A program made the translations under genes and the position numbers. The notes beneath the pieces were generated by a model. The model ran no database searches. It was not told where the DNA came from and saw only the letters and a program-made list of their open reading frames with translations. A stretch of DNA of 63,306 nt, from contig JAGWZH010000004.1 of NCBI GenBank assembly GCA_018971945.1, positions 1 to 63,306 on the forward strand. The letters run 5' to 3'. Numbering within the stretch: the stretch's first letter is position 1; every line of letters begins with the position of its first letter. This document shows, piece by piece, positions 1-63,306 of the stretch. Source of the stretch: Alphaproteobacteria bacterium (GTDB taxonomy: Bacteria > Pseudomonadota > Alphaproteobacteria > Caulobacterales > Aquidulcibacteraceae).

Positions 1-715
1 CGATCAATCCCGAAATCCCCTTCTCGATCGCGACCGCCACGATCGCTGCGATCGCGGCCTCGTCCAGGTCCGGCGCAATCTTCAAAAACAGCGGCTTTGC
101 CCCGTGAGCCGCCGTCGCCGTCGCCCGCGCCGCCGCCAGCCGCTCCAGGAGCTCCAGCAGGGCCTCGCCCTCCTGCAGGCCGCGCAAGCCTGGCGTATTG
201 GGCGAAGAGATGTTCGCGGTGACATAGGATGCGTAAGGCCACACAGAAGCGAGCCCCGCGGCGTAATCGCCGGCGCGATCGGCGCTGTCCTTATTAGCGC
301 CGACATTGACGCCGACCACGCCCCCGCGCCCCGCCCGCGCTGCGAGCCGCGCCACCGCCGCCGCAAGCCCATCATTGTTGAAACCCATGCGATTAACCAC
401 AGCGCCGTCGGCCGTGAGCCGGAAGAGCCGCGGCTTTGGGTTCCCGGCCTGCGGCATCGGCGTGATGGTTCCAACCTCGACAAAGCCGAGCCCCATCGCC
501 AGAAGCGCGTCGGGCGCGACGGCGTTCTTGTCATAGCCGGCGGCGAGCCCCAAGGGATTGGGCAAGCAAAGACCGCAAAGATTGGTCTCAAGGCCTGACG
601 GAGAAGGCGATTGAGGCCCCAGCCCCGCCTTCAAAAGCGACAGGCTGAAGCCATGCGCCGTTTCCGGCGGCAGTCGCCGAAGGACGCTGGCGCCGAGATC
701 ATGGATCAGGCCCAT
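1..715 (-). CDS. pyrD: Dihydroorotate dehydrogenase (quinone), class 2, C-terminus beyond left edge
   Basis: Membrane-associated flavoenzyme that oxidises dihydroorotate to orotate with quinone in pyrimidine synthesis. Read from the ATG at 715, the frame is open to the left edge (about 238 codons of an expected 340-350). Visible family features are an N-terminal amphipathic segment (LLKAGLGP region), NPLGLAAGYDKNA near residues 50-65 (FMN/substrate Lys), GTITPMPQAGNPKPRLFR, the asparagine motif NRMGFNNDG, and NISSPNTPGLRGLQ with the catalytic Ser of class 2 enzymes. Its start lies inside the last codons of the DUF952 gene (10-base overlap), so the two are probably translationally coupled. The C-terminal half is outside the window. 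Confidence 0.95.
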   Translation of the reverse strand, partial: MGLIHDLGASVLRRLPPETAHGFSLSLLKAGLGPQSPSPSGLETNLCGLCLPNPLGLAAGYDKNAVAPDALLAMGLGFVEVGTITPMPQAGNPKPRLFRLTADGAVVNRMGFNNDGLAAAVARLAARAGRGGVVGVNVGANKDSADRAGDYAAGLASVWPYASYVTANISSPNTPGLRGLQEGEALLELLERLAAARATATAAHGAKPLFLKIAPDLDEAAIAAIVAVAIEKGISGLI

Positions 716-1101
716 TGCAAGACCTCCGGCGGACAGACATGAAGGCCCGCTTCGAGCGTGATGGGTCCGGACGCTTGCACCGCGTGGAGCGGCAACGGGC
801 CATAGAGATGGGGAAACAAGTCCCCGTTGCGAGCGGGCTCCCATCGCAGCGCGTCGCCGAGAGCGTCGCCGAGAGCGTCGCCGAGAGCGTCGCCGAGAGC
901 GTCGATAGCGACCGCCAGCAGCACAAGGTCTTCCCGTCCCCGATAATGTTTGGCGAGGGTGGCGGCGATCTGCGCCGCGGTCGAGAAATGAACATAGCCG
1001 TCCGCCAGATCCGCTGGGGACCCGCGATAGACGCCCTCGCGCTGAAAGCGCGCCCAATCGGCTGCCGGGAGGATTTTCAAAATCATGGGCCCCGTGCGCA
1101 T
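706..1101 (-). CDS. DUF952 family protein with an in-frame ALGD repeat
   Basis: A 131-residue protein of the DUF952 family, whose biochemical role is unknown to me. Family features are ILKILPAADW at the start, YRGSPADLADGYVHFS, the AxTLAKHYRG segment and WEPARNGDLFPHLYG towards the end. The start at 1101 is backed by an AAGGAGGG Shine-Dalgarno at 1108-1115 with a 6-base spacer; an ATG at 1086 is the alternative. A run of four ALGD units sits between LLAVAID and RWEP, where relatives have only a short connector. It is encoded by four perfect 12-bp repeats at 853-900. The gene overlaps the start of pyrD. Confidence 0.85.
   Translation of the reverse strand: MRTGPMILKILPAADWARFQREGVYRGSPADLADGYVHFSTAAQIAATLAKHYRGREDLVLLAVAIDALGDALGDALGDALGDALRWEPARNGDLFPHLYGPLPLHAVQASGPITLEAGLHVCPPEVLQWA
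853..900. repeat. 12-bp tandem repeat, four perfect copies, inside the DUF952 gene
   Basis: Four head-to-tail copies of GTCGCCGAGAGC fill 853-900. On the coding (minus) strand they add Ala-Leu-Gly-Asp four times. The period is a multiple of three, so a gain or loss of a unit keeps the frame. Confidence 0.95.
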
Positions 1102-1387
1102 GAACAGCCCTCCTTAAGCGTGAGTGGGCGCCCCCAAAAAGAGCCATGACCGTAGCCCTTGAACCTAGGGGAGGGTCGGCCGGCCCCCGCAGGGCGCGGA
1201 CGATGTGGGGGCCTGTGGGTCAAACGGCCGGAAACGCCCCTGACGCGGAGGGCGGTCATGACGTGACCTGTCTCGCCGGCGGCGCAAGGCGCCATCTCCC
1301 AATCCGCCGCGCCATCATAAGGGGGAGAGGCGGCGCCGCCGTTCGCGGCGAAAGGATTCTGGCGGCTCAAAACCCGCGCCATGTGGT

Positions 1388-2971
1388 TCAAGCGTCCCGC
1401 AACAGGCTCGCTCCGATCAGCCGCGCGGTCTGGTGCGGCCCATAGATCGCGGCGAAACTTCCGAAACGGGGTCCCTGCTCCTGCCCCAAAAGCACCTCAT
1501 AAAGCGCTTTGAACCAGTCCCTGAGGGGTTCAAAACCATGCGCCTTACCCACCTCGAAGACCTCGTGCTGGATCCTCTCCCCATCGGTCTCGCCTTCATC
1601 GAAGGCCAAAAGCCGCGTCCGCAGATCCTCCAGAGCTGCCCTTTCTTTGTCCGTTGGCGGACGGAATATCTTGGTCGGCCGCACGAAGTCCTCATAATAG
1701 CGCAAGGCATAGAGGATGAGCCGGTCTAGGAGCGGCGCGTTCTCCGCCGAGGCGCCTGGGGCGTATTTCGACACAAAGGCCCAGATCTGGTCCTTGGTCT
1801 CGGCATTGGCCGCGCCGACAAGATTCAAGAGGAGCGCAAAACTGACTGGCGATCCGGCATGCGGAGGCTGTCCCGCATGGATATGCCAGACGGGATTTTC
1901 GAGCTGCTCGGAGGGCGTCTGCCGCCCGAAACCATCCAAATGCCCAAGATACTCATCCACGGCCTTGGGAATGACGTCGAAAGAGAGCCGCTTGGCCGTC
2001 TTTGGTTTTTGGAACATGTAGAGCGCGAGGCTTTCTGGCGTGGCGTAGGTCAACCACTCTTCTACCGCGATCCCGTTGCCCTTGGATTTGGAAATCTTTT
2101 CTCCTGAGGCGTCCAAGAAGAGTTCATAGACGAATTGAACCGGGGGCTCCACCCCAAGCGCCTGACAGATCCGCGAATAGACCCCCATGTTCGGCTGATG
2201 ATCCTTGCCGAACATTTCGAAATCGACCCCGAGCGCGGCCCAACGCATCCCGAAATCGGGCTTCCATTGCAGCTTCACCGCGCCCCCCGTGACCGGCAGG
2301 GTCACATCGGTTCCGTCTTCGTCCTCGAAAGTAATGGCGCCGGCTTTGGCGTTGATGGCCTTCATCGGCACATAGAGCACCCGACCTGTCGTGGGGCTGA
2401 TCGGCAGAAACGGCGAATATGTAGCCCGCCGCTCCTCCCCAAGGGTGGGCAGCATGATGGCCTGGATCGCGTCGTATCGTTCGAGCGCGCGCAGGAGCAT
2501 CGCGTCATAGGCGCCGCTGCGGTAAAGCTCTGTGGCGGACAGAAACTCGTATTCAAAGCCGAACGAGTCCAGAAAGGCCCGAAGGCGCGCATTATTATGG
2601 TGCGCGAAGCTCTCATGGGTGCCGAAAGGGTCGGGCGCCGCGGTCAAAGGCCTCTGCAGATAAGGCTCCAGAAGCTCCCTGTTCGGAACATTCTCGGGGA
2701 TCTTCCGCATCCCGTCCATATCGTCGGAGACGCAGATCAGCCGCGTAGGGATCGCGTCCGACGTCAGCGCCCGGAACGCCTGCCGCACCATTGTGGTCCG
2801 CACCACTTCCCCGAAGGTGCCGATATGAGGCAGCCCCGAGGGCCCATAGCCCGTCTCGAAGGTCACGGTCTTTTTACCGCTTGCTTTGAGCCGCTCCAAA
2901 AGCAGGCGCGCCTGTTCGAACGGCCATGCCTTGGCTGCGGCGGCGAAGACAGAGAGATCATGATGTGCCAT
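1388..2971 (-). CDS. lysS: Lysyl-tRNA synthetase, class I
   Basis: Charges tRNA-Lys with lysine in the cytoplasm. It belongs to the class I (archaeal-type) LysRS family used by many alphaproteobacteria, not to the common class II bacterial enzyme. The Rossmann-fold signatures are both present: [11 protein letters not shown] near residue 40-50 (HIGH motif as HIGT) and [10 protein letters not shown] near residue 290-300 (KMSKS motif as KISKS). The protein is about 527 residues, the usual length. I chose the ATG at 2971 (MAHHDLS) because the conserved N-terminus begins there and a GGGAAGG sequence lies upstream; a start at 3007 adds 12 unconserved residues. It is divergent from the SixA-type gene at 3037. 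Confidence 0.93.
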
Positions 2972-3036
2972 CGCAGCCTTCCCTAAAGCGCGTTGCGGCC
3001 TTTTCAAAGCCTGCCGGCGCGCGCATGTGTGTTGTG

Positions 3037-3534
3037 ATGCGCATTTTGATCTTATTGCGGCACGCCAAGGCCGTTCCCGCAGACGACGCCCCCAGCGACG
3101 AGGCGCGCGGGCTCAGCTCCCGCGGGCTTCTCGAGGCGGACCTGGCCGGCGCCGCTCTCGCGGCCGCCGGCCTTGGCGTGACCCGCGCTTTGGTCTCGCC
3201 AGCGGTCCGCACGCGACAGACCTGGGCAAAGGCCTCGCTGCATTTGCCCGGCGTCGAAGCCAAAACCGTCGACGCCTTGTATATGGCTTCCCCTGAAGTC
3301 CTTTTCCAACAAGCTCTTGCCGCCGACAGCGAGGCGGTTTTGGTCATCGCCCATAATCCTGGCCTTCACGAGCTGATCCGCCATCTTGTGGACCAGTCTC
3401 ATGACCGGTCCAACGCGGCCCAGATCGCGCGCGCGCACTGTCCGACCAGCGCCTGGGCCGCTTTCAGCCTGACTGGCGTCACCCTGCAGGCGCCCGGTCC
3501 GCGATTTCTCGCCGCTTGGCGCCCCCGCGACTGA
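3037..3534 (+). CDS. SixA-type histidine phosphatase
   Basis: A small (165 residue) histidine phosphatase superfamily protein of the SixA branch, likely to remove phosphate from phosphohistidine or a related substrate. The N-terminal LILLRHAKA carries the catalytic RH(A/G) motif (His about residue 9). [12 protein letters not shown] gives the second phosphate-binding Arg, and [13 protein letters not shown] near residue 107 holds the second catalytic His. The start at 3037 puts the RHAK motif at the usual distance; in-frame ATG or GTG codons at 3025-3034 are possible. It is divergent from lysS, and its partner protein cannot be told from the context. Confidence 0.85.
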
Positions 3535-3750
3535 CGGACGCCGGCTCGGTCGCTTTCGTCGGTCGCTTTCAAGGCTGCATTCAAAGCATGAGGACGGCCA
3601 GGCGGCCTTGGCATGGCGAGGGGCCGAGACCGTGTGGGCAGGCTCTTCATCCTTGTGGACGGCGCTGTTTTCGCCGGATGAAGTCCTCGAAAAACTCGGT
3701 TAGGCAACCTGCCCGTTCCATGGCCTGTCGCTGCGAGGACCCGCTCCGTT

Positions 3751-3984
3751 ATGTTCGCTCTCCCGCCGATGCCTTACGATTTCTACAAAGGGCTCGCTGT
3801 TTTGCTGGTCAGCCTTGTCCTCTTCCTGATCGGGCGGAGGATTGACGCGCGCCCCGCCGACCCCTTGCAGCCCCGCCTTCTGCCCTGGCGCGCGATCCAA
3901 GTCGTTTCCGGCGTCGCCGCCTTTCTGGCCTTCATTTTCTTGATCAATCTCTTCCGCATCAATGCGCCGGTTCAGCGCTGGTGA
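3751..3984 (+). CDS. Small two-helix membrane protein, function unknown
   Basis: A 77-residue protein with two predicted membrane helices: GLAVLLVSLVLFLIGRR, and IQVVSGVAAFLAFIFLINLF towards the C-terminus. An Arg/Pro-rich loop (RRIDARPADPLQPR) joins them. The start could be the ATG at 3751 (GAGGA about 11 bases upstream) or at 3769 (MPYDFYK). It precedes the acyl-CoA dehydrogenase by about 60 bases, but no functional link is evident. I recognise no family; the hydrophobic pattern and charged loop favour a real gene. Confidence 0.6.
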   Translation: MFALPPMPYDFYKGLAVLLVSLVLFLIGRRIDARPADPLQPRLLPWRAIQVVSGVAAFLAFIFLINLFRINAPVQRW

Positions 3985-4043
3985 TTGACGCCTGATCGCA
4001 AAACGATAGCTTGACGCGCACGTTAACGGCAAAGAGGCGGGCC

Positions 4044-5243
4044 ATGGCGGACGGCACAATGGATCTGGAAGGCTTTCGCGCGGAGGCGCGTCGATGGCTG
4101 GAGGCGCATTGCCCGCCGGCGATGCGCACGCCCATGCCGGAGGATGAGGTCGTCTGGGGCGGCCGCAACCCGACCTTCAAGAATCCGCACGCCAAGGAAT
4201 GGCTTGAGGCCATGGCCTCGCGCGGGTGGACGGCCCCCCGCTGGCCGAAAGAATACGGCGGTGGCGGCCTGAGCGCGCAAGAGGATCTTGTACTTCAAAG
4301 CGAGCTGCGCCGGATCAAGGCCAGGCCGCCGCTGTTTTCTTTTGGGCTTTGGATGTTTGGCCCTGCGCTTTTGGAGTACGGCGACGAAGCGCAGAAAAAG
4401 CAGCATCTGCCCAAGATTGTTCGCGGGGAAATCCGTTGGTGCCAGGGCTATTCAGAACCAGGGGCCGGGTCGGACCTCGCAGCGCTCCAAACCAAGTGCG
4501 AAGACAAGGGCGACCATTATTTGGTCAACGGGCAGAAGATTTGGACGAGCTACGCCAACGAAGCAGACTGGATGTTTTGTCTGGTGCGCACCGACTTCAC
4601 AGTCAAGCATGAAGGCATCAGCTTCATTCTGTTCGACATGCGCTCTGAAGGTGTGGAAACCCGGCCGATCAAGCTGATTTCGGGCTCGTCTCCGTTCTGC
4701 GAGACTTTTTTGACCGACGTGAAAGTCCCGAAAGACAATCTGGTCGGTCGTTTGGGCGGCGGCTGGGATATCGCCAAGCGGCTCTTGCAGTATGAGCGCC
4801 AATCCATTTCCGCTGGCGGGTTCGGCGGCGCCGGCGGCCTCACCTTGGTCGATCTCGCCCAGGCATACGCCCCCATGAGGGACGGACGGATGGTGGATGG
4901 CGACCTGCGCGGTCGGATCGCAGAACAATTGATGGCCGACCGCGCTTTCAGCCTGACGGTGCAGCGCGCGGCTGAAATGGCCAAGGCCAACCAGGGCGTT
5001 GGCCACATGGCTTCTGTATTCAAGGTCGCAGCCGCCTCCCAGAACCAAAGAAAGACCGAACTGATGCTTGAGACCATGGGCGCGAAGGCGTTGGGCTGGA
5101 AGGGCGCGGGCTTCAAACCCGAGGAGCTGAAAGTCACCAGGGACTGGCTCCGCGCCAAAGGCAATTCCATCGAAGGGGGCACGACCGAGGTCAACCTGAA
5201 CGTCGTGGCCAAGCGCGTGCTTGGGCTGCGCGATCACCAATAG
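4044..5243 (+). CDS. Acyl-CoA dehydrogenase, FadE-like (pair member 1)
   Basis: A 399-residue FAD-dependent acyl-CoA dehydrogenase for alpha,beta-desaturation of an acyl-CoA. The N-terminal helical domain (MDLEGFRAEARRWLEAH), the middle beta domain (WCQGYSEPGAGSDLAALQT and KIWTSYANEADWM) and the C-terminal helical domain ending GGTTEVNLNVVAKRVLGL are all there. The start at 4044 has AGAGG just upstream. At the position of MCAD Glu376 (usual IYEGT) this protein has IEGGT, so that Glu is Gly; the base must come from elsewhere, as in some FadE branches. A second acyl-CoA dehydrogenase lies at 5798 in the same direction, with only a small lipoprotein gene between, which suggests a heteromeric pair. 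Substrate unknown. Confidence 0.88.
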   Translation: MADGTMDLEGFRAEARRWLEAHCPPAMRTPMPEDEVVWGGRNPTFKNPHAKEWLEAMASRGWTAPRWPKEYGGGGLSAQEDLVLQSELRRIKARPPLFSFGLWMFGPALLEYGDEAQKKQHLPKIVRGEIRWCQGYSEPGAGSDLAALQTKCEDKGDHYLVNGQKIWTSYANEADWMFCLVRTDFTVKHEGISFILFDMRSEGVETRPIKLISGSSPFCETFLTDVKVPKDNLVGRLGGGWDIAKRLLQYERQSISAGGFGGAGGLTLVDLAQAYAPMRDGRMVDGDLRGRIAEQLMADRAFSLTVQRAAEMAKANQGVGHMASVFKVAAASQNQRKTELMLETMGAKALGWKGAGFKPEELKVTRDWLRAKGNSIEGGTTEVNLNVVAKRVLGLRDHQ

Positions 5244-5256
5244 ACCGAACGAACGC

Positions 5257-5766
5257 ATGCGCCGCGCCCTGGGTCTTTGCATTGTTTGCGCCTGTTTGGC
5301 CGCCTGCTCGCCTGAGCCGCAGGAGGCGCCCTCGCGCACGGCGCGTGAAGCGGTCCCTGAAGGGCGCTGGATTGTTGCGGGCGGCGCTGGGGAAGCAGCC
5401 CTTGTCTTTGTTCCCTATGGCGGCGGCAAGGAAATCGCCCTCATTTGCGCCATGGGCGAGACGCCAACTTTCAGGGTGGAGACAGGCGACGAGGCCTTCG
5501 CCGCCGTTCCTGATGCGGCGGCGGCCGCGATCCTGGTCGGCGATTTAGCGATCGAAGGCGGCTTGACCCGCATGGCGACCGAAGCCGGCGACTTGGCCCA
5601 GATGCGCACGCCGATCACCGAAACCCTCCTGGCCCAGATCCGTTCCGCCGAGCGCTTCCGCCTGAACGCCGGCGACGCCTTCGTAGCGACCGGCGCGGTC
5701 CCCGAAGACGAGAGGGACGCGTTCGCGGGCCAGTGCGCCGCTCTTGCGGGTTTTGCCGCCCCCTGA
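5257..5766 (+). CDS. Putative lipoprotein between two acyl-CoA dehydrogenase genes
   Basis: A 169-residue protein with a lipoprotein signal: Arg-Arg, a hydrophobic stretch and a lipobox ending LAAC followed by Ser-Pro (MRRALGLCIVCACLAAC). The mature part (IVAGGAGEAALVFVPYGGGKE, then VPDAAAAAILVGDLAIEGG) looks like a small beta-rich domain with no family that I recognise. The start at 5257 is set by the signal peptide. It lies 13 bases after one acyl-CoA dehydrogenase and 31 bases before the next, so all three are probably cotranscribed. Confidence 0.75.
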   Translation: MRRALGLCIVCACLAACSPEPQEAPSRTAREAVPEGRWIVAGGAGEAALVFVPYGGGKEIALICAMGETPTFRVETGDEAFAAVPDAAAAAILVGDLAIEGGLTRMATEAGDLAQMRTPITETLLAQIRSAERFRLNAGDAFVATGAVPEDERDAFAGQCAALAGFAAP

Positions 5767-5797
5767 CCAGAAGCTTTTAACCAATACCGGATCGCCC

Positions 5798-6910
5798 ATG
5801 TTCACCTTCAGCGAAGAGCAAACTCTGTTGCAGGAAGCCGCCCGCGGCTTCGTCCAGGATCGGATGACCACCGCGCATGCCCGCGCCGTCCGTGACAGCC
5901 AGTCCGCGGATGGTTTTGATCGGGCCATGTGGGCGGAGATGGCGGCCATGGGTTGGATGGGGGTTTTGATCCCGGAAGAGCATGGCGGGTCTGATCTTGG
6001 CTATGTTGGTCTGGGTGTGATCCTTGAGGAGATGGGCAAGACCCTTGCCCCCGCCCCTCTCCATTCGACCGCTCTGATTGCGGCCTCGGCCCTTGCGATG
6101 GGCGGAGGGAGGGCGCAGAAGCAGGCTTTTTGGCCCAAGATCGCGGCTGGCGAGCTGATCGCCGCCCTCGCTGTTGACGAAGGTCCCCATCACCATCCGG
6201 ACGTCCCCCAGACCCGGGCGGAGAGGATCGGGGAGAGTTATCGCCTTTCCGGCCGAAAGACCTACGTGGCCGACGGTCATGTGGCGGATCTTATGCTTGT
6301 CGTCGCCGACGATGGCGAGGGCGCAAGCCTGTTTCTGGTTCCGAGGGAATCTGAAGGGGTGACCATCACGCCCATAGCGACCCTAGACAGCCGCGGTGCG
6401 GCCGATATCTCTTTTGAGAACGTGACGCTCGAGCTGGAAGCGCGCCTTGGCGGCCATGAGCTTGTGAACCAAGTGCTCGATCGCGCCCGCATCGGATTGG
6501 CGGCCGAACTCATGGGTCTTGCGCAATCCGCCTTTGACCAAACGGCGGATTATTTGAAGACCCGAACCCAGTTCGGTCAGCTGATCGGCTCGTTCCAGGG
6601 CCTTCAGCATAGGGCCGCGAAGATGTTGGTGGATCTGGAGCTGACCCGTTCCTGCGTGATGGCGGCGCTGGCCGCCTTGGACACAGGCGCGGAGGACAAG
6701 AAAATCGCTGAACTGGCCTCCCTCGCCAAGGCGAGAGCCGGGGAGACCGCGCACATCGTCACCAACGAGATGATCCAGATGCATGGCGGCATCGGCATGA
6801 CCGACGCCCATGACGCGGGGCTCTTTATCAAGCGCGCCCGGGTATTGGAGCATCTCTATGGCGGCGCGAGCTTCCATCGCGACCGCTTTGCGACCCTGGC
6901 TGGGATATAG
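5798..6910 (+). CDS. Acyl-CoA dehydrogenase (pair member 2)
   Basis: A 370-residue acyl-CoA dehydrogenase. Domains in order: N-terminal helices (FTFSEEQTLLQEAARGFV, MGWMGVLIPEEHGGSDLG), a short beta domain (GRKTYVADGHVADLMLVVA), and C-terminal helices with RTQFGQLIGSFQGLQHRAAK and MHGGIGMTDAHDAGLFIKRA. The usual IYEGT motif reads LYGGA, so the MCAD Glu376 position is Gly here too. Such shorter, divergent members often pair with a second subunit, as in the alpha2beta2 FadE enzymes of actinobacterial sterol degradation. The neighbour at 4044 is the obvious partner, which is inference from adjacency. The start at 5798 is set by homology (MFTFSEEQ). Confidence 0.87.
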   Translation: MFTFSEEQTLLQEAARGFVQDRMTTAHARAVRDSQSADGFDRAMWAEMAAMGWMGVLIPEEHGGSDLGYVGLGVILEEMGKTLAPAPLHSTALIAASALAMGGGRAQKQAFWPKIAAGELIAALAVDEGPHHHPDVPQTRAERIGESYRLSGRKTYVADGHVADLMLVVADDGEGASLFLVPRESEGVTITPIATLDSRGAADISFENVTLELEARLGGHELVNQVLDRARIGLAAELMGLAQSAFDQTADYLKTRTQFGQLIGSFQGLQHRAAKMLVDLELTRSCVMAALAALDTGAEDKKIAELASLAKARAGETAHIVTNEMIQMHGGIGMTDAHDAGLFIKRARVLEHLYGGASFHRDRFATLAGI

Positions 6911-7125
6911 AGGGCGTCATGTCCCTTTCCCTTGGGGTCTGACCGGCGGCTCAAGACCCTGGCGTCGCTGGGCAAATTTCGGCGATCCTGGTTCTGCATG
7001 GAGGCGCGGCGCTCGAGCCATGGTCGACCATAAGGGCTTGGCCCAAAGCGTCGCAGCGGGCTCAATGCATTGATCCTGGGCGGTGTCCGCCTTTGCCGGC
7101 CGAGCTTTGAAGTCCTGAAAGCGCC

Positions 7126-7977
7126 CTAGCTTTCGAGGCTCTTGACGATGTGCTCCGCCAGGCGCGCTGCCGGGGCGGAGATCGCCTCCTTTTGCATCAT
7201 GGCGATCTCTGTGTCGGGAAGAGGCGGCAATTCCCCCTGGTCCAGAATTTGAAGATCCGGCGGCGTCATGCCCCGGGGAAGAACCGTGAGCCCCAGGCCC
7301 GCGCGAACCGCGGCATGAATGCCCGCGAGCGAAGCGCAGCTATAGACCTGCCGCCATGGCCGCCCCTCCGCGTCAAGCGTGGCTGCGGCTCGTTTGCGAT
7401 AAACGCAAGGCGGCGGCGCCAAGGCCAGAGGCAGTCTCTCTTCGCGCGCCAGCCGCGCGGACGCGCCCACCCAAACAAGCCCCTCCCGCCACACCCGCGT
7501 GCCTTCTGTGAGGGCGCCGGGCTCACGCTTGACCAGCACGATGTCGAATGCGCCGCCATCAAAGCGTTGGATCAGGTTCATCGTCAGGTCGCAGGTGACG
7601 TCGAGCTGCACTTGCGGAAAGGCCTTTGCAAAGCGCGCCAGAGCGTGCGGCAGGTGCGTGGTGGCGAAATCCTCTGGCGCCCCGAGCCGGACTATTCCGG
7701 CGAGTTCTGGGGCTGCGACCCGCGCCAATAAATCATCATTGAGAGCCAATATGTCACGAGCATGGGCCAGGGCCGCCTCGCCTTGCGGCGTAAGCCGCAC
7801 GCGCCTTGTCGTACGATCAAACAGGGTCGCCCCCACCGCCTGCTCCAATCGTTTGATCTGCAGGCTGACGGTGCTCTGGTTGCGATAGACTTGAACGCTT
7901 CCCCGAGTGAACGAGCCTGTGTCCGCGATCGCCACGAAGCTGCGCAGAGCGTCGATATCAAGATTGCGAATGCCCAT
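7126..7977 (-). CDS. LysR-family transcriptional regulator
   Basis: A 283-residue LysR-type regulator. The winged helix-turn-helix is at residues 1-65 (DIDALRSFVAIADTGSFTRG, then QSTVSLQIKRLEQAVGATLF and RRVRLTPQGEAAL), followed by a periplasmic-binding-like effector domain (IVRLGAPEDFATTHLP; GLGLTVLPRG). It is transcribed away from isocitrate dehydrogenase, with a perfect inverted repeat only 5 bases upstream of its start, which suggests autoregulation and perhaps control of the divergent gene. The effector cannot be predicted. Confidence 0.92.
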   Translation of the reverse strand: MGIRNLDIDALRSFVAIADTGSFTRGSVQVYRNQSTVSLQIKRLEQAVGATLFDRTTRRVRLTPQGEAALAHARDILALNDDLLARVAAPELAGIVRLGAPEDFATTHLPHALARFAKAFPQVQLDVTCDLTMNLIQRFDGGAFDIVLVKREPGALTEGTRVWREGLVWVGASARLAREERLPLALAPPPCVYRKRAAATLDAEGRPWRQVYSCASLAGIHAAVRAGLGLTVLPRGMTPPDLQILDQGELPPLPDTEIAMMQKEAISAPAARLAEHIVKSLES

Positions 7978-7981
7978 GGGA

Positions 7982-8002
7982 TTTATCTAGTTTCTAGATA
8001 AA
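7982..8002. promoter_or_regulatory. Perfect inverted repeat, candidate LysR operator
   Basis: TTTATCTAG at 7982-7990 and CTAGATAAA at 7994-8002 are exact reverse complements with a TTT spacer. The site is AT-rich against a GC-rich background and lies 5 bases upstream of the lysR-type ATG and about 94 bases upstream of the isocitrate dehydrogenase start. Its position so close to the regulator start fits an autoregulatory operator. No T-tract follows it, so a terminator is less likely. Confidence 0.6.
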
Positions 8003-8095
8003 CATCGTCAAATTTATCAATTTCCCTTCTCCTGCGCCAGTTCCTAAGCCGCCTGTCACAGGGTCCGGCGCTGGGCCGGCCGAGCGGAGCAAGCG

Positions 8096-9532
8096 ATGAC
8101 GCAGCACACCATCACGGTCGCCAAGGGCGACGGCATAGGCCCGGAAATCATGGACGCTTGCCTGCGGGTCTTGTCGGCCTCTGGGGCGAACCTCGTTTAT
8201 GAAGAGATTGAGATTGGCGAAAAGCTTTATAATGCGGGGGTATCGTCTGGCATTCGTCCTGAAGCCTGGGACAGCCTGCGCAAAACCAAGGTCTTTTACA
8301 AGGCGCCGATCACGACCCCCCAGGGCGGCGGCGTGAAAAGCCTCAATGTAACGGTCCGAAAGACCTTCGGCCTGTTTGCGAATATCCGCCCCTGTTTTAG
8401 CCTGGCGCCTTATGTCGACACACGCTTTCCGACCATGGACGTGATCATCGTCAGGGAGAACGAAGAGGACCTCTACGCCGGCATTGAGCACCGCCAGACC
8501 GCCGACGTTTATCAGTGCCTCAAGCTGATTACCCGGCCAGGCGCCGAGCGGATTATTCGCTACGGCTTCGAATTCGCCCGTTTGAACGGTCGGAAAAAAG
8601 TGTCCTGCTTCACCAAAGACAACATCATGAAGCTGACCGACGGCCTTTTCCACAAAGTCTTTGACGAAATCGGCGCTGAATACCCTGAATTGGAGCAGGA
8701 GCATTGGATCGTCGATATTGGCTCGGCCAAGCTGGCCGACAATCCTGAGCAGTTCGATGTGATCATTCTGCCAAATCTTTACGGTGATATATTGTCCGAC
8801 GTCGCTGCTGAGATTGCGGGCTCTGTGGGGTTGGCGGGCTCCGCCAATATCGGTTCTGAACTCGCCATGTTCGAGGCCATTCACGGCTCCGCGCCCCGCC
8901 GGGCGGGCCAGAACCTGGCGAACCCCTCGGGCCTATTGATGGGCGGCGTTCAGATGCTGCAGCACCTTAAAGAGGCAGAGGCCGCTGAACGCGTCCGTTT
9001 GGCTTGGCTGAAGGCCATTGAAGACGGCGTCCACACCTATGACATTTATAAAGAGGGGGTGTCCAAGGAGAGGGTCGGGACCAAAGAATTCGCCGACGCG
9101 ATCATCGCGCGCATGGGCGAGGCCCCGGCGATTTTAAAGTCCAGGGGTCAAGGCGGCGTCTGGCCTTCTGTCCCCGTTCTCAAGCCTCGTCCTGCGCCAC
9201 GCAAAGAGCTTGTCGGGGTGGATCTCTTCGTGGACTGGGTGGATGGTCCGAAAGCCCTGGGCGACAAGCTGACTGTGGTGATGGCCGAGCCTTTCAAGCT
9301 GGCCATGGTCACCAATCGCGGCGTGAAGGTTTACCCAGACGGCGCGCCGGAGACCTTCTGCGTGGATCATTATCGCTGCCGTTACTTGCTGCCCACGGGC
9401 CTTAAGGGTTCGCCCGCTTTGGTCGCTGAATTGATGATGCGCGTGGCCCAGGCAGGCTTCGATGTGGTCAAGACCGAAGGACTTTACACCTTCGACGGGG
9501 AGCCAGGCTTTAGCCTCGGGCAGGGCCAATAG
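8096..9532 (+). CDS. icd: Isocitrate dehydrogenase with C-terminal extension
   Basis: Oxidative decarboxylation of isocitrate to 2-oxoglutarate in the TCA cycle. The 478-residue protein has the isopropylmalate/isocitrate dehydrogenase fold (GDGIGPEIMDACLRVL; IIVRENEEDLYAGIEH; KDNIMKLTDGLF; DVIILPNLYGDILSDV). Substrate residues match the family: the SLNVTVR segment followed by NIRP. The nucleotide loop HGSAPRRAGQNLANPSG has Arg-Arg where NADP enzymes have Lys-Tyr, so NADP is likely. About 140 extra C-terminal residues (from VPVLKPRPAPRKELVGVDLF) are as in the Thermus-type subfamily. It is divergent from the LysR gene. Confidence 0.92.
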   Translation: MTQHTITVAKGDGIGPEIMDACLRVLSASGANLVYEEIEIGEKLYNAGVSSGIRPEAWDSLRKTKVFYKAPITTPQGGGVKSLNVTVRKTFGLFANIRPCFSLAPYVDTRFPTMDVIIVRENEEDLYAGIEHRQTADVYQCLKLITRPGAERIIRYGFEFARLNGRKKVSCFTKDNIMKLTDGLFHKVFDEIGAEYPELEQEHWIVDIGSAKLADNPEQFDVIILPNLYGDILSDVAAEIAGSVGLAGSANIGSELAMFEAIHGSAPRRAGQNLANPSGLLMGGVQMLQHLKEAEAAERVRLAWLKAIEDGVHTYDIYKEGVSKERVGTKEFADAIIARMGEAPAILKSRGQGGVWPSVPVLKPRPAPRKELVGVDLFVDWVDGPKALGDKLTVVMAEPFKLAMVTNRGVKVYPDGAPETFCVDHYRCRYLLPTGLKGSPALVAELMMRVAQAGFDVVKTEGLYTFDGEPGFSLGQGQ

Positions 9533-9606
9533 GCCAAGCCAACAGGCCAAGAGCGACGCCGGTGCACAGCCCGTTTGGGGGCGCGGCTTTTGTCGCGCCC
9601 TCGTCT

Positions 9607-10623
9607 TCATGTGATCCTGGTCAAGAAAGAGCAGAGCAGGTCGACTTCCTCTTCAGGATGATCAAAGCGCACCACAAGCCGCCCCTCGCCAGCCGATGGC
9701 GGCCCCCAGTCGTAAAATGCGACGCCAAAAGCCCTCAGCGCAGCGATCCCTTCCACGCCAGGTCGAATAAAGACCTGGTTTCCTTCAACAGGGTCGCTGA
9801 GATAATGCGCCGCCGCTTCCCCGATCCGCCGCGCCAGCGCATTGGCGCGCGAGGCCAGCGTGAGCCATAAATCATTCTCCAGATAGGCCGATAACTGCGC
9901 TGAAACGAACCGTTGCTTGCAGATCAAGTGACCTCCGCGCTTCCGCCGGAAGGCCGCTTCCTCTGCCTTTTCCTCATCGAAAAGCAAGATCGCTTCCGCC
10001 GCCAATGCCCCGTTCTTGGTCGCCCCAAGGCAAAGAACGTCCACCCCCGCCTTCCAGGTGAGCGAGCCTGGATCACAGCCCAAAAACGCGACCGCGTTGG
10101 CGAACCGGGCGCCATCCATGTGCAAGCCCAGTCCTTCCCGGCGACAAATCTCCCCAAGAGCGTGGATTTCGTCTGGCTTGTAGGCGCAGCCTCTTTCCGT
10201 CAGCTGGCTGATGGAAAGCGTCTTTGGCGTGACGGAATGAACGCCCCGCCGATTGCGGGTCAACATGTCTTCGACAAGAGGGGCTGATAACTTTCCATAC
10301 GGCCCATAGCCCAAGACAAGCTTCGCCCCGCCCGTGAAGAATTCGGGCGCACCGCATTCGTCTGTCTCGATATGTGCCTCCTTGTGGCACAGGATTGCAC
10401 CCCAGGGGGGCGTCAAGGCGGCGAGCGCGACGCTGTTCGCCGCTGTTCCAGTCGCGACTGGAAACACCGCTGCACGTGTCCCGAAGCGCTCTGCGATCAG
10501 ATCTTCCAGGCGGGCCGTGATCGGGTCGGCCCCGTAGGCCCCGGCGGGTCCCTGATTGGCCGCCGCCAGCGCTGCGAGGATGGCGGGGTGGGCGCCTGCA
10601 ATATTGTCCGACGCGAAATTCAT
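9607..10623 (-). CDS. ltaE: Low-specificity L-threonine aldolase
   Basis: A PLP-dependent enzyme that cleaves threonine/allo-threonine to glycine and acetaldehyde. The 338-residue protein has the threonine aldolase/beta-eliminating lyase fold: FASDNIAGAHPAILAAL, FPVATGTAANSVALAAL, HIETDECGAPEFFTGGAKL, LGLHMDGARFANAVA (PLP-binding Asp) and the lysine motif CLGATKNGALAAEA that forms the Schiff base. The start at 10623 (MNFASDN) is set by homology; the longer frame upstream overlaps cca. It follows cca by 11 bases as the last gene of a leftward operon. Confidence 0.92.
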   Translation of the reverse strand: MNFASDNIAGAHPAILAALAAANQGPAGAYGADPITARLEDLIAERFGTRAAVFPVATGTAANSVALAALTPPWGAILCHKEAHIETDECGAPEFFTGGAKLVLGYGPYGKLSAPLVEDMLTRNRRGVHSVTPKTLSISQLTERGCAYKPDEIHALGEICRREGLGLHMDGARFANAVAFLGCDPGSLTWKAGVDVLCLGATKNGALAAEAILLFDEEKAEEAAFRRKRGGHLICKQRFVSAQLSAYLENDLWLTLASRANALARRIGEAAAHYLSDPVEGNQVFIRPGVEGIAALRAFGVAFYDWGPPSAGEGRLVVRFDHPEEEVDLLCSFLTRIT

Positions 10624-10634
10624 CCGCTCGCTCC

Positions 10635-11876
10635 TCAACAAAGGCCCTGCACGACCGCTTTCAGCCGTTCCGCGATTCCCAAGGGGTCCTCCACGAAGTC
10701 CGCATCGATCCACCATTCCTCCACCTCGCGCAGGACCTCGCCCACAAGCGGTCCCGCCGGCGCGCCCGCCGCCAGGACCTGCGCGCCATTGAGCGGAAAC
10801 ACGGGCCTTTTCCAGCCTTGCGCCAGGGCCGTCAGCGCGCGCCATTGCGGCGTCGTCTTTTCGCGACGGTCGTCCGCCCATGCGAGCGCCGCCTGATCGA
10901 GGAAAGCTTCCGCTCCCAACCGATAGAGCGTCCGCCGCATCTCTCGCAGCGACATATGACTGACGATCCGTCCGACGCTCTTCTGGGCCGCGCAAAGCCT
11001 TTCCCGTTCATCGCTTGACGCCTTCATCCGCAGACAGAACGATTGCGTCGCCGAAAGGTCCGGCAGGGCCGCAGCGACCCGGCGCAAAGGGTCCGCGGGG
11101 AGGAACGCCTCCGCCTCAAGCCCAATCAGCGCGTTAACGCGATCAAGGCGACCAGCCATCGGCCAAACCGCCTCATGCGCCCCCACACGCGTCATGCCGT
11201 CGAGCGCTCCTCTTGGATCGGACGCCGCCAGGAGCTTTTTGAGTTCCTTCCAGACCCTCTCCGCCGAAAGCTGCGCCATGCCGGGGACGCCGCGCTGGCA
11301 GGCAAGAAGCCCTGTTTTGTCGAGCACTCCGCGTCCATACCAGGCGGAAAAGCGGAAAAACCGCAAAATCCGGAGATAATCTTCTGCGATACGACGATCC
11401 GCATCCCCGATGAATCGCACCCGTCCCGCGAGCGCGTCTTCGACGCCAGTTCCGATCGGGTCGAACAATACACCCTGCCGGTCGGCATAAAGGGCGTTGA
11501 GCGTGAAATCCCGCCTTTGCGCGTCTTCGACCCAATCTTCCGTGAACGCGACGCTCGCCCGTCTTCCGTCGGTGGAAACGTCTCGCCGCAGCGTCGTCAC
11601 CTCGAATGGCCTTCCCTGGCAGACCAGCGTCACCGTCCCGTGGTCGATCCCTGTGGGGTGCGCGCCGAGCCCAGCGTCCTGCGCTGCAGCGATGGTCTGC
11701 TGCGGCAGGAGCTGGGTGGCGATATCGATATCATCCGCGGGCTTGCCCATCACCGCGTTGCGGACGCACCCGCCGACAAACCGGGAGACGCCTGGCCGCA
11801 CGGCGTCGAGCGCATCCATCACGCGCGCGGTTTCCGGCGTCGTCGCCCAGGGCGCGAAGGGGAGTTGTCTCATCAT
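10635..11876 (-). CDS. cca: CCA tRNA nucleotidyltransferase
   Basis: A class II polymerase beta-like nucleotidyltransferase that builds or repairs the CCA end of tRNA; poly(A) polymerase is a related alternative. The 413 residues include FVGGCVRNAVMGKPADDIDIA (GG and DxD catalytic motif, about residues 33-53), the RRDFTLNALYAD motif, and RIAEDYLRILRFFRFSAWYG of the neck. The C-terminus is a helical tRNA-binding region. The start overlaps the Nudix gene stop by 4 bases (ATGA), so translational coupling is likely. Confidence 0.92.
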   Translation of the reverse strand: MMRQLPFAPWATTPETARVMDALDAVRPGVSRFVGGCVRNAVMGKPADDIDIATQLLPQQTIAAAQDAGLGAHPTGIDHGTVTLVCQGRPFEVTTLRRDVSTDGRRASVAFTEDWVEDAQRRDFTLNALYADRQGVLFDPIGTGVEDALAGRVRFIGDADRRIAEDYLRILRFFRFSAWYGRGVLDKTGLLACQRGVPGMAQLSAERVWKELKKLLAASDPRGALDGMTRVGAHEAVWPMAGRLDRVNALIGLEAEAFLPADPLRRVAAALPDLSATQSFCLRMKASSDERERLCAAQKSVGRIVSHMSLREMRRTLYRLGAEAFLDQAALAWADDRREKTTPQWRALTALAQGWKRPVFPLNGAQVLAAGAPAGPLVGEVLREVEEWWIDADFVEDPLGIAERLKAVVQGLC

Positions 11877-12520
11877 GATCCGTTCTCGCCATAAAGCCGG
11901 TCATACAAGGCTTTAATCATGCCCGCGGTCGCGCCCCAGATATGCCGGTTCTGATAGGACATGACATAAAAAGCCCGTCGCTGCCCTTCATGCTCTCGTT
12001 CGCGCCGTTCGTGATGGGCGGGGTTCATCAAAAAAGCGAGCGGCGCTTCGAAGGCGTCGGCCACTTCGCGCGGGTCGAGCGAGAGCGTGAAGCCGGGCTC
12101 CACAAGCCCGACGACCGGCGTCACGTGATAGCCTGTCACGGTCTCGTAGCAATCGATTGTTCCCACTGGCCGCACCAGGCGCCGCGACAGCCCCACCTCC
12201 TCTTCGGTCTCGCGGAGGGCGGTATCGACCGGCGTCGCGTCCTCAGACTGGACGCGGCCTCCGGGAAACGCGATCTGGCCTGCATGGGTCGGCATGGTGG
12301 CGGTGCGCTGGGTCAAAAGAAGCGTCCAGCCTTCGGGCCGCGTGACGATTCCGGCGAGCACAGCCGCGGGCTTCAGGGCCGCTCCTTCCGGCCGCGCCAG
12401 CTGCGCCAGGTCATAATCGCTTCGCGGCGGGCGCAGGCTCGGCGCCGCCTTGTCCAGCGGCAAGAGCCGCTCCGCGAGTCGCTGCGCCAAATCCTGCTCG
12501 TGAAGAGACCTTGCCGCCAT
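11873..12520 (-). CDS. Nudix hydrolase, CoA pyrophosphatase-like
   Basis: A 215-residue Nudix protein probably acting on CoA or a related nucleotide. The Nudix box is intact: GGRVQSEDATPVDTALRETE continuing EEVGL, preceded by MPTHAGQIAFPGG, the pattern of the CoA pyrophosphatase (NudL/YeaB) branch. An N-terminal helical extension (AARSLHEQDLAQRLAERLL) is usual for this family in alphaproteobacteria. Its start shares one base with the DUF1285 stop (TGATG) and its stop overlaps cca. Why it lies with cca is unclear, though this gene order is familiar in the class. Confidence 0.9.
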   Translation of the reverse strand: MAARSLHEQDLAQRLAERLLPLDKAAPSLRPPRSDYDLAQLARPEGAALKPAAVLAGIVTRPEGWTLLLTQRTATMPTHAGQIAFPGGRVQSEDATPVDTALRETEEEVGLSRRLVRPVGTIDCYETVTGYHVTPVVGLVEPGFTLSLDPREVADAFEAPLAFLMNPAHHERREREHEGQRRAFYVMSYQNRHIWGATAGMIKALYDRLYGENGS

Positions 12521-13092
12521 CAGCCGGGCTCCAGGGGAAAGAAAGCGCCGCCGCTCCAGACCCCAAGACGGCCTTCACAATTGTCCGCCCACGCGCTCAT
12601 TTCATAGAACGGGGCGCGCAAGATCCTTGCTTCCAATCCTCCCCGCACCCGCACATAGGGCCGCGGCTCGCCCGTGGCGGGATCGAAGGTGATCCGCAAA
12701 GGCCGTTCAGGCCCTGCCGCCGCCACATCGCCGATTTGGGTGGTGAAAACCAAAGTCTGCGCCGCGCCTGTTCCATGCCGATCCACCCGCACCGCAAGAA
12801 AATGCGCGTCCTCTACAAAGACCCGGACCTTTTCCCCCGGTGTGACAAGATAGGTCTCCCCGTCGGGGTCTTTTCGCAATATCGACGAGAACAACCGCAC
12901 CATCGCTTCCCGGGCGATCGGGCGGCCCTCGTGAAACCAGACCCCATCCGCCTGGATCCGAAAATCCCCTTCCTCGCTGCAGCGCTCTGGGTTCCAGGCA
13001 TGCACTGGCGGCAGCGGCCGTTCGCTTCCCGCCGAACGCGCAAGTTCGGCCAGAAACGAGGCGAGTTCGGTGTCTGTGTCTTGATCCGTCAC
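12520..13092 (-). CDS. DUF1285 domain protein
   Basis: A 190-residue DUF1285 protein of unknown function. Typical family features: PVHAWNPERCSEEGDFRIQA with the following WFHEGRPI, then AMVRLFSSILRKDPDGETYLV, KVRVFVEDAHFLAVRV, and RPYVRVRGGLEARILRAPFY towards the end. It is the first gene of the leftward operon DUF1285-Nudix-cca-ltaE and is divergent from the MoxR operon, with about 147 bases between the starts. Confidence 0.88.
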   Translation of the reverse strand: MTDQDTDTELASFLAELARSAGSERPLPPVHAWNPERCSEEGDFRIQADGVWFHEGRPIAREAMVRLFSSILRKDPDGETYLVTPGEKVRVFVEDAHFLAVRVDRHGTGAAQTLVFTTQIGDVAAAGPERPLRITFDPATGEPRPYVRVRGGLEARILRAPFYEMSAWADNCEGRLGVWSGGAFFPLEPG

Positions 13093-13239
13093 CGTGAATG
13101 TCGACCTTTGCTCTGCGGGCGTCGCCTTGCGTTGCGGCCCGCGTTAGGCTTGGAAGAACGCTGAAAGCGGGCGCGCGCGCAACCCCTGAGCCGTCCTGCC
13201 GCCATGGTTTTGCCCCTCTTAGGTAGGAGGTCACGGGCG

Positions 13240-14249
<1,010 letters not shown>

Positions 14250-14253
<4 letters not shown>

Positions 14254-15134
14254 GTTCGCCTTCCGCCCCCGCCGTCTTGCGTCTGGAGGCCGCTTCCCTG
14301 GCGACGGACCTTCCGGGCCTGATTGTGCAGGCGCGCAGGCTCGCCTCCGCCGTGCCGGGCGTTCACGGTCGACGGCGGGCGGGGCAAGGCGAGGACTTTT
14401 GGCAATTTCGCGATTACCGCGCCGAGGACGGCGCCCGCCATGTCGACTGGCGCCGCTCGGCGCGCGGGGAGCGTTTGTTCGTCCGCGAACGCGAAATGCA
14501 GGCGGCCCAGGCTGTTCACCTATGGGTGGATCCAAGCCCTGGCTTCGCCTGGAGCTCCGCCCCTGATCGCTGGCCCGCCAAGGCCGCGCGCGCGATGCTT
14601 TTGGCTGTGGCCTTGGGCATGGTTGTGAGCCGGGGGGGAGAGCGTGTTGGGGCTTTAGGCGGCCCAGGCTTTCGCGGGGCCTCCGCCCCGGAACGATTGG
14701 CCGAGGCTTTGATCACGGCCCAAGGCTGGGGGCAGGCCGCCATCGACCTGGAGCCTGCGGCGCCTCCGTCGCGCGGGGTCGTTGCGCTGTTCAGCGATTA
14801 TTACGCTCCCCCCGAGCTTTGGCGGGAGCGACTGCGTCGGTCGTCTGACCGAGGCGCTTATGGCGTCCTGATCGCGGTCATCGACCCGGCGGAAGAGGAC
14901 TTCCCCTTCAGAGGCCGCGTCCGCTTTCGCGAGACCGGAGGCGACGCCGAAACGGTCTTCGGCCGGGCGGAGGAAGCCAGGGTCGCCTATCGGGCGCGCC
15001 TGGCGGATCATCGGGCCGCCTTGCGCGCGATGGCTGAGCCTTTGGGTTTTCCGCTTCTTCTCCATCGCACCGACCGCCCGCCGGCTTCGGCCCTCGCCGC
15101 TTTGGTCGGCGTGCTCGCCGAGCGAGACGCCTGA
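14250..15134 (+). CDS. DUF58 domain protein
   Basis: A 294-residue DUF58 protein. The family hallmark is visible at residues 36-70: GVHGRRRAGQGEDFWQFRDY, then GARHVDWRRSARGERLFVRE. The rest resembles a degenerate von Willebrand-type domain (VHLWVDPSPGFAW; GVVALFSDYYAP). The GTG start at 14250 overlaps the MoxR stop by 4 bases. DUF58 proteins are habitual partners of MoxR ATPases, so this is likely a substrate or adaptor of the upstream ATPase. Confidence 0.9.
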
Positions 15135-18046
15135 TGAGCCTAGCGGGCCTGCACTTCGCAGCGCCCTGGGCGCTGGCCGCCTTGGCGCTTTTGCCTCTAT
15201 TATGGCTGATCCTGCGCGCGGCCCCTCCAGCGCCCAGGGCGCAGAGCTTTCCGCCCTTTCGGCTGCTTTTAGGCTTGCGCACGGCGGACGAGGCGAAAGC
15301 GAAAGCGCCTCTTTGGCTGATTATTCTGCGGATGGCGATTTTGGCTTTGGCCGTCATCGGCTTCGCACGCCCGAGCCTTGCGCCGCGCGGGACGGCGGAA
15401 GAGGCCTCGGGTCGCGTTCTGATCGTGGTGGACGACGGTTGGACGCTCGCAACCCATTGGTCAGCAGTCAGGTCCGCTCTTCAGGCGGCGGCCTCTGATT
15501 TGGAGGCGGGGCGGGGGGAAGCGCATCTTTTACTGACCGCCCCTGCCGCCGAGCCCCGATCCCCCTCCGAAGCCCTAACCCCAGGGGGTCTTCGCGGCCG
15601 CGCGGCGCAATTGGAGCCGCAGGCCTGGCGTCCGGACCGCGCCGAAGCGACGCGACGGCTGGAGGCGGCGGACCTTGGCGACATGGACCAGGTGATCTGG
15701 CTGAGCGATGGCCTGGCGAGCGCTGGCGATTCCTTGTTCATCAGGCAGTTACAGAGGCTTGGCCCGGTCCGGGTTCGAATTCCAGATGCGGGGACCAGAG
15801 CGGTGACCGAGGCTGTCGCCGGCGCCGAGGGGGTCCGCGTCGTCGCCGTCCGCAGTTCTCAGGCCTCCCCCGAGGCCGCGGTCTCGGCGGAAACCCAGGA
15901 GGGCCGCAGTCTCGGGGTCTCGACGCTGCGTTTTGAGGGCGGCCGCGGCGAGGCGCTGATCGCCCTGCCCCCTGAGATCGCGGTGCGCACCGCCCGCGTC
16001 CGACTGATCGGCGAAGACAGCGCTGGCGCGGTTCGATTATTACCCGAAGGGGCCTCGCGGCCTTCGGTGGGTTTGGCCGATCCGGGCGGCGGCGCGCAGC
16101 CGTTGCTGAACGAGCTTTATTATGTCGAGCGCGCTCTTCAGCCTTTCGCCGCCTTGCAGCGTGGGCCGCTCGCGACTTTGATAGAGAACCGCGCACAGGC
16201 TTTGGTGCTCCCGGACGCGAGCCGCCTCGCGCCTGGGGACGCGCAGCGCCTCAAGAGCTGGTTGGACAATGGCGGTGTTCTGGTCCGTTTCGCCGGGCCG
16301 CGCCTGGCCAATGACGCGGATGATCTGACCCCGGTGCGCCTGCGCGTTGGAACCCGCGCTCTCGGCTCAGCCCTGTCCTGGGAACAGCCTCAGACCATCG
16401 CCGCCTTTTCCCCCGAGAGCCCTTTTGCGGGCCTTGTCCCTCCCCCGGATGTGGTTGTCCGTCGACAAGTGCTGGCGGCCCCGGGCGCGGAGAACGAGGC
16501 GAGCGTCTGGGCTGCTTTGCAAGACGGCTCCCCGCTCGTGACTGCGGCGCCGCGGGGAGAGGGGTTGATTATTCTGTTCCACGTCTCGGCGGGTCCTGAA
16601 TGGTCAGACCTGCCTTTGTCGGGGCTTTATGTGCAGATGCTGCGCCGAGTGATCGCCTTGTCTGGCCGGGCGCCAGGGGGCGGCGGGGAGGCTGTCGATG
16701 CCGGCTCTGCGCCATATCGGCCTGTTCGCCTGCTTGATGGGTTTGGATCTCTTAGGGAGGTCCGCGCGGGCGTCGATTCGGTTCCGGCTGCTTCGTTCGC
16801 CGCGGCTGTCGCAGGCCCTTTGGCGCCGCCGGGCTTGTATGAACGGGCGGGGCTCGCCGACGCCATCGACGCCGCGGGTCCGGCGGAGACGCTTGAGGCC
16901 CTTGCCCTGCCTGCAGAGCTTCGCGCTGATCGGCTTGAACTTGCGCAGCCGCGGGCTCTGGCGGGCGGGTTTCTGAGCCTTGCGGCGTTTTTGGCGGCGT
17001 TGGATCTCTTGGTTTCCTTATTCCTGTCGGGCCGTTTTCTGGCCTTGCGTGCGGCTTCCTGTCTCGTGCTTCTCTGCCTTGTCGGCGCGCCCCAAAATGC
17101 TCTTGCCCAGAGCGTCCACACGCAGAATGCGCTCACCCAAACCATTCCCGCCCAAACCGCTCAGGCCAAAACGCCTCTCGCCCAGACTGCATTGGTCCAG
17201 ACTGCATTGGCCCAGACTGCATTGGCCCAGACTGCCTTGGCCCAGACTGCCTTGGCCCAGACTGCCTTGGTCCAGACTGCCTTCGTTCAGACTGCCTTCT
17301 CCAAGACTGCCTTCTCCAAGACTGCCTTCTCCAAGACTCCCTTCTCCAAGACTGGGCGCGCTCTGGTCGGTGACCCCACCTTGACGGTGCGTCTGGCCTA
17401 TGTGGTCACAGGCGACGCCGCCGCGGACCGTCAGTCCAGGGAGGGGCTGACTGTCCTGTCCGATGCTCTTTTCGACCGCACCGCAGTGGAGCCTGGACCG
17501 CCGATAGGGGTCAATCTGGCCGGGGATGAGCTATCGGTCTTCCCTTTCATCTACTGGCCCGCCCCGGAAAGACCCCAAAGCCTTGATCCGGAGGCGTTGG
17601 CCAATCTCGACCGCTATCTGCGTCTGGGCGGCATGCTCTTGGTGGACACCCGCGACGCAGAGCGGGCCTCAAATGCGGCGGGGCCTGCCGCAACGATGCT
17701 CCGCGGCCTTGACGCGCCGCCTTTGGAGCGGGTCACCGAGGCGCACGTGGTGGCCCGTTCGTTTTATCTGCTTCGGGGCTTTCCCGGACGTCACCCCGCT
17801 CCAGAGCTTTGGGCGGAAACCCAGTCCTCCGCTGCAGCCCGCGACGGCGTCGCCTCGCTTTTCGTCGGCGATGGCGACTGGGCCGCGGCGTGGGCTGGAG
17901 AGAGCGGGGTCCCCTCACGCCAGCGCGAGCTCGCCCTGCGCTTTGGCGTCAATCTTGTGATGGTGGCCCTGACGGGCAATTACAAAGCCGACCAGGTGCA
18001 TGTGCCGGCGCTTTTGGAACGATTGGGCCGCGAGGGACGCCCATGA
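15134..18046 (+). CDS. BatA-like membrane protein fused to DUF4159 domain, with repeat linker
   Basis: A 970-residue inner-membrane protein. The N-terminus is BatA-like: two helices (WALAALALLPLLWLILRAA; LIILRMAILALAVIGFARP) followed by a vWA-like domain (VLIVVDDGWTLATHW). A glutamine-amidotransferase-like section carries ALVLPDASRLAPGDAQRLKS. A further helical region near residue 620-655 precedes a Thr/Gln/Ala repeat at about residues 685-739. The C-terminal DUF4159 domain starts near residue 745 (LTVRLAYVVTGD; FPFIYWPAPE; GGMLLVDTRDAE; NYKADQVHVPALLERLGREG). The start shares a base with the DUF58 stop, and the stop overlaps the next gene. The MoxR-DUF58-BatA/DUF4159 arrangement is known in alphaproteobacteria, but its job is poorly defined. 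Confidence 0.88.
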   Translation: MSLAGLHFAAPWALAALALLPLLWLILRAAPPAPRAQSFPPFRLLLGLRTADEAKAKAPLWLIILRMAILALAVIGFARPSLAPRGTAEEASGRVLIVVDDGWTLATHWSAVRSALQAAASDLEAGRGEAHLLLTAPAAEPRSPSEALTPGGLRGRAAQLEPQAWRPDRAEATRRLEAADLGDMDQVIWLSDGLASAGDSLFIRQLQRLGPVRVRIPDAGTRAVTEAVAGAEGVRVVAVRSSQASPEAAVSAETQEGRSLGVSTLRFEGGRGEALIALPPEIAVRTARVRLIGEDSAGAVRLLPEGASRPSVGLADPGGGAQPLLNELYYVERALQPFAALQRGPLATLIENRAQALVLPDASRLAPGDAQRLKSWLDNGGVLVRFAGPRLANDADDLTPVRLRVGTRALGSALSWEQPQTIAAFSPESPFAGLVPPPDVVVRRQVLAAPGAENEASVWAALQDGSPLVTAAPRGEGLIILFHVSAGPEWSDLPLSGLYVQMLRRVIALSGRAPGGGGEAVDAGSAPYRPVRLLDGFGSLREVRAGVDSVPAASFAAAVAGPLAPPGLYERAGLADAIDAAGPAETLEALALPAELRADRLELAQPRALAGGFLSLAAFLAALDLLVSLFLSGRFLALRAASCLVLLCLVGAPQNALAQSVHTQNALTQTIPAQTAQAKTPLAQTALVQTALAQTALAQTALAQTALAQTALVQTAFVQTAFSKTAFSKTAFSKTPFSKTGRALVGDPTLTVRLAYVVTGDAAADRQSREGLTVLSDALFDRTAVEPGPPIGVNLAGDELSVFPFIYWPAPERPQSLDPEALANLDRYLRLGGMLLVDTRDAERASNAAGPAATMLRGLDAPPLERVTEAHVVARSFYLLRGFPGRHPAPELWAETQSSAAARDGVASLFVGDGDWAAAWAGESGVPSRQRELALRFGVNLVMVALTGNYKADQVHVPALLERLGREGRP
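17186..17350. repeat. 15-bp tandem repeat, eleven units, in the BatA/DUF4159 gene
   Basis: Eleven 15-bp units run from 17186 to 17350. The early type is ACTGCCTTGGCCCAG (Thr-Ala-Leu-Ala-Gln) and the late type ACTGCCTTCTCCAAG (Thr-Ala-Phe-Ser-Lys). Neighbouring units are nearly identical, so the array looks recently expanded. The period keeps the frame. The repeat forms a linker between the membrane part and the DUF4159 domain. Confidence 0.95.
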
Positions 18047-20091
18047 CGGCCGCGGGTCGGATAGATTTTGATCCGCTCATAGCAGGTTGGGCCTTATCGG
18101 CTCTGGCGGCGCTGATGGCGGCGAGCCTCGCCGTTTATGTATGGCGGCGTGGCGGCGCTCCGTGGCTGCGAGGCGCAGGTCTTGGATTCTTGCTTGTGGC
18201 TTTGAGCCAGCCTGTTTGGGTTCGCGAGACCCGCCAAGCGGTCGACGACGTCGCCGTGATCTTGGTGGATCAGAGCGAAAGCATGACGGTCGCGGGCCGT
18301 CGTGAGGCGGCCCGGGCCGCCGCCGATCGCTTGGGCGAGCGGCTGGCGCAAGAGCCGGGTCTGGAAGTCCGCATCCGCGAGGTGCGCTCCGGTGCGGACG
18401 GGACGCTTCTCGCCGGCGCCATCGCCGAGGCCATCGCGGACCTGCCGCCTGAGCGTTTGGCGGGGGTCATCGCCTTGACTGAAGGCCAGGCGGCCGATGC
18501 TTCGGAGAATCCAGGCGATATCGGCGGCGGCGGACCGGTTCATGCCTTGATCGTGGGCGATCCCGATCGCGGGGATCGTCGCTTGGAGCTGCTTTCAGCG
18601 CCTGGATACGGCGTGGTGAACGAGGACGTGGTCATCGAAGCGATCGTGCATGACGAAGCGGAAGGCCGACCCGTCCAGGTCACGGCCAGCATCAATGGCG
18701 TCCAGACCCGGATCGCGACCGTGCAGACTGGCGCCCGCTTCACCCTGCGCCTCCGTCCACCGCAACGGGGTCAGAACATGGTGATCCTGGAGGTCGCCCC
18801 CGGCGGGGAAGAAATCACCCTGGCCAATAACCGCGCGGCGTTCGCGTTGACCGGCGTGCGCGACCGTCTTCGGGTTCTGCTCGTGACCGGCGAGCCCCAT
18901 GCTGGGGCCCGCGTATGGCGCAATCTGCTGCGCTCTGATCCCGCCGTCGATCTGGTCCATTTCACGATCCTGCGACCCTTGGACAAACCGGATTTCACAG
19001 TCAGCCAGGAGGAAAGCTCGCTGATCCAGTTCCCCACCGAACAATTATTCGTGCGCGAACTCGACAATTTCGACTTGATCATTTTCGACCGCTGGCGGCA
19101 GCGCGGCATCCTCCAAGAGGCTTATTTCCGCAACATCGCCCGGCGGGTGCGCGACGGGGGGGCGCTCTTGGTGTCCGCAGGGGAGGCTGATGCAGGCTGG
19201 GAGAGCCTGTTCAACACGCCTCTGGGCGGCCTGCTGCCGGCCCAGCCTACGGGCGAGGTCCTCACCGGGCCGTTCAGGCCCGCGCCGACCGAGATCGGTG
19301 CGCGTCACCCCATTGTGCGGGGCCTGCCCAATCCCCAATCCTGGGGCCGCTGGACCCGGCTCGTGGCCGCCGACGCTGAGCGGGGAGAGACGCTGTTGAG
19401 CGGCGCTGGCGGTCGTCCCTTGCTGACTGTCGCTGAAGAGGGCGAGGGCAGGGTCGCGGCTTTCTGGTCTGACCAACCCTGGCTTTGGGCGCGGGGCTAT
19501 GACGGCGGCGGCCCCCATGGCGAGTTATTGCGTCGCTTGATTCATTGGCTGATGGGCGAACCCGAACTCGAGGCCGAACGTCTGACCCTGGCCGCAGAAG
19601 GCCAGAGCCTGATGGTCAGTCGGTCTTCCCTGGCCGCTGCGCCCGACCCTGTCACGGTCATCGCCCCGGGCGGGGAGCAAACCGCCCTCGCCCTTGCGCC
19701 TGATGGACCCGGCGCATGGACGGCGTCTTTTCCCGCCGCGGGATTGGGGCTTTATGAAGCGCGTTCGGGCGCATTACGGGCTTTTGCCGCTTTAGGCCCG
19801 CTGAATCCGCGCGAGATCGCCGCCTTGAACGCGACGCCGGACCTGGTGGCGCCCCTGGCGCAAGGCTCAGGCGGGGGCGTCATCCTCACGGGAGAAGCAG
19901 GGAATCGCTTGCCTGAACTGCGCAGGATCGAAGGCGGAGGTCGGCTGTCTGGAGAGGGTTGGATCGGGTTGCGCCGCAATGAGGCCTACACGGTGCGGGC
20001 CGCGACCGCGACGCCGTTGGGTCCGGCGTGGGCTTGGGCGCTTTTGGGCGCCGTCCTCTTCATGGCGGGCTGGCGTCGCGAAACCCGCTGA
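18043..20091 (+). CDS. Membrane protein with vWA-like and glutamine-amidotransferase-like parts
   Basis: A 682-residue protein with two N-terminal helices (GWALSALAALMAASLAVYVW; LRGAGLGFLLVALSQPVWV) and one C-terminal helix (AWAWALLGAVLFMAGW). A vWA-like segment follows (VAVILVDQSESMTVAGRREA, giving the DxSxS metal-site motif), then a beta-sandwich and a large class I amidotransferase-like region (RVLLVTGEPHAGARVWRNLL; NFDLIIFDRWRQRGILQ; RHPIVRGLPNPQ). The start at 18043 overlaps the previous stop by 4 bases. As last gene of the MoxR operon it probably forms an inner-membrane assembly with the BatA/DUF4159 protein. Confidence 0.85.
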   Translation: MTAAGRIDFDPLIAGWALSALAALMAASLAVYVWRRGGAPWLRGAGLGFLLVALSQPVWVRETRQAVDDVAVILVDQSESMTVAGRREAARAAADRLGERLAQEPGLEVRIREVRSGADGTLLAGAIAEAIADLPPERLAGVIALTEGQAADASENPGDIGGGGPVHALIVGDPDRGDRRLELLSAPGYGVVNEDVVIEAIVHDEAEGRPVQVTASINGVQTRIATVQTGARFTLRLRPPQRGQNMVILEVAPGGEEITLANNRAAFALTGVRDRLRVLLVTGEPHAGARVWRNLLRSDPAVDLVHFTILRPLDKPDFTVSQEESSLIQFPTEQLFVRELDNFDLIIFDRWRQRGILQEAYFRNIARRVRDGGALLVSAGEADAGWESLFNTPLGGLLPAQPTGEVLTGPFRPAPTEIGARHPIVRGLPNPQSWGRWTRLVAADAERGETLLSGAGGRPLLTVAEEGEGRVAAFWSDQPWLWARGYDGGGPHGELLRRLIHWLMGEPELEAERLTLAAEGQSLMVSRSSLAAAPDPVTVIAPGGEQTALALAPDGPGAWTASFPAAGLGLYEARSGALRAFAALGPLNPREIAALNATPDLVAPLAQGSGGGVILTGEAGNRLPELRRIEGGGRLSGEGWIGLRRNEAYTVRAATATPLGPAWAWALLGAVLFMAGWRRETR

Positions 20092-20596
20092 CCATTCCAG
20101 ACAGGCCCTTGATCCCCTTTGGGCTGAGGCCGGTCCATAACAAACGCGCGGGATCCACCGGCCCCGGCAGGCTGATCAAGCCTTTGGGCGCAGCGGAGAA
20201 GCCCAAGGGCTCAAAAAAGCTGGGCGCCCCGACAAGGATCACCGCATCGGCCCCGACGCGTTGCGCCGCCTGCAACGACGCGGTCACGAGCGCCGCCCCG
20301 ATACCGGCTTTTTGTGCATGCGGATGCACTGCAAGCGGCCCCAAGAAAAGCGCCTGATCTTCTCCGACCATCACATGCGACACCAGGCAACACCCGACGA
20401 CGCGGGTCCCGTCCAACGCCACGCGCGAGAGGCCGAGATCAAGCCTCGCCCCATTTTCCCGCACACGTTCGGACGTTTTGGCGAACCGCCCAGGCCCAAA
20501 GGCCGCGGCCAGCAACGCCGGCAGCGCGGCCAAGGCCTCTTCTGAAGGCGCCACGAGGCGGACTGCGGCGTTTCGAGACAAGGATTGGGCCGTCAT
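20060..20596 (-). CDS. GNAT family N-acetyltransferase
   Basis: A 178-residue GNAT acetyltransferase. The acetyl-CoA site is visible as ALFLGPLAVHPHAQKAGIGA (motif A, with the Q/R-x-x-G-x-G/A turn as QKAGIGA), followed by LVTASLQAAQRVGADAVILV and the GAPSFFEPLGFSAA motif of the YhbS-like branch. The start at 20596 (MTAQSL) is chosen, with an ATG at 20608 as alternative. Its 3' end overlaps the convergent membrane-protein gene by 32 bases. Substrate unknown. Confidence 0.86.
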   Translation of the reverse strand: MTAQSLSRNAAVRLVAPSEEALAALPALLAAAFGPGRFAKTSERVRENGARLDLGLSRVALDGTRVVGCCLVSHVMVGEDQALFLGPLAVHPHAQKAGIGAALVTASLQAAQRVGADAVILVGAPSFFEPLGFSAAPKGLISLPGPVDPARLLWTGLSPKGIKGLSGMVSGFRDASPP

Positions 20597-21255
20597 GGTC
20601 GGTCTCATTGCCTAAGGGGGCGGTCATGCACCGTCCAAGGGGGCGGGCGTTTAGGGCCAACAGGGTTTGGCGTCAACACCCTCCTAGGTCCCTTGTCGGC
20701 GTCACTCGATATGTCCGGTTCCCACAGCGCGCGATGGGTAAGATCGTGTCTTCAGGTCTGGATGCAGGCGGAAATCGGAATGGCGCGTCTGGTGGATGGT
20801 TTTGGACGGGTGCGTAGGGGTGGGATAAGCTTGCCGTGTTCGCAAGAGACGCTTACCCCTTGCGCGCGCTGGGACACGACCCTGGGCCTTGGCGGTGAGC
20901 ATGGATCAGCCCCTGCGCCACTGTCCTGCAGCGATAGCGGCCAACGCCCGCAAGGGTCGAGCCTTAGTCGCCAACGGCCAGGCGCCGGTTCGTTAGAAGG
21001 GAGGGGCCCTCGGATGTGACGCCGAAGACGGCAGCTTCCGCCGCCTCTTGTCTTGGCCATGATGAGTGAAGCAGGCGAGCTGTTGCGACCGACGGCCAAG
21101 CGCGCGCGCGCCCTGCGAACCGGGATCGACCGCGTTTGCCCAGCTCCGGTCGAAAACAGGCTTTCGGACCTGATGGCGGTTAAGGAGGCCCTGCGACGGA
21201 AAGCGCTGGCTGGGAGCGTAAAATGGGGTGGGGTAGGAAGAGAAGAACAAACCCT
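20597..21255 (+). other. Long intergenic stretch with no confident gene
   Basis: About 660 bases between the acetyltransferase start and the esterase. I see no RNA gene or long repeat. A 68-codon frame at 21053-21259 overlaps the esterase start by 4 bases (ATGA), as a coupled leader would, but it has no visible ribosome site or family resemblance. I leave it uncalled. Confidence 0.4.
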
Positions 21256-22209
21256 ATGAACAGACGACACCATCTTCTTGCGCTCGGCGCCGGCATAGGC
21301 GGCCTCGCGATGGGCGGGCTTAGAGATGGGAGGGCGGAAGAGACGCCCCGGACCTCGCGTTCTTTGGCTGGCCTGCAGTGGGTGACGCCGACGGTCGCAG
21401 GACCGGGACTGTCCTTCCACATCTTCTATAGCCGAGCTGCAGAGACGGAGGTGAGCTTCCATGTCTATGCGCCAAATGCCTATGAGGCTGAGCCCGACAG
21501 GCGCTTGCCGGTGGTCTATTGGCTTCATGGGTCTGGCGGCGGGGTCGCTGGCGTCTCGCGCCTGTCCGCCTTGAGCGGGCAAGCTGTTGCCGCGGGCCGG
21601 ACGCCGCCCTTCCTGATCGTCTTCATCAATGGTCTGCGCCTGGGCATGTATGTCGACTGGGCGAATGGCCGGGCGCCGTTGGAAACAATCATCGTGACGG
21701 AGCTCGTGCCCCATATCGACGCCAATTGGCGGACGATCGCGACGCGCGAGGGCCGCCTGCTCGACGGCTTCAGCATGGGCGGATATGGCGCGGCGCGACT
21801 TGGGTTCCGCTATCCGGACCTGTTCAGAACCGTATCCATGATGGGCGCAGGGCCTTTGCAGGAAACTCTTGAGCGAACCCCGCGCGCGAGCGGGGTGCGG
21901 GCTGAAGACCTGCTGAGGGAGGTCTATGGCGGCGACCAGGAGCGCTTCCGGGCGGTGAGCCCGCGCCGCCACGCCGAAGAGAACGCGGCCATCCTCGCTC
22001 GGGCCTCGCGCCTTCGCCTGGTGATCGGCGACAGCGATGAGACCTTTCAAAACAATCGCGACTTCCACACCCATCTGACGCGGTTGGGGATCCCGCATGA
22101 CTGGATCGTTCTTCCGGGCGTGGGCCACGACCCCATGGCGGTTCTGGACGCCCTGGGCGCGCGGCATTGGGCGTTTTACCGGGAAGCCTTCCTTGCGGCG
22201 GGCGGCTGA
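21256..22209 (+). CDS. Secreted esterase of the alpha/beta-hydrolase (esterase D-like) fold
   Basis: A 317-residue putative exported esterase. The N-terminus MNRRHHLLALGAGIGGLAMG has a twin-Arg and a hydrophobic core, suggesting a Tat-type signal. The hydrolase fold shows VVYWLHGSGGG (oxyanion hole), the nucleophile elbow DGFSMGGYGAARLGFRYPDL (Ser near residue 175), VIGDSDETFQNN (acid region) and GVGHDPMAV (catalytic His). This pattern fits the esterase D/feruloyl esterase-like group. The start at 21256 is set by the signal peptide. It is convergent with the serine hydrolase at 22849. Confidence 0.86.
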   Translation: MNRRHHLLALGAGIGGLAMGGLRDGRAEETPRTSRSLAGLQWVTPTVAGPGLSFHIFYSRAAETEVSFHVYAPNAYEAEPDRRLPVVYWLHGSGGGVAGVSRLSALSGQAVAAGRTPPFLIVFINGLRLGMYVDWANGRAPLETIIVTELVPHIDANWRTIATREGRLLDGFSMGGYGAARLGFRYPDLFRTVSMMGAGPLQETLERTPRASGVRAEDLLREVYGGDQERFRAVSPRRHAEENAAILARASRLRLVIGDSDETFQNNRDFHTHLTRLGIPHDWIVLPGVGHDPMAVLDALGARHWAFYREAFLAAGG

Positions 22210-22485
22210 TCTGGCCGGCGCTCGGAGACGCGGTCGCTGTGGGTTCGCAGCCGCAGCGCTGGCCCTGCCCCGTTGGCCCGAGAATTGACCGAGCAGGGCG
22301 CAAGCCTTGAGGGATCTTGTCTGCGACCTCCCTTAAGCCACGCGCGCTGGGCCGCGCGCATCGTCTGCGCCGCCAGCCAGGGAGCGTGAAGGGGGGGTGT
22401 GCTGAAGACCCCAAACCAAAGCGCGCGCGCCCGGTCATGTCAGAGCGAGGATGCGCTCGGGCGCGCCCACCCCGAAGCAGCGGGC

Positions 22486-22616
22486 CCAAAGAAAAACAAG
22501 AGAAAAACAAGAGAAAAACAAGAGAAAAACCAGAGAAAGGCCAGAGCGAACCCAGAGCGAACCCAGAGCGAACCCAGAGCAACCCAGAGCGAACCCAGAG
22601 CGAAGCCAAAGCAGGC
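22486..22616. repeat. 11-bp tandem array, about twelve degenerate units (family CCAGAGNNANC)
   Basis: Units of 11 bp run from 22486 to 22616: CCAAAGAAAAA, three of CAAGAGAAAAA, CCAGAGAAAGG, then mainly CCAGAGCGAAC (one unit is 10 bp), ending CCAAAGCAGGC. The array lies in the 640-base gap between convergent genes ending at 22209 and 22849; nothing else is seen in that gap. The frames reading through it on both strands are by-products of the repeat. Confidence 0.92.
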
Positions 22617-22848
22617 CCGCCCCACACAAAGCCTCGTCAGACAGAGCCCGCCAAACGGCCCGAAAGCGCCGCGAAGAGGTCTCACACGACCGACCTTTCC
22701 TGCGGCGCTCCGCTTCCGCCGAGCCGGGTTGCGGAAACCATTATGGCCATCCGTCGCCTGTTATTTGCGCTCCTCTGACAGGCGACTCTCATGTCCAATC
22801 CCCGGTCTGCGCCGTCTATGTGCCGGATCGAGGTTGGGAAGTCCGCGT

Positions 22849-24117
22849 TCAGGGGGGAGCAGGAAAGCTCTGCGCCAGGGCCGCGAGCCAGTCTCCCAGA
22901 GCGGACCAGCCTTCGCGCCCGCCTCCCAAAAGGCCGAGCCGAACGATCACCAGATCCTGGCTCGGCACAATGAGGATCACCTGGCCGTCGCGCCCCTGCG
23001 CGGAGAAGGCGTCTGCGGGATTCCGGCCTGCGATCAGCGCCCGCGAAGGTGTTCCCGTCCCCGTCTCCGGGGTAAGCCAAAACCCGGCGCCATAAGTGTC
23101 TGCGCCGCTTCCCTGAACAGGGGTGCGCGCGAAATCGACCCATCCTGGCGGGAAGATGCGTTGTCCGTCCCACACGCCGTCGCGAAGATAAAGAAGGCCG
23201 AAGCGGGCGTAGTCTTGAGCGGTGGCCCAGACGAACCCTCCTCCAAGGAATGCGCCTTGAGCGTCGAACTCCGGCTGGGCGCTGTTCATGCCGATGGGGG
23301 CGAACAGGGCCTCGCGCATAAAGCGCCTCATGGCGGCCCGTCGCTCGTGCGCAGGCGCCCCTGGCGCCGTCCTTTCGGTCAGCGCGTCTGCGGCGAGCGT
23401 GATCCCTGCGGTGGAGTAGTTCCATCGCGTCCCAGGCCGATAGCCTAGCGGGAGCTGGGTTGCGAAGCCCATGGCGTCGGTGCGGTTCTTGCCGAAAAAC
23501 ATCACTGCGGCGCTGTTGCTGGCGAGGGTAACTGCGGCGGTTTCGTTCTGCAAAAGCCCGTCCGTCATCTGCAGCCACTGCCGCCAGGTGATGGCGCTGC
23601 GTGGGTCTGACACGGCCCAGCGTCGGTGCCCCATGCCGGCGTCCGGATTGAGAAGGCCCCGGGCGGCCGCGGCGCCCACCAGCGCGTGCGTGACCGATTT
23701 CGCAACGCTCCAGGATAGAAACCGCGTGTCAGGGCCAAAGCCCGGCGCGTAGCGTTCATAGACCAGTCGCCCGCCCTGGACGACGAGAACCGCCCGTGTG
23801 GCCTCCAGAAACGGCGTCCGCCCGGTTTCTGCATCCGCCATCAAGCGCGCCACATTTTGCGGGTCCGCAGCGGCGGGCATGGGCGCGACGGACCAGGCCT
23901 GGGTGGGCCATGGCGTGTCTTCGGGTTGCAGAGGCAGCGGCGACAAGGCCTGGCGGGCGGGACCGATCGCCCCCACGGGACCGATCGCGTCCGTCTGGGG
24001 CGAAGCGATAACAGGCCGCTGAGGTTCAGGAGCGGAAGCTCCGAGGGCGGAAACCCCCATCGCAAGGGCGGCCGCCGCAAGAAGGGCGCCCGCAGATTGT
24101 CCCATGGCGTTCTTCAT
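22849..24117 (-). CDS. Serine hydrolase, beta-lactamase/penicillin-binding-protein-like family
   Basis: A 422-residue class C beta-lactamase-like serine hydrolase, exported. After an N-terminal signal (ALLAAAALAMGVSALGASA) the domain carries the SxxK motif as FLSWSVAKSVTHAL (Ser near residue 140). WNYSTAGITLAADAL sits where the YxN motif is expected, with Thr in place of Asn. GHRRWAVSDPRSAITWRQWL and YGAGFWLTPETG continue the fold. Family members include esterases and amide hydrolases, so antibiotic hydrolysis should not be assumed. The start at 24117 begins the signal peptide. Divergent from a small secreted protein at 24168. Confidence 0.86.
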   Translation of the reverse strand: MKNAMGQSAGALLAAAALAMGVSALGASAPEPQRPVIASPQTDAIGPVGAIGPARQALSPLPLQPEDTPWPTQAWSVAPMPAAADPQNVARLMADAETGRTPFLEATRAVLVVQGGRLVYERYAPGFGPDTRFLSWSVAKSVTHALVGAAAARGLLNPDAGMGHRRWAVSDPRSAITWRQWLQMTDGLLQNETAAVTLASNSAAVMFFGKNRTDAMGFATQLPLGYRPGTRWNYSTAGITLAADALTERTAPGAPAHERRAAMRRFMREALFAPIGMNSAQPEFDAQGAFLGGGFVWATAQDYARFGLLYLRDGVWDGQRIFPPGWVDFARTPVQGSGADTYGAGFWLTPETGTGTPSRALIAGRNPADAFSAQGRDGQVILIVPSQDLVIVRLGLLGGGREGWSALGDWLAALAQSFPAPP

Positions 24118-24167
24118 GCGATTTTGTACCCTCTGTTCTTGAGCGACATTAGGCGGAGGCCGGTCAG

Positions 24168-24491
24168 GTGGGCAAACATCTCCTGCGCACGCTAGGATTG
24201 CTCGCGCTTGGGCTTGTCGGACTATGCCTTTGGGCGAGTGGACCGATCTTGGCGGAAGGCCGGATCGGCGCGGCTTTTGTCGCCCGCACCACGTGCTCGT
24301 GTCTTTTTGTCGCCGGCCGCTCTCTCGCAAGCTGCCGCACCGATTGGCCAGCGGGCGCAGAGATCATCGCGGTACGCCAAGAAGAGAACACCGTGGTCGC
24401 GAGCGCGGCCTTCGGCCTTGTCTCAGCGCGCGCGGTGTTTGAACAAGACTATGGCTGCAGCTTTCCCGAAGGCTTCGCCAAGAGAAGATGA
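24168..24491 (+). CDS. Small exported cysteine-containing protein
   Basis: A 107-residue protein with a GTG start at 24168 and GGAGG about 10 bases upstream. The N-terminal helix (LLRTLGLLALGLVGLCLWAS) is a signal or anchor. The mature part has a CSC pair (ARTTCSCLFVAGRSLASC) and YGCSFPEG. It resembles the N-terminal region found before the catalytic domain of some sphingomonad-type serine hydrolases. Here it is a separate gene, divergent from a serine hydrolase 50 bases away, so the two may act together; that is inference. Confidence 0.6.
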   Translation: MGKHLLRTLGLLALGLVGLCLWASGPILAEGRIGAAFVARTTCSCLFVAGRSLASCRTDWPAGAEIIAVRQEENTVVASAAFGLVSARAVFEQDYGCSFPEGFAKRR

Positions 24492-24509
24492 TCGAGCAAG
24501 CCTGGGTTC

Positions 24510-24971
24510 TTAGAGAAATGGCGTGAGAGGATTGGGCGTCGGCTTTCGGTTCAGCGCCCGCCAAAAACCGACAGCGGCGCGCGCCAACACCCATGCCAGC
24601 ACCAAAAGCTGGATGAACGACACCGCGGTTGCGACGCCTGGTGCGGGCGCCATGATCAGAAGCCCCGAAACCACCCAGACGGCCGCGCCCAAGAGCAGGG
24701 TGCGTATGCCGAACTCGTGGTGGGTCTGCGCCCAGGGCATGCCTTCGCGGCGGTTCGACTGGGCGATAGCCACCGCCCCGATCCCGGCTCCGAGCCCGAT
24801 CAGGCTGCCTGGGAATGGCGCCGCCCAGTTGATCAGAAAGGCGGCCGCCGTGAGCGCGTGCATCAACAGCGCTTTATGTTGCGGCCTTTGCGGATCAAAG
24901 CCTCTCGGCCCCTGCGGTTTGGGCGGCTGGGGGCGACGCCGGAAAGGGGTAATGTTGGTCGGTTCATTCAT
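24510..24971 (-). CDS. Small integral membrane protein, function unknown
   Basis: A 153-residue protein with a Pro/Arg-rich cytoplasmic N-terminus (FRRRPQPPKPQGPRGFDPQR) and about four hydrophobic segments (ALTAAAFLINWAAPFPGSLI; GLGAGIGAVAIA; LLLGAAVWVVSGLLIMAP; SFIQLLVLAWVLARAAVGFW). Between them lies AQSNRREGMPWAQTHHEFGI, a soluble loop seen in small DUF4870-like proteins. The start at 24971 is the ATG (MNEPTNITPF) that gives the compact form. It lies 20 bases beyond the putA stop on the same strand, so it may share the transcript. Confidence 0.75.
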   Translation of the reverse strand: MNEPTNITPFRRRPQPPKPQGPRGFDPQRPQHKALLMHALTAAAFLINWAAPFPGSLIGLGAGIGAVAIAQSNRREGMPWAQTHHEFGIRTLLLGAAVWVVSGLLIMAPAPGVATAVSFIQLLVLAWVLARAAVGFWRALNRKPTPNPLTPFL

Positions 24972-24990
24972 GACGGCGCAAACATCCCGA

Positions 24991-27900
24991 TCATAGATTA
25001 AGCAGGGTCGGATCCCCGCCTTGCGCGGCGATATTGACCGTGACTGTCCGCTCGACGGCGAACCGCGGAAGATAATGGGGCCCCCCAGCCTTTGGACCAG
25101 TGCCGGACAAGCCCAGGCCGCCAAACGGCTGGACCCCGACAACCGCCCCGATCATGGACCGGTTGACATAAACATTGCCGGCCGGAACCGCTGCGATCAC
25201 CGCGTGCGTAAAGCTTTCAAGACGTGAGTGCACCCCAAGCGTCAAGCCGTAGCCTTTCTTTGCGAGCGCCCCGCCGACCTCAGCGATCTGGGCTGGGTCA
25301 TAGCGCACCACATGCAGAATAGGCCCAAAGACTTCCTCCGAAAGCTGATCAAGAGATTCAAGCTCCAGGATCGTGGGTGCGAAAAAATACCCATCGACAG
25401 GGCCTGGCCTGGCCTCGGCGATCAGACGGGCCTCTTGGCTCATGCGGGCCTTGTGCGCTTTGAGCATCGCAAGCGCATCAGCATCGATGACGGGACCGAT
25501 ATCTGTCGTCGGATCGGCGGGATCGCCGAGTTTGAGTTCCGCCACGGCTCCCTTCAAGGTTTTCAGAATCGCTTCATGAGACGCCTCTGGCAGGAACAGG
25601 ACCCGCAAAGCCGAGCACCGCTGCCCAGCCGATCCGAAGGCGGACAGGACCACATCGTCCACCACCTGTTCCTTCAACGCCGTGGTGTCGACAAAAAGCC
25701 CATTGAGGCCGCCTGTCTCAGCGATCAGGGCGGCGAGCGGCCCCTCGCGCGCCGCGAGGGTCTGAGCGATCCGCCGGGCTGTGGCGTTCGAACCGGTGAA
25801 AGCGATGCCCGCCACGCGCGGATCTCGCGCGATGGCTGCGCCGATGCGCCCATCGCCTGGCAGGAAGTGCAAGGCTTCGACGGGCACGCCTGCCTCATGC
25901 ATCAGCTTGATGGCTTCAAACCCCACCAAAGGCGTTTGTTCCGCCGGCTTGGCCAGAACAGTATTGCCCGCCGCCAACGCCGCTGCGACCTGGCCCAGAA
26001 AGATCGCCAACGGAAAATTCCATGGCGCGATGCAGCCGAACGTCCCGCGTCCCATCAGCTCCAGATGGTTTGTTTCTCCCGCAGGGCCTGGCAAGGTGTG
26101 CGGCCGCGCGAAATGCGCTTCGGCTTCGCCTGCATAATAGCGGAGAAAATCGACCGCTTCGCGCACCTCTTCGATCCCGTCCGAGAGCGTCCGGCCGGCT
26201 TCTTCTGCGATCAGCGCGACAAAATCCGCTGAAACCGCCTCGAGTCTGTCGGCGGCCTCACGCAGGATCGCGGCCCGTTTGAAAGCGTTCAGGGCGTTCC
26301 AGCGCGGCTGGAAGGCGTGCGCCGAAGCGGCTGCGGCCTGGACTTGCGCTTCCGTCGCCTCGATGACAAGGCCGACAGCGCGGCTATGGTCTGCGGGGCT
26401 TAGAATGGGACGCGAAGGCCCTGTCCCTAAGACCCCCGACACCAGGGGCGCAGCGGTGGGAGGCGTTCGTCGCAGCAGCGACGTCGCCGCAGCCAAGGTC
26501 GCGCGGTCGGAGGCTTTAGACAAGTCGGCCCCGAAAGGATTGGCCCGGGTCGGTCCGTAAAGTCCTCGCGGCGGGGGCAATCTGCGATGCCGACTGGGCG
26601 CGGCTGCAAGCGCGGCGATGGGGTCTGCAGCGACCAGGTCTGCGCTCACGCTGTCGTCGAGAAAGCTGTGAACGAAACTGGTATTGGCCCCGTTCTCCAG
26701 CAGCCGCCGCACCAGATAGGGCAGCAAATCCTCATGGCCTCCCACCGGCGCGTAGACGCGCACCGGCCGTTCCAACCCTGCTGCTGCGTAGAGCGCTTCG
26801 CCCATCCCGTGCAGGCGCTGGAATTCATAATCGGCGACGCCCGCCTTCTCCGCGAGCAAGGCGACCGCCGAAGCCGTATGTGCGTTATGGGTGGCGAAAG
26901 CGCAGAAGAGCACGTCGGCGTTGTCGAGCATCAGCTTGGCGCAAGCCAGGTAGCTGACGTCTGTTGCGGCCTTGGTGGTGAACACGGGATAGTCCGGCCG
27001 CCCCGCCTGCTGCGCTTTTTTCACCTCGCCGTCCCAATAGGCCCCTTTCACAAGCCGCATCATCAGCCTGAGGCCTCGCGCCCGCGCCAGGGCCGCCACG
27101 GCGCTGATCACGTCCCGCGCGCGCTTCTGATAGGCCTGCACCGCAAGCCCGAGCCCGTCCCAGCCCTGGAGCGCAGGATCGGCCGCCAGCCGGTCCAACA
27201 ATTTCAGCGACAGAGCGAGCCTGTCCGCCTCTTCCGCGTCGAGGCAAAATGCGAGATTGGCCTGTTTGGCCTGCAAGGCGAGCTGCCGCAGCTTTGGGTA
27301 AAGCTCCGCCATCACCCGTTCCTGGAGCCGCGCTTCATAGCGCGGGTGAAGCGCGGAGAGTTTCACCGAGAGGCCGGAGCGCTCGGCTGGGGTAAGAGCG
27401 GCGGCGTTGGCCTCATGTCGGCCGACCGCCTCGATCGCTTCGGCGTAGGAGGCGAGATAGCGTTCCGCGTCCGCCGCGGTCCGGGCGCCCTCGCCCAGCA
27501 TGTCGAACGAAAAGCTGGTCGCGAGCCCTGCCCGCTGGAAGCCTTCCCCGCGCTTCAGCGCTTCTTCGATCGTGCGCCCCAGCACGAATTGTTCGCCGAG
27601 GATCCGCATGCCCTGCATGGAAGCGGCCCGCACCAGGGGCTCCCCTGCCCGCTGCGCGAGCCGCGAGATGGTCGCCATAAGGTCTTTTTCCGATGGCGCA
27701 GCGACCAGCCGCCCGGTCAGCATGAGCCCCCAGGTCCCGGCGTTCACAAGCCAGTGATCGGCTTTGCCAAGATGTTCGTTCCAGCGGCCGTCTTTGATTT
27801 TTTCCGCAATCAGCTTGTCCGCGGTCGCCGCGTCAGGCACCCGCAGCAAGGCCTCCGCCAGGCACATCAGCGCCAAGCCTTCCTGGGTGGTAAGGCCGAA

Positions 27901-28128
27901 CTCCTCGAGAAAGCTCTCCATCATGCCCTTACGGCGTTTGATCCGTCGGGCGGTCTCCACGATCGCCTTCGCGCGCGCCTGTGCTGTCAGTCTCTCAGAA
28001 TCGCTTAAGGGGGCCTGGTCCAAGAGAGCGGCGACTTCGCGGTCTTCATCGGCGTATTTGCGGGCGTCGATCTCATCCCAGTTCCCAAGAAATGGTTTGG
28101 AAGCGACGGTGTCAGCGTGGCGCGCCAT
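24991..28128 (-). CDS. putA: Bifunctional proline dehydrogenase / P5C dehydrogenase (short PutA)
   Basis: Converts proline to glutamate in two steps with substrate channelling. About 1045 residues. There is no N-terminal ribbon-helix-helix domain, so this form should not repress its own gene. The N-terminal PRODH barrel shows GLSVKLSALHPRYEA, LRLMMRLVKGAYWDGEVKKA and ATHNAHT, with EFQRLHGMGEALY. The C-terminal aldehyde dehydrogenase domain shows GTFGCIAPWNFPLAIFLGQV, IAFTGSNATARRIA, the Glu motif ALIAETGGLNGLFVD, and the nucleophile in GSAGQRCSALRVLFLPE. The start at 28128 (MARHADT) fits the conserved N-terminus; an upstream start at 28218 is possible. Divergent from the glycosyltransferase at 28265. 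Confidence 0.95.
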   Translation of the reverse strand: MARHADTVASKPFLGNWDEIDARKYADEDREVAALLDQAPLSDSERLTAQARAKAIVETARRIKRRKGMMESFLEEFGLTTQEGLALMCLAEALLRVPDAATADKLIAEKIKDGRWNEHLGKADHWLVNAGTWGLMLTGRLVAAPSEKDLMATISRLAQRAGEPLVRAASMQGMRILGEQFVLGRTIEEALKRGEGFQRAGLATSFSFDMLGEGARTAADAERYLASYAEAIEAVGRHEANAAALTPAERSGLSVKLSALHPRYEARLQERVMAELYPKLRQLALQAKQANLAFCLDAEEADRLALSLKLLDRLAADPALQGWDGLGLAVQAYQKRARDVISAVAALARARGLRLMMRLVKGAYWDGEVKKAQQAGRPDYPVFTTKAATDVSYLACAKLMLDNADVLFCAFATHNAHTASAVALLAEKAGVADYEFQRLHGMGEALYAAAGLERPVRVYAPVGGHEDLLPYLVRRLLENGANTSFVHSFLDDSVSADLVAADPIAALAAAPSRHRRLPPPRGLYGPTRANPFGADLSKASDRATLAAATSLLRRTPPTAAPLVSGVLGTGPSRPILSPADHSRAVGLVIEATEAQVQAAAASAHAFQPRWNALNAFKRAAILREAADRLEAVSADFVALIAEEAGRTLSDGIEEVREAVDFLRYYAGEAEAHFARPHTLPGPAGETNHLELMGRGTFGCIAPWNFPLAIFLGQVAAALAAGNTVLAKPAEQTPLVGFEAIKLMHEAGVPVEALHFLPGDGRIGAAIARDPRVAGIAFTGSNATARRIAQTLAAREGPLAALIAETGGLNGLFVDTTALKEQVVDDVVLSAFGSAGQRCSALRVLFLPEASHEAILKTLKGAVAELKLGDPADPTTDIGPVIDADALAMLKAHKARMSQEARLIAEARPGPVDGYFFAPTILELESLDQLSEEVFGPILHVVRYDPAQIAEVGGALAKKGYGLTLGVHSRLESFTHAVIAAVPAGNVYVNRSMIGAVVGVQPFGGLGLSGTGPKAGGPHYLPRFAVERTVTVNIAAQGGDPTLLNL

Positions 28129-28264
28129 GGTCTTGGCCCTTGATTGGATCGGTGCGCATTCTAGCGGGCATAGGCCCCCCTGCGCCATGATTTTGCGCGC
28201 GTGGTTATCAGCTTTCATTGCGGCTGCGCAGGAACCAGCCTAAGGGACACCGGAGGTTAAAAGA

Positions 28265-29527
28265 TTGGGGAATCGCGTGAGTCACAGCGCCTCTGAAGAC
28301 CGGTCCGAGGTGGGCCCTGAGGCGCCGCCAAACGCAATCGTCTCCGCAAACCCCATGGCGCCGACAAACCCTATCGCGCCCGCCGCCTCCATCGCCCCTG
28401 TGGGATTGAGCGATCCCGCAGCGCTTGAGGAATTGCCGTCGCGAATCATGCTGGTGACGGACGCCTGGGAGCCCCAGGTCAACGGGGTGGTCCGCACCCT
28501 GCAGCGCACGGTGCAGGAGCTCCGCGCCATGGGCTGCGAGGTGGAGATCGTCTCTCCAGAGGGCTACAAGACGGTCCCCCTGATCACCTATCCTGAAATC
28601 CAGCTGGCTTTGTGGGCCAAGGACGATGTGGAGGAGCGCTTCAATCGCTTCGCGCCGGATGCGGTCCATATCGCCACTGAGGGCCCTTTGGGGTGGGCGG
28701 CCCGGGCGATCTGTCTGGCGGCGAAGTTCCCTTTCACCACGAGCTACCACACCCAGTACCCTGAATATGTCAACGCGCGGTTCAGGTGGATCCCGCTCTG
28801 GGCGGTCTATAGCTTCATGCGCGCGTTCCATGACAAGAGCGGGCGCATCATGGTGGCCACGCCGACGATGATGGAGTTGCTGCAGAGCCGCGGCTTCCGC
28901 AATGTCACCGCCTGGAGCCGTGGCGTGGACACTGAGCAATTCCACCCCTCCAAGCGCGACGTCGACAATGGCGTCTATGCGGGCCTGCCGCGCCCGATCT
29001 CGGTTTATGTCGGACGGATCGCCGTGGAGAAGAACATCGAGGCTTTCCTCGCTTGCGATCTCCCCGGCACAAAGATTGTGGTCGGCGAGGGTCCCCAGCG
29101 GGAGGAATTGGCCCGTCGTTTCCCCGAAGCCATTTTTCCTGGCGCCAAATTCGGCGATGAGCTCGCTCGATATTACGCTGATGCGGACGTCTTTGTGTTT
29201 CCGAGTTTCACCGACACATTCGGTCTGGTGATCTTGGAGGCGATGGCCGCGGGCACGCCGGTCGCAGCCTTCGTCGCCCCGGGGCCAAAAGATCTGATAC
29301 CCGGATCCGGCGCCGGGGTGATTGGCGAGGATCTGCAAAGAGCCTGTCTTGAGGCTCTCAAGATCGACCGGTCGAGCGCCCGTGTCTATGCTGAGAAGTT
29401 TTCCTGGCGCGCCTGCGCCGAGGAGTTCCGGCGCAATCTGCAGCCTCTGCCGAAGCCTGAGAAGAAGCGTTTTTGGCGGCGGTTGCGCGCCCTCAGGCGG
29501 CGCAAAAAACCCATCCAGGGCATGTGA
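28265..29527 (+). CDS. GT4-family glycosyltransferase
   Basis: A 420-residue GT-B glycosyltransferase of family 4, of the kind that adds mannose, glucose or related sugars to lipid acceptors. The N-terminal domain begins MLVTDAWEPQVNGVVRTLQR and has SYHTQYPEYVNARF. The C-terminal donor domain has SVYVGRIAVEKNIEAFL, VGEGPQREELARRF, and the motif PSFTDTFGLVILEAMAAGTP with the E-x7-E signature. The likely start is TTG at 28265, since GGAGG at 28252-28256 sits 8 bases upstream; a GTG at 28277 has poorer spacing. The first 55 residues are Ala/Pro-rich and unconserved. The tail is very basic, fitting membrane association. Confidence 0.88.
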   Translation: MGNRVSHSASEDRSEVGPEAPPNAIVSANPMAPTNPIAPAASIAPVGLSDPAALEELPSRIMLVTDAWEPQVNGVVRTLQRTVQELRAMGCEVEIVSPEGYKTVPLITYPEIQLALWAKDDVEERFNRFAPDAVHIATEGPLGWAARAICLAAKFPFTTSYHTQYPEYVNARFRWIPLWAVYSFMRAFHDKSGRIMVATPTMMELLQSRGFRNVTAWSRGVDTEQFHPSKRDVDNGVYAGLPRPISVYVGRIAVEKNIEAFLACDLPGTKIVVGEGPQREELARRFPEAIFPGAKFGDELARYYADADVFVFPSFTDTFGLVILEAMAAGTPVAAFVAPGPKDLIPGSGAGVIGEDLQRACLEALKIDRSSARVYAEKFSWRACAEEFRRNLQPLPKPEKKRFWRRLRALRRRKKPIQGM

Positions 29528-29751
29528 ACGCCATTCGGCCGCCCGCAAACGGATTGGTCGGTTCGCGGACCAGTTGGCGGATCTTTGGCGTCGATCCCAT
29601 CGCTGAGGATCGGCGCCTTGCGCCGCCGGGCGCAGACGTCGCCCCCTCAGACGCGCGCAAGCGGCTCCAGGGGCGGCTCCATGACAGGCTCAGGGCGAGG
29701 CCCACGCAAAAGGAGATGGGGGTAATGACGACAGGGCGCGGCCAGGGGCCA

Positions 29752-29876
29752 ATCACGAGGGCCGGGTCGATATCGGCGGCGGCGCAATCATCGCCAATGA
29801 GGATGAAAGGCGCGTCACGCGATTGGGCCAGCCTATCGGCGACGAAGTCGCCAAAGGTCAGCCCGGCGGAGCCCGC
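29752..29876 (-). pseudogene. Possible VapC (PIN-domain) toxin C-terminal remnant
   Basis: Just after a TAA (tta at 29877-29879), the minus strand reads SAGLTFGDFVADRLAQSRDA followed by PFILIGDDCAAADIDPAL. This matches the end of VapC toxins (AGLNFGDCFAYALA and the GxDFxxTDI motif with the last catalytic Asp). The rest of a PIN domain is missing upstream, and no natural stop follows, as the frame runs on to 29493. No antitoxin gene is seen. It looks like a decayed toxin-antitoxin fragment; the match is short. Confidence 0.45.
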
Positions 29877-29988
29877 TTATTGCCGTCGTTTCGGTCAGGT
29901 TCAGCGGATCACTGCCGAAGGGTGAGAACCCGGCGCGTCGGCCCCTCCTTGGACCCTCTCGACGGCGCGTGAGCCTGCCCCATCAAAA

Positions 29989-30022
29989 GAGCGGAACGAT
30001 CCGTTTCCAGATCGTTCCGCTC
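29989..30022 (-). terminator. Rho-independent terminator of the permease gene
   Basis: GAGCGGAACGATC (29989-30001) and GATCGTTCCGCTC (30010-30022) form a perfect 13-bp stem with an 8-base loop. Read on the minus strand the stem is followed by TTTT (29985-29988), and it begins 22 bases after the permease stop. Confidence 0.9.
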
Positions 30023-30044
30023 CGGTCCAGGTTTTTCCGAGCCC

Positions 30045-31577
30045 CTATTCCGCCGGCGTCGGCGCCGGATGGGCGATTTTGGAGTTCTTGTAGCCGTAGA
30101 GCGTGTAGATCAGCGCCCCGATCACGATGTAGGACACAAGGATCCCGAGCGCGATCGGATCGCGCGAGACCTCTCCAGGCGATCCGAGCATGCCGCCCAA
30201 AAGATCATAGCCGATGGACTTCGACACGATGTCGAGGATGATCGGGCCCATCATGAACAATACGCAGAAAATGACGCCGAGAATAGGCGTCAAGGGATAG
30301 AGCGGCACTTTGAACGGGCGCGGCAGATCCGGCGCGTGGCTCCGCAGATAGATCACGCTGATGCAGACGATCGTGAAGGCCAACGCGGTGCCGAGGCTCA
30401 CCAGATCCCCGAGCACCCGCAGCGGCAGGACGGCCGCCGCCGAAGCGATCACCACGCCGAGCAGAACCGTTCCTGACGCCGGCGTGTGGAATGTCTTGTG
30501 CACGCTTGAGAAGAGCCGCGGCAGCAGGCCGTCTTTAGACATTTGATAAAAGACGCGGGTCTGCGCGTAGACCAAGACCAGCATCACGGAACTCAGGCCC
30601 GTGATCGCCCCGATCTTCACAATGAACGACAACCAAGGCAGGCCCATGGCGTCCACCGCCACAGCGATGGGATCAGGCACCCCCAGCTGATCGAACTTCA
30701 CTACGCCCGTGAGCACCGCCGCCACCAGCATATAGATGATGGTGCAGAACAGGAGCGATCCGAGGATCCCGATCGGCAGGTCCCGTTGCGGGTTCTTGGC
30801 TTCGCCCGCAGCGGTAGAAACGGCCTCAAACCCAACATAGGCGAAGAAGATGATCGACGCCGCCCGCAATATGCCCTCGACGCCGTAGGTAAAGCCGCCC
30901 TCGTTCGGTGGAATGAAGGGCGTCCAATTGGCTTGATCGATATAGGTGAACCCGACGCCAATGAAGAGCAGCAGGACCGCCACCTTGATCACCACGATGA
31001 CATTATTGACGCTGGCGCTTTCTCGAACCCCGACCACGAGCAGGCCGGTCACGAGCAAAATGCCCAAGGAGGCGACGACATTGATCTGCGGCTCGTAGGT
31101 CAGCATCCCGTCTTCCAGCGAGATGGTGGAGCTGGACATCGCGGCGGGGATAACCACGCCCAAATCTTTCAAAAAGCTGACGGCGTAGCCAGACCACCCG
31201 ACAGCGACCGTCGACGCCGCCACCCCGTATTCCAGGAGCAGGAGCCACCCCATGGACCAGGCGAAGACTTCTCCGAGGGTGGCGTAGCTATAAGTGTAGG
31301 CTGAGCCCGACACCGGCATGGTGGAGGCGAGCTCTGCATAGCATAGTCCTGCAAAGGCGCAGGCCAAGCCGGCCACGACGAACGACAAGATCACGGCGGG
31401 ACCCGCGAAATCCGCCGCCGCCTGGCCGGTCATGACGAAAATGCCTGCGCCGATGATCGCCCCGATTCCAAGGCTGATGAGGTTAATGGGTCCCAGATGC
31501 CTTTTGAGCGGACCTCCGGAAAACTCTTGTTGAATAAGCGCGATCGGCTTTTTTGCGAACAACTGTCCCTTGGCCAT
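30045..31577 (-). CDS. APC-superfamily amino acid permease (cationic amino acid transporter-like)
   Basis: Inner-membrane amino acid/proton symporter or exchanger of about 510 residues with about 12 or more helices. The unwound TM1 motif is SLGIGAIIGAGIFVMTGQAA, then CAFAGLCYAELASTMPVSGS, FFAYVGFEAVSTAAGEAKNP (TM6 with the conserved downstream Glu-Ala-x-Asn-Pro), and VLVYAQTRVFYQMSKDGLLP. These place it in the CAT/YfnA-type branch of the APC family. The start is ATG at 31577 (MAKGQLF), with AGGGG about 7 bases upstream. A strong terminator follows. Substrate specificity cannot be read from sequence. Confidence 0.92.
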   Translation of the reverse strand: MAKGQLFAKKPIALIQQEFSGGPLKRHLGPINLISLGIGAIIGAGIFVMTGQAAADFAGPAVILSFVVAGLACAFAGLCYAELASTMPVSGSAYTYSYATLGEVFAWSMGWLLLLEYGVAASTVAVGWSGYAVSFLKDLGVVIPAAMSSSTISLEDGMLTYEPQINVVASLGILLVTGLLVVGVRESASVNNVIVVIKVAVLLLFIGVGFTYIDQANWTPFIPPNEGGFTYGVEGILRAASIIFFAYVGFEAVSTAAGEAKNPQRDLPIGILGSLLFCTIIYMLVAAVLTGVVKFDQLGVPDPIAVAVDAMGLPWLSFIVKIGAITGLSSVMLVLVYAQTRVFYQMSKDGLLPRLFSSVHKTFHTPASGTVLLGVVIASAAAVLPLRVLGDLVSLGTALAFTIVCISVIYLRSHAPDLPRPFKVPLYPLTPILGVIFCVLFMMGPIILDIVSKSIGYDLLGGMLGSPGEVSRDPIALGILVSYIVIGALIYTLYGYKNSKIAHPAPTPAE

Positions 31578-31757
31578 GCCCAAACCCCTGGTGGTCGGCC
31601 GCGGCGCGGCCGATCGATCTCCGGGTGGGAGGTTAGGTCGCAGGACGGCTCAGACGCAAGGCTCTCCTGCTGTAGGGCAAAGCGGGAGGCTCCCATTCCC
31701 CGGTGCGTTTCGCCAGATCAGGCAGGATCAGACGGGATGAGGCCGGGTCAAGCAGGA

Positions 31758-32030
31758 TCAGGCCACGCCGATCCGGGGCGGTCCGCCGTCTTTGGCGAGG
31801 CTGGGGCCAAAGGCTTTGTCCAGCGTTCGGGTGCTGTCGAGGGCGAGTTGGATCGCGTCGGTCAGATGATTGAGCACCTTCATATTATTGGCGAGGACGT
31901 GCTTGGCCTCGGGGCGCTCGTCCAAAGCGATTTTGGTGCAGCGTTTCAGCACGTCCGCCCGAATAACGGTCAGGATTTCCTCAAGCTTGTAGCCGGATGG
32001 GTTTTCATCGGAGACCAGAAAGCGGGTCAT
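31758..32030 (-). CDS. Conserved small cytoplasmic protein, function unknown
   Basis: A 90-residue, helix-rich soluble protein starting MTRFLVSDENPSGYKLEEIL, with IRADVLKRCTKIALDERPEA and NNMKVLNHLTDAIQLALDST. There is no signal peptide or membrane helix. A strong ribosome site lies upstream on its strand (complement of CTCCTGGAGGAG near 32046-32057). It is divergent from the HAD gene. I recognise no named domain; the composition and ribosome site support a real gene. Confidence 0.72.
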   Translation of the reverse strand: MTRFLVSDENPSGYKLEEILTVIRADVLKRCTKIALDERPEAKHVLANNMKVLNHLTDAIQLALDSTRTLDKAFGPSLAKDGGPPRIGVA

Positions 32031-32099
32031 GGCGGTTGCGTTCCTCCTGGAGGAGAGCTTACGACAAGAGGCTCAAGGCCCTGTTAATGGGGGACCGGC

Positions 32100-32744
32100 T
32101 TGCCGCTGCTGAAAGCGATTCTTTTTGATTTCGGCGGGGTGATCACCTCCTCGCCCTTCGACGCCTTTAACCGGTTTGAGGCCGAGCGAGGGCTTCCGAA
32201 GGACTTCCTTCGCTCCGTCAACGCCGCCGCGCCCGACCATGGCGCCTGGGCGCTTTTTGAACGAGCCGAAATCGACGCTGCGGCTTTTGACCGACTTTTT
32301 CTGGCCGAAAGCGGGGCCTTGGGCCGTCCTGTGCGAGGCGCTGAGGTGCTTCCCTTGCTTTCGGGCGACCTTCGCCCTCGGATGGTGGAGGCCTTGGAGG
32401 CCTGCCGCCGCGCCTACAAGATCGGCTGCATCACCAATAATGTTCCTGCAGGCCAGGGGGCAGGCATGAGCGCCTCCGCGGAGAAGGCCGGAGCGATCAG
32501 GGACGTTCTTGCCCGTTTTCACCACGTTATCGAGAGTTCAAAGATTGGGATCAGAAAGCCCGATCCGCGGATTTACGCGCTGATGTGCGAAGCTTTGGAC
32601 GTGGAGCCTCAGGCCTGTGTGTTTTTGGACGACCTCGGGGTGAACCTGAAACCCGCCCGAGCCATGGGCATGATCACGATCAAGGTGACGAACGAGGCCC
32701 AAGCCTTGCGCGATTTGGCCGAAATCGCCGGCTTGCCGCTATGA
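32100..32744 (+). CDS. HAD-superfamily hydrolase (ACAD10/epoxide-hydrolase N-domain-like)
   Basis: A 214-residue haloacid dehalogenase-like phosphatase. Motif I is AILFDFGGVITSSPFDAF, with Gly replacing the second Asp of DxDx(T/V) as in the ACAD10/epoxide-hydrolase N-terminal branch. Motif II region is IGCITNNVPAGQ, motif III Lys in SSKIGIRKPDPRIY, and motif IV VFLDDLGVNLKPARAMGM. The start is a TTG at 32100 with GGGGGA upstream; no ATG fits the N-terminus. The stop overlaps the following lipoprotein gene by 4 bases. Substrate unknown. Confidence 0.86.
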   Translation: MPLLKAILFDFGGVITSSPFDAFNRFEAERGLPKDFLRSVNAAAPDHGAWALFERAEIDAAAFDRLFLAESGALGRPVRGAEVLPLLSGDLRPRMVEALEACRRAYKIGCITNNVPAGQGAGMSASAEKAGAIRDVLARFHHVIESSKIGIRKPDPRIYALMCEALDVEPQACVFLDDLGVNLKPARAMGMITIKVTNEAQALRDLAEIAGLPL

Positions 32745-33304
32745 GGCGTGTTGCTCTTTTCGTTTTGGGTTTGGCCTTGGCCGCCTGCGGCGAGCCGCCC
32801 CCTCCTTCCGCCGCGTCGCTGGAGACCGACGGTGCGACGCTAAGCGCCCCGGCGGAGCCGGACGCCTCGGCGCCGGAGGGTCTGACCCCGGCCGCTGCGG
32901 AGACGTTTGGGCGTCTCAAGGCCGCCGCCGAAGCCCGCGATGCGGCTTCCTTGATCGCAGTAGCGGCCGAAAACCCGGATTTCGCCTTCACCTTGGGCCC
33001 GGAGCGGGACTTCGCCGAATATATCGCCTCTGCAGAGATGAACGGCGAGGATCCGACCGGGGCCCTGGCCCAGATCCTGGCTCTGCCGCATGGCGAAAGC
33101 ACCCTGGAAGGGGTCCGCGTGTTTCATTGGCCCTCTTTCGATGATGGAACGCCGTCGCAAGACGCGGTCCAGGCCCGCGCCGACGCGGCCCGGATTGTCG
33201 GAGGCGAGGCGGTGGCCCAAATGAGCGAAGAGCAGGCCTTTATCGGCCCGCGCGCGGGCGTCGACGAAACCGGCCGATGGCTCTTTTATCTGACGGGAGA
33301 CTAG
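32741..33304 (+). CDS. Putative lipoprotein
   Basis: A 187-residue protein with a clear lipoprotein signal ([16 protein letters not shown], then GEPPPP). A Pro/Ala-rich spacer follows, then a compact domain ([65 protein letters not shown]). No known family is recognised. It overlaps the HAD gene by ATGA and is followed after 4 bases by the pterin dehydratase gene, so the four genes from 32100 to 33991 form one operon. Confidence 0.78.
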
Positions 33305-33308
33305 GTTC

Positions 33309-33596
33309 ATGCCGCGCGCCAGAATCAGCAGACAAGAGGCTTTGGCGCAGCTCCAAGGCTGGTCGGCTCCGGACGGGGAACGCGAGTGTTTGACCAAAAC
33401 CTACCGCTTCAAGGATTTCAAACAGGCCTTCGCCTTCATGACCCAGGTTGCGCTCAAGGCCGAGCAGATGGACCATCACCCTGAGTGGTTCAATGTCTAT
33501 AATCGCGTCGACGTCACGCTCGCCACCCACGACGCTGGCGGCCTGACCGACCTTGACGTGGCCTTGGCGCTGTTTTGCGATGCGGCGGCCCTATGA
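33309..33596 (+). CDS. 4a-hydroxytetrahydrobiopterin dehydratase (PCD/DCoH family)
   Basis: A 95-residue pterin-4a-carbinolamine dehydratase. The active-site signature is visible: [20 protein letters not shown] (the His-His-Pro-x-Trp motif), preceded by [17 protein letters not shown] and followed by [17 protein letters not shown]. It recycles pterin cofactor where an aromatic amino acid hydroxylase is present, but no such hydroxylase is in the window, so another role (for example in molybdopterin handling) remains possible. It overlaps the metallopeptidase gene by 4 bases. Confidence 0.92.
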
Positions 33597-33991
33597 AGCC
33601 TCCTTCGCTTGATGACGTGGCGGCCATGGCCGAGGCCGCTTGGGCGGCTTTGCCGCCCGCGTTCCAGCGGATGGCGGGCGACGTGCTCATCCGGATCGAG
33701 GACTTCGCCGAAGACGAGATCCTCAAGGATTTCGGCATGGAGAGCCCTTTCGAGCTCAGCGGCCTTTATGTCGGCGTGGACCTCACCCAACGCTCGATGA
33801 TGGAACCGCTCCCTGCAGCGCCGATGGTCTTTCTTTATCGCCGCGCGATCCTCGATGAATGGATAGAGCGCGGCGACGTAGCCCTTGCCGACTTGGTGGC
33901 CCATGTTCTGGTCCATGAGATCGGCCACCATTTCGGTCTCACCGATGAGGCCATGGACGCGATTTTGGAGGAGGCCTCGCCTGACCATTGA
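33593..33991 (+). CDS. MMP1-type metallopeptidase family protein
   Basis: A 132-residue minimal zincin-like protein. The zinc-binding motif [18 protein letters not shown] (HExxH plus downstream His/Asp) is near residue 107, preceded by DLVAHVLV. Early features are [20 protein letters not shown] and [13 protein letters not shown], typical of this predicted metallopeptidase (DUF1025-like) family. There is no signal peptide, so it should be cytoplasmic. The start at 33593 overlaps the pterin dehydratase stop. Substrates are unknown for the family. Confidence 0.88.
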
Positions 33992-34294
33992 GCAACGCGC
34001 TTCATGTCAGAGGCGCGCGCAGGCGAGTGTCTGGAATGGAAAGCCGCCTTCTTACAGGCCGGTCCTGGGTGCTGGCTGGACTGCAAGGGCTTGAGCGCTG
34101 CGCTCACGCGCTGGCGAAGCCCTGGCGTGCGAACCCGGCGTCCGTGCCGACGGGGCCGGTTCCGGTTTATTCCAAAAATGCGGGACCAACCGGGAATGGC
34201 GGGCCAACGATCAGAAAGAAATGGTTCGCGCTCAGCATGGAGACTGAAGGGCATGGAGACCGGGGCGGTGTCGCCAAGCACGCCGTCGGTATGG

Positions 34295-34393
34295 CCAGAG
34301 AGACCCCAGAGAGACCCCAGAGAGACCCCAGAGAGACCCCAGAGAGACCCCAGAGAGACCCCAGAGAGACCCCAGAGAGACCCCAAAGAGACC
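34295..34393. repeat. 11-bp tandem array, nine units (CCAGAGAGACC)
   Basis: Eight perfect CCAGAGAGACC units and one CCAAAGAGACC run from 34295 to 34393. The array lies in the 426-base gap between the metallopeptidase gene (ends 33991) and a convergent lipoprotein gene (ends 34418); the rest of the gap shows nothing recognisable. The unit belongs to the same 11-bp family as the arrays at 22486 and 58225. Confidence 0.96.
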
Positions 34394-34417
34394 CCGCAGA
34401 GGGTCCAAAGGCGGCCC

Positions 34418-34855
34418 CTAATCCCCGACCGGGATCGCCTCCCGCTCGGCCATGCCCAGAGCGCGCCGGCATAGCTCCTCGGGGCTTTCTTGCAGCCGCC
34501 CGGGCTGTCCGTCCGTCATTTGCGCCTGGGCCCGCAGGATGCATCTGTCCCAGGCGCGAATATCGGCCATCCGCGCGTCCACGGTCCGCGGATCGCCTGG
34601 CGGCAGGGGGGTCGGCTGCCGCGCGCCAGGCACGAGAATGGCGCCCGGGGGCGGCGGTTGGTCGTTTTCAGCCTCTGCGGCGACCTCGGCTGCACTGGAC
34701 TGCGGCGGTGGCCCGATTGGCGCTGTCTGCTCCGCCGCCCGTTGCTGCAGGGCCTGGTCCTGCCTGCTGCTGGCGGGCGTTGGCGCCGCGCCGCCGTTCG
34801 CACAAGCGACGAGCGCGGCCCCCGCGATCAGGCTCATGAATATTCGCTGCGGCAT
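34418..34855 (-). CDS. Putative lipoprotein, function unknown
   Basis: A 145-residue protein with a lipoprotein signal (FMSLIAGAALVACANGG; lipobox LVAC). A low-complexity Gln/Ala/Pro region follows (DQALQQRAAEQTAP and QPPPPGAILVPG), then a short conserved-looking C-terminus (MADIRAWDRCILRAQAQMTD; SPEELCRRALGMAEREA) with two Cys. AAGGAGC lies just upstream of the ATG at 34855. It follows the sirtuin gene by 41 bases on the same strand. No family recognised. Confidence 0.75.
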   Translation of the reverse strand: MPQRIFMSLIAGAALVACANGGAAPTPASSRQDQALQQRAAEQTAPIGPPPQSSAAEVAAEAENDQPPPPGAILVPGARQPTPLPPGDPRTVDARMADIRAWDRCILRAQAQMTDGQPGRLQESPEELCRRALGMAEREAIPVGD

Positions 34856-34896
34856 GGGAGCTCCTTCAGGCGCGTTGTGTCGGGGCGCCTCTGTGG

Positions 34897-35631
34897 TCAT
34901 AAAGTGCCGATCATCGCTTTTGTCCAGGCGGGAACCGTCTCGGTGGCCGGCCCATAAGAGCGTGTGGAGAAGGCTTGGGCGTTGTCGGAGGGTTCGAGAT
35001 TGATTTCCATTGTCGGCATCCCGCGGGCCGTGGCCGTTCTTACAAACCCCGCCGCGGGATAGACCGATCCGCTTGTTCCGATCGCGACAAACAGCTCCGC
35101 CGCCTCCAGCCGCTGTGTGATCAGATCCATGTGATAGGGAAACTCCCCAAACCAAACGACATCCGGCCGCAGGCCCCCCTCTTTCCCGCATTGGGGACAC
35201 ACCGCGCCCGGGCCAAGATCCGTCTCCCACGCGCTGCGTCCGTCACAGGAAAGACACCACGCTTTTTTGAGCTCCCCGTGCATATGGACGACTTCGGCGG
35301 CGCCGGCCATTTCGAGCAGATCATCGACATTCTGGGTGCAAAGCGTGACGCGTCCGCCCCGCGCGCTCCAGGCTTTTTGCAGTGCGGCGAGCGCCATATG
35401 CGCCGCGTTCGGGGATGCGCCCATCAGATTGCGCCGCCTGGCATTGTAAAAGCCCTGCACTTTCAAAGGATCACGCGCAAAGGCCTCGCTTGTCGCATAG
35501 TCCTCCACGCGAAAGCTCGTCCACAAGCCGTCGACATCGCGAAACGTGCCGAGCCCCGACTCCGCCGAAAGCCCAGCCCCTGTGAGAATGAAAAGCGAAG
35601 GCGGAACCAAGAAACATCTCCAATTCTTCAT
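34897..35631 (-). CDS. cobB: NAD-dependent protein deacylase, sirtuin (CobB-like)
   Basis: A 244-residue Sir2-family enzyme that removes acyl groups from lysine with NAD. The NAD site is FILTGAGLSAESGLGTFRD, catalytic His in VVHMHGELKKAWC, TLCTQNVDDLLEMAG before it, and a Cys4 zinc module (CLSCDGRS then CPQCGKEGG). VVWFGEFPY and AIGTSGSVYPAAGF follow. The FYNARR segment (Y-x-x-R, about residues 62-65) is the mark of class III sirtuins that accept succinyl or malonyl groups as well as acetyl. It is divergent from the secreted protein at 35761, with a 14-bp palindrome between them. Confidence 0.93.
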   Translation of the reverse strand: MKNWRCFLVPPSLFILTGAGLSAESGLGTFRDVDGLWTSFRVEDYATSEAFARDPLKVQGFYNARRRNLMGASPNAAHMALAALQKAWSARGGRVTLCTQNVDDLLEMAGAAEVVHMHGELKKAWCLSCDGRSAWETDLGPGAVCPQCGKEGGLRPDVVWFGEFPYHMDLITQRLEAAELFVAIGTSGSVYPAAGFVRTATARGMPTMEINLEPSDNAQAFSTRSYGPATETVPAWTKAMIGTL

Positions 35632-35702
35632 GCGCGGCTGGGTTTGCCGTAGGCCAGGGAATTGCTATGAAGAGAGCGCCAGACGCCAAGGATTTTTGGC
35701 GC

Positions 35703-35716
35703 ATCGTCTAGACGAT
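35703..35716. promoter_or_regulatory. Perfect 14-bp palindrome in the cobB divergent region
   Basis: ATCGTCTAGACGAT at 35703-35716 equals its own reverse complement. It lies 72 bases from the cobB start and 45 bases from the start of the divergent secreted-protein gene, a position typical of an operator. No regulator is identified. Confidence 0.45.
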
Positions 35717-35760
35717 AGATTTGTCCGCAGGCTCTTTGCCAATGGATAGGGAGCATAGCC

Positions 35761-36330
35761 ATGATGAGGCTGATTGTCTTGACGGCGGCTTTAGGTTTGG
35801 CGGCGATCGCGCCGGCATGCGCCAACCGGTCGGGCGACCAGAGCATTGCGGAGTACTGCGCCGACCCGAGCCGCGCGCAAGAGGACGTCTGTGAAGTCCA
35901 TGCCGAGATGCGCTCCAACGACCTCAGTTTGGGCGAGCGCATCGGCCAAGCCTTCGGTCTCGCCACCGATGCCCGCGATCGCGCCGATCGCGCCCAATCC
36001 ACCGCCGACAACGCCCTGGCGATGACCTCCGCCACCGAACTCACCTGCGTCACCAGGGCCCTGCGCAACCAGCAAGTCGGAACATGCGACCCGGGCTACA
36101 CCCTCACCGCCTGCACCCAGACCCGCTACACGACGCGCTCAGGCGGCATGTCCATCCTGCGGGAACTGAGCGACGAGCGCTGTCGTTTCAATACTCAGGT
36201 TTTGGAGATGCAGGTGCGCTGCTGCTATGCGGGCCCGACGCCTCCGCCGTCCACTTCGACCGTGAGCGCTCCAGCGCCGCGGTCTCCGCCAGCCTCGACG
36301 GCCCGCCCGCAACGTCCGCCGACCTCGTAA
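35761..36330 (+). CDS. Exported cysteine-rich protein with coiled middle and Pro-rich tail
   Basis: A 189-residue exported protein. The signal peptide ends near APACA. The mature part has a helical, probably coiled segment (DARDRADRAQSTADNALAM) and a Cys-rich module (ELTCVTRALRNQQVGTCDPG, YTLTACTQTRYTT, DERCRFNTQVLEMQVRCC). I count eight Cys after the signal, enough for four disulfides. The tail is Pro/Ser/Thr-rich and likely unstructured. No known family; a periplasmic or surface role is inferred from the disulfides. It converges on thpR, 13 bases away. Confidence 0.72.
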   Translation: MMRLIVLTAALGLAAIAPACANRSGDQSIAEYCADPSRAQEDVCEVHAEMRSNDLSLGERIGQAFGLATDARDRADRAQSTADNALAMTSATELTCVTRALRNQQVGTCDPGYTLTACTQTRYTTRSGGMSILRELSDERCRFNTQVLEMQVRCCYAGPTPPPSTSTVSAPAPRSPPASTARPQRPPTS

Positions 36331-36343
36331 CGCGGCAGCGCCT

Positions 36344-36892
36344 CTATCCACGCAGGGGATAGGCGGCCTCTTCCAAGTAGAGAGAGGGGCCGTTCCTGCG
36401 CAGGGTAGAGGAAAACAGCCCGAACCGGTCCACCGTCCATGGCCGGCTGTGATAAAGCCCGTGTCTCTGCGTAAACCGTTCCGCCTGATCAGGGGTGGTC
36501 CCTCTCAGATAGGCCATGGTCACATGCGGGGTGTATTTCCGGGTCTCCACGGGCACATTGATCCGCCGCGCCGCCCGCACGCAGGCTGCTGAGAGGTCTC
36601 TGAGGACTTTCTTGTCCTCCACCCCCATCCAAAGCGCGCTCGGTTCCTCCTTCCCGAATGACCCTGCCCCCTTGAGCGCCAATGAAAAAGGGCTGATGGC
36701 CGCGGTCGCCTCTTCGATCGCGCTGTCGAGATCTCGCGCGTCGGGCTCGGCGAGCGCGCCGTAGAAGGCAAGCGTGATGTGCAAATTCTCCACCGGCCGC
36801 CACGCCGCCCCATCCACACCGCGCATGAAGCGCGAGAGGCCCTCGGCGATATCGCCAGGTATGGTGAGTGCGGTGAACAGACGCAAAGACAT
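36344..36892 (-). CDS. thpR: RNA 2',3'-cyclic phosphodiesterase (2H phosphoesterase, ThpR/LigT)
   Basis: A 182-residue 2H-family phosphoesterase that opens 2',3'-cyclic phosphate ends of RNA. Both HxTx motifs are present: NLHITLAFYG near residue 41 and TPHVTMAYLRG near residue 125. The start at 36892 (MSLRLFTALTIP) matches family length. A TTG start at 37036 would add 48 residues made largely of Gly-Pro-Ser-Arg repeats from the array at 36931, which I consider unlikely. It converges with the secreted-protein gene. Confidence 0.92.
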   Translation of the reverse strand: MSLRLFTALTIPGDIAEGLSRFMRGVDGAAWRPVENLHITLAFYGALAEPDARDLDSAIEEATAAISPFSLALKGAGSFGKEEPSALWMGVEDKKVLRDLSAACVRAARRINVPVETRKYTPHVTMAYLRGTTPDQAERFTQRHGLYHSRPWTVDRFGLFSSTLRRNGPSLYLEEAAYPLRG

Positions 36893-36930
36893 GCTCTGTT
36901 CAGAAAAGCCTGCCGTTGCGGCCGAGGCAA

Positions 36931-37014
36931 GGCCCCTACTTGGGCCCCTACTTGGGCCCCTACTTGGGCCCCTACTTGGGCCCCTGCTTGGGCCCCTGCT
37001 TGGGCCCCTTTGAG
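36931..37014. repeat. 12-bp tandem array, about seven units, upstream of thpR
   Basis: Units GGCCCCTACTTG (four), GGCCCCTGCTTG (two) and a degraded GGCCCCTTTGAG run from 36931 to 37014. They lie 39 bases upstream of the thpR ATG, in its probable 5' leader. The period is a multiple of three, and the thpR frame stays open through the array, reading Gly-Pro-Ser-Arg. Confidence 0.95.
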
Positions 37015-37086
37015 GACCATCGCGGCTGCGGCCCAAGGATCTCGGGTCTCTCCTCTTGGGCCAGATTGATCCTTGGAAGCGCGATG

Positions 37087-38139
37087 TCAGGGGCAGGGGC
37101 TGCGATGCGCAAGATGTAGCGCGTTGACGGCCCTTTCCATGTCGTCGGTCCAGCTCAAGGCAAACCCATCGAGATCATGCCTGAGCTGATCCATTGAGGT
37201 GGCGCCAATGATGACTGAAGTCACAAAGGGCCGTGTCTCGACGAATTTGAGCGCCAGGTGCGCGGGCGATGCGGCGATGGTTTCGGCATAATCGAGATAG
37301 GCGTTGATCGCCGCCTCCGCTCCTGGCCCCTCGTAACGCTGCAGGCGGTCAAACAAGGTCCGCCGCGCCCCGGGCGGTCGCGCTCCATTTCTGTATTTGC
37401 CTGTGAGATAGCCCTGTCCAAGAGGCGAATAGGCGAGAAGGCTTACATCTTCCCTCAAGCAGATCTCGGCGTTCCCGTATTCGAAGACGCGATTGACAAG
37501 ATTATAGGCGTTTTGGATCGATGCGATCCGCGGCAAACCGCGCTCGTCCGCCGCCTTCAAAAAGCGCATCACGCCCCAGGGGCTTTCATTGGACACCCCG
37601 ACCGCCCGAATGACGCCTTTCCGCACATAGGGGGCCAGGGCGTCAAGGATCGCCTCGAAAGCCTCCCAGTCTTGCGGATAGTCTCGATAGACATGAAAGC
37701 CGAAGCCCGCATAGGCGCGGTCCGGCCAGTGGAGCTGATAGAGATCAAGATAATCGGTCTGAAGGCGGGCAAGGCTTTGCTGCACGGCGATGTCAATTTG
37801 TTTTTTGGTATGCCGCGTAAAACCGTTGTTCAGTCCGCCTTCGGGCCGCGCCCATGTCATTGGCGCCCGCCCCGCAATCTTGGTGGCGAGGATGACTTTG
37901 TTCCGCAGGCCCCGCGCCTTGAGCCAGTTGCCGATGATGATCTCCGTTTTGCCATAGGTCTCCGCGGAGGGTGGAATGGCGTACATCTCTGCGGTATCGA
38001 AAAAATCGATGCCCCGCTCGATCGCGAAGTCCATCTGCGCGAAGGCTTCCTCTTGGGTGTTCTGGTTGCCCCAGGTCATGGTGCCAAGACAGATGGAGGG
38101 AACTGTCATCCCGGTGCGTCCCAATGGGCGGCGCTGCAT
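37087..38139 (-). CDS. Aldo/keto reductase (Tas-like)
   Basis: A 350-residue NADP(H)-dependent aldo/keto reductase of the Tas-like group. The catalytic tetrad is visible: Asp and Tyr in DFFDTAEMYAIP, Lys in VILATKIAG, and His in LDLYQLHWPDR. Other marks are MQRRPLGRTGMTVPSICLGT, GVIRAVGVSNESPWGVM, LLAYSPLGQGYLTGKY and VTSVIIGATSMDQL, which binds cofactor. The start at 38139 has the conserved N-terminus. Physiological substrate unknown. Confidence 0.93.
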   Translation of the reverse strand: MQRRPLGRTGMTVPSICLGTMTWGNQNTQEEAFAQMDFAIERGIDFFDTAEMYAIPPSAETYGKTEIIIGNWLKARGLRNKVILATKIAGRAPMTWARPEGGLNNGFTRHTKKQIDIAVQQSLARLQTDYLDLYQLHWPDRAYAGFGFHVYRDYPQDWEAFEAILDALAPYVRKGVIRAVGVSNESPWGVMRFLKAADERGLPRIASIQNAYNLVNRVFEYGNAEICLREDVSLLAYSPLGQGYLTGKYRNGARPPGARRTLFDRLQRYEGPGAEAAINAYLDYAETIAASPAHLALKFVETRPFVTSVIIGATSMDQLRHDLDGFALSWTDDMERAVNALHLAHRSPCP

Positions 38140-38495
38140 GGCGGTCCTTTTTGAGCGATGAAAGCGGAGCCGGCACGCTAGCGTTCCCTCGGCCGCGGCG
38201 CAAACCGCCGCCATGCCTGTGTCGGCGCCGGTCGATATGTCCAGCTTTCCGATCACGTGATGGGTCCGCTTTTGTCTGGAGAGGAGCGGGAGGAGGAGGA
38301 GGAGATCGGAGCGAAGGGGTTGATGGAGGCCTTTGGCCGCGCCCATGCGGCCTCGGCTTCTGGCGGGGTTCAAAAAGCCTGACCCGAACGCGTGGGGGAA
38401 CTGTGCGCCCTAACGCTTCTGGCCAAAGAGCTCCCTTTTTTTCGCCATGAGCTTTGGATAGACATCGGCCCCGCCAAGCCGGGGAGCTTTTTGCG
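38140..38495. other. Divergent promoter region, no gene seen
   Basis: About 356 bases between the aldo/keto reductase and the HtrA-like protease, which point away from each other. It should hold both promoters. A purine-rich run of GGA triplets (around 38278-38305) is the only marked sequence feature; no inverted repeat or small gene is convincing. Confidence 0.4.
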
Positions 38496-39590
38496 ATGAT
38501 GATGATGGCCCGCCGCACCGCACTGTTGGGCGGCTTCGCCTTGCTCGGCGGCCTTTTATTGGCCCAATGCGGCCAGGTGGCCGACAGCCAAAGTCGTGGC
38601 GCCGAGGTGCGCGCCGTCGCCCCGCGTCCGGCCCTTCCTGCTGAGGAGCGGGCTTTGGTGACGCTGTTTGAGCGCGCCGCTCCGTCGGTCGTGTCGGTGA
38701 TCGCGGTCGCTCCGAACATGAACATGTTGGGCCGACAAACCGGCGGCGTCCGCGAAATCGGCGGCGGCTCGGGATTTGTCTGGGACCGCAATGGCCACAT
38801 TGTCACCAATTTCCACGTCATTGAGCGGGCGCCTGGGATCATGATCCGCTTCGCCAATGGCCAAAGCGCCCCTGCAGCGATTGTGGGCGTCGCGCCCAAC
38901 CACGATCTCGCGGTGTTGCGGGTCGCGGGGGTAAACTTGCCCGCGCCGATCGACATCGGCGCATCAAGCGATCTGCGGGTGGGCCAGCGCGCCTATGCGA
39001 TCGGTAACCCGTTCGGCCTTGACCAGACGCTCACGGAGGGCATCATCTCCGCCCTGAACCGCAATCTTCCCACAGACTCTGGCCGCGAGATCGACGCCGT
39101 CATTCAAACCGACGCTGCGGTCAACCCGGGCAATTCGGGAGGTCCTCTGCTTGACAGCGCGGGCCGGGTCATCGGGGTCAATACGGCGATTTTCTCCCCG
39201 TCTGGCGCTTCCGCCGGCATTGGCTTCGCCATCCCCATCGACACGGTCAACCGTGTGGTGCCCCAGATTGTGGCGACCGGCCGGGTTGCGGTGGCGGGCA
39301 TCGGCGTTCAGGTCCTTGATGAACAGAATACCGCGCGTCTTGGCGTCGAGGGCTTGGTCGTGATGGGGGTCAGCAGCAGCGGCCCTGCCGCCCGCGCGGG
39401 GCTCCGCGGCGCCACGCGGACGGCGGTGCAAGACGTGATCGTCTCGGTGAACGGACAACCCGTCCGTCGCCTTTTGGACATGACCCGCATCGTCGACTCA
39501 GTCGGCGTCGGCGGCCAGGTGCGGCTGGTGGTGGAGAATAATGGTCGGCGGCGTGACGTCACGGTGAGCGTGGTCGATATCGGCCAATAA
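38496..39590 (+). CDS. HtrA-like S1C serine protease with one PDZ domain
   Basis: A 364-residue periplasmic trypsin-fold protease. After the signal (LLGGFALLGGLLLAQCG; Gln before Cys makes a lipobox doubtful), the triad is complete: His in GHIVTNFHVIE, Asp in PNHDLAVLRVAG, and Ser in NPGNSGGPLLDSAGRVIG. GQRAYAIGNPFGLDQTLTEG and GIGFAIPIDTVNRVV fix the DegP/DegS-type family. One C-terminal PDZ domain (VEGLVVMGVSSSGPAARAGL; VNGQPVRRLLDMTRIVD) gives a DegS-like layout. The ATG at 38496 follows GGGGAG with good spacing. Converges on gyrB. Confidence 0.92.
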   Translation: MMMMARRTALLGGFALLGGLLLAQCGQVADSQSRGAEVRAVAPRPALPAEERALVTLFERAAPSVVSVIAVAPNMNMLGRQTGGVREIGGGSGFVWDRNGHIVTNFHVIERAPGIMIRFANGQSAPAAIVGVAPNHDLAVLRVAGVNLPAPIDIGASSDLRVGQRAYAIGNPFGLDQTLTEGIISALNRNLPTDSGREIDAVIQTDAAVNPGNSGGPLLDSAGRVIGVNTAIFSPSGASAGIGFAIPIDTVNRVVPQIVATGRVAVAGIGVQVLDEQNTARLGVEGLVVMGVSSSGPAARAGLRGATRTAVQDVIVSVNGQPVRRLLDMTRIVDSVGVGGQVRLVVENNGRRRDVTVSVVDIGQ

Positions 39591-39710
39591 GCGCGCCTGA
39601 AGGGACCTCCCCTGAGGGGTCCCCCTGAAAGGCCCTCAAAGACCCCTTTCATGGGAGCGCGACAAAGCCTTTGAAAAGCGCGCCCGGACGCGCGCGGTCC
39701 AATCCGCGCC

Positions 39711-42164
<2,454 letters not shown>

Positions 42165-42217
42165 TCAGAGCGAGGCCGTCTCGCCTTTCCGTCAGTCCGG
42201 CCAAGGATTTCCGCTGC

Positions 42218-43378
42218 CTAAAGCGCGTCGGCTGCGACAGCCTTTCCATCCCGCACTTCAAACCGCTGGGCCTGGGCTCCAAAAGCCTCAAAGAGCTCCT
42301 TGTCGGTCCCGGTGAGCCAGGCTTGGCCTGGCAGGCCGGCCAGCGTGTCATAGAGCGCGGCTCTACGATCGGCGTCGAGATGAGCTGCGGCTTCATCGAT
42401 CAGGATCAGCGCGGCGCCGCCAGCCGGATCCGCCGCCAACGCCCGCGCCTGGGCCAAAATAAGGCCCAACAGCAACGCCTTCTGTTCGCCTGTGGAGCAC
42501 AGCGCCGCCGGCATCTCTTTCGGACCGTGGCGCACGATCAGATCGCTGCGGTGGGGGCCGAACAGCGTGCGTCCCGCCTTGGCGTCCAAGCCCCGGCTGT
42601 CCCGCAAGGCCCGGCGCGCCGTTTCCGCCATGATTTCAATGCTCTCGCCCTGAAGCGCCGCCGTCTCCAAAGGCCCCTCCAGAGCAACGATCGCTTTTGG
42701 AAAAGCGCCCTCTGGGGCGGCCGCGACCGAGCTTTGCAGCAAACGCAAGGTGGCGGCCCGCGCTGACGCCATCTTGGCCCCTTGCGTCGCGAGCGTGTCT
42801 TCCAGGGCCGAAAGCCAGGCAGGATCGGCGCCGCGATCGTCAGACAAGAGCCGCTGGCGCTCTCGCTGCGCCCGTTCATAGGCCACCGCAGCGGGCCCAT
42901 GCCCTGGCGCCCGCGCCATGACCAGCCGATCAAAGAAGCGCCTTCGGTCGCCCGCCGGACCGACAAACAGCCGGTCCATGGACGGGGTCACCCACAACAT
43001 CCGGGCCGCTGTCGCGAGGTCTCCTGTCGTCGCGTTGCGACCGTCGATCCGGGCGATTTTTTTAACGCCCCCTTCCGCGGTCCGATCAAGTCCCGCCCCA
43101 ACCGTGAGGGATTGCTCCTCCCCTACAAGCGTCGCCGAGACCGACCAGAGCCGCGCTCGCGTCTCAAGCCCGTCAGCCCTTGCAAGATCGGTCACCACAG
43201 CGCCCCGCAGCGAGCGTCCAGGCCCCAAGGTCGTCAAGGCTTCCAGAAGATTGGTCTTGCCCGCGCCGTTTGGACCGAACAGGCACACCGCATGCGCCTC
43301 AAGGCGCAGGTCGGTCGCCTTGTGGTTGCGAAAATCACTGAGCGCCAAGCGCGAACACCAAAGGGGGGGCGCGCTCAT
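42218..43378 (-). CDS. recF: DNA replication and repair protein RecF
   Basis: An SMC-like ATPase of 386 residues that loads RecA at gaps. Walker A is CLFGPNGAGKTNLLEALTTL near residue 33-52. The signature LCSTGEQKALLLGLILAQAR (ABC signature variant) and Walker B ALILIDEAAAHLDADRRAAL are at the C-terminus. RLALSDFRNHKATDLRL opens the protein, as in all RecF. The start at 43378 excludes about 60 unconserved upstream residues. Between dnaN and gyrB, the usual order. Confidence 0.94.
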   Translation of the reverse strand: MSAPPLWCSRLALSDFRNHKATDLRLEAHAVCLFGPNGAGKTNLLEALTTLGPGRSLRGAVVTDLARADGLETRARLWSVSATLVGEEQSLTVGAGLDRTAEGGVKKIARIDGRNATTGDLATAARMLWVTPSMDRLFVGPAGDRRRFFDRLVMARAPGHGPAAVAYERAQRERQRLLSDDRGADPAWLSALEDTLATQGAKMASARAATLRLLQSSVAAAPEGAFPKAIVALEGPLETAALQGESIEIMAETARRALRDSRGLDAKAGRTLFGPHRSDLIVRHGPKEMPAALCSTGEQKALLLGLILAQARALAADPAGGAALILIDEAAAHLDADRRAALYDTLAGLPGQAWLTGTDKELFEAFGAQAQRFEVRDGKAVAADAL

Positions 43379-43651
43379 ACGCCTCCGCCATGAGCTTGCT
43401 CCGCCACAGCGGCGCCGGCCGACCAAAGCCGCAGCCCCTTGTGGCCTCGTGGAGGATCCTTCGCCGGCGACGACGTCGAGGCGACGCGACGCGCGCCCGG
43501 TGCTGGGGGTTTGAAGAGGGTTGGCGAAACCCGCAGCAAAAAGACCTTCCCGCCGCAAGGAGCATCGGATGGGAGGGTGAAGACCTGGGGCCTTGCTCGG
43601 TGTGTCAAGGCCTTGGCGGCGATCAGCGCGACAGAGCGCTTGGTCATGCCT

Positions 43652-44773
43652 TTAAACCCGGAGCGGCATCAGCACATAGAGCGCGTGGGGGTCGGCGTCG
43701 TCCCGCACCAGCGTCGGCGAACCGGAGTCCGAGAACGCGAAGATCGCGGTTTCGCCTTCAATCTGCCCCGCCACGTCCATCAGGTAGCGGGCGTTGAAGC
43801 CGATTTCCATGGCTTCCTGGTCATACTCGCACGCGAGATCCTCTGTGGCGACGCCCGCGTCAGGATTATTGACCGTGAGCGTCAAAGCGCCGTCCCGGAG
43901 CGCCATGCGCAGGGACCGCGACCGCTCCGCCGACACGGTCGCCACCCGATCGACCGCTTCGAGGAACAGGCTGTTCGTGACCCGCAACTCCCTCGGATTG
44001 CCCCGCGGAATGACCCGCGCATATTCTGGAAAGGACCCGTCGATCAGCTTGGAGGTGACCAACGCATCATTGATCGCAAACCGAATCTTCTGCGGGGACA
44101 CGGCGATCTCGACGCTGTCTGCCGCATCGTCCAAGAGCCGCCGCAACTCGGTGATGGTTTTACGCGGGATGATTACCCCTGGCATTCCGGTCGAGCCGTC
44201 AGGCGCGGACGCTTCCGCCAGGGCCAGGCGATGTCCGTCTGTGGCCACCGCGCGCAGCATCATATCGCCGGTCTCGCCTTTGACGGTATGGACGAAAATG
44301 CCGTTGAGATAATAGCGCGTCTCCTCGGTGGAGATTGCAAACCGCGTTTTGTCCAAGAGGCGTTTCAATTCAGTGGGATGGATCAGAAAGCGGTTTTCGA
44401 ACCCGTCGGTGGGCATTGTGGGGAAGTCCGCCGCGGGCAGCACGGGGAGGTGGAGCCTCGCCGCCCCGCCCCGCAGAAACAGACGCTGGTCCCCATCCTT
44501 GACTTCGAGCTCCACCGGCGCGTTTTCCGGCAATTTGCGGACGAAATCGTGCAGATACTGCGCGGGCGCCGATGTTGCCCCCGGCCGCGACACCTCCGCC
44601 GCGACCCCTTCGCAGATCTCGATGTCCAGGTCCGTCGCCGACAGGCGCAGCCGATCAGGGTCCGCGGTCAAAAGCACATTCGACAGGATGGGGATGGTGT
44701 TTCGCCGCTCCACCACGCTTTGCACATGGCTTAAGGCTTTAAACAAAGCGGCCCGCTCGATCGTCAAACGCAT
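43652..44773 (-). CDS. dnaN: DNA polymerase III beta subunit (sliding clamp)
   Basis: A 373-residue clamp with three repeated domains. MRLTIERAALFKALSHVQSV starts the protein, then VERRNTIPILSNVLL, LPAADFPTMPTDGF, AISTEETRYYLNGIFVH, MLRAVATDGHRLALAE, DGSFPEYARVIPRGNP and the C-terminal ALYVLMPLRV that forms part of the partner pocket. The start at 44773 is fixed by homology. The gap of 273 bases to recF (43379-43651) holds no gene that I can support. Confidence 0.96.
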   Translation of the reverse strand: MRLTIERAALFKALSHVQSVVERRNTIPILSNVLLTADPDRLRLSATDLDIEICEGVAAEVSRPGATSAPAQYLHDFVRKLPENAPVELEVKDGDQRLFLRGGAARLHLPVLPAADFPTMPTDGFENRFLIHPTELKRLLDKTRFAISTEETRYYLNGIFVHTVKGETGDMMLRAVATDGHRLALAEASAPDGSTGMPGVIIPRKTITELRRLLDDAADSVEIAVSPQKIRFAINDALVTSKLIDGSFPEYARVIPRGNPRELRVTNSLFLEAVDRVATVSAERSRSLRMALRDGALTLTVNNPDAGVATEDLACEYDQEAMEIGFNARYLMDVAGQIEGETAIFAFSDSGSPTLVRDDADPHALYVLMPLRV

Positions 44774-44917
44774 GGGTTCGTCCTGCGAGGGGCCGTGATG
44801 GCCCCGTTCATCCGCCCCATCCTTGGCCGCAAAGAGAGATTCGGCCAAAGGCGGGGGCAAGATGGTACCAGAACTGGGCCGCTGAGCCACCCTTGCAAGG
44901 CGGGTTGGCCTGCAAAC

Positions 44918-46378
44918 TTATGGCTTTTTCTTGATGAGGGCCGTTAGGGCTTCCACGTCGGCCCGCAGCTTCGGGTCCTTTTGCATCAATTCGGGGATGA
45001 GATCCCGAGAGTGAATGACCGTGGTGTGGTCCCAAGGCTTTTCTCCCGGCAGCGCAAAGCGCTTGCCAAGGTCTGGCAGCGAGCAGGTCGTGTGCGCGGT
45101 GGCGAGATATTTCGCGATCTGCCGGGGTCGCCTTGTGGAGAGCTGTCGCCCACGGGCGAGCATTTCATGCACCGTCAGCCCGAAATAGGCCGCCACCACT
45201 TTCTGCACATGCTGCACGGTGATGCGGTGGGAAACTGCCGCGTCTCCAAGCTTACCCCTCAGAGCCTCTTCCGCCAGTTGCACCGTGATCTCCTCCCCAA
45301 GAATGCTTGTTTCCACCAGGAGCTGCGCCAGAGCCCCGTCGAGAAGCCGACCGCTTTCGGTCACCCGCTCCGCGATCATGTCAAGAACCTGCGGGGACAG
45401 GCGGAATTCCGGGGCGATCCGCTGATAATGCGCCATGCGCATCGCGAGAATATTGCGCCGCAGCGCGAAGTCTGGGGCGGTGATCTCGCATGTCGTCGCC
45501 GCTTTCAGCTGCTCGCGCATGCGGTGAGCGAACCCGGTCAACCCGTCAGGCCCGTGGTCCGCGGTCATCACCACCTGGGCGCCGCCTTTTTGGCGCAAAA
45601 ACACGATCGTGTCGAAAAACTCTTCTTCCGTCCTGGTCTTGCCCATAATGCGCTGGACGTCGTCCACCAAAAGAAGATCCGGCTCCCGCATCCCCACTTT
45701 GAAACCGGCAGGGTCTTTTCTCGTGTGGAGCATGGCCTGAAATTCTTCAATGAATTCCTGGGCCATAAGCACGCGCACTTTGCGGCGCTGGTCGTGCAGA
45801 AGCGTTTCGTTGGCGATTGCGTGCAGAAGATGGGTCTTGCCAAGGCCTGGCGCGCCGTGGATCAGCACGACCGGAAACGCCATGCCGAGCCCGGTGGCGG
45901 CCATGCGGGAGACGGTATAGGCGCGATGATTGCCCGCGCCGACGGCGAAGCTGCTGAAGGTCATGTCGGGTTTCGGCGGCAGCCCGGACAACCCCGTCCC
46001 CGCCGCTTGAGCCGCCGTCGAACCGCCTGAGCCAGGGATTGGAGCGCCGGCCTCTGGGACCATGGAAGGCGTGGGCAGCCATTCCGCGGGAGCCTCATCG
46101 CGGCTGAGGATGCGCACCCTTTCCGGCGCCCCGTGACCCGCGAGCCGCTTCTCCAGCCGCTCTTGGCAGTGCCGTTGGACCCAATCGCGTTGCACGACAT
46201 TGTCCGCCACAACCACCAAAGCCCCGTTCCAGAGGCCGCAGCACTGCAGATGTTGCACATAAGAGAGATAGCCGCTCTCCCCGACATCGGCCCGCAGCTC
46301 CCGCCGAACCGTTTCGAACAAAAAGGCCGCGTCGCGGCCCGAGGGACCGCTATCGACTACATTCTCGTATTGGCTCAT
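44918..46378 (-). CDS. dnaA: Chromosomal replication initiator DnaA, divergent
   Basis: A 486-residue DnaA in the expected place next to dnaN. Domain I is at residues 15-85, a Gly/Pro-rich linker lies near 105-140, Walker A is GAPGLGKTHLLHAIAN near residue 174, and Walker B LLLVDDVQRIMGK. Sensor II Arg is kept (ESGRLLDGAL), as are STRRPRQIAKYL and DHTTV of the DNA-binding domain. Two departures stand out. In box VII, the E. coli Arg281-x-x-x-Arg285 region reads HRMREQL, so the arginine finger is Gln290. The loop before DHTTV is five residues longer (FALPGEKPWDHTTV) with Trp449 where Arg is usual. Start at 46378 by homology. Confidence 0.93.
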   Translation of the reverse strand: MSQYENVVDSGPSGRDAAFLFETVRRELRADVGESGYLSYVQHLQCCGLWNGALVVVADNVVQRDWVQRHCQERLEKRLAGHGAPERVRILSRDEAPAEWLPTPSMVPEAGAPIPGSGGSTAAQAAGTGLSGLPPKPDMTFSSFAVGAGNHRAYTVSRMAATGLGMAFPVVLIHGAPGLGKTHLLHAIANETLLHDQRRKVRVLMAQEFIEEFQAMLHTRKDPAGFKVGMREPDLLLVDDVQRIMGKTRTEEEFFDTIVFLRQKGGAQVVMTADHGPDGLTGFAHRMREQLKAATTCEITAPDFALRRNILAMRMAHYQRIAPEFRLSPQVLDMIAERVTESGRLLDGALAQLLVETSILGEEITVQLAEEALRGKLGDAAVSHRITVQHVQKVVAAYFGLTVHEMLARGRQLSTRRPRQIAKYLATAHTTCSLPDLGKRFALPGEKPWDHTTVIHSRDLIPELMQKDPKLRADVEALTALIKKKP

Positions 46379-47053
46379 CGCCCCCGCGACTCCCTGCTTG
46401 CATCGCCGCGCGTCGCGGCTTGATAAGGCAGCCAGCCCCCTGGCTTCGTCGGTCCTGACACGCGTCCTCGCTCGTCCCCAAAGGGGCCGCTCCACGGCTT
46501 CACTGACTGCGAATGATGTGGAGGCGTGCGGAGGTGCGCTCGCCAGTGGGGTGAATTTGGCACGCCCATTTTCCGACGCAAGTGAAAAACGAACCACCCG
46601 CCGTCGCTTAGCCTATTGACAAACGATTAAGCCTCCGATCAAGAGGCCATATTGAGCCTTAACAATATGATTCTAAAGATAAAAATTTATGACATTCCTA
46701 AGATTAAAATGTGTAAATTTGGGCTGCGGAGCCGTCATAAAATTGTGTTGGGTGGCGAAAAGGCGGGTTCGTCATCTTCCCCGAGATCGTTTCAGGGAGA
46801 TCGAACGGGAACGCAAAAAATCGCGCAACGGGGGCAAAGCCGCGCTGGCGCATGGGGCCATCGGGAGCCCGATGAGTCCGTCTCGAAGGGGCGCGTCTCA
46901 GGCCTCACAGACACATCCAAGGCCTCAGAGACGCACTGAGGCAAGGGGTCCGATGGGCACAGACCCATTGGCCTTGGATAGAAAAGACGAGGGGAACAGG
47001 CGTGTCGCGCTCTATCGGGATTGACCGGCCTCTGCGCGGGCCTGGGAGGCGGT
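46379..47053. other. AT-rich island beside dnaA, candidate replication origin
   Basis: A 675-base gap between dnaA and rpsT. At about 46612-46750 the sequence turns strongly AT-rich in an otherwise GC-rich window. It contains an inverted repeat CATATTG (46648-46654) / CAATATG (46663-46669), two near-direct 20-mers starting at 46670 and 46694 (ATTCTAAAGATAAAAATTTA and ATTCCTAAGATTAAAATGTG), and one GANTC at 46669-46673. I find no exact TTATCCACA box or full CtrA box by eye. It may be an origin unwinding region or simply the dnaA promoter. Frames at 46652-47024 look non-coding. Confidence 0.45.
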
Positions 47054-47320
47054 TTAGCGCGCGAGCGCCTTCACCCGCTGCGCGAGCCGGCTCACCTTCC
47101 GCGAGCCGGCGTTTTTATGCAGGACGCCTTTGCTCACCGCACGCATGGTTTCTGACTCCGCTGCTTTGAGGGCGCTGTCCGCTGCCGCAGCGTCGGCCGA
47201 TGCGATGGCTTCTTCCACCTTTCGCCAGAAGGTCCGCAAGCGCGAGCGGCGCGATTTGTTCACCGCGGTACGGCGCGCGATCTTGCGGATGGCCTTTTCA
47301 GCGTTGGGCGTATTCGCCAT
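47054..47320 (-). CDS. rpsT: 30S ribosomal protein S20
   Basis: An 88-residue ribosomal protein that binds 16S rRNA in the small subunit. Typical sequence: [39 protein letters not shown], and [20 protein letters not shown] at the C-terminus. Length and basic composition match the family. Location next to dnaA is common in proteobacteria. Confidence 0.95.
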
Positions 47321-47396
47321 GACGGGCTCGAACTTTGTGAGAGGGTGAGAAAGAAAGAGAAGGGCTTCTAGCGAAGGGCTCCGCCTGCGTCAATCC

Positions 47397-47512
47397 GAAA
47401 CGCGCCCCCAATACGCGCGCCCCCGACACGCGCGCCCCCGACACGCGCGCGCCCGAAACGCGCGCCCCCGACACGCACGCCCGAGACGCGCGCGCCCGAA
47501 ACGCGCGCGCCC
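47397..47512. repeat. 15-bp GC-only tandem array, about eight units, between echA-like gene and rpsT
   Basis: Units close to GACACGCGCGCCCCC (two are 13 bp) run from 47397 to 47512, about 80 bases downstream of the enoyl-CoA hydratase start-to-stop end on the genome and 76 bases upstream of the rpsT ATG. The gap 47321-47591 holds nothing else. The alternating CGCGCG cores could favour Z-DNA. Confidence 0.9.
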
Positions 47513-47591
47513 GAGACGCGCCGCGTCCAAAACCCCAATCCGTCGCGACAGAACGCCGAGAGCCTCCCGCCCCGGGCCGCTGCGCCCCGGG

Positions 47592-48365
47592 CTAACGATT
47601 GGTGAAAATCGCCGGCCGCTTGTCCACGAAGGCCGCCATGCCTTCTTTTTGGTCCTCTGTGGCGAACAGCGCGTGAAACACCCGACGTTCGAAGCGAATG
47701 CCTTCGGAGAGGCCCACCTCGAAGGCGCGATTGACGGCCTCTTTGCAGACCATGGCGGCCGTCAGCGAATAGCCCGCGATCGTCGCCGCCGCCGCCAGAG
47801 CCTCCTCCAAGAGGCGGTCGCCAGCCACGACCCTGGCCGCGAGCCCGCACCGCTCTGCCTCTGCGGCGTCCATCATCCGTCCGGTGAGGCAAAGATCCAT
47901 GGCCTTGGCTTTGCCGACCGCCCGGGTCAGCCGCTGGGTTCCCCCAGACCCTGGAATGACACCGAGCTTGATTTCCGGTTGACCGAATTTTGCGCTTTCA
48001 GCAGCGATGATGAAGTCGCACATCATGGCGATCTCGCAGCCGCCTCCGAGAGCGAACCCCGCCACCGCCGCGATCGTTGGTTTCCGGCAGCGTTCGAGCC
48101 GCGTCCAATTGCCGAGGAAGTCCCCGTGATAGACGTCGATAAAGCTCTTGGACGCCATTTCCTTGATATCGGCCCCCGCCGCAAAGGCCCGGTCAGAGCC
48201 CGTGAGGACGATGGCCCCGATCATTGGATCGGCCTCGAACGCGTCGAGTTGGGCGTTCAGCTCCGAGATCAGTTGACTGTTCAGCGCGTTGAGCGCTTGG
48301 GGTCGGTTGAGACGGATGAGCCCGACTTTGTCCCGGGTTTCAACCAGAATGCACTCGTAAGCCAT
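47592..48365 (-). CDS. Enoyl-CoA hydratase (crotonase family)
   Basis: A 257-residue short-chain enoyl-CoA hydratase that adds water across the 2,3-double bond in beta-oxidation. The oxyanion-hole segments are [12 protein letters not shown] and [20 protein letters not shown]. Both catalytic Glu residues are present, in GGGCE and in [20 protein letters not shown]. The C-terminus ([18 protein letters not shown]) is the usual one. High similarity to mitochondrial-type ECHS1 is typical for alphaproteobacteria. Confidence 0.94.
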
Positions 48366-48441
48366 GGCCGTGTCTCCGGTTCGTCATAAGGCATGTCTTT
48401 AATGTTGCTTAGCGCCCTTCGCCACGCTGTCCAGGGTTGCT

Positions 48442-48831
48442 TTAATCGAGCGCCTGCGAGGCGGGGCTCGACACCAGCTCGATGAGAAGCGTCACCCGGC
48501 CCTCCGCTGTCCCGCCGTCCAGAAGCCGCAAGACGAGTTGGTCTCTTCCCCTCACATAAAAGAGCGCGGTCTCGGCTCGCCCTGCAGGCGTCCAGCCTAG
48601 CCCAGGCAGGGTTTCCGCATAAAACGCGAGCGGGGTGGCCGCTGGCCCTTCTGCGCCGATCAGAAAGACAAGATGTTGGCCGCCGGGAGCCGCGGGCTCA
48701 AGCGAGGAGGCCGCAAGCGCCGTGCTCCCAGGCGGCAGCGGCATATCAGGCGCCTCCTCAAGAAACGCTGTTTGCGCCGCCGCGGTTCCGATCAGGAACG
48801 CCGAACACGCCGCTGCTGCAAGGACCCGCAT
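48442..48831 (-). CDS. Small exported protein, function unknown
   Basis: A 129-residue protein with a signal peptide (MRVLAAAACSAFLIGTAAAQ). The mature part has a Pro/Ala-rich start (PDMPLPPGSTALAASSLEPA), then a compact alpha/beta domain (PLAFYAETLPGLGWTPAGR; ALFYVRGRDQLVLRLL; GRVTLLIELVSSP). The FYAETLPGLGW pattern resembles small periplasmic domains that follow a variable spacer, but I cannot name it. Only 9 bases separate it from mutM upstream on the same strand. Confidence 0.75.
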   Translation of the reverse strand: MRVLAAAACSAFLIGTAAAQTAFLEEAPDMPLPPGSTALAASSLEPAAPGGQHLVFLIGAEGPAATPLAFYAETLPGLGWTPAGRAETALFYVRGRDQLVLRLLDGGTAEGRVTLLIELVSSPASQALD

Positions 48832-48840
48832 GCTTGCCCC

Positions 48841-49701
48841 CTATCGCTGGCATTGGCCGCAATAAAACGTCGATCGCCCCGCCTGCACGATCCGTCGCAC
48901 TTTTCCCCCGCATCCAGAGGCCAGGCAGGGCTCTCCCTCCCGGTCATAGACCCGGAACCCGTGTTGAAAATAGCCCAAGCCGCCGTCGGCTTGGGCGTAG
49001 TCCCTGAGCGAGGACCCTCCCGCAGCGATCGCTTCTGCAAGCACCTGCCTTATGGCGAGCACCAGGGCGTTGAGCCGCGCAAGGCTGATCCGTCCCGCTG
49101 CGCGGGTTGGGCTGATCCCCGCCCGATGCAGGGCCTCACACACATAGATATTGCCGAGACCGGCCACGAGGCGTTGATCCAGAAGGGACGCCTTGACGCT
49201 TTGGGTCCGGCCTGCAACGACCGCCGCGAGGCTTTTGCCGGAGAACGTTTCGTCCAGGGGCTCTGGCCCCATGGCGGCGAAAGGGCCGGCCCGCTCCCAA
49301 TCGGCGGGCAGAAGATCCATAAAGCCGAACCGCCGCGGATCATTATATTCCAGGCGAAGCCCGCCCTCGAGGACGAACACGACATGGGTGTGGATCGGGT
49401 CAGGCGGCGCGGCGTAATAAAAGTCTCCTGGCCGCTCCGCGCCCTTCTCGGCGATGATTGTAAACCGCCCGCTCATCCCCAGATGCGCCATGAGCGCTTC
49501 GCCCGTATCCAGAGGCGCGATCAAGTACTTCCCCCGGCGCGCCAGGCGTCCGATCCTCGCCCCTGTGAGGCGCTCAACGAACCCTTGAGGCAGCGGAAAA
49601 CGCAAATCCTTGCGGCGCGCCTCGGCGGTCAGGATGCGCCGACCCTCCATGGCGCTGGCCAGGCCGCGCCGCACTGTCTCGACTTCAGGCAGCTCGGGCA
49701 T
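48841..49701 (-). CDS. mutM: Formamidopyrimidine-DNA glycosylase
   Basis: A 286-residue bifunctional DNA glycosylase/AP lyase for oxidised purines. The N-terminal catalytic Pro and Glu are in [14 protein letters not shown]; the catalytic Lys is in [28 protein letters not shown] is the helix-two-turn-helix. The zinc finger is [20 protein letters not shown] followed by FYCGQCQ, with the C-x4-C spacing seen in many alphaproteobacteria. Divergent from ubiE. Confidence 0.95.
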
Positions 49702-49767
49702 GGAAAAACCGCCAAATCAACCGCATGTCCATGGATCCTTTTGTAGCCTCGAAGCCCAGACAGGACT

Positions 49768-50535
49768 ATGGCTCGCTTCATGACCGACGACACCGCCTCC
49801 TTTGGCTTTCAAGATGTGCCCCGTGAGGAGAAAGCCGGCCGCGTCCGCGGCGTCTTCGACCGCGTCGCCCGCCGCTATGATCTGATGAACGACGCCATGA
49901 GCGCGGGCCTGCATCGTGTTTGGAAGGACATCGCGGCGGTGAAGCTGAACCCGCAACCTGGCGAGCGGATCCTGGACGTGGCCGGCGGCACCGGCGACGT
50001 CGCCCGCCGTTTAAGCGCGCGCGCCGCCGCTGCGCAAGGCCGCCGGGGCGGCCCCGCCGCCGAAATCATCGTTTCCGACATCAACACCGCGATGCTGGCC
50101 GCCGGCCGCGCGCGCGGCGAAGACGGCCTGGCCTGGATCGCTGGCGACGCCGAACGTCTGCCTTTCGCGTCTTGCGCTTTCGACGCGGTGATCATCGCCT
50201 TTGGCGTCCGTAACGTCACAAACATTGACAAGGCCTTGGTGGAGATGCGGCGGGTCTTGAAGCCGGGCGGACGATTTTATTGTTTGGAATTCTCCAGACT
50301 GGCGATTGCGCCTTTAAGGCCGGCCTATGACGCCTATTCCTTCCATGCGATCCCAGCGATTGGCCAATTTCTGGCAGGAGATGCGGCGGCTTATACTTAT
50401 CTCGTCGAGTCGATCCGCAGATTTCCAGATCAGGAACACTTCGCCGGTATGATCACGAATGCGGGGTTCTCCCGGGTGGGATTTGACAACCTGGCCGGGG
50501 GCGTCTGCGCCCTGCATCGCGGCTGGGCGGTCTGA
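49768..50535 (+). CDS. ubiE: Ubiquinone/menaquinone biosynthesis C-methyltransferase
   Basis: A 255-residue class I SAM methyltransferase for quinone ring C-methylation. [20 protein letters not shown] and the SAM motif [15 protein letters not shown] are characteristic, as are [14 protein letters not shown] and [16 protein letters not shown]. An AG-rich site precedes the ATG at 49768; an ATG at 49780 is possible. It is followed after 18 bases by ubiB, as in many alphaproteobacteria. Confidence 0.95.
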
Positions 50536-50553
50536 AGGCGGAAAATAGGGCGG

Positions 50554-52188
50554 ATGTTTTCCTGGATCGAGCATCTTTGGCGGCTGGGGCGCGTGGCGGG
50601 AACGCTGGCGAGCTATGATGCGCTTTTGCCCAAGGAATATGTCGATCGCCTACCCCCTTTTTGGCGGCTGTTCCGCGCCACGGTGGCCTTTCCGAGCGAA
50701 CTTCTGGAGGGCGTTCAGGAGGCGCCGGCGAGACTTTGGTTCTGGCTCCGCGGCAAACGCATGCCTCCTCGCCGCCGCCGCCCCGTGGGCAAGCGCCTTG
50801 CCGAGGCTTTCGAGCGTCTCGGCCCGGCTTATGTCAAGCTCGGCCAATTCTTGGCCACCCGGCCCGACATGATCGGGGTCGCCGCCGCTCAGGATTTGGG
50901 CCGCCTGAAAGACCGCTTGCCCCCTTTTTCCCGCGAGCAGGCTTTGGACACGCTCAACGCCGAGCTGGGCGGCACAGAGAGTCTGTTCGGGTCCATTTCC
51001 GAAGCCATGGCCGCGGCTTCCATCGCCCAGGTCCACCAGGCCATTAAACCCCGCCGTGGGGTTATGGCGGTGAAAATCCTGCGTCCGCGCATTGAAAAGA
51101 AACTCCATAAGGAGATGGCCGCGTTGCGCTTTGGGGCGCAGGTCCTTGAGCTGTTTTCGCCGTCCTCCCGGCGGCTGGAGCCTTTGGCCTTTATCGACAC
51201 CGTCTCAGGCGCGATGGAGCGCGAGCTTGACCTGCGTCTGGAAGCCGGCGCAGCCGCCGAATTCAAGGAGGTCGCCGAAGCCGAGGGCTTGTTTCATGTC
51301 CCCTCTATTGACTGGAGCCTTTCCGCCAAGCGGGTATTGACCATCGACTGGATCGAGGGGGTGCCGTTGACCGACAACGACGCTCTCGACGCCGCTGGCG
51401 CCGACCGACCTGCTTTGGCCATTGCTGTGACCCGCGGCTTCCTCGCCGCTGCTCTCGACCACGGCTTCTTTCACGCCGACATGCACGAGGGAAACCTGAT
51501 TTACGGCAAAGACGGCAAACTCTGGGTCGTCGATTTCGGCATCATGGGCCGCATGGGGGAAAAAGAGCGCCGCTATCTGGCGGAGATACTTTATGGCTTT
51601 CTGCGCCGAGACTATCGCCGGGTCGCTGAAGTTCATGCCGAGGCCGGCTATGTGCCTGAGCGTTTCACCGTCGAAGAATTTGGCCAAGCCCTGCGCGCGA
51701 TCGGCGAGCCCATTTTTGGCAAACCCGCCGATGGCATCTCGATGTCGAAATTGCTGCTGCAGCTGTTTGACGTCACCCATTTGTTCGGCATGCACCTGCG
51801 GCCTGAACTCGTGCTGCTGCAGAAGACGATGGTTCAGGTGGAGGGCGTGGCCCGCAACCTCGATCCAAAGCACGATATGTGGTCAGCCGCCCGTCCCGTG
51901 GTCGAGCGCTGGGTGCGTCGGGAGCTTGGGCCCCAGGGCATGACCCGCCGCGGCTTGGGGGAAGCGATGGACGCCCTGCAGGTCGTCCGCCACCTGCCGC
52001 AGACGGTCAAAGCGCTGCAAAGCGCTGCTGACGCCATTCGTGCGGGGCCCCCGCCTGCCGCCCGAATGGCTTTTCAATGGCGAGCCTTTTGGATCGGTTT
52101 GGGGGTCGGGGTATTGGCGATGCTGGTGCTAGCCTCCGTCGGCGCCCAAAGGATCGTGCTCCAAAGCCCCATCGCCGGAGCGAACTGA
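50554..52188 (+). CDS. ubiB: UbiB (ABC1/ADCK-like atypical kinase) for ubiquinone biosynthesis
   Basis: A 544-residue UbiB protein, an atypical protein-kinase-like ATPase needed for coenzyme Q synthesis. The KxGQ motif is LGPAYVKLGQFLATRPD, the Ala-rich loop MAAASIAQVHQA, VMAVKILRP carries the ATP Lys, FFHADMHEGNL is the catalytic loop and WVVDFGIMGRM the metal-binding DFG. One C-terminal helix (FWIGLGVGVLAMLVLASVG) anchors it in the membrane; two are usual. Between ubiE and coaBC. Confidence 0.94.
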   Translation: MFSWIEHLWRLGRVAGTLASYDALLPKEYVDRLPPFWRLFRATVAFPSELLEGVQEAPARLWFWLRGKRMPPRRRRPVGKRLAEAFERLGPAYVKLGQFLATRPDMIGVAAAQDLGRLKDRLPPFSREQALDTLNAELGGTESLFGSISEAMAAASIAQVHQAIKPRRGVMAVKILRPRIEKKLHKEMAALRFGAQVLELFSPSSRRLEPLAFIDTVSGAMERELDLRLEAGAAAEFKEVAEAEGLFHVPSIDWSLSAKRVLTIDWIEGVPLTDNDALDAAGADRPALAIAVTRGFLAAALDHGFFHADMHEGNLIYGKDGKLWVVDFGIMGRMGEKERRYLAEILYGFLRRDYRRVAEVHAEAGYVPERFTVEEFGQALRAIGEPIFGKPADGISMSKLLLQLFDVTHLFGMHLRPELVLLQKTMVQVEGVARNLDPKHDMWSAARPVVERWVRRELGPQGMTRRGLGEAMDALQVVRHLPQTVKALQSAADAIRAGPPPAARMAFQWRAFWIGLGVGVLAMLVLASVGAQRIVLQSPIAGAN

Positions 52189-52255
52189 GCCTTGAAGCCG
52201 TCTTTTTCGCGTCTGTGTCCTTCCTCTCTCAAGACCTGCCGGTAAAGATCCGCCC

Positions 52256-53461
52256 ATGACTCGCGACCAGCGTATCCTTCTGATCATCGGCGGCGGCGTC
52301 GCCGCCTATAAGAGCCTGGCGTTGATCAGGCTTCTGGCGCGCAAGGGCATAAAGACGCGTGCGATCCTGACCAAGGCGGGGGCTGAGTTCGTCACGCCTC
52401 TTTCGGTCGCCGCTTTGACCGAGGACAAGGTTTATCAGGATCTTTTCAGCCTCACCGACGAAGCCGAGATGGGGCATATTGAGCTCTCAAGACAGGCGGA
52501 CCTGATTGTGGCGGCGCCCGCGACGGCGGACCTGATGGCCAAGGCCGCGCAAGGTCTCGCCTCAGATTTGGCCTCGACTGCGCTTCTCGCCACGGACAAG
52601 CCCGTCCTCATGGCGCCGGCGATGAATGTCAGGATGTGGCTTCACCCAGCCACGCAACGCAATCTTGCCCGGCTCAAGGCCGACGGCGTCCGCTTTGTGG
52701 AGCCCGAGGAGGGGCCCATGGCGTGCGGCGAGTTCGGCGTGGGCCGCATGGCCGAGCCCGAGACCATCGCCGCGGCCGTCGAGGCGTTCTTTTCCCTCAG
52801 CGTCACGCCCCAGACCCTGGCTGGCAAGCGGATTATCGTCACCGCCGGCCCCACGATCGAGCCGCTTGATCCCGTGAGATTTTTGTCAAACCGTTCCTCC
52901 GGCAAACAGGGTTATGCGATCGCAGAGAGCCTGGCCCGGCTCGGCGCCGATGTCCGCCTCGTGTCCGGCCCTGTAGCCCTTGAAGCGCCGAGCCGCGTGA
53001 AGCTCAGCCTGGTTGAAACCGCCCGGGAGATGTTGGCGGCCTGCGAGGCCGCCCTCCCCGCCGACGCTGCCGTCTGCGTCGCCGCCGTGGCCGATTGGCG
53101 TCCCGAAGATCCAGCCGCAGCCAAACTCAAAAAGGACAAGATTGGCGCTCAGCCGGCTCTCGCCTTGGTCGAGAACCCCGACATTTTGAAGACGCTGTCG
53201 CGCAAGGGTCCTCGCCGCCCAAGGCTCGTCATTGGCTTCGCGGCCGAAACCAATGATGTCGAGGCCCACGCCAAAGCCAAAATCGCGAAAAAAGGCTGTG
53301 ATTGGATCATCGCCAACGATGTCTCCGGCGACGTCATGGGCGGTGACGCCAACACCGTCATGGTGATCCGCGGCGACGCCGTGGATCTTTGGCCTCCAAT
53401 GTCGAAAACCGCCGTCGCCGACCGGCTGGCGCAGGCCGTTGCCGAGGCCCTGACACCTTAA
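52256..53461 (+). CDS. coaBC: Phosphopantothenoylcysteine decarboxylase / synthetase
   Basis: A bifunctional 401-residue enzyme of CoA synthesis that joins cysteine to phosphopantothenate and decarboxylates the product. The N-terminal flavoprotein domain has IGGGVAAYKSLALIRLL, the PxMNxxM motif as APAMNVRMW and the Cys loop MACGEFGVGRMAEP. The C-terminal synthetase domain has IIVTAGPTIEPLDPVRFLSN followed by RSSGKQGYAIAE, VCVAAVADWRP and the KLKKDK motif. The dut gene that often follows is absent. Confidence 0.95.
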   Translation: MTRDQRILLIIGGGVAAYKSLALIRLLARKGIKTRAILTKAGAEFVTPLSVAALTEDKVYQDLFSLTDEAEMGHIELSRQADLIVAAPATADLMAKAAQGLASDLASTALLATDKPVLMAPAMNVRMWLHPATQRNLARLKADGVRFVEPEEGPMACGEFGVGRMAEPETIAAAVEAFFSLSVTPQTLAGKRIIVTAGPTIEPLDPVRFLSNRSSGKQGYAIAESLARLGADVRLVSGPVALEAPSRVKLSLVETAREMLAACEAALPADAAVCVAAVADWRPEDPAAAKLKKDKIGAQPALALVENPDILKTLSRKGPRRPRLVIGFAAETNDVEAHAKAKIAKKGCDWIIANDVSGDVMGGDANTVMVIRGDAVDLWPPMSKTAVADRLAQAVAEALTP

Positions 53462-54106
53462 GCAAGCGCAGGATTTCGGGCTGACCACAAGGCGCGGGTC
53501 CATCGGCCAGCGTCCAAAAGGCGGGCATAAAAAAGGGTCTGGCGCGAGGGGCGCTCGGCGCGCTGCGGCGCCCCTTGGACCACAAGCGCCAGTCGAAGAG
53601 ACGATGGCGGCGCGTTCGCAGAACCGGTCGCTGCGCAGCTGGCCGATGGTTCGGCCATCGGCGTTCCCGACCCCACCCCGCTCCGCCCTCTTCTGCTTAA
53701 GGATCATGGACCCCGACCCTGACCCAGACCCCGAGCCTGAGCTTTGGGCGCGCAGGGGCCGCCGCTGAGCCGGCGCGCGCTGTCTTTGTCGCGGGGACAA
53801 AGCGTCCTCTTTTTTGCCATGGGCGAGACACAAGCGCCCTTTAGGGCAGGAAGCGGCGCTTTCCGCAGCGATCCTTTTGCTTTGAGGCGGCCCGTGGCCG
53901 TTTGTTCGAGGGGGTCTCGGCTTCCCTGGGATGGCTTTGCGGCTGGTCTCCTCCCCCCACCCCCGAGGCGATCTGCGCCATGCCCCTGAATGGATTGCGG
54001 CGTACAGTCGGGGCTCAAATCGCGCTACCGAACGCCTGTTCTGACGCTGGGGGCCTCCAGCATCTTGGGCGTCAAGGGCGCTAAGGGGCGCGAGGGAGAA
54101 AGCCTG
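53462..54106. other. Intergenic stretch with a hexanucleotide repeat, no gene seen
   Basis: About 645 bases between coaBC and the ABC operon. A 6-bp repeat (GACCCC, GACCCT, GACCCA, GACCCC, GAGCCT, GAGCTT) occupies 53709-53744. Frames through this stretch on both strands read as low-complexity shadows. It should contain the promoter of the ABC operon, which I cannot locate with confidence. Confidence 0.5.
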
Positions 54107-55246
54107 ATGCTGGGCGTGGCCTTGAAAATGCTGATGGGAGACCGGGTGAAATATCTTGGTCTTGTTCTGGGGATCGGCTTCGCCACCTTGCTGATGACCC
54201 AGCAGGTATCGATTTTCATTGGCCTTCTGACCTGGGGCGCCAACGCCGTCCGCGATGTCCGCGAGGCCGAGATCTGGGTCATGGACCCCCGGGTGCGGCA
54301 GCCGGACGAAGGCCTCGCCCTCAATGACCAGGCGCTCTACCGGGTCCGCGGCGTGGAGGGCGTCGCGTGGGCGGCCCCGTATTTCCGCTCCACCGCCACG
54401 CTCAAAACGGTCGAGGGTCAAATCGCCGCGGTGACTTTGATCGGGGTGGACAATCAGAGCATGATTGGACTGCCGCCCGAAAACCGGGACGAGGCTGCGC
54501 AGGCCATACGCGGGCGCAACGCGGTGATCTTGGATCGAGACGGCTTGCGGCTGATTTGGTCCGACGGCCGCGATCCGATCGGCCAGGTGGCGGAAATCAA
54601 CGACAATCGGATCGTCGTCGCCGGACTGACGAACGCCTTGCCGACCTTCGCGGGCCTGCCTGTGGCGTACATGAAATACACCGACGCCATCGCCATCACC
54701 CCGCCTGAGCGCAACAAGTTGTCCTTTGTCCTGGTGCGCGCGACCGAGGGGCTCTCTCCTGGCGCGCTCGCCGCGCGCATTGAGCGCGAAACGGGCCTCA
54801 AGGCCATGACCAGGGAGGCGTTCGCCTGGGCCGGCGTCAATTACATTATCGAGAACACGGGCATTCCCATCTCGTTTGGGGTCGCCATCGCCTTGGGCGT
54901 GATCGTGGCCGTCGTCATCACGGCTCTGACATTGGCCATGTTCATCGCCGAGAATCTGAAAACTTTTGGAGCCTTGAAAGCCATCGGCGTCACCAATCGC
55001 CAGATCATGGGCATGGTCCTGGCCCAGGCCTGGTTTGTGGGATTGATTGGCTTCGGCCTTGGCATTGGCGGGACGGCGGCCTTTTTGTCCCAATCAGCCA
55101 ATAATCCGTCCTTGGAAGGGTTTGACATGCACTGGCAGGTGATCGCCGGAGCGGCGGCGGTGATCTTCCTCATCGTCACCTTGTCCGCTTTGGTCAGCGT
55201 GCGGCGCGTCCTGCGCATGGACCCCGCGATCGTGTTCAGGGGTTGA
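54107..55246 (+). CDS. ABC transporter permease, FtsX/MacB-type (DevC-like)
   Basis: A 379-residue permease with the four-helix MacB/FtsX fold. An N-terminal helix (YLGLVLGIGFATLLMTQQVS) is followed by a large periplasmic domain (residues about 45-245: AEIWVMDPRVRQPDEG; AAPYFRSTATLKTVEG), then three helices (VAIALGVIVAVVITALTLAM; MVLAQAWFVGLIGFGLGIGG; VIAGAAAVIFLIVTLSALVS). The cytoplasmic loop FGALKAIGVTNRQIMGMVLA is the FtsX-like hinge. The ATG at 54107 follows GGGAGA; 7 bases separate it from the ATPase gene. First gene of the exporter. Confidence 0.9.
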   Translation: MLGVALKMLMGDRVKYLGLVLGIGFATLLMTQQVSIFIGLLTWGANAVRDVREAEIWVMDPRVRQPDEGLALNDQALYRVRGVEGVAWAAPYFRSTATLKTVEGQIAAVTLIGVDNQSMIGLPPENRDEAAQAIRGRNAVILDRDGLRLIWSDGRDPIGQVAEINDNRIVVAGLTNALPTFAGLPVAYMKYTDAIAITPPERNKLSFVLVRATEGLSPGALAARIERETGLKAMTREAFAWAGVNYIIENTGIPISFGVAIALGVIVAVVITALTLAMFIAENLKTFGALKAIGVTNRQIMGMVLAQAWFVGLIGFGLGIGGTAAFLSQSANNPSLEGFDMHWQVIAGAAAVIFLIVTLSALVSVRRVLRMDPAIVFRG

Positions 55247-55253
55247 GCCGGCG

Positions 55254-55958
55254 ATGGCCCGCGCCTCTGTTTTCGCCGCCCAAGCCCGCGGGGTGGTCAT
55301 GGAGTTCGCCTCAGGGCCTGACCGCGTCCGCGTCCTGCATGGGGTGGATATGGACCTGCCCTATGGCCGCATGACTTTTCTGATCGGCCCGTCCGGGTCT
55401 GGTAAAACCACCATGCTGTCGATCCTTTCCGGCGTCCTCACCCCCACCCAGGGTGCGGTGGAGGTGATGGGCGTGCGTCTTGACAGGATGAGCGCTGACG
55501 CGCTGGTGAGATTCCGGCGCCGCAGCATCGGATTCATTTTTCAGCAGTATAATCTCGTCTCCGCCCTCACCGCCGCGGAGAACGCAGCCGTGCCCTTGAT
55601 TGCCGACGGCGAGCCCTGGGGACGCGCGACCATGAAGGCCAAAGACCTGTTGGATCATCTCGGCCTCGGCGACCATTTGCATAAATTGCCGCGCCAACTT
55701 TCTGGCGGACAGCAGCAGCGGGTGGCGATCGCCCGCGCTCTGGTCCATCGACCGGCGCTGGTCGTCTGCGACGAACCCACCGCGGCCCTGGATGCCGCTG
55801 CAGGACAGGCGGTGATGCGTCTTCTGGTCGAGGCGGCCGGCGATCCCGACCGCGCCGTTCTCGTCGTGACCCACGACGATCGGATCTATCGCTATGCTGA
55901 CAGCATTGTGTCCATCGAGGACGGCCGCATCCAAAAAGCCCCGCAGGAGCATGCCTGA
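55254..55958 (+). CDS. ABC transporter ATP-binding protein (MacB/DevA-type)
   Basis: A 234-residue ATPase. Walker A is [21 protein letters not shown]-loop [19 protein letters not shown], signature [17 protein letters not shown], Walker [18 protein letters not shown], and H-loop [15 protein letters not shown]. It powers the FtsX-type permease just upstream. The stop shares a base with the start of the adaptor gene (TGATG). Confidence 0.95.
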
Positions 55959-56890
55959 TGAAACCAAGCTTGCGTATGATGACCCGCGCGGCGTTGCCCT
56001 TGACCGCTTTGGGCTTGATCGGCTTCGCCGTGCTCGCCGCCCAACGCGACGACGCTGGCGCCCAGCAGACCCCGGTCGTCGACCCCTCCCGGCCGCCCGA
56101 GCGCTTCGGCGCGGTGGTCGCCGCCCTTGGCGTGGTCGAGCCCAACAGCGAAGTCATCGCAGTTGCCGCGGACCTCCCTGGCGTTGTCCGCGCCGTGTGG
56201 GTTCGTCCTGGGGACGCGGTCGAGGCTGGCGCCCCGCTTTTTCGGCTCGACAGCCGCAGCCTTGACGCCCAGATCGCCTCTGCGGAGGCTGCGGTGGCTT
56301 TGGCTGATGTGGAGGCGCGCGACGCCGCCGCCCGGCTTGGCTTGTACGCCGATGCCGGCGACACTCCCGCCATCTCCACCGACGAGCGCGACCGCGCCCG
56401 CTTCGCCGCCGACCGCGCTCAGGCTGCCTTGGCCCTGGCCCGGGCGGACCTGAACCGTCTGGAGACCGACCGCGCGCGCTTGACCGTCCGCGCCCCCATA
56501 TCGGGCGAGATCCTGGCGGTGAACATCCATGTCGGGGAATACGCAGCCCCAGGGCCTTTGGAGGATCCCTTGATCGCCATGGGCGACACACAGCCTCTGC
56601 ATGTCCGCGTGCAAATTGACGAGGAGGACGCCGCCCGCATCGCCGCTGGGGCCGCCGCCGAGGGGTCGCTGCGCGGCGCTGGGGCCGTTGCTGCGCCGCT
56701 CGCCTTCGTTCGGTTTGAGCCGCAGGCCGTGCCCAAGCAGAACCTGAACGGGGGGGCTGAGCGGGTGGACACGCGCGTCGTGGAAGCGATCTACGCGATG
56801 GAGCGCGACGCCCTTCCCGCCTTCGTCGGCCAACAAATGGACGTCTATGTTCAGGCGGCGCCCTTCGGCCAAGCGGCCAGGGCGCCGTGA
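55958..56890 (+). CDS. HlyD-family periplasmic adaptor (DevB-like)
   Basis: A 310-residue membrane-fusion protein with one N-terminal helix (ALPLTALGLIGFAVLAAQ). Two half-lipoyl segments flank a coiled hairpin: VVAALGVVEPNSEVIAVAAD / VRAVWVRPGDAVEAGAPLFR, and RLTVRAPISGEILAVNIHVG. The hairpin between them (residues about 100-170) is Ala/Asp-rich. A beta-barrel domain follows. It bridges the ABC permease and the outer-membrane factor encoded next; the genes overlap. Confidence 0.9.
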   Translation: MKPSLRMMTRAALPLTALGLIGFAVLAAQRDDAGAQQTPVVDPSRPPERFGAVVAALGVVEPNSEVIAVAADLPGVVRAVWVRPGDAVEAGAPLFRLDSRSLDAQIASAEAAVALADVEARDAAARLGLYADAGDTPAISTDERDRARFAADRAQAALALARADLNRLETDRARLTVRAPISGEILAVNIHVGEYAAPGPLEDPLIAMGDTQPLHVRVQIDEEDAARIAAGAAAEGSLRGAGAVAAPLAFVRFEPQAVPKQNLNGGAERVDTRVVEAIYAMERDALPAFVGQQMDVYVQAAPFGQAARAP

Positions 56891-58230
56891 TGGGCAAGGC
56901 CCTGATGCTCGGCGCGGCGGCGCTTGGTCTGTCCGCCTGCGCCACCCCTTCAGCGCGCGGCCCCGAGGTCCCGACCGCGCCGGACCGCTGGGCTTTCGCC
57001 AGCGCCCAAACCGAGACAGCGCAAAACCCTTGGTGGCGGGGTCTTTTTCCGGACCCTGCCCTCGCCGCCCTGGTGGAGGAGGCGGGACAGGGTCCTTCCG
57101 TCGCTGTGACCTTGGCGCGGCGCGAGGCGGCCGAGGCGCGTCTCCGGGCAGCCTTGCAGGCCTTGGCGCCGACTGGCGCTGTGCGCGTCGACTTGTCCGG
57201 CCGCGTCGAGGATGCGGCCGAGAGCGTCGTCGCTGGCGCGGAGTTCTCGATAGGATACAGCCATAATCTCGCCGGCGCCGAACGCTGGCGCGTCCGCGCC
57301 GCCGCTGCGCGGGTCGAAGCGGCGGATGCGACCCTTGCAGCCGCGCGCCTTGACGCGCGCGTCACCGCCGCTCGCCTGATCGCCGCGGCGCTGGCCGTCG
57401 AGGGTCAGCAAGCCGCCGCTCGGCGCGGCCTCGCCGCCGCCGAGGAGAGCCTGAGCCTCGCCCAGGCGCGCGTCAGCGCCGGCCTCGACAGCGCACTGGC
57501 TGCGGCCCAGGCCCGCGCCGCAAGAGACCGCCAAGCCGCGCTTCTGCCGCCATTGGCCCAGGCCCGCCTGCAAGCGCGTCTCGGTCTGGAGGCGGTTTTG
57601 GCGCGTTCCTTGGGCGGGCAAGCCCTGACCACGCCCGAGCCCTTCGCCCAAGCCCAGACGCAGTTTACAGACACCCCTGTCGCCGTCCTCGCCCGAAGGC
57701 CAGACATGCGTTTGGCGCTGGCCGATCTGGCCGCAGCCGACGGAGAAGCCGCCGCCGCAGAGGCTGATCGCTGGCCGACGATGTCGATCGCGACGATGTT
57801 CGGCTTCGCGGCTGCGGATCGGCCTCCTGACGGCGCGGTGGGGATGGTGACGGGCAGCCTGCTTGCGCCCATGCTCGGCGCCGCCCGCCGGGAGGCCCTT
57901 TCTGACGCCGCCGCCGCAGAGGCGGAGGCGGCGGCGGCTGAGGCGCGCCGCGCCTTCGCGGCGGCCATCGCGGATGTCGAGACGAGCCTGGTGCGCCTGC
58001 ATGAAACCCGAACAGCGCGGCAAGCCAGGGCCGCTGTCGTCGTCTCCGCTCAAGAACAGTCCGACCTGGCCCGCAGTCGTTACCTGTCGGGTCTGACGAG
58101 TTTTTTGGAGGTGACCTTGGCTGACGCGGCGCTTGCGGAGGCGGAATTCGGCCTCGCCCAGGCCGACGGCGCGCTTCTCGAAGCCCAGATCCTTCTCGCC
58201 GGCGCCCTCGGCTTGGGGGCTGATTTCTAG
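56890..58230 (+). CDS. Outer-membrane efflux lipoprotein (TolC/NodT family)
   Basis: A 446-residue outer-membrane factor with a lipobox (GAAALGLSACATPS). It has the two-repeat TolC layout: NPWWRGLFPDPALAALVEEA, long Ala-rich coiled segments, and the NodT signature PVAVLARRPDMRLALADLAA. The barrel-forming parts are near residues 70-115 and 290-325 (GMVTGSLLAPMLG). The start at 56890 shares a base with the adaptor stop. The stop codon TAG at 58228-58230 lies inside the first unit of the 11-bp array that follows. With the three genes upstream it completes a tripartite exporter; substrate unknown. Confidence 0.9.
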   Translation: MGKALMLGAAALGLSACATPSARGPEVPTAPDRWAFASAQTETAQNPWWRGLFPDPALAALVEEAGQGPSVAVTLARREAAEARLRAALQALAPTGAVRVDLSGRVEDAAESVVAGAEFSIGYSHNLAGAERWRVRAAAARVEAADATLAAARLDARVTAARLIAAALAVEGQQAAARRGLAAAEESLSLAQARVSAGLDSALAAAQARAARDRQAALLPPLAQARLQARLGLEAVLARSLGGQALTTPEPFAQAQTQFTDTPVAVLARRPDMRLALADLAAADGEAAAAEADRWPTMSIATMFGFAAADRPPDGAVGMVTGSLLAPMLGAARREALSDAAAAEAEAAAAEARRAFAAAIADVETSLVRLHETRTARQARAAVVVSAQEQSDLARSRYLSGLTSFLEVTLADAALAEAEFGLAQADGALLEAQILLAGALGLGADF

Positions 58231-58268
58231 GCTCTTTCTGGGCTCTTTCTGGGCTCTTTCTGGGCTCT
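58225..58268. repeat. 11-bp tandem array, four units, beginning at the stop codon of the efflux gene
   Basis: TTCTAGGCTCT then three of TTCTGGGCTCT occupy 58225-58268. Read on the other strand and in phase with the other arrays, the unit is CCAGAAAGAGC, close to CCAGAGAGACC at 34295 and CCAGAGCGAAC at 22541. The first unit holds the TAG stop of the outer-membrane factor gene. Confidence 0.93.
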
Positions 58269-58333
58269 TTGCTCCGTCGGCCACGTTCGGCTAGGTTGGG
58301 GTCAAATCGGTTGAACCAAAAGGCGGCTGTTCG

Positions 58334-60634
58334 ATGAAAAAGCTCTGGCTCGGCGTGTGTGCGGCGATCGCGTTGGCTGGGGCCCCAGAGGCTTCGGCGC
58401 AGGTCGCGCTGCGGCCGGGGGTGGCCGCGCAAGGCGAACTCAGCCCCGATGACGGCCGCCTGCAGAGCGGCGAATACAGGGACGAGTTCACAGTCCAGGT
58501 CCCTGCCGGCGCGGTCATCACGGCTTCAATGGAGTCAGACCAGTTCGACCCCTATCTGATGGTCCGCGGCCCTGGCGTCAGCGAAGACAACGACGACGCC
58601 CCGGGCCGCGGCCGCAATGCGCATCTGACGGTGACGGCGCCGCAAGCCGGCGTCTTCACCATCATCGCGACCAGCTTCCAGCCTGGCGAACGGGGGGCCT
58701 ACCGCCTGCGCGTCGATCTTGGGCAAAGCGCAGCCTCGCTCCCCGCTGCGGGCCCGGCCGCCGCAGCAACCCGTCTGACCCTCGACCGCGCCGTGACGGG
58801 TCAACTCGGTCCCAATGATCCGGCCATGCCCAACGGGGCCTTCGTCGACGCCTATCAGATCGAGGGCCGCGCCGGTCAGCGCTTCGAGATCAGCCTCGCC
58901 TCAGCCGCCCTTGATCCTTTATTGATGATCGATGGCCCTGGCCTGAACGCCATGAACGACGACGATATGGAGCGCGGAACCACCGACAGCCGTCTGGTGG
59001 TGACCCTTCCAGAGAGTGGTCTCTACGCCATCCGCGCCTCGAGTTACGGCCCACGCGAACGCGGCAATTATCAACTGATCGTCCGAGACGTCGGCGCCCA
59101 GCCAGTCCTCGCCTCCGCCTCGGTCGCCGTTTCGGGGGCTTCAGGCCAGGTTCTGTCGCTTGGCGCGGTCGCGCAGGGCGTCCTGCAGCAAGGCGATGAG
59201 GCGCTGATCTCCGGCGAGTGGACGGATCGGTATCGCTTCGAGGGCGTCGCGGGCCAGCGGGTGCGCATCACCATGACCGCCCAGGAGCTCGACGCCTATT
59301 TGATGCTGATCGGCCCAAACGGCGCGCAAGAGGAAAACGACGACGCAGCCGCCGGGGTGACCGATAGTCGTCTTGACGCCATCCTCAGCGAGGACGGCGT
59401 CTATACTGTGGTGGCGACGACCTATCGTCCCGGCGAATCCGGCGCCTACGCGCTCTCGATCATTGATCTGAGCCGCGCGGATGGGGCGCCCGTCATCGCC
59501 GCGGCGCCGCCTCCGCAGAGCCCGGCGGCCGTTTCTGGCGGCGCCGCCTTGACCATTGACCGCCCCGTCAGCGGTCGATTGGCGCAAGGGGACGCGCGTC
59601 TGCGCTCAGGCGAGTTCATGGACACCTATCGGTTTGAGGGACGCCGTGGCCAGCGCGCCACCATCACCCTGACGTCCAGTGAGTTCGACCCGTATTTGAT
59701 GATGGTCCAGCCTGACGGCCGCCAGATCGAAAACGACGACAGCGGCGACGGCTCCTTAAACAGCCAGATTGTTCAAGTGCTCCCCGAAGATGGGGTTTAT
59801 GAGGTCACAGTCACGAGCTACCAGCCTGGCGAGACGGGCGGCTACGCCCTCACCTTGGGCTTTGAGGCGACGGGGGTGGCTGTCAATCAGCAGCGGACCG
59901 ACGGCCGCATTTTCGCTGTTCTGGTGGGCGTCTCCGACTATGCGGGAACGGCCAATAATCTTGAGTTCACCGCGGAGGACGCGGTCAAGCTTGGCGAGAC
60001 CCTGGAGTTGCGCGGCGTTTTGGCGCCTGGCAGCATCGTGCTGACCGAAGCGCAAGCCACGGTCTCTCGGGTCCGGCAGGCGTTCCAGCAAGTCGCGGCG
60101 TTGGCGGGCCCGGGCGACACATTCTTGTTCTTCTTTTCCGGCCATGGCGTTCAGAATCGCGGCCAGCCGAGCCCCACCGAGCCCGATGGTTATGAAGAGG
60201 CGATCGTGCTCCGCGACGGGCAGATCTCGGACAATGAGCTCGCCCAGTGGTTTGGCGGCGTTCGCTCGCGGGTGGCGCTGCTCGCCATCGACGCCTGCTT
60301 CGCTGGCGGTTTCGCCCGAGACGTTGTGAGCCGCCCGAATGTCATGGGCCTGTTTTCTTCCGAGGAGGATCTGACGAGCTCCGTCGCCGACAAGTTCCGG
60401 GCCGGCGGCTATTTGTCTTATTTTCTGCGCAACGGCCTTGCGGGAGACAGCGACGCAGACGGCGACGAAGTCATTACAGCGGGCGAGCTGTCGGCCTATC
60501 TGCGCCGGGAGTTCGCAAGCGAGGTGACCCATGTCGAGGCCACCACCACCGAGGGCCAAAGGAACTATCAGTTCCTGGTCATCGACAGGGGCGGTGTGAA
60601 AATCGACGATGAGGTGGTCGCCCTCAGGTCCTGA
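58334..60634 (+). CDS. Secreted caspase-like (C14) protein with four PPC-type domains
   Basis: A 766-residue exported protein. The signal peptide ends near residue 22 (AGAPEASA). Four repeated PPC-type beta domains start near residues 26, 148, 274 and 405; each has the pattern G-x-L-x-x-x-D-x-x-x-x-x-G-x-(Y/F/W)-x-D followed by DPYLMxxGP-like and ENDD segments. The C-terminal caspase domain starts near 521 (GRIFAVLVGVSDYAG). The catalytic pair is His604 in FFFSGHGVQN and Cys655 in LLAIDACFAGGFARD. An EF-hand-like loop (DSDADGDEVITAGEL, residues 705-719) lies within the protease domain, suggesting calcium dependence as in metacaspases. It converges on the PilZ operon, with 7 bases between stops. 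Substrates unknown. Confidence 0.9.
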   Translation: MKKLWLGVCAAIALAGAPEASAQVALRPGVAAQGELSPDDGRLQSGEYRDEFTVQVPAGAVITASMESDQFDPYLMVRGPGVSEDNDDAPGRGRNAHLTVTAPQAGVFTIIATSFQPGERGAYRLRVDLGQSAASLPAAGPAAAATRLTLDRAVTGQLGPNDPAMPNGAFVDAYQIEGRAGQRFEISLASAALDPLLMIDGPGLNAMNDDDMERGTTDSRLVVTLPESGLYAIRASSYGPRERGNYQLIVRDVGAQPVLASASVAVSGASGQVLSLGAVAQGVLQQGDEALISGEWTDRYRFEGVAGQRVRITMTAQELDAYLMLIGPNGAQEENDDAAAGVTDSRLDAILSEDGVYTVVATTYRPGESGAYALSIIDLSRADGAPVIAAAPPPQSPAAVSGGAALTIDRPVSGRLAQGDARLRSGEFMDTYRFEGRRGQRATITLTSSEFDPYLMMVQPDGRQIENDDSGDGSLNSQIVQVLPEDGVYEVTVTSYQPGETGGYALTLGFEATGVAVNQQRTDGRIFAVLVGVSDYAGTANNLEFTAEDAVKLGETLELRGVLAPGSIVLTEAQATVSRVRQAFQQVAALAGPGDTFLFFFSGHGVQNRGQPSPTEPDGYEEAIVLRDGQISDNELAQWFGGVRSRVALLAIDACFAGGFARDVVSRPNVMGLFSSEEDLTSSVADKFRAGGYLSYFLRNGLAGDSDADGDEVITAGELSAYLRREFASEVTHVEATTTEGQRNYQFLVIDRGGVKIDDEVVALRS

Positions 60635-60641
60635 GGCCGGA

Positions 60642-60965
60642 TCAGGCCGCGCCGCGCCGCACGCCGAAGATGCTGATATCGACAAGATCCTTGAACGCGA
60701 TCCCGTAGCCGCGTTCGATGGTGTTCATCACTCTTCCTTCGACGCGATTGCCTGCGAAGGCGACCTGCACCATGTCGCCGCTTCTGTTCATCAGGTAGTG
60801 CTGGAAGGGCCGGAACAGGCATCCGCCTTCGCTGACATTGAGGATCATGCCTTCGACCTCGATGTCTCTCGGCAGCAGCACAAGCCCGGCCGTCAAGCGC
60901 ACATCGTAGCGTCTATGTTCTGCGACGCGCTTGGGCCGAAAAGGATTAGGCAACACGATACCCAT
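60642..60965 (-). CDS. PilZ domain protein, predicted c-di-GMP receptor
   Basis: A 107-residue stand-alone PilZ protein. Both ligand motifs are intact: RxxxR as R19-YDV-R23 (HRRYDVRL) and [D/N]xSxxG as N43-VSEG-G48 (LNVSEGGCLF). The rest is the PilZ barrel (MVQVAFAGNRVEGRVMNTIE; RGYGIAFKD). It starts 3 bases after the stop of the MotA/ExbB-like gene, so it is surely cotranscribed. By analogy with YcgR it may tie c-di-GMP level to the activity of the membrane protein; that is inference. Confidence 0.92.
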   Translation of the reverse strand: MGIVLPNPFRPKRVAEHRRYDVRLTAGLVLLPRDIEVEGMILNVSEGGCLFRPFQHYLMNRSGDMVQVAFAGNRVEGRVMNTIERGYGIAFKDLVDISIFGVRRGAA

Positions 60966-60968
60966 TGA

Positions 60969-62972
60969 TCACTCTCCCACGGCCTTCGCCATGATCGGGT
61001 TGGCCGACTTGAGCGCTTTGGCGGTTTCGGCGGCGACTTTCTCGGTCCGTTCTGCGATGCGATGGCTGGCGCTCAGATGTTGCTCCAGCCGATCGATCTT
61101 CACATCCAGGAGCGCTTTGGTTTGGTTCAGTGTCGAATTGAGCCGCTCGACGCCGCCCTTGGCGACGATTTCGCCGCTGTCCATCAGTTCGTCGATCCGC
61201 TTCACCAGCATGTCCATGCTGGAGATGACTTGGCGCTGCGCTTTGGAGATCGCCACAGCGCTCCGCGTTTCGTCGCGCCGCTGTTCGTCCATCCGGCGCA
61301 AGACCTGCCGCGAGAGCTGCTGGGTGGCGAGCATCGCCCGTTCGAGCTGCTTGCCCTTCTCCTCGCTGACGCTTTTGCCCAAGCTTGGCGCGCCTTCGCC
61401 TTTGCGCTGACCCATGACATGAGCGAGCCGCGCCATGAGCGCCCGGGCGCCGGTCTCGTTCGGATCCTGAGGGAGCGCCTGGGCTGGCATGGGGAAGGGA
61501 GGCGTCATCATCGCCTGTTGCATTTGCGCAGGCGTCAAGGCGGGCCCAGCGCCTGTTGGGGCCTCGCGGCGCATGCGTCCGACCATCACGGGCGCTGCAT
61601 GCTGCACCGGGGCTTGTGGGGCGTTTTCTTGTCCGCCGCCCATGCCGACTGCGCCGAGCGGAATCTCTGGTCCTTGGGAAATGCGGAAGGCCAAGTCTTG
61701 CATGACCGTGCGGGTCTCTTCCGCCGACCGCGACGCCGCTTCGATCGCGCTCACAATTCTCAGATTCTGATCGCTCGCCTCCTGGTTCATCGAGGCGAGC
61801 TGTGCCGCCAGGTCCCGCTGCGATCTGGCGAGGCCGGTCAAAACCTCTCCCAAAGCGGTCCGGCTCTCGGCTTCCGCAGATTGTCTGAGGCTGGTGGCCA
61901 GGGCGAACATGGTGGCGTTCATGTCCGACAACAGACGATTGGTTTCATGGCTCTGCTGTTCGTTGCGCTGCAGCTGCTCAAGCAGCGCCGCGGAATCATC
62001 GCTGACCGACAAAGTGCTCCGCTGATGACTTTGGGCGTGCGCAGAGATTTGGGTCGGCTCAGCGACATGATCGGCCATCTCCAGATGCGCCAGATCAATC
62101 AAGCAGGCCTCGAACTCGTTGCGCACAGCCTTCATGGCGCTGATCATGAAGCGATCCAAGACGCCTATGACCATTGAGAAGAGCAGACCGAACAGGGACG
62201 ATGAGAATCCCACCGACATGCCGTGCAGGGGCTTTTTCATCCCCTCGATCATGGCGTTAAAGCCGCCGCCGCCGTCTCCGCCAAGGCTGCCGATCAATTC
62301 GCCCACGGACGAGACCGTCTTCATCAGGCCCATAAAGGCGCCCAGAAGCCCTAAAAACACCAGAAGGCCGCCAAAATAGCCCATTGTGGCTTGGGCGTCC
62401 TTGATCCGATGATCGACATCGCCGACCAGGATATGGATGGTTTCCGTCGGCAGCTGCCCTTTATTGCGGGTCAGCAATTCTTCCGTCACCAGACGGTAAC
62501 CATAGCCCAAGAGCTTTGGCTTCTTGAACACCCTGGCCGGGGAGTTCACCACGTCTTGGGAGGGTCTTGGCTCGCCGAAATCGACCCGCAGCGCATCCAG
62601 CGCCTTCTTCTCGTTCCGCATTTGCAGAACATTGTTGATGCTGATCCCGGCCGCGAGCAGGAACACGCCGACGATCGTGAGATTAAGGGCGGCTTTCGCC
62701 ATGATCCCTTCGATGACGAATTCGTGCGCGTAAATCCCAAGCCCTGCAAGACCGATCAGAAACACAAACTGCCGAATGATCGCTTCGCGGATCTTTCCGT
62801 TGAGATCCACTCTCGGGCCAAGCTTGGCCTGCATGAGAGCAGCCCGTCCCTGTTGGGCGGGCGCTTGGCTATCCTCCTCTGACCAGCCGACAGGCAAAGG
62901 CTGCCGCGCGCCGGTCGCCGCCCGCGATGGCGGCGCAGCGCCGTTACGGTTTGACAATGACACGTACTGCAT
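60969..62972 (-). CDS. MotA/TolQ/ExbB-type channel protein with long coiled cytoplasmic tail
   Basis: A 667-residue inner-membrane protein. Two helices near residues 66-86 and 95-114 are followed by a cytoplasmic loop. Then comes the MotA/TolQ/ExbB core: TM3 about 197-221 (FLGLLGAFMGLMKTVSSVGE) and TM4 about 251-273 (GMSVGFSSSLFGLLFSMVIG). The remaining 390 residues form an Ala/Gln/Arg/Glu-rich, mostly coiled tail (LLEQLQRNEQQSHETNRLLS; MDEQRRDETRSAVAISKAQR) broken by a Pro/Met-rich linker near 440-520. ATG at 62972 has AGAGGG upstream and overlaps the OmpA-like gene by 29 bases. Topology and tail recall ZorA, but the operon partners differ. Confidence 0.88.
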   Translation of the reverse strand: MQYVSLSNRNGAAPPSRAATGARQPLPVGWSEEDSQAPAQQGRAALMQAKLGPRVDLNGKIREAIIRQFVFLIGLAGLGIYAHEFVIEGIMAKAALNLTIVGVFLLAAGISINNVLQMRNEKKALDALRVDFGEPRPSQDVVNSPARVFKKPKLLGYGYRLVTEELLTRNKGQLPTETIHILVGDVDHRIKDAQATMGYFGGLLVFLGLLGAFMGLMKTVSSVGELIGSLGGDGGGGFNAMIEGMKKPLHGMSVGFSSSLFGLLFSMVIGVLDRFMISAMKAVRNEFEACLIDLAHLEMADHVAEPTQISAHAQSHQRSTLSVSDDSAALLEQLQRNEQQSHETNRLLSDMNATMFALATSLRQSAEAESRTALGEVLTGLARSQRDLAAQLASMNQEASDQNLRIVSAIEAASRSAEETRTVMQDLAFRISQGPEIPLGAVGMGGGQENAPQAPVQHAAPVMVGRMRREAPTGAGPALTPAQMQQAMMTPPFPMPAQALPQDPNETGARALMARLAHVMGQRKGEGAPSLGKSVSEEKGKQLERAMLATQQLSRQVLRRMDEQRRDETRSAVAISKAQRQVISSMDMLVKRIDELMDSGEIVAKGGVERLNSTLNQTKALLDVKIDRLEQHLSASHRIAERTEKVAAETAKALKSANPIMAKAVGE

Positions 62973-63306
62973 GGACGCCCTCTGTAGCCTCAACCGCGCG
63001 CACTTGCGCCGAAATGGATGTGGCCGGCACGCCGGCGCGGATCAAAACATTGCGCGCCACCAGCGCGCGATAATAGGCGAGCCGCTCGGCCTCCGAGACG
63101 GTGCTCGTCGTGGGAGCCTCTGACCAGATCTCCAATGAAGCGCCTGGTGGGATATTAGCCCGCTGAATAAGCGCAATCGCCTGTTCTTGAATGGCCCTGC
63201 CGACACGCACGGCGGCTGGCTCGAACTCCAGCGTGAATAAAACATCGGCGCTTTGGACGATTTCACCGCCTTCGACCGACTCGTCCTGGTCGCTCTCCAC
63301 CGTGAA
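62944..63306 (-). CDS. OmpA-like domain protein, N-terminus beyond right edge
   Basis: The C-terminal 120 residues of a protein whose start is outside the window. The visible part fits an OmpA/MotB-type peptidoglycan-binding domain: VLFTLEFEPAAVRVGRAIQE, then IPPGASLEIWSEAP, and ERLAYYRALVARNVLIRAGV with PATSISAQVRAVE. The Arg of the LSxxRAxxV motif is kept (YYRALVARN), but the Asp that normally precedes it (TDxxG) is not evident, so murein binding is uncertain. It is the first visible gene of the operon with the channel and PilZ genes, where a MotB/ZorB-like partner would be expected. Confidence 0.7.
   Translation of the reverse strand, partial: FTVESDQDESVEGGEIVQSADVLFTLEFEPAAVRVGRAIQEQAIALIQRANIPPGASLEIWSEAPTTSTVSEAERLAYYRALVARNVLIRAGVPATSISAQVRAVEATEGVHAVRVIVKP

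Follow-up and report, generated by a model that had tools for sequence, protein, structure and literature searches.

What does a stator-like protein pair do when it is encoded together with a PilZ protein of its own? This question is raised by the end of a 63,306-nucleotide stretch of alphaproteobacterial DNA, hereafter the window, which corresponds to one whole contig (C176), with further operon partners beyond its edge. ORF listing placed three leftward genes at positions 60642–63306, encoding an OmpA-like protein, a MotA-like protein and a PilZ protein, exactly where a sequence-only reading had described them. That reading had proposed an undescribed, free-standing and ion-driven envelope machine gated by c-di-GMP.

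Gene organization and protein features of the triad

The gap between the motA stop codon and pilZ was exactly three bases (60966–60968), as reported earlier, and the next gene of the window beyond the triad encodes a caspase-like protein. The 29-base overlap described between motA and the B-subunit gene depended on the start codon considered: it applies when motA starts at ATG 62972, while it becomes 50 bases with TTG 62993 and is replaced by a spacing of 109 bases with ATG 62834. The N-termini of the A subunits of relatives align near ATG 62834, which is, judging from the alignment, the start that agrees best with them.

The A subunit, of the MotA/TolQ/ExbB type, comprises up to 674 amino acids in its longest ORF (60969..62993, minus strand, starting at TTG 62993). 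Its MotA_ExbB match was below the Pfam cut-off (11.6 bits vs. 22.9, E 0.25). AlphaFold modelled four long helices (residues 64–96, 101–140, 183–237 and 244–308) with a mean pLDDT of 53.8, and the best Foldseek matches of the model were ExbB/TolQ chains with non-significant scores (E above 0.01); the model, being weak, was therefore used for helix order only. Both observations are compatible with the type name that the protein had been given. Alignment and model together delimit, with modest confidence, a four-helix channel core at residues 64–308 of the 674-aa ORF (62070..62804, minus strand), which holds the conserved stretches GLxGxFxGLMxT and PLxGMxxGFSSSLFGL. The remaining residues, 309–674 (60972..62069, minus strand), would form a cytoplasmic tail, modelled with low confidence as two helical stretches separated by a disordered part at approximately 440–540. 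Hence, in the model, the long helical tail postulated before was retained, with about 366 instead of 390 residues and split in two rather than as a single continuous coil. Neither the MotB nor the MotA alignment gave a significant functional match when searched against PDB sequences. When genome contigs were searched, the MotA protein as query returned no relative, and the MotB alignment returned five named loci.

The PilZ protein (60642..60965, minus strand; 107 aa) was indeed intact and passed the Pfam PF07238 cut-off (26.3 bits vs. 22.5). Motif reading revealed the pattern of c-di-GMP receptors, namely RxxxR (R19–R23; 60897..60911, minus strand) followed by [D/N]xSxxG, here in the form NxSxxG (N43–G48; 60822..60839, minus strand). 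The canonical [D/N]xSxxG motif was present in six of the 12 triad PilZ proteins, the window included, with E at the first position in five others and S in one; since the canonical motif is not kept in these variants, they may not bind c-di-GMP.

The B subunit and its probable continuation on contig C57

The window contains the C-terminal 120 residues of a MotB/SiiA-like B subunit (62944..63306, minus strand), with an OmpA-like domain and an RLAYYR motif, and the 5' end of the gene lies off the contig. The fragment matched the family HMM with an E of 2.2e-25 and the Pfam OmpA family below the cut-off (E 0.016). A search of the same genome for this subunit (E up to 10) returned two places only: the C-terminal piece in the window and an N-terminal piece at the end of contig C57 (6379–6760), carrying a transmembrane helix with an aspartate. 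Both pieces run off their contig ends, and their four best matches among 10 B-family members were the same, four of Sphingomonadales type. The tetranucleotide signature of C57 agreed with that of the window, at 0.927 compared with 0.895–0.959 for nine pieces of the window itself. We infer that both pieces belong to one gene, with some 100–150 bp, as judged from homologues, missing between them; as C57 and the window share no overlap, the operon of this genome is read across a contig break. Given this join, the OmpA-like partner would have the N-terminal helix whose existence the sequence-only reading had left to be checked.

On C57, a divergent gene for an HlyD adaptor (TIGR01843, 365.7 bits, cut-off 208.65) is followed by genes for an LssB-like T1SS ABC transporter (617.9 bits, below its own cut-off of 693.1) and a GGDEF-EAL protein, a probable local cyclase, with the latter directly upstream of motB.

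The fold of the B subunit was approached through a full-length homologue (L142), whose model consisted of a helix (residues 13–66), a low-confidence linker (66–139) and an OmpA-like domain, in keeping with the name assigned to the window protein. Its structural matches included the solved domain of SiiA (6qvp_A; Z 12.1, 2.4 Å over 95 residues), which ranked seventh, with OmpA, Pal, MotB, TagL and YfiB rows within 2 Z units. SiiA is reported to bind peptidoglycan through R162 and R167 (PMC12607715), and two arginines five residues apart were invariant in the triad B-family alignments, the window included. Residues 140–239 of the model aligned on residues 109–204 of the SiiA chain, ranges in which the two arginine pairs may correspond. 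The B subunit is probably a dimer of a protein with one transmembrane helix bearing an aspartate and a peptidoglycan-binding-type domain.

Conservation of the triad and linkage to T1SS and RTX genes

The triad was surveyed in 14 genomes. PilZ followed the triad-type motA in all 12 loci with DNA past that gene, the window included, and this pairing, kept in every testable locus, is more than chance would produce. L120 and L212, where no DNA extends past motA, are outside this set; L139 and L140 are the same contigs, with the same proteins, as L118 and L119 and were counted once; and for L117, L141 and L211, pilZ was recovered by ORF listing plus a six-frame search.

In 11 of the 14 genomes, giant RTX and/or T1SS genes lay no more than about 5 kb from a triad gene, and the other three, with neither found nearby, are represented by short contigs. 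RTX repeats were counted with Pfam for L114, L118 and L119 and, in all other loci, by matching a regular expression for the motif; T1SS genes were called with Pfam/NCBIfam for L138, L142 and L117 and by phmmer against L142 for the others; and for genome G414 the search covered 7,347 of 11,346 contig bases. The arrangement was most complete in genome G988 (L210), where HlyD / ABC-motB-motA-pilZ-TolC-RTX stand all together, and in G329 an RTX ORF of 6,964 aa lies between motB and the T1SS genes. The window's genome counts among the 11 by its T1SS genes only, via C57, and the sole RTX-repeat protein found in it is encoded on another contig (C25). It is also the only one of the 14 with a GGDEF-EAL gene in the stretch examined. 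On a different branch, apart from the 14 triad loci, genome G443 (L121, L122) encodes giant proteins nearby that match RTX weakly, and PilZ was found in neither of its two loci.

These data substantiate the earlier description of a stator-like pair that has its own PilZ protein, resides outside flagellar and Tol-Pal loci and is kept as a set in distant genomes. Confinement to flagellar or tol-pal loci, which had been named as a refutation, was not what we found, the loci being linked to T1SS/RTX genes instead. By contrast, the idea of a free-standing machine lacking effector genes was not supported, as T1SS genes and, in relatives, a giant RTX gene are nearby; the effector side is absent from the window because the contig end cut it off.

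As a control, we used a widespread alphaproteobacterial MotA-like/MotB-like pair, which provides the closest A-subunit sequence relatives outside the triad. None of 40 control loci (3.9–13 kb long, chosen by score or frame length and not at random) contained PilZ, HlyD or an RTX-rich ORF. One of them, L054, had a GGDEF-type ORF approximately 5 kb from its motA, and in many control loci the T1SS ABC query also hit ABC transporters of the ordinary kind. In a phylogeny built from 55 A-subunit sequences, with L116 left out, 13 triad rows grouped in one fork, whose support of 97/77 is below the level that the tree program regards as firm; a second fork (100/99) contained the 40 controls. Compared with the triad, this separate branch mostly has a shorter A subunit and a longer B subunit. 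In six control loci inspected, the downstream B partner shared the WPG[FY]VD helix motif of the triad. The possibility that the paralogue has two B subunits was considered and rejected: the motif was in the downstream protein in 6/6 loci, and the hydrophobic stretch of the upstream protein was signal-peptide-like in five and unclear in one.

Comparison with known systems and a proposed model for c-di-GMP control

In Salmonella SPI-4, SiiAB is described as a MotAB-like proton channel that controls the T1SS retention of the giant adhesin SiiE (PMC6272769, PMC12607715), although a 2025 review calls its use of proton motive force for SiiE retention unclear (PMC12607715). The triad shares with SiiAB a pair of MotA/MotB type whose genes accompany those of a T1SS and of a giant secreted protein. 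In both, the B subunit has a single transmembrane helix that a disordered linker connects to a peptidoglycan-binding fold (PMC6272769, PMC12607715), and the two arginines five residues apart (PMC12607715) may be a further common feature. It differs in PilZ, present in every testable locus, in the GGDEF-EAL gene of the window's genome and in the RTX repeats of the linked giant, SiiE being described as a non-RTX, BIg-repeat protein (PMC12607715). The long tail of the A subunit may be a further difference. SiiAB is the closest known kind, and the triad resembles a SiiAB-like unit into which a candidate c-di-GMP receptor has been built; consequently, it does not constitute the undescribed class of motor that had been suggested.

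Gene content, conservation, the fold of the B homologue, motifs and T1SS/RTX linkage are the direct basis of our reading that the triad is the energy and control unit, SiiAB-like and switched by PilZ, of a T1SS for a giant RTX surface protein, to which we assign a probability of roughly 0.7. According to this model, the MotA-like A subunit, probably a pentamer, and the MotB-like B subunit, probably a dimer, would assemble into an ion channel situated at the T1SS exporter, and ion flow through it would determine whether the giant adhesin is kept in the exporter or let go. The switch would be PilZ, binding c-di-GMP as well as the A subunit, the latter at its cytoplasmic face or its tail. A local supply of c-di-GMP would come, in the window's genome, from the GGDEF-EAL protein, whose gene stands between motB and that of the T1SS transporter. 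The bacterium may in this way hold or release the adhesin in response to c-di-GMP. A more specific version, in which PilZ is a clutch on the A-subunit tail and locally made c-di-GMP decides whether a rotary, ion-driven 5:2 motor within the T1SS holds, reels or releases the giant RTX adhesin, is put forward tentatively, at somewhat less than even odds.

The closest precedent for such control is the Lap system, where c-di-GMP is reported to govern the surface retention of giant T1SS adhesins such as LapA (PMC6584795, PMC6272769). If the analogy with LapD holds, retention would be favoured at high c-di-GMP. However, LapD-LapG combines a c-di-GMP receptor with a periplasmic protease, whereas in the triad a PilZ protein would be coupled to a PMF-driven motor. 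If correct, the model would add to LapD-LapG a second way for c-di-GMP to control giant adhesins, one that needs no protease, and would widen the range of jobs known for PMF-driven 5:2 motors. A SiiAB relative with its own PilZ and, in one genome, a probable cyclase makes c-di-GMP switching between hold and release directly testable. Among the matches listed from open-licence literature, covered as titles, term counts and abstract beginnings, none joined PilZ to a SiiAB-type T1SS motor.

The switch might instead be located elsewhere: PilZ could act on the T1SS transporter or adaptor, turning secretion on or off, with the A/B unit independent, e.g., as a constitutive PMF sensor. PilZ shares a cluster with the ABC transporter in several loci, so adjacency alone does not tell its contact partner. 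Nevertheless, PilZ lies directly after motA in 12/12 loci, including L114, L118 and L119, which gave no T1SS ABC match within 12–13 kb, and we regard this alternative as rather unlikely.

A motor that sets an RTX filament or layer on the cell surface in motion, resulting in surface motility or gliding and not in adhesin retention, appeared improbable. PMF motors of the MotAB superfamily are reported to power gliding and type 9 secretion as well (PMC11890865), and surface filaments made of giant RTX proteins are conceivable, but the gene set resembles SPI-4, with its T1SS and SiiAB (PMC6272769, PMC12607715).

YcgR-type PilZ proteins act on stators, and each of the 12 genomes examined for FlhA (G443 and 11 of the 14 with the triad) contained it, as would be expected if the pair were an auxiliary stator of the flagellum with a brake of YcgR type. 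We nonetheless hold this reading to be very improbable, since the triad loci are T1SS/RTX loci, the A subunit is under the MotA_ExbB cut-off, and the window's genome encodes FlhA and a typical MotA (named by inspection) on other contigs (C126 and C33, respectively). The flagellar MotAB stator proper was rejected on the same cut-off, the T1SS and GGDEF-EAL neighbours on C57 and the location of FlhA. TolQR/ExbBD was also discarded: the neighbours are HlyD, ABC, GGDEF-EAL and caspase-like genes, the identified genes are not tolA, tolB, pal or tonB, and TolQ- and ExbB-like genes (named by inspection) are on C156 and C70.

ZorAB, described as a long-tailed 5:2 motor similar to MotAB, with the tail in the cytoplasm (PMC11890865), resembles the triad in its A-subunit tail, in a weak PADLOC ZorA match (15.9 bits, E 8e-4; four window proteins run) and in the presence of ZorAB structures in the non-significant Foldseek list, but a Zorya-like anti-phage motor was the least probable reading and was rejected, given 14 bits against the curated NCBIfam ZorA_4 cut-off of 500, identified neighbours of T1SS/RTX type (the effector profile search covering four window proteins) and the PilZ subunit. 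Lastly, three records of a plasmid collection gave weak partial matches to the A subunit.

Genes at the contig end and the probable missing half of the B subunit

The draft genome, at 99.26% completeness, consists of 233 contigs, one of which (C176, 63,306 bp) makes up the entire window. Three leftward genes on the minus strand lie at its right end. An OmpA/MotB-like protein (B subunit) is represented by its last 120 codons (62944-63306), the A subunit, of the MotA/TolQ/ExbB type, occupies 60969-62993 and has up to 674 aa, and a PilZ protein of 107 aa is encoded at 60642-60965; the PilZ protein scored above the Pfam cut-off, and the first two gave weak matches to their own Pfam families. The 3-base motA-pilZ gap described in the sequence-only reading is exact, and the 29-base motB/motA overlap holds or falls with the start codon chosen; the N-termini of relatives align close to the ATG at 62834, a start that would place 109 bases between the motB stop and motA. 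Convergent with pilZ is a gene for a 766-aa protein with four PPC (pre-peptidase C-terminal) repeats and a caspase-like (C14) domain (58334-60634, plus strand). An ABC exporter set, named by inspection as permease, ATPase, HlyD-like adaptor and TolC-like outer membrane protein, lies in a row at 53990-58230 (plus strand).

When the genome was searched with the complete B subunit of a relative (E up to 10), two places matched: one was the window fragment, the other the end of a 6,760-bp contig, C57. There the sequence is that of an N-terminus, NPWPAFVDVLTTVIMVVTFLLVIMSAAVM, whose helix has an aspartate at its start; the N-terminal helix expected of the OmpA-like partner is thus present, and probably linked to the window fragment. 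Among ten family members, both pieces had an identical top four, all of the Sphingomonadales type, and by tetranucleotide signature C57 was within the range of nine window pieces. Since the ends of C57 and C176 do not overlap, we infer their join; comparison with homologues suggests that approximately 100-150 bp are missing. Gene order on C57 is a divergent HlyD adaptor gene (TIGR01843, above cut-off), an ABC transporter gene, a gene for a 639-aa GGDEF-EAL protein and motB. An LssB-like T1SS (type I secretion system) model was the best for the transporter, but the score was below the cut-off of that model. In the GGDEF-EAL protein, the GGDEF motif is intact and the EAL domain, above the Pfam cut-off, has the signature EAI, which we take to be degenerate.

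Conservation of the triad and the flagellar question

The A-subunit family is large, with matches in 189 of 289 genomes of the class (E <= 1e-3). Within it, the window's protein and those of seven genomes of its order (L114-L120; E 3.5e-40 to 9.0e-33 for these seven; 398 genomes searched) formed a distinct high-scoring group, and of 25 genomes of the window's family no other gave a match. The B-subunit search returned five named loci, two of them already in the A-subunit set, hosted by a Parvularculaceae MAG, Sphingobium sp. CECT 9361, a Sphingomonadales MAG and two Alphaproteobacteria MAGs. Judging from G354, the remaining f5 family members of the order would also be Parvularculaceae. A scan of the Sphingobium order (396 genomes) turned up five genomes with a triad-type B subunit, all at E 7.4e-60 or better; two had been found before and three were new, which brought the total to 14 triad loci in 14 genomes, window included. 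In the class sample, the B profile matched 261 of 385 genomes at E <= 1e-5, only the window's doing better than the 2e-16 level, as the triad type; in the order sample it matched 27 of 398 at E <= 1e-12, and six (the window's, G366, G436, G354, G329 and G443) reached E 1e-20. G443 had no PilZ at its A genes. The distribution is patchy, and transfer or repeated loss is likely.

Triad loci were selected by A or B similarity, independently of PilZ. A pilZ gene directly followed motA in all 12 loci with DNA at that position, the remaining two contigs stopping before it. The motB gene is upstream of motA on the same strand in the window, L141-L143 and L210-L212, divergent from motA-pilZ in L114, L118 and L119, and 27 kb away in G329, past a 6,964-aa RTX ORF. 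The same members in differing gene orders argue for a functional link.

Every one of 12 genomes examined (G443 plus 11 with the triad) had FlhA, and these bacteria are therefore probably flagellated. The triad lies outside flagellar loci, and the ordinary MotA-like gene of the window's genome is on contig C33 (TolQ- and ExbB-like genes, all named by inspection, on C156 and C70, respectively), in agreement with the non-flagellar reading.

In a tree of A subunits (55 rows; bootstrap not fully settled), 13 triad rows shared one fork (support 97/77), and 40 control loci of a widespread alphaproteobacterial MotA-like paralogue (L040-L079) formed a separate one (100/99). The window's protein clustered with Sphingobium-type rows (100/99).

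Secretion genes around the triad

The sequence-only reading had seen no flagellar, Tol or Zorya effector genes. A lack of effector genes is not supported: T1SS genes are present on C57, presumably joined to the window, and in 11 of the 14 genomes (G366, G329, G436, G354, G778, G779, G780, G988, G1090, G782 and, via C57, the window's) giant RTX-repeat ORFs and/or T1SS genes are no more than about 5 kb away from one of the three genes. The other three (G414, G460 and G578) have contigs of 11.3, 3.9 and 3.2 kb, G414's being covered in part. The fullest set, in G988 (L210), comprised HlyD divergent from ABC-motB-motA-pilZ-TolC-RTX. In G329 (C1:1518495-1539389; L213/L216), a single ORF, 6,964 codons long and containing 149 RTX-like motifs, lies between motB and T1SS genes.

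PilZ (E <= 1e-3), HlyD (E <= 1e-15) and RTX-rich ORFs were absent from all 40 control loci (3.9-13 kb each, chosen by score or frame length). An ordinary ABC transporter, also matched by the T1SS ABC query, was present in many, and one (L054) had a GGDEF-type ORF. In these loci a MotB-like gene usually adjoins the MotA-like one, often near an ABC transporter of about 600 aa; B-type matches flank it on both sides in 22 and on one side in 17, and in six loci inspected the WPG[FY]VD helix was in the downstream B-type protein only.

Protein anatomy and a possible SiiAB-like mode of action

In the B model, of the Sphingobium homologue, a long helix at the N-terminus is followed by a disordered linker and then an OmpA-like domain; its structural matches include SiiA (6qvp_A; Z 12.1, 2.4 Å over 95 residues), which is on a par with MotB, Pal and others. 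Peptidoglycan binding by SiiA is reported to require R162 and R167 (PMC12607715), and two invariant arginines of the triad B family, spaced alike, may be their counterparts. The A model, a weak one, had four long helices followed by a tail, with ExbB, TolQ and ZorA chains as best Foldseek matches, none at E < 0.01. RxxxR was present in all 12 triad PilZ proteins, in shifted register in the window's, and the first residue of the second PilZ motif was N or D in six, E in five and S in one. The two clades differ in protein length: one pairs A subunits of 458-511 aa with PilZ proteins of 157-161 aa, the other A subunits of 547-674 aa with PilZ proteins of 107-143 aa; a helical piece shifted between A tail and PilZ would fit a tail-PilZ contact, for which two clades are a weak basis.

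SiiAB, the MotAB-like unit of Salmonella SPI-4, is reported to be a proton channel; without siiA and siiB, the giant adhesin SiiE is still secreted and invasion of polarized cells is lost, and SiiE surface retention rises with PMF and falls with uncoupler (PMC6272769, PMC12607715). By analogy, ion flow through the A/B unit would control retention of a giant protein in its exporter, and PilZ is predicted to make this unit c-di-GMP-responsive, direction and contact being hypothetical. A 2025 paper counts SiiAB among PMF motors, with no mention of PilZ in its main text (PMC12204202), and among the matches listed from open-licence literature no report described a PilZ protein in a SiiAB-type unit. 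Switching of a SiiAB-like unit by c-di-GMP via PilZ is an unusually testable hypothesis.

In the window's genome, all seven RTX-repeat matches fall on contig C25 (L131), in an ORF that the contig start truncates (at least 2,296 codons), a candidate substrate without positional link to the triad. In G443, a giant ORF that matches RTX weakly comes after each of two diverged MotA-like genes (L121, L122), and B-type genes adjoin HlyD genes elsewhere (L214, L215), again without PilZ; these loci look like a related design that lacks PilZ. Finally, a glycosyltransferase of about 415-475 aa occurs in triad loci L118, L119, L141 and L211 (identified by Pfam in L118, the locus to which Pfam was applied), adjoining motB in the first two, and possibly modifies the giant protein.
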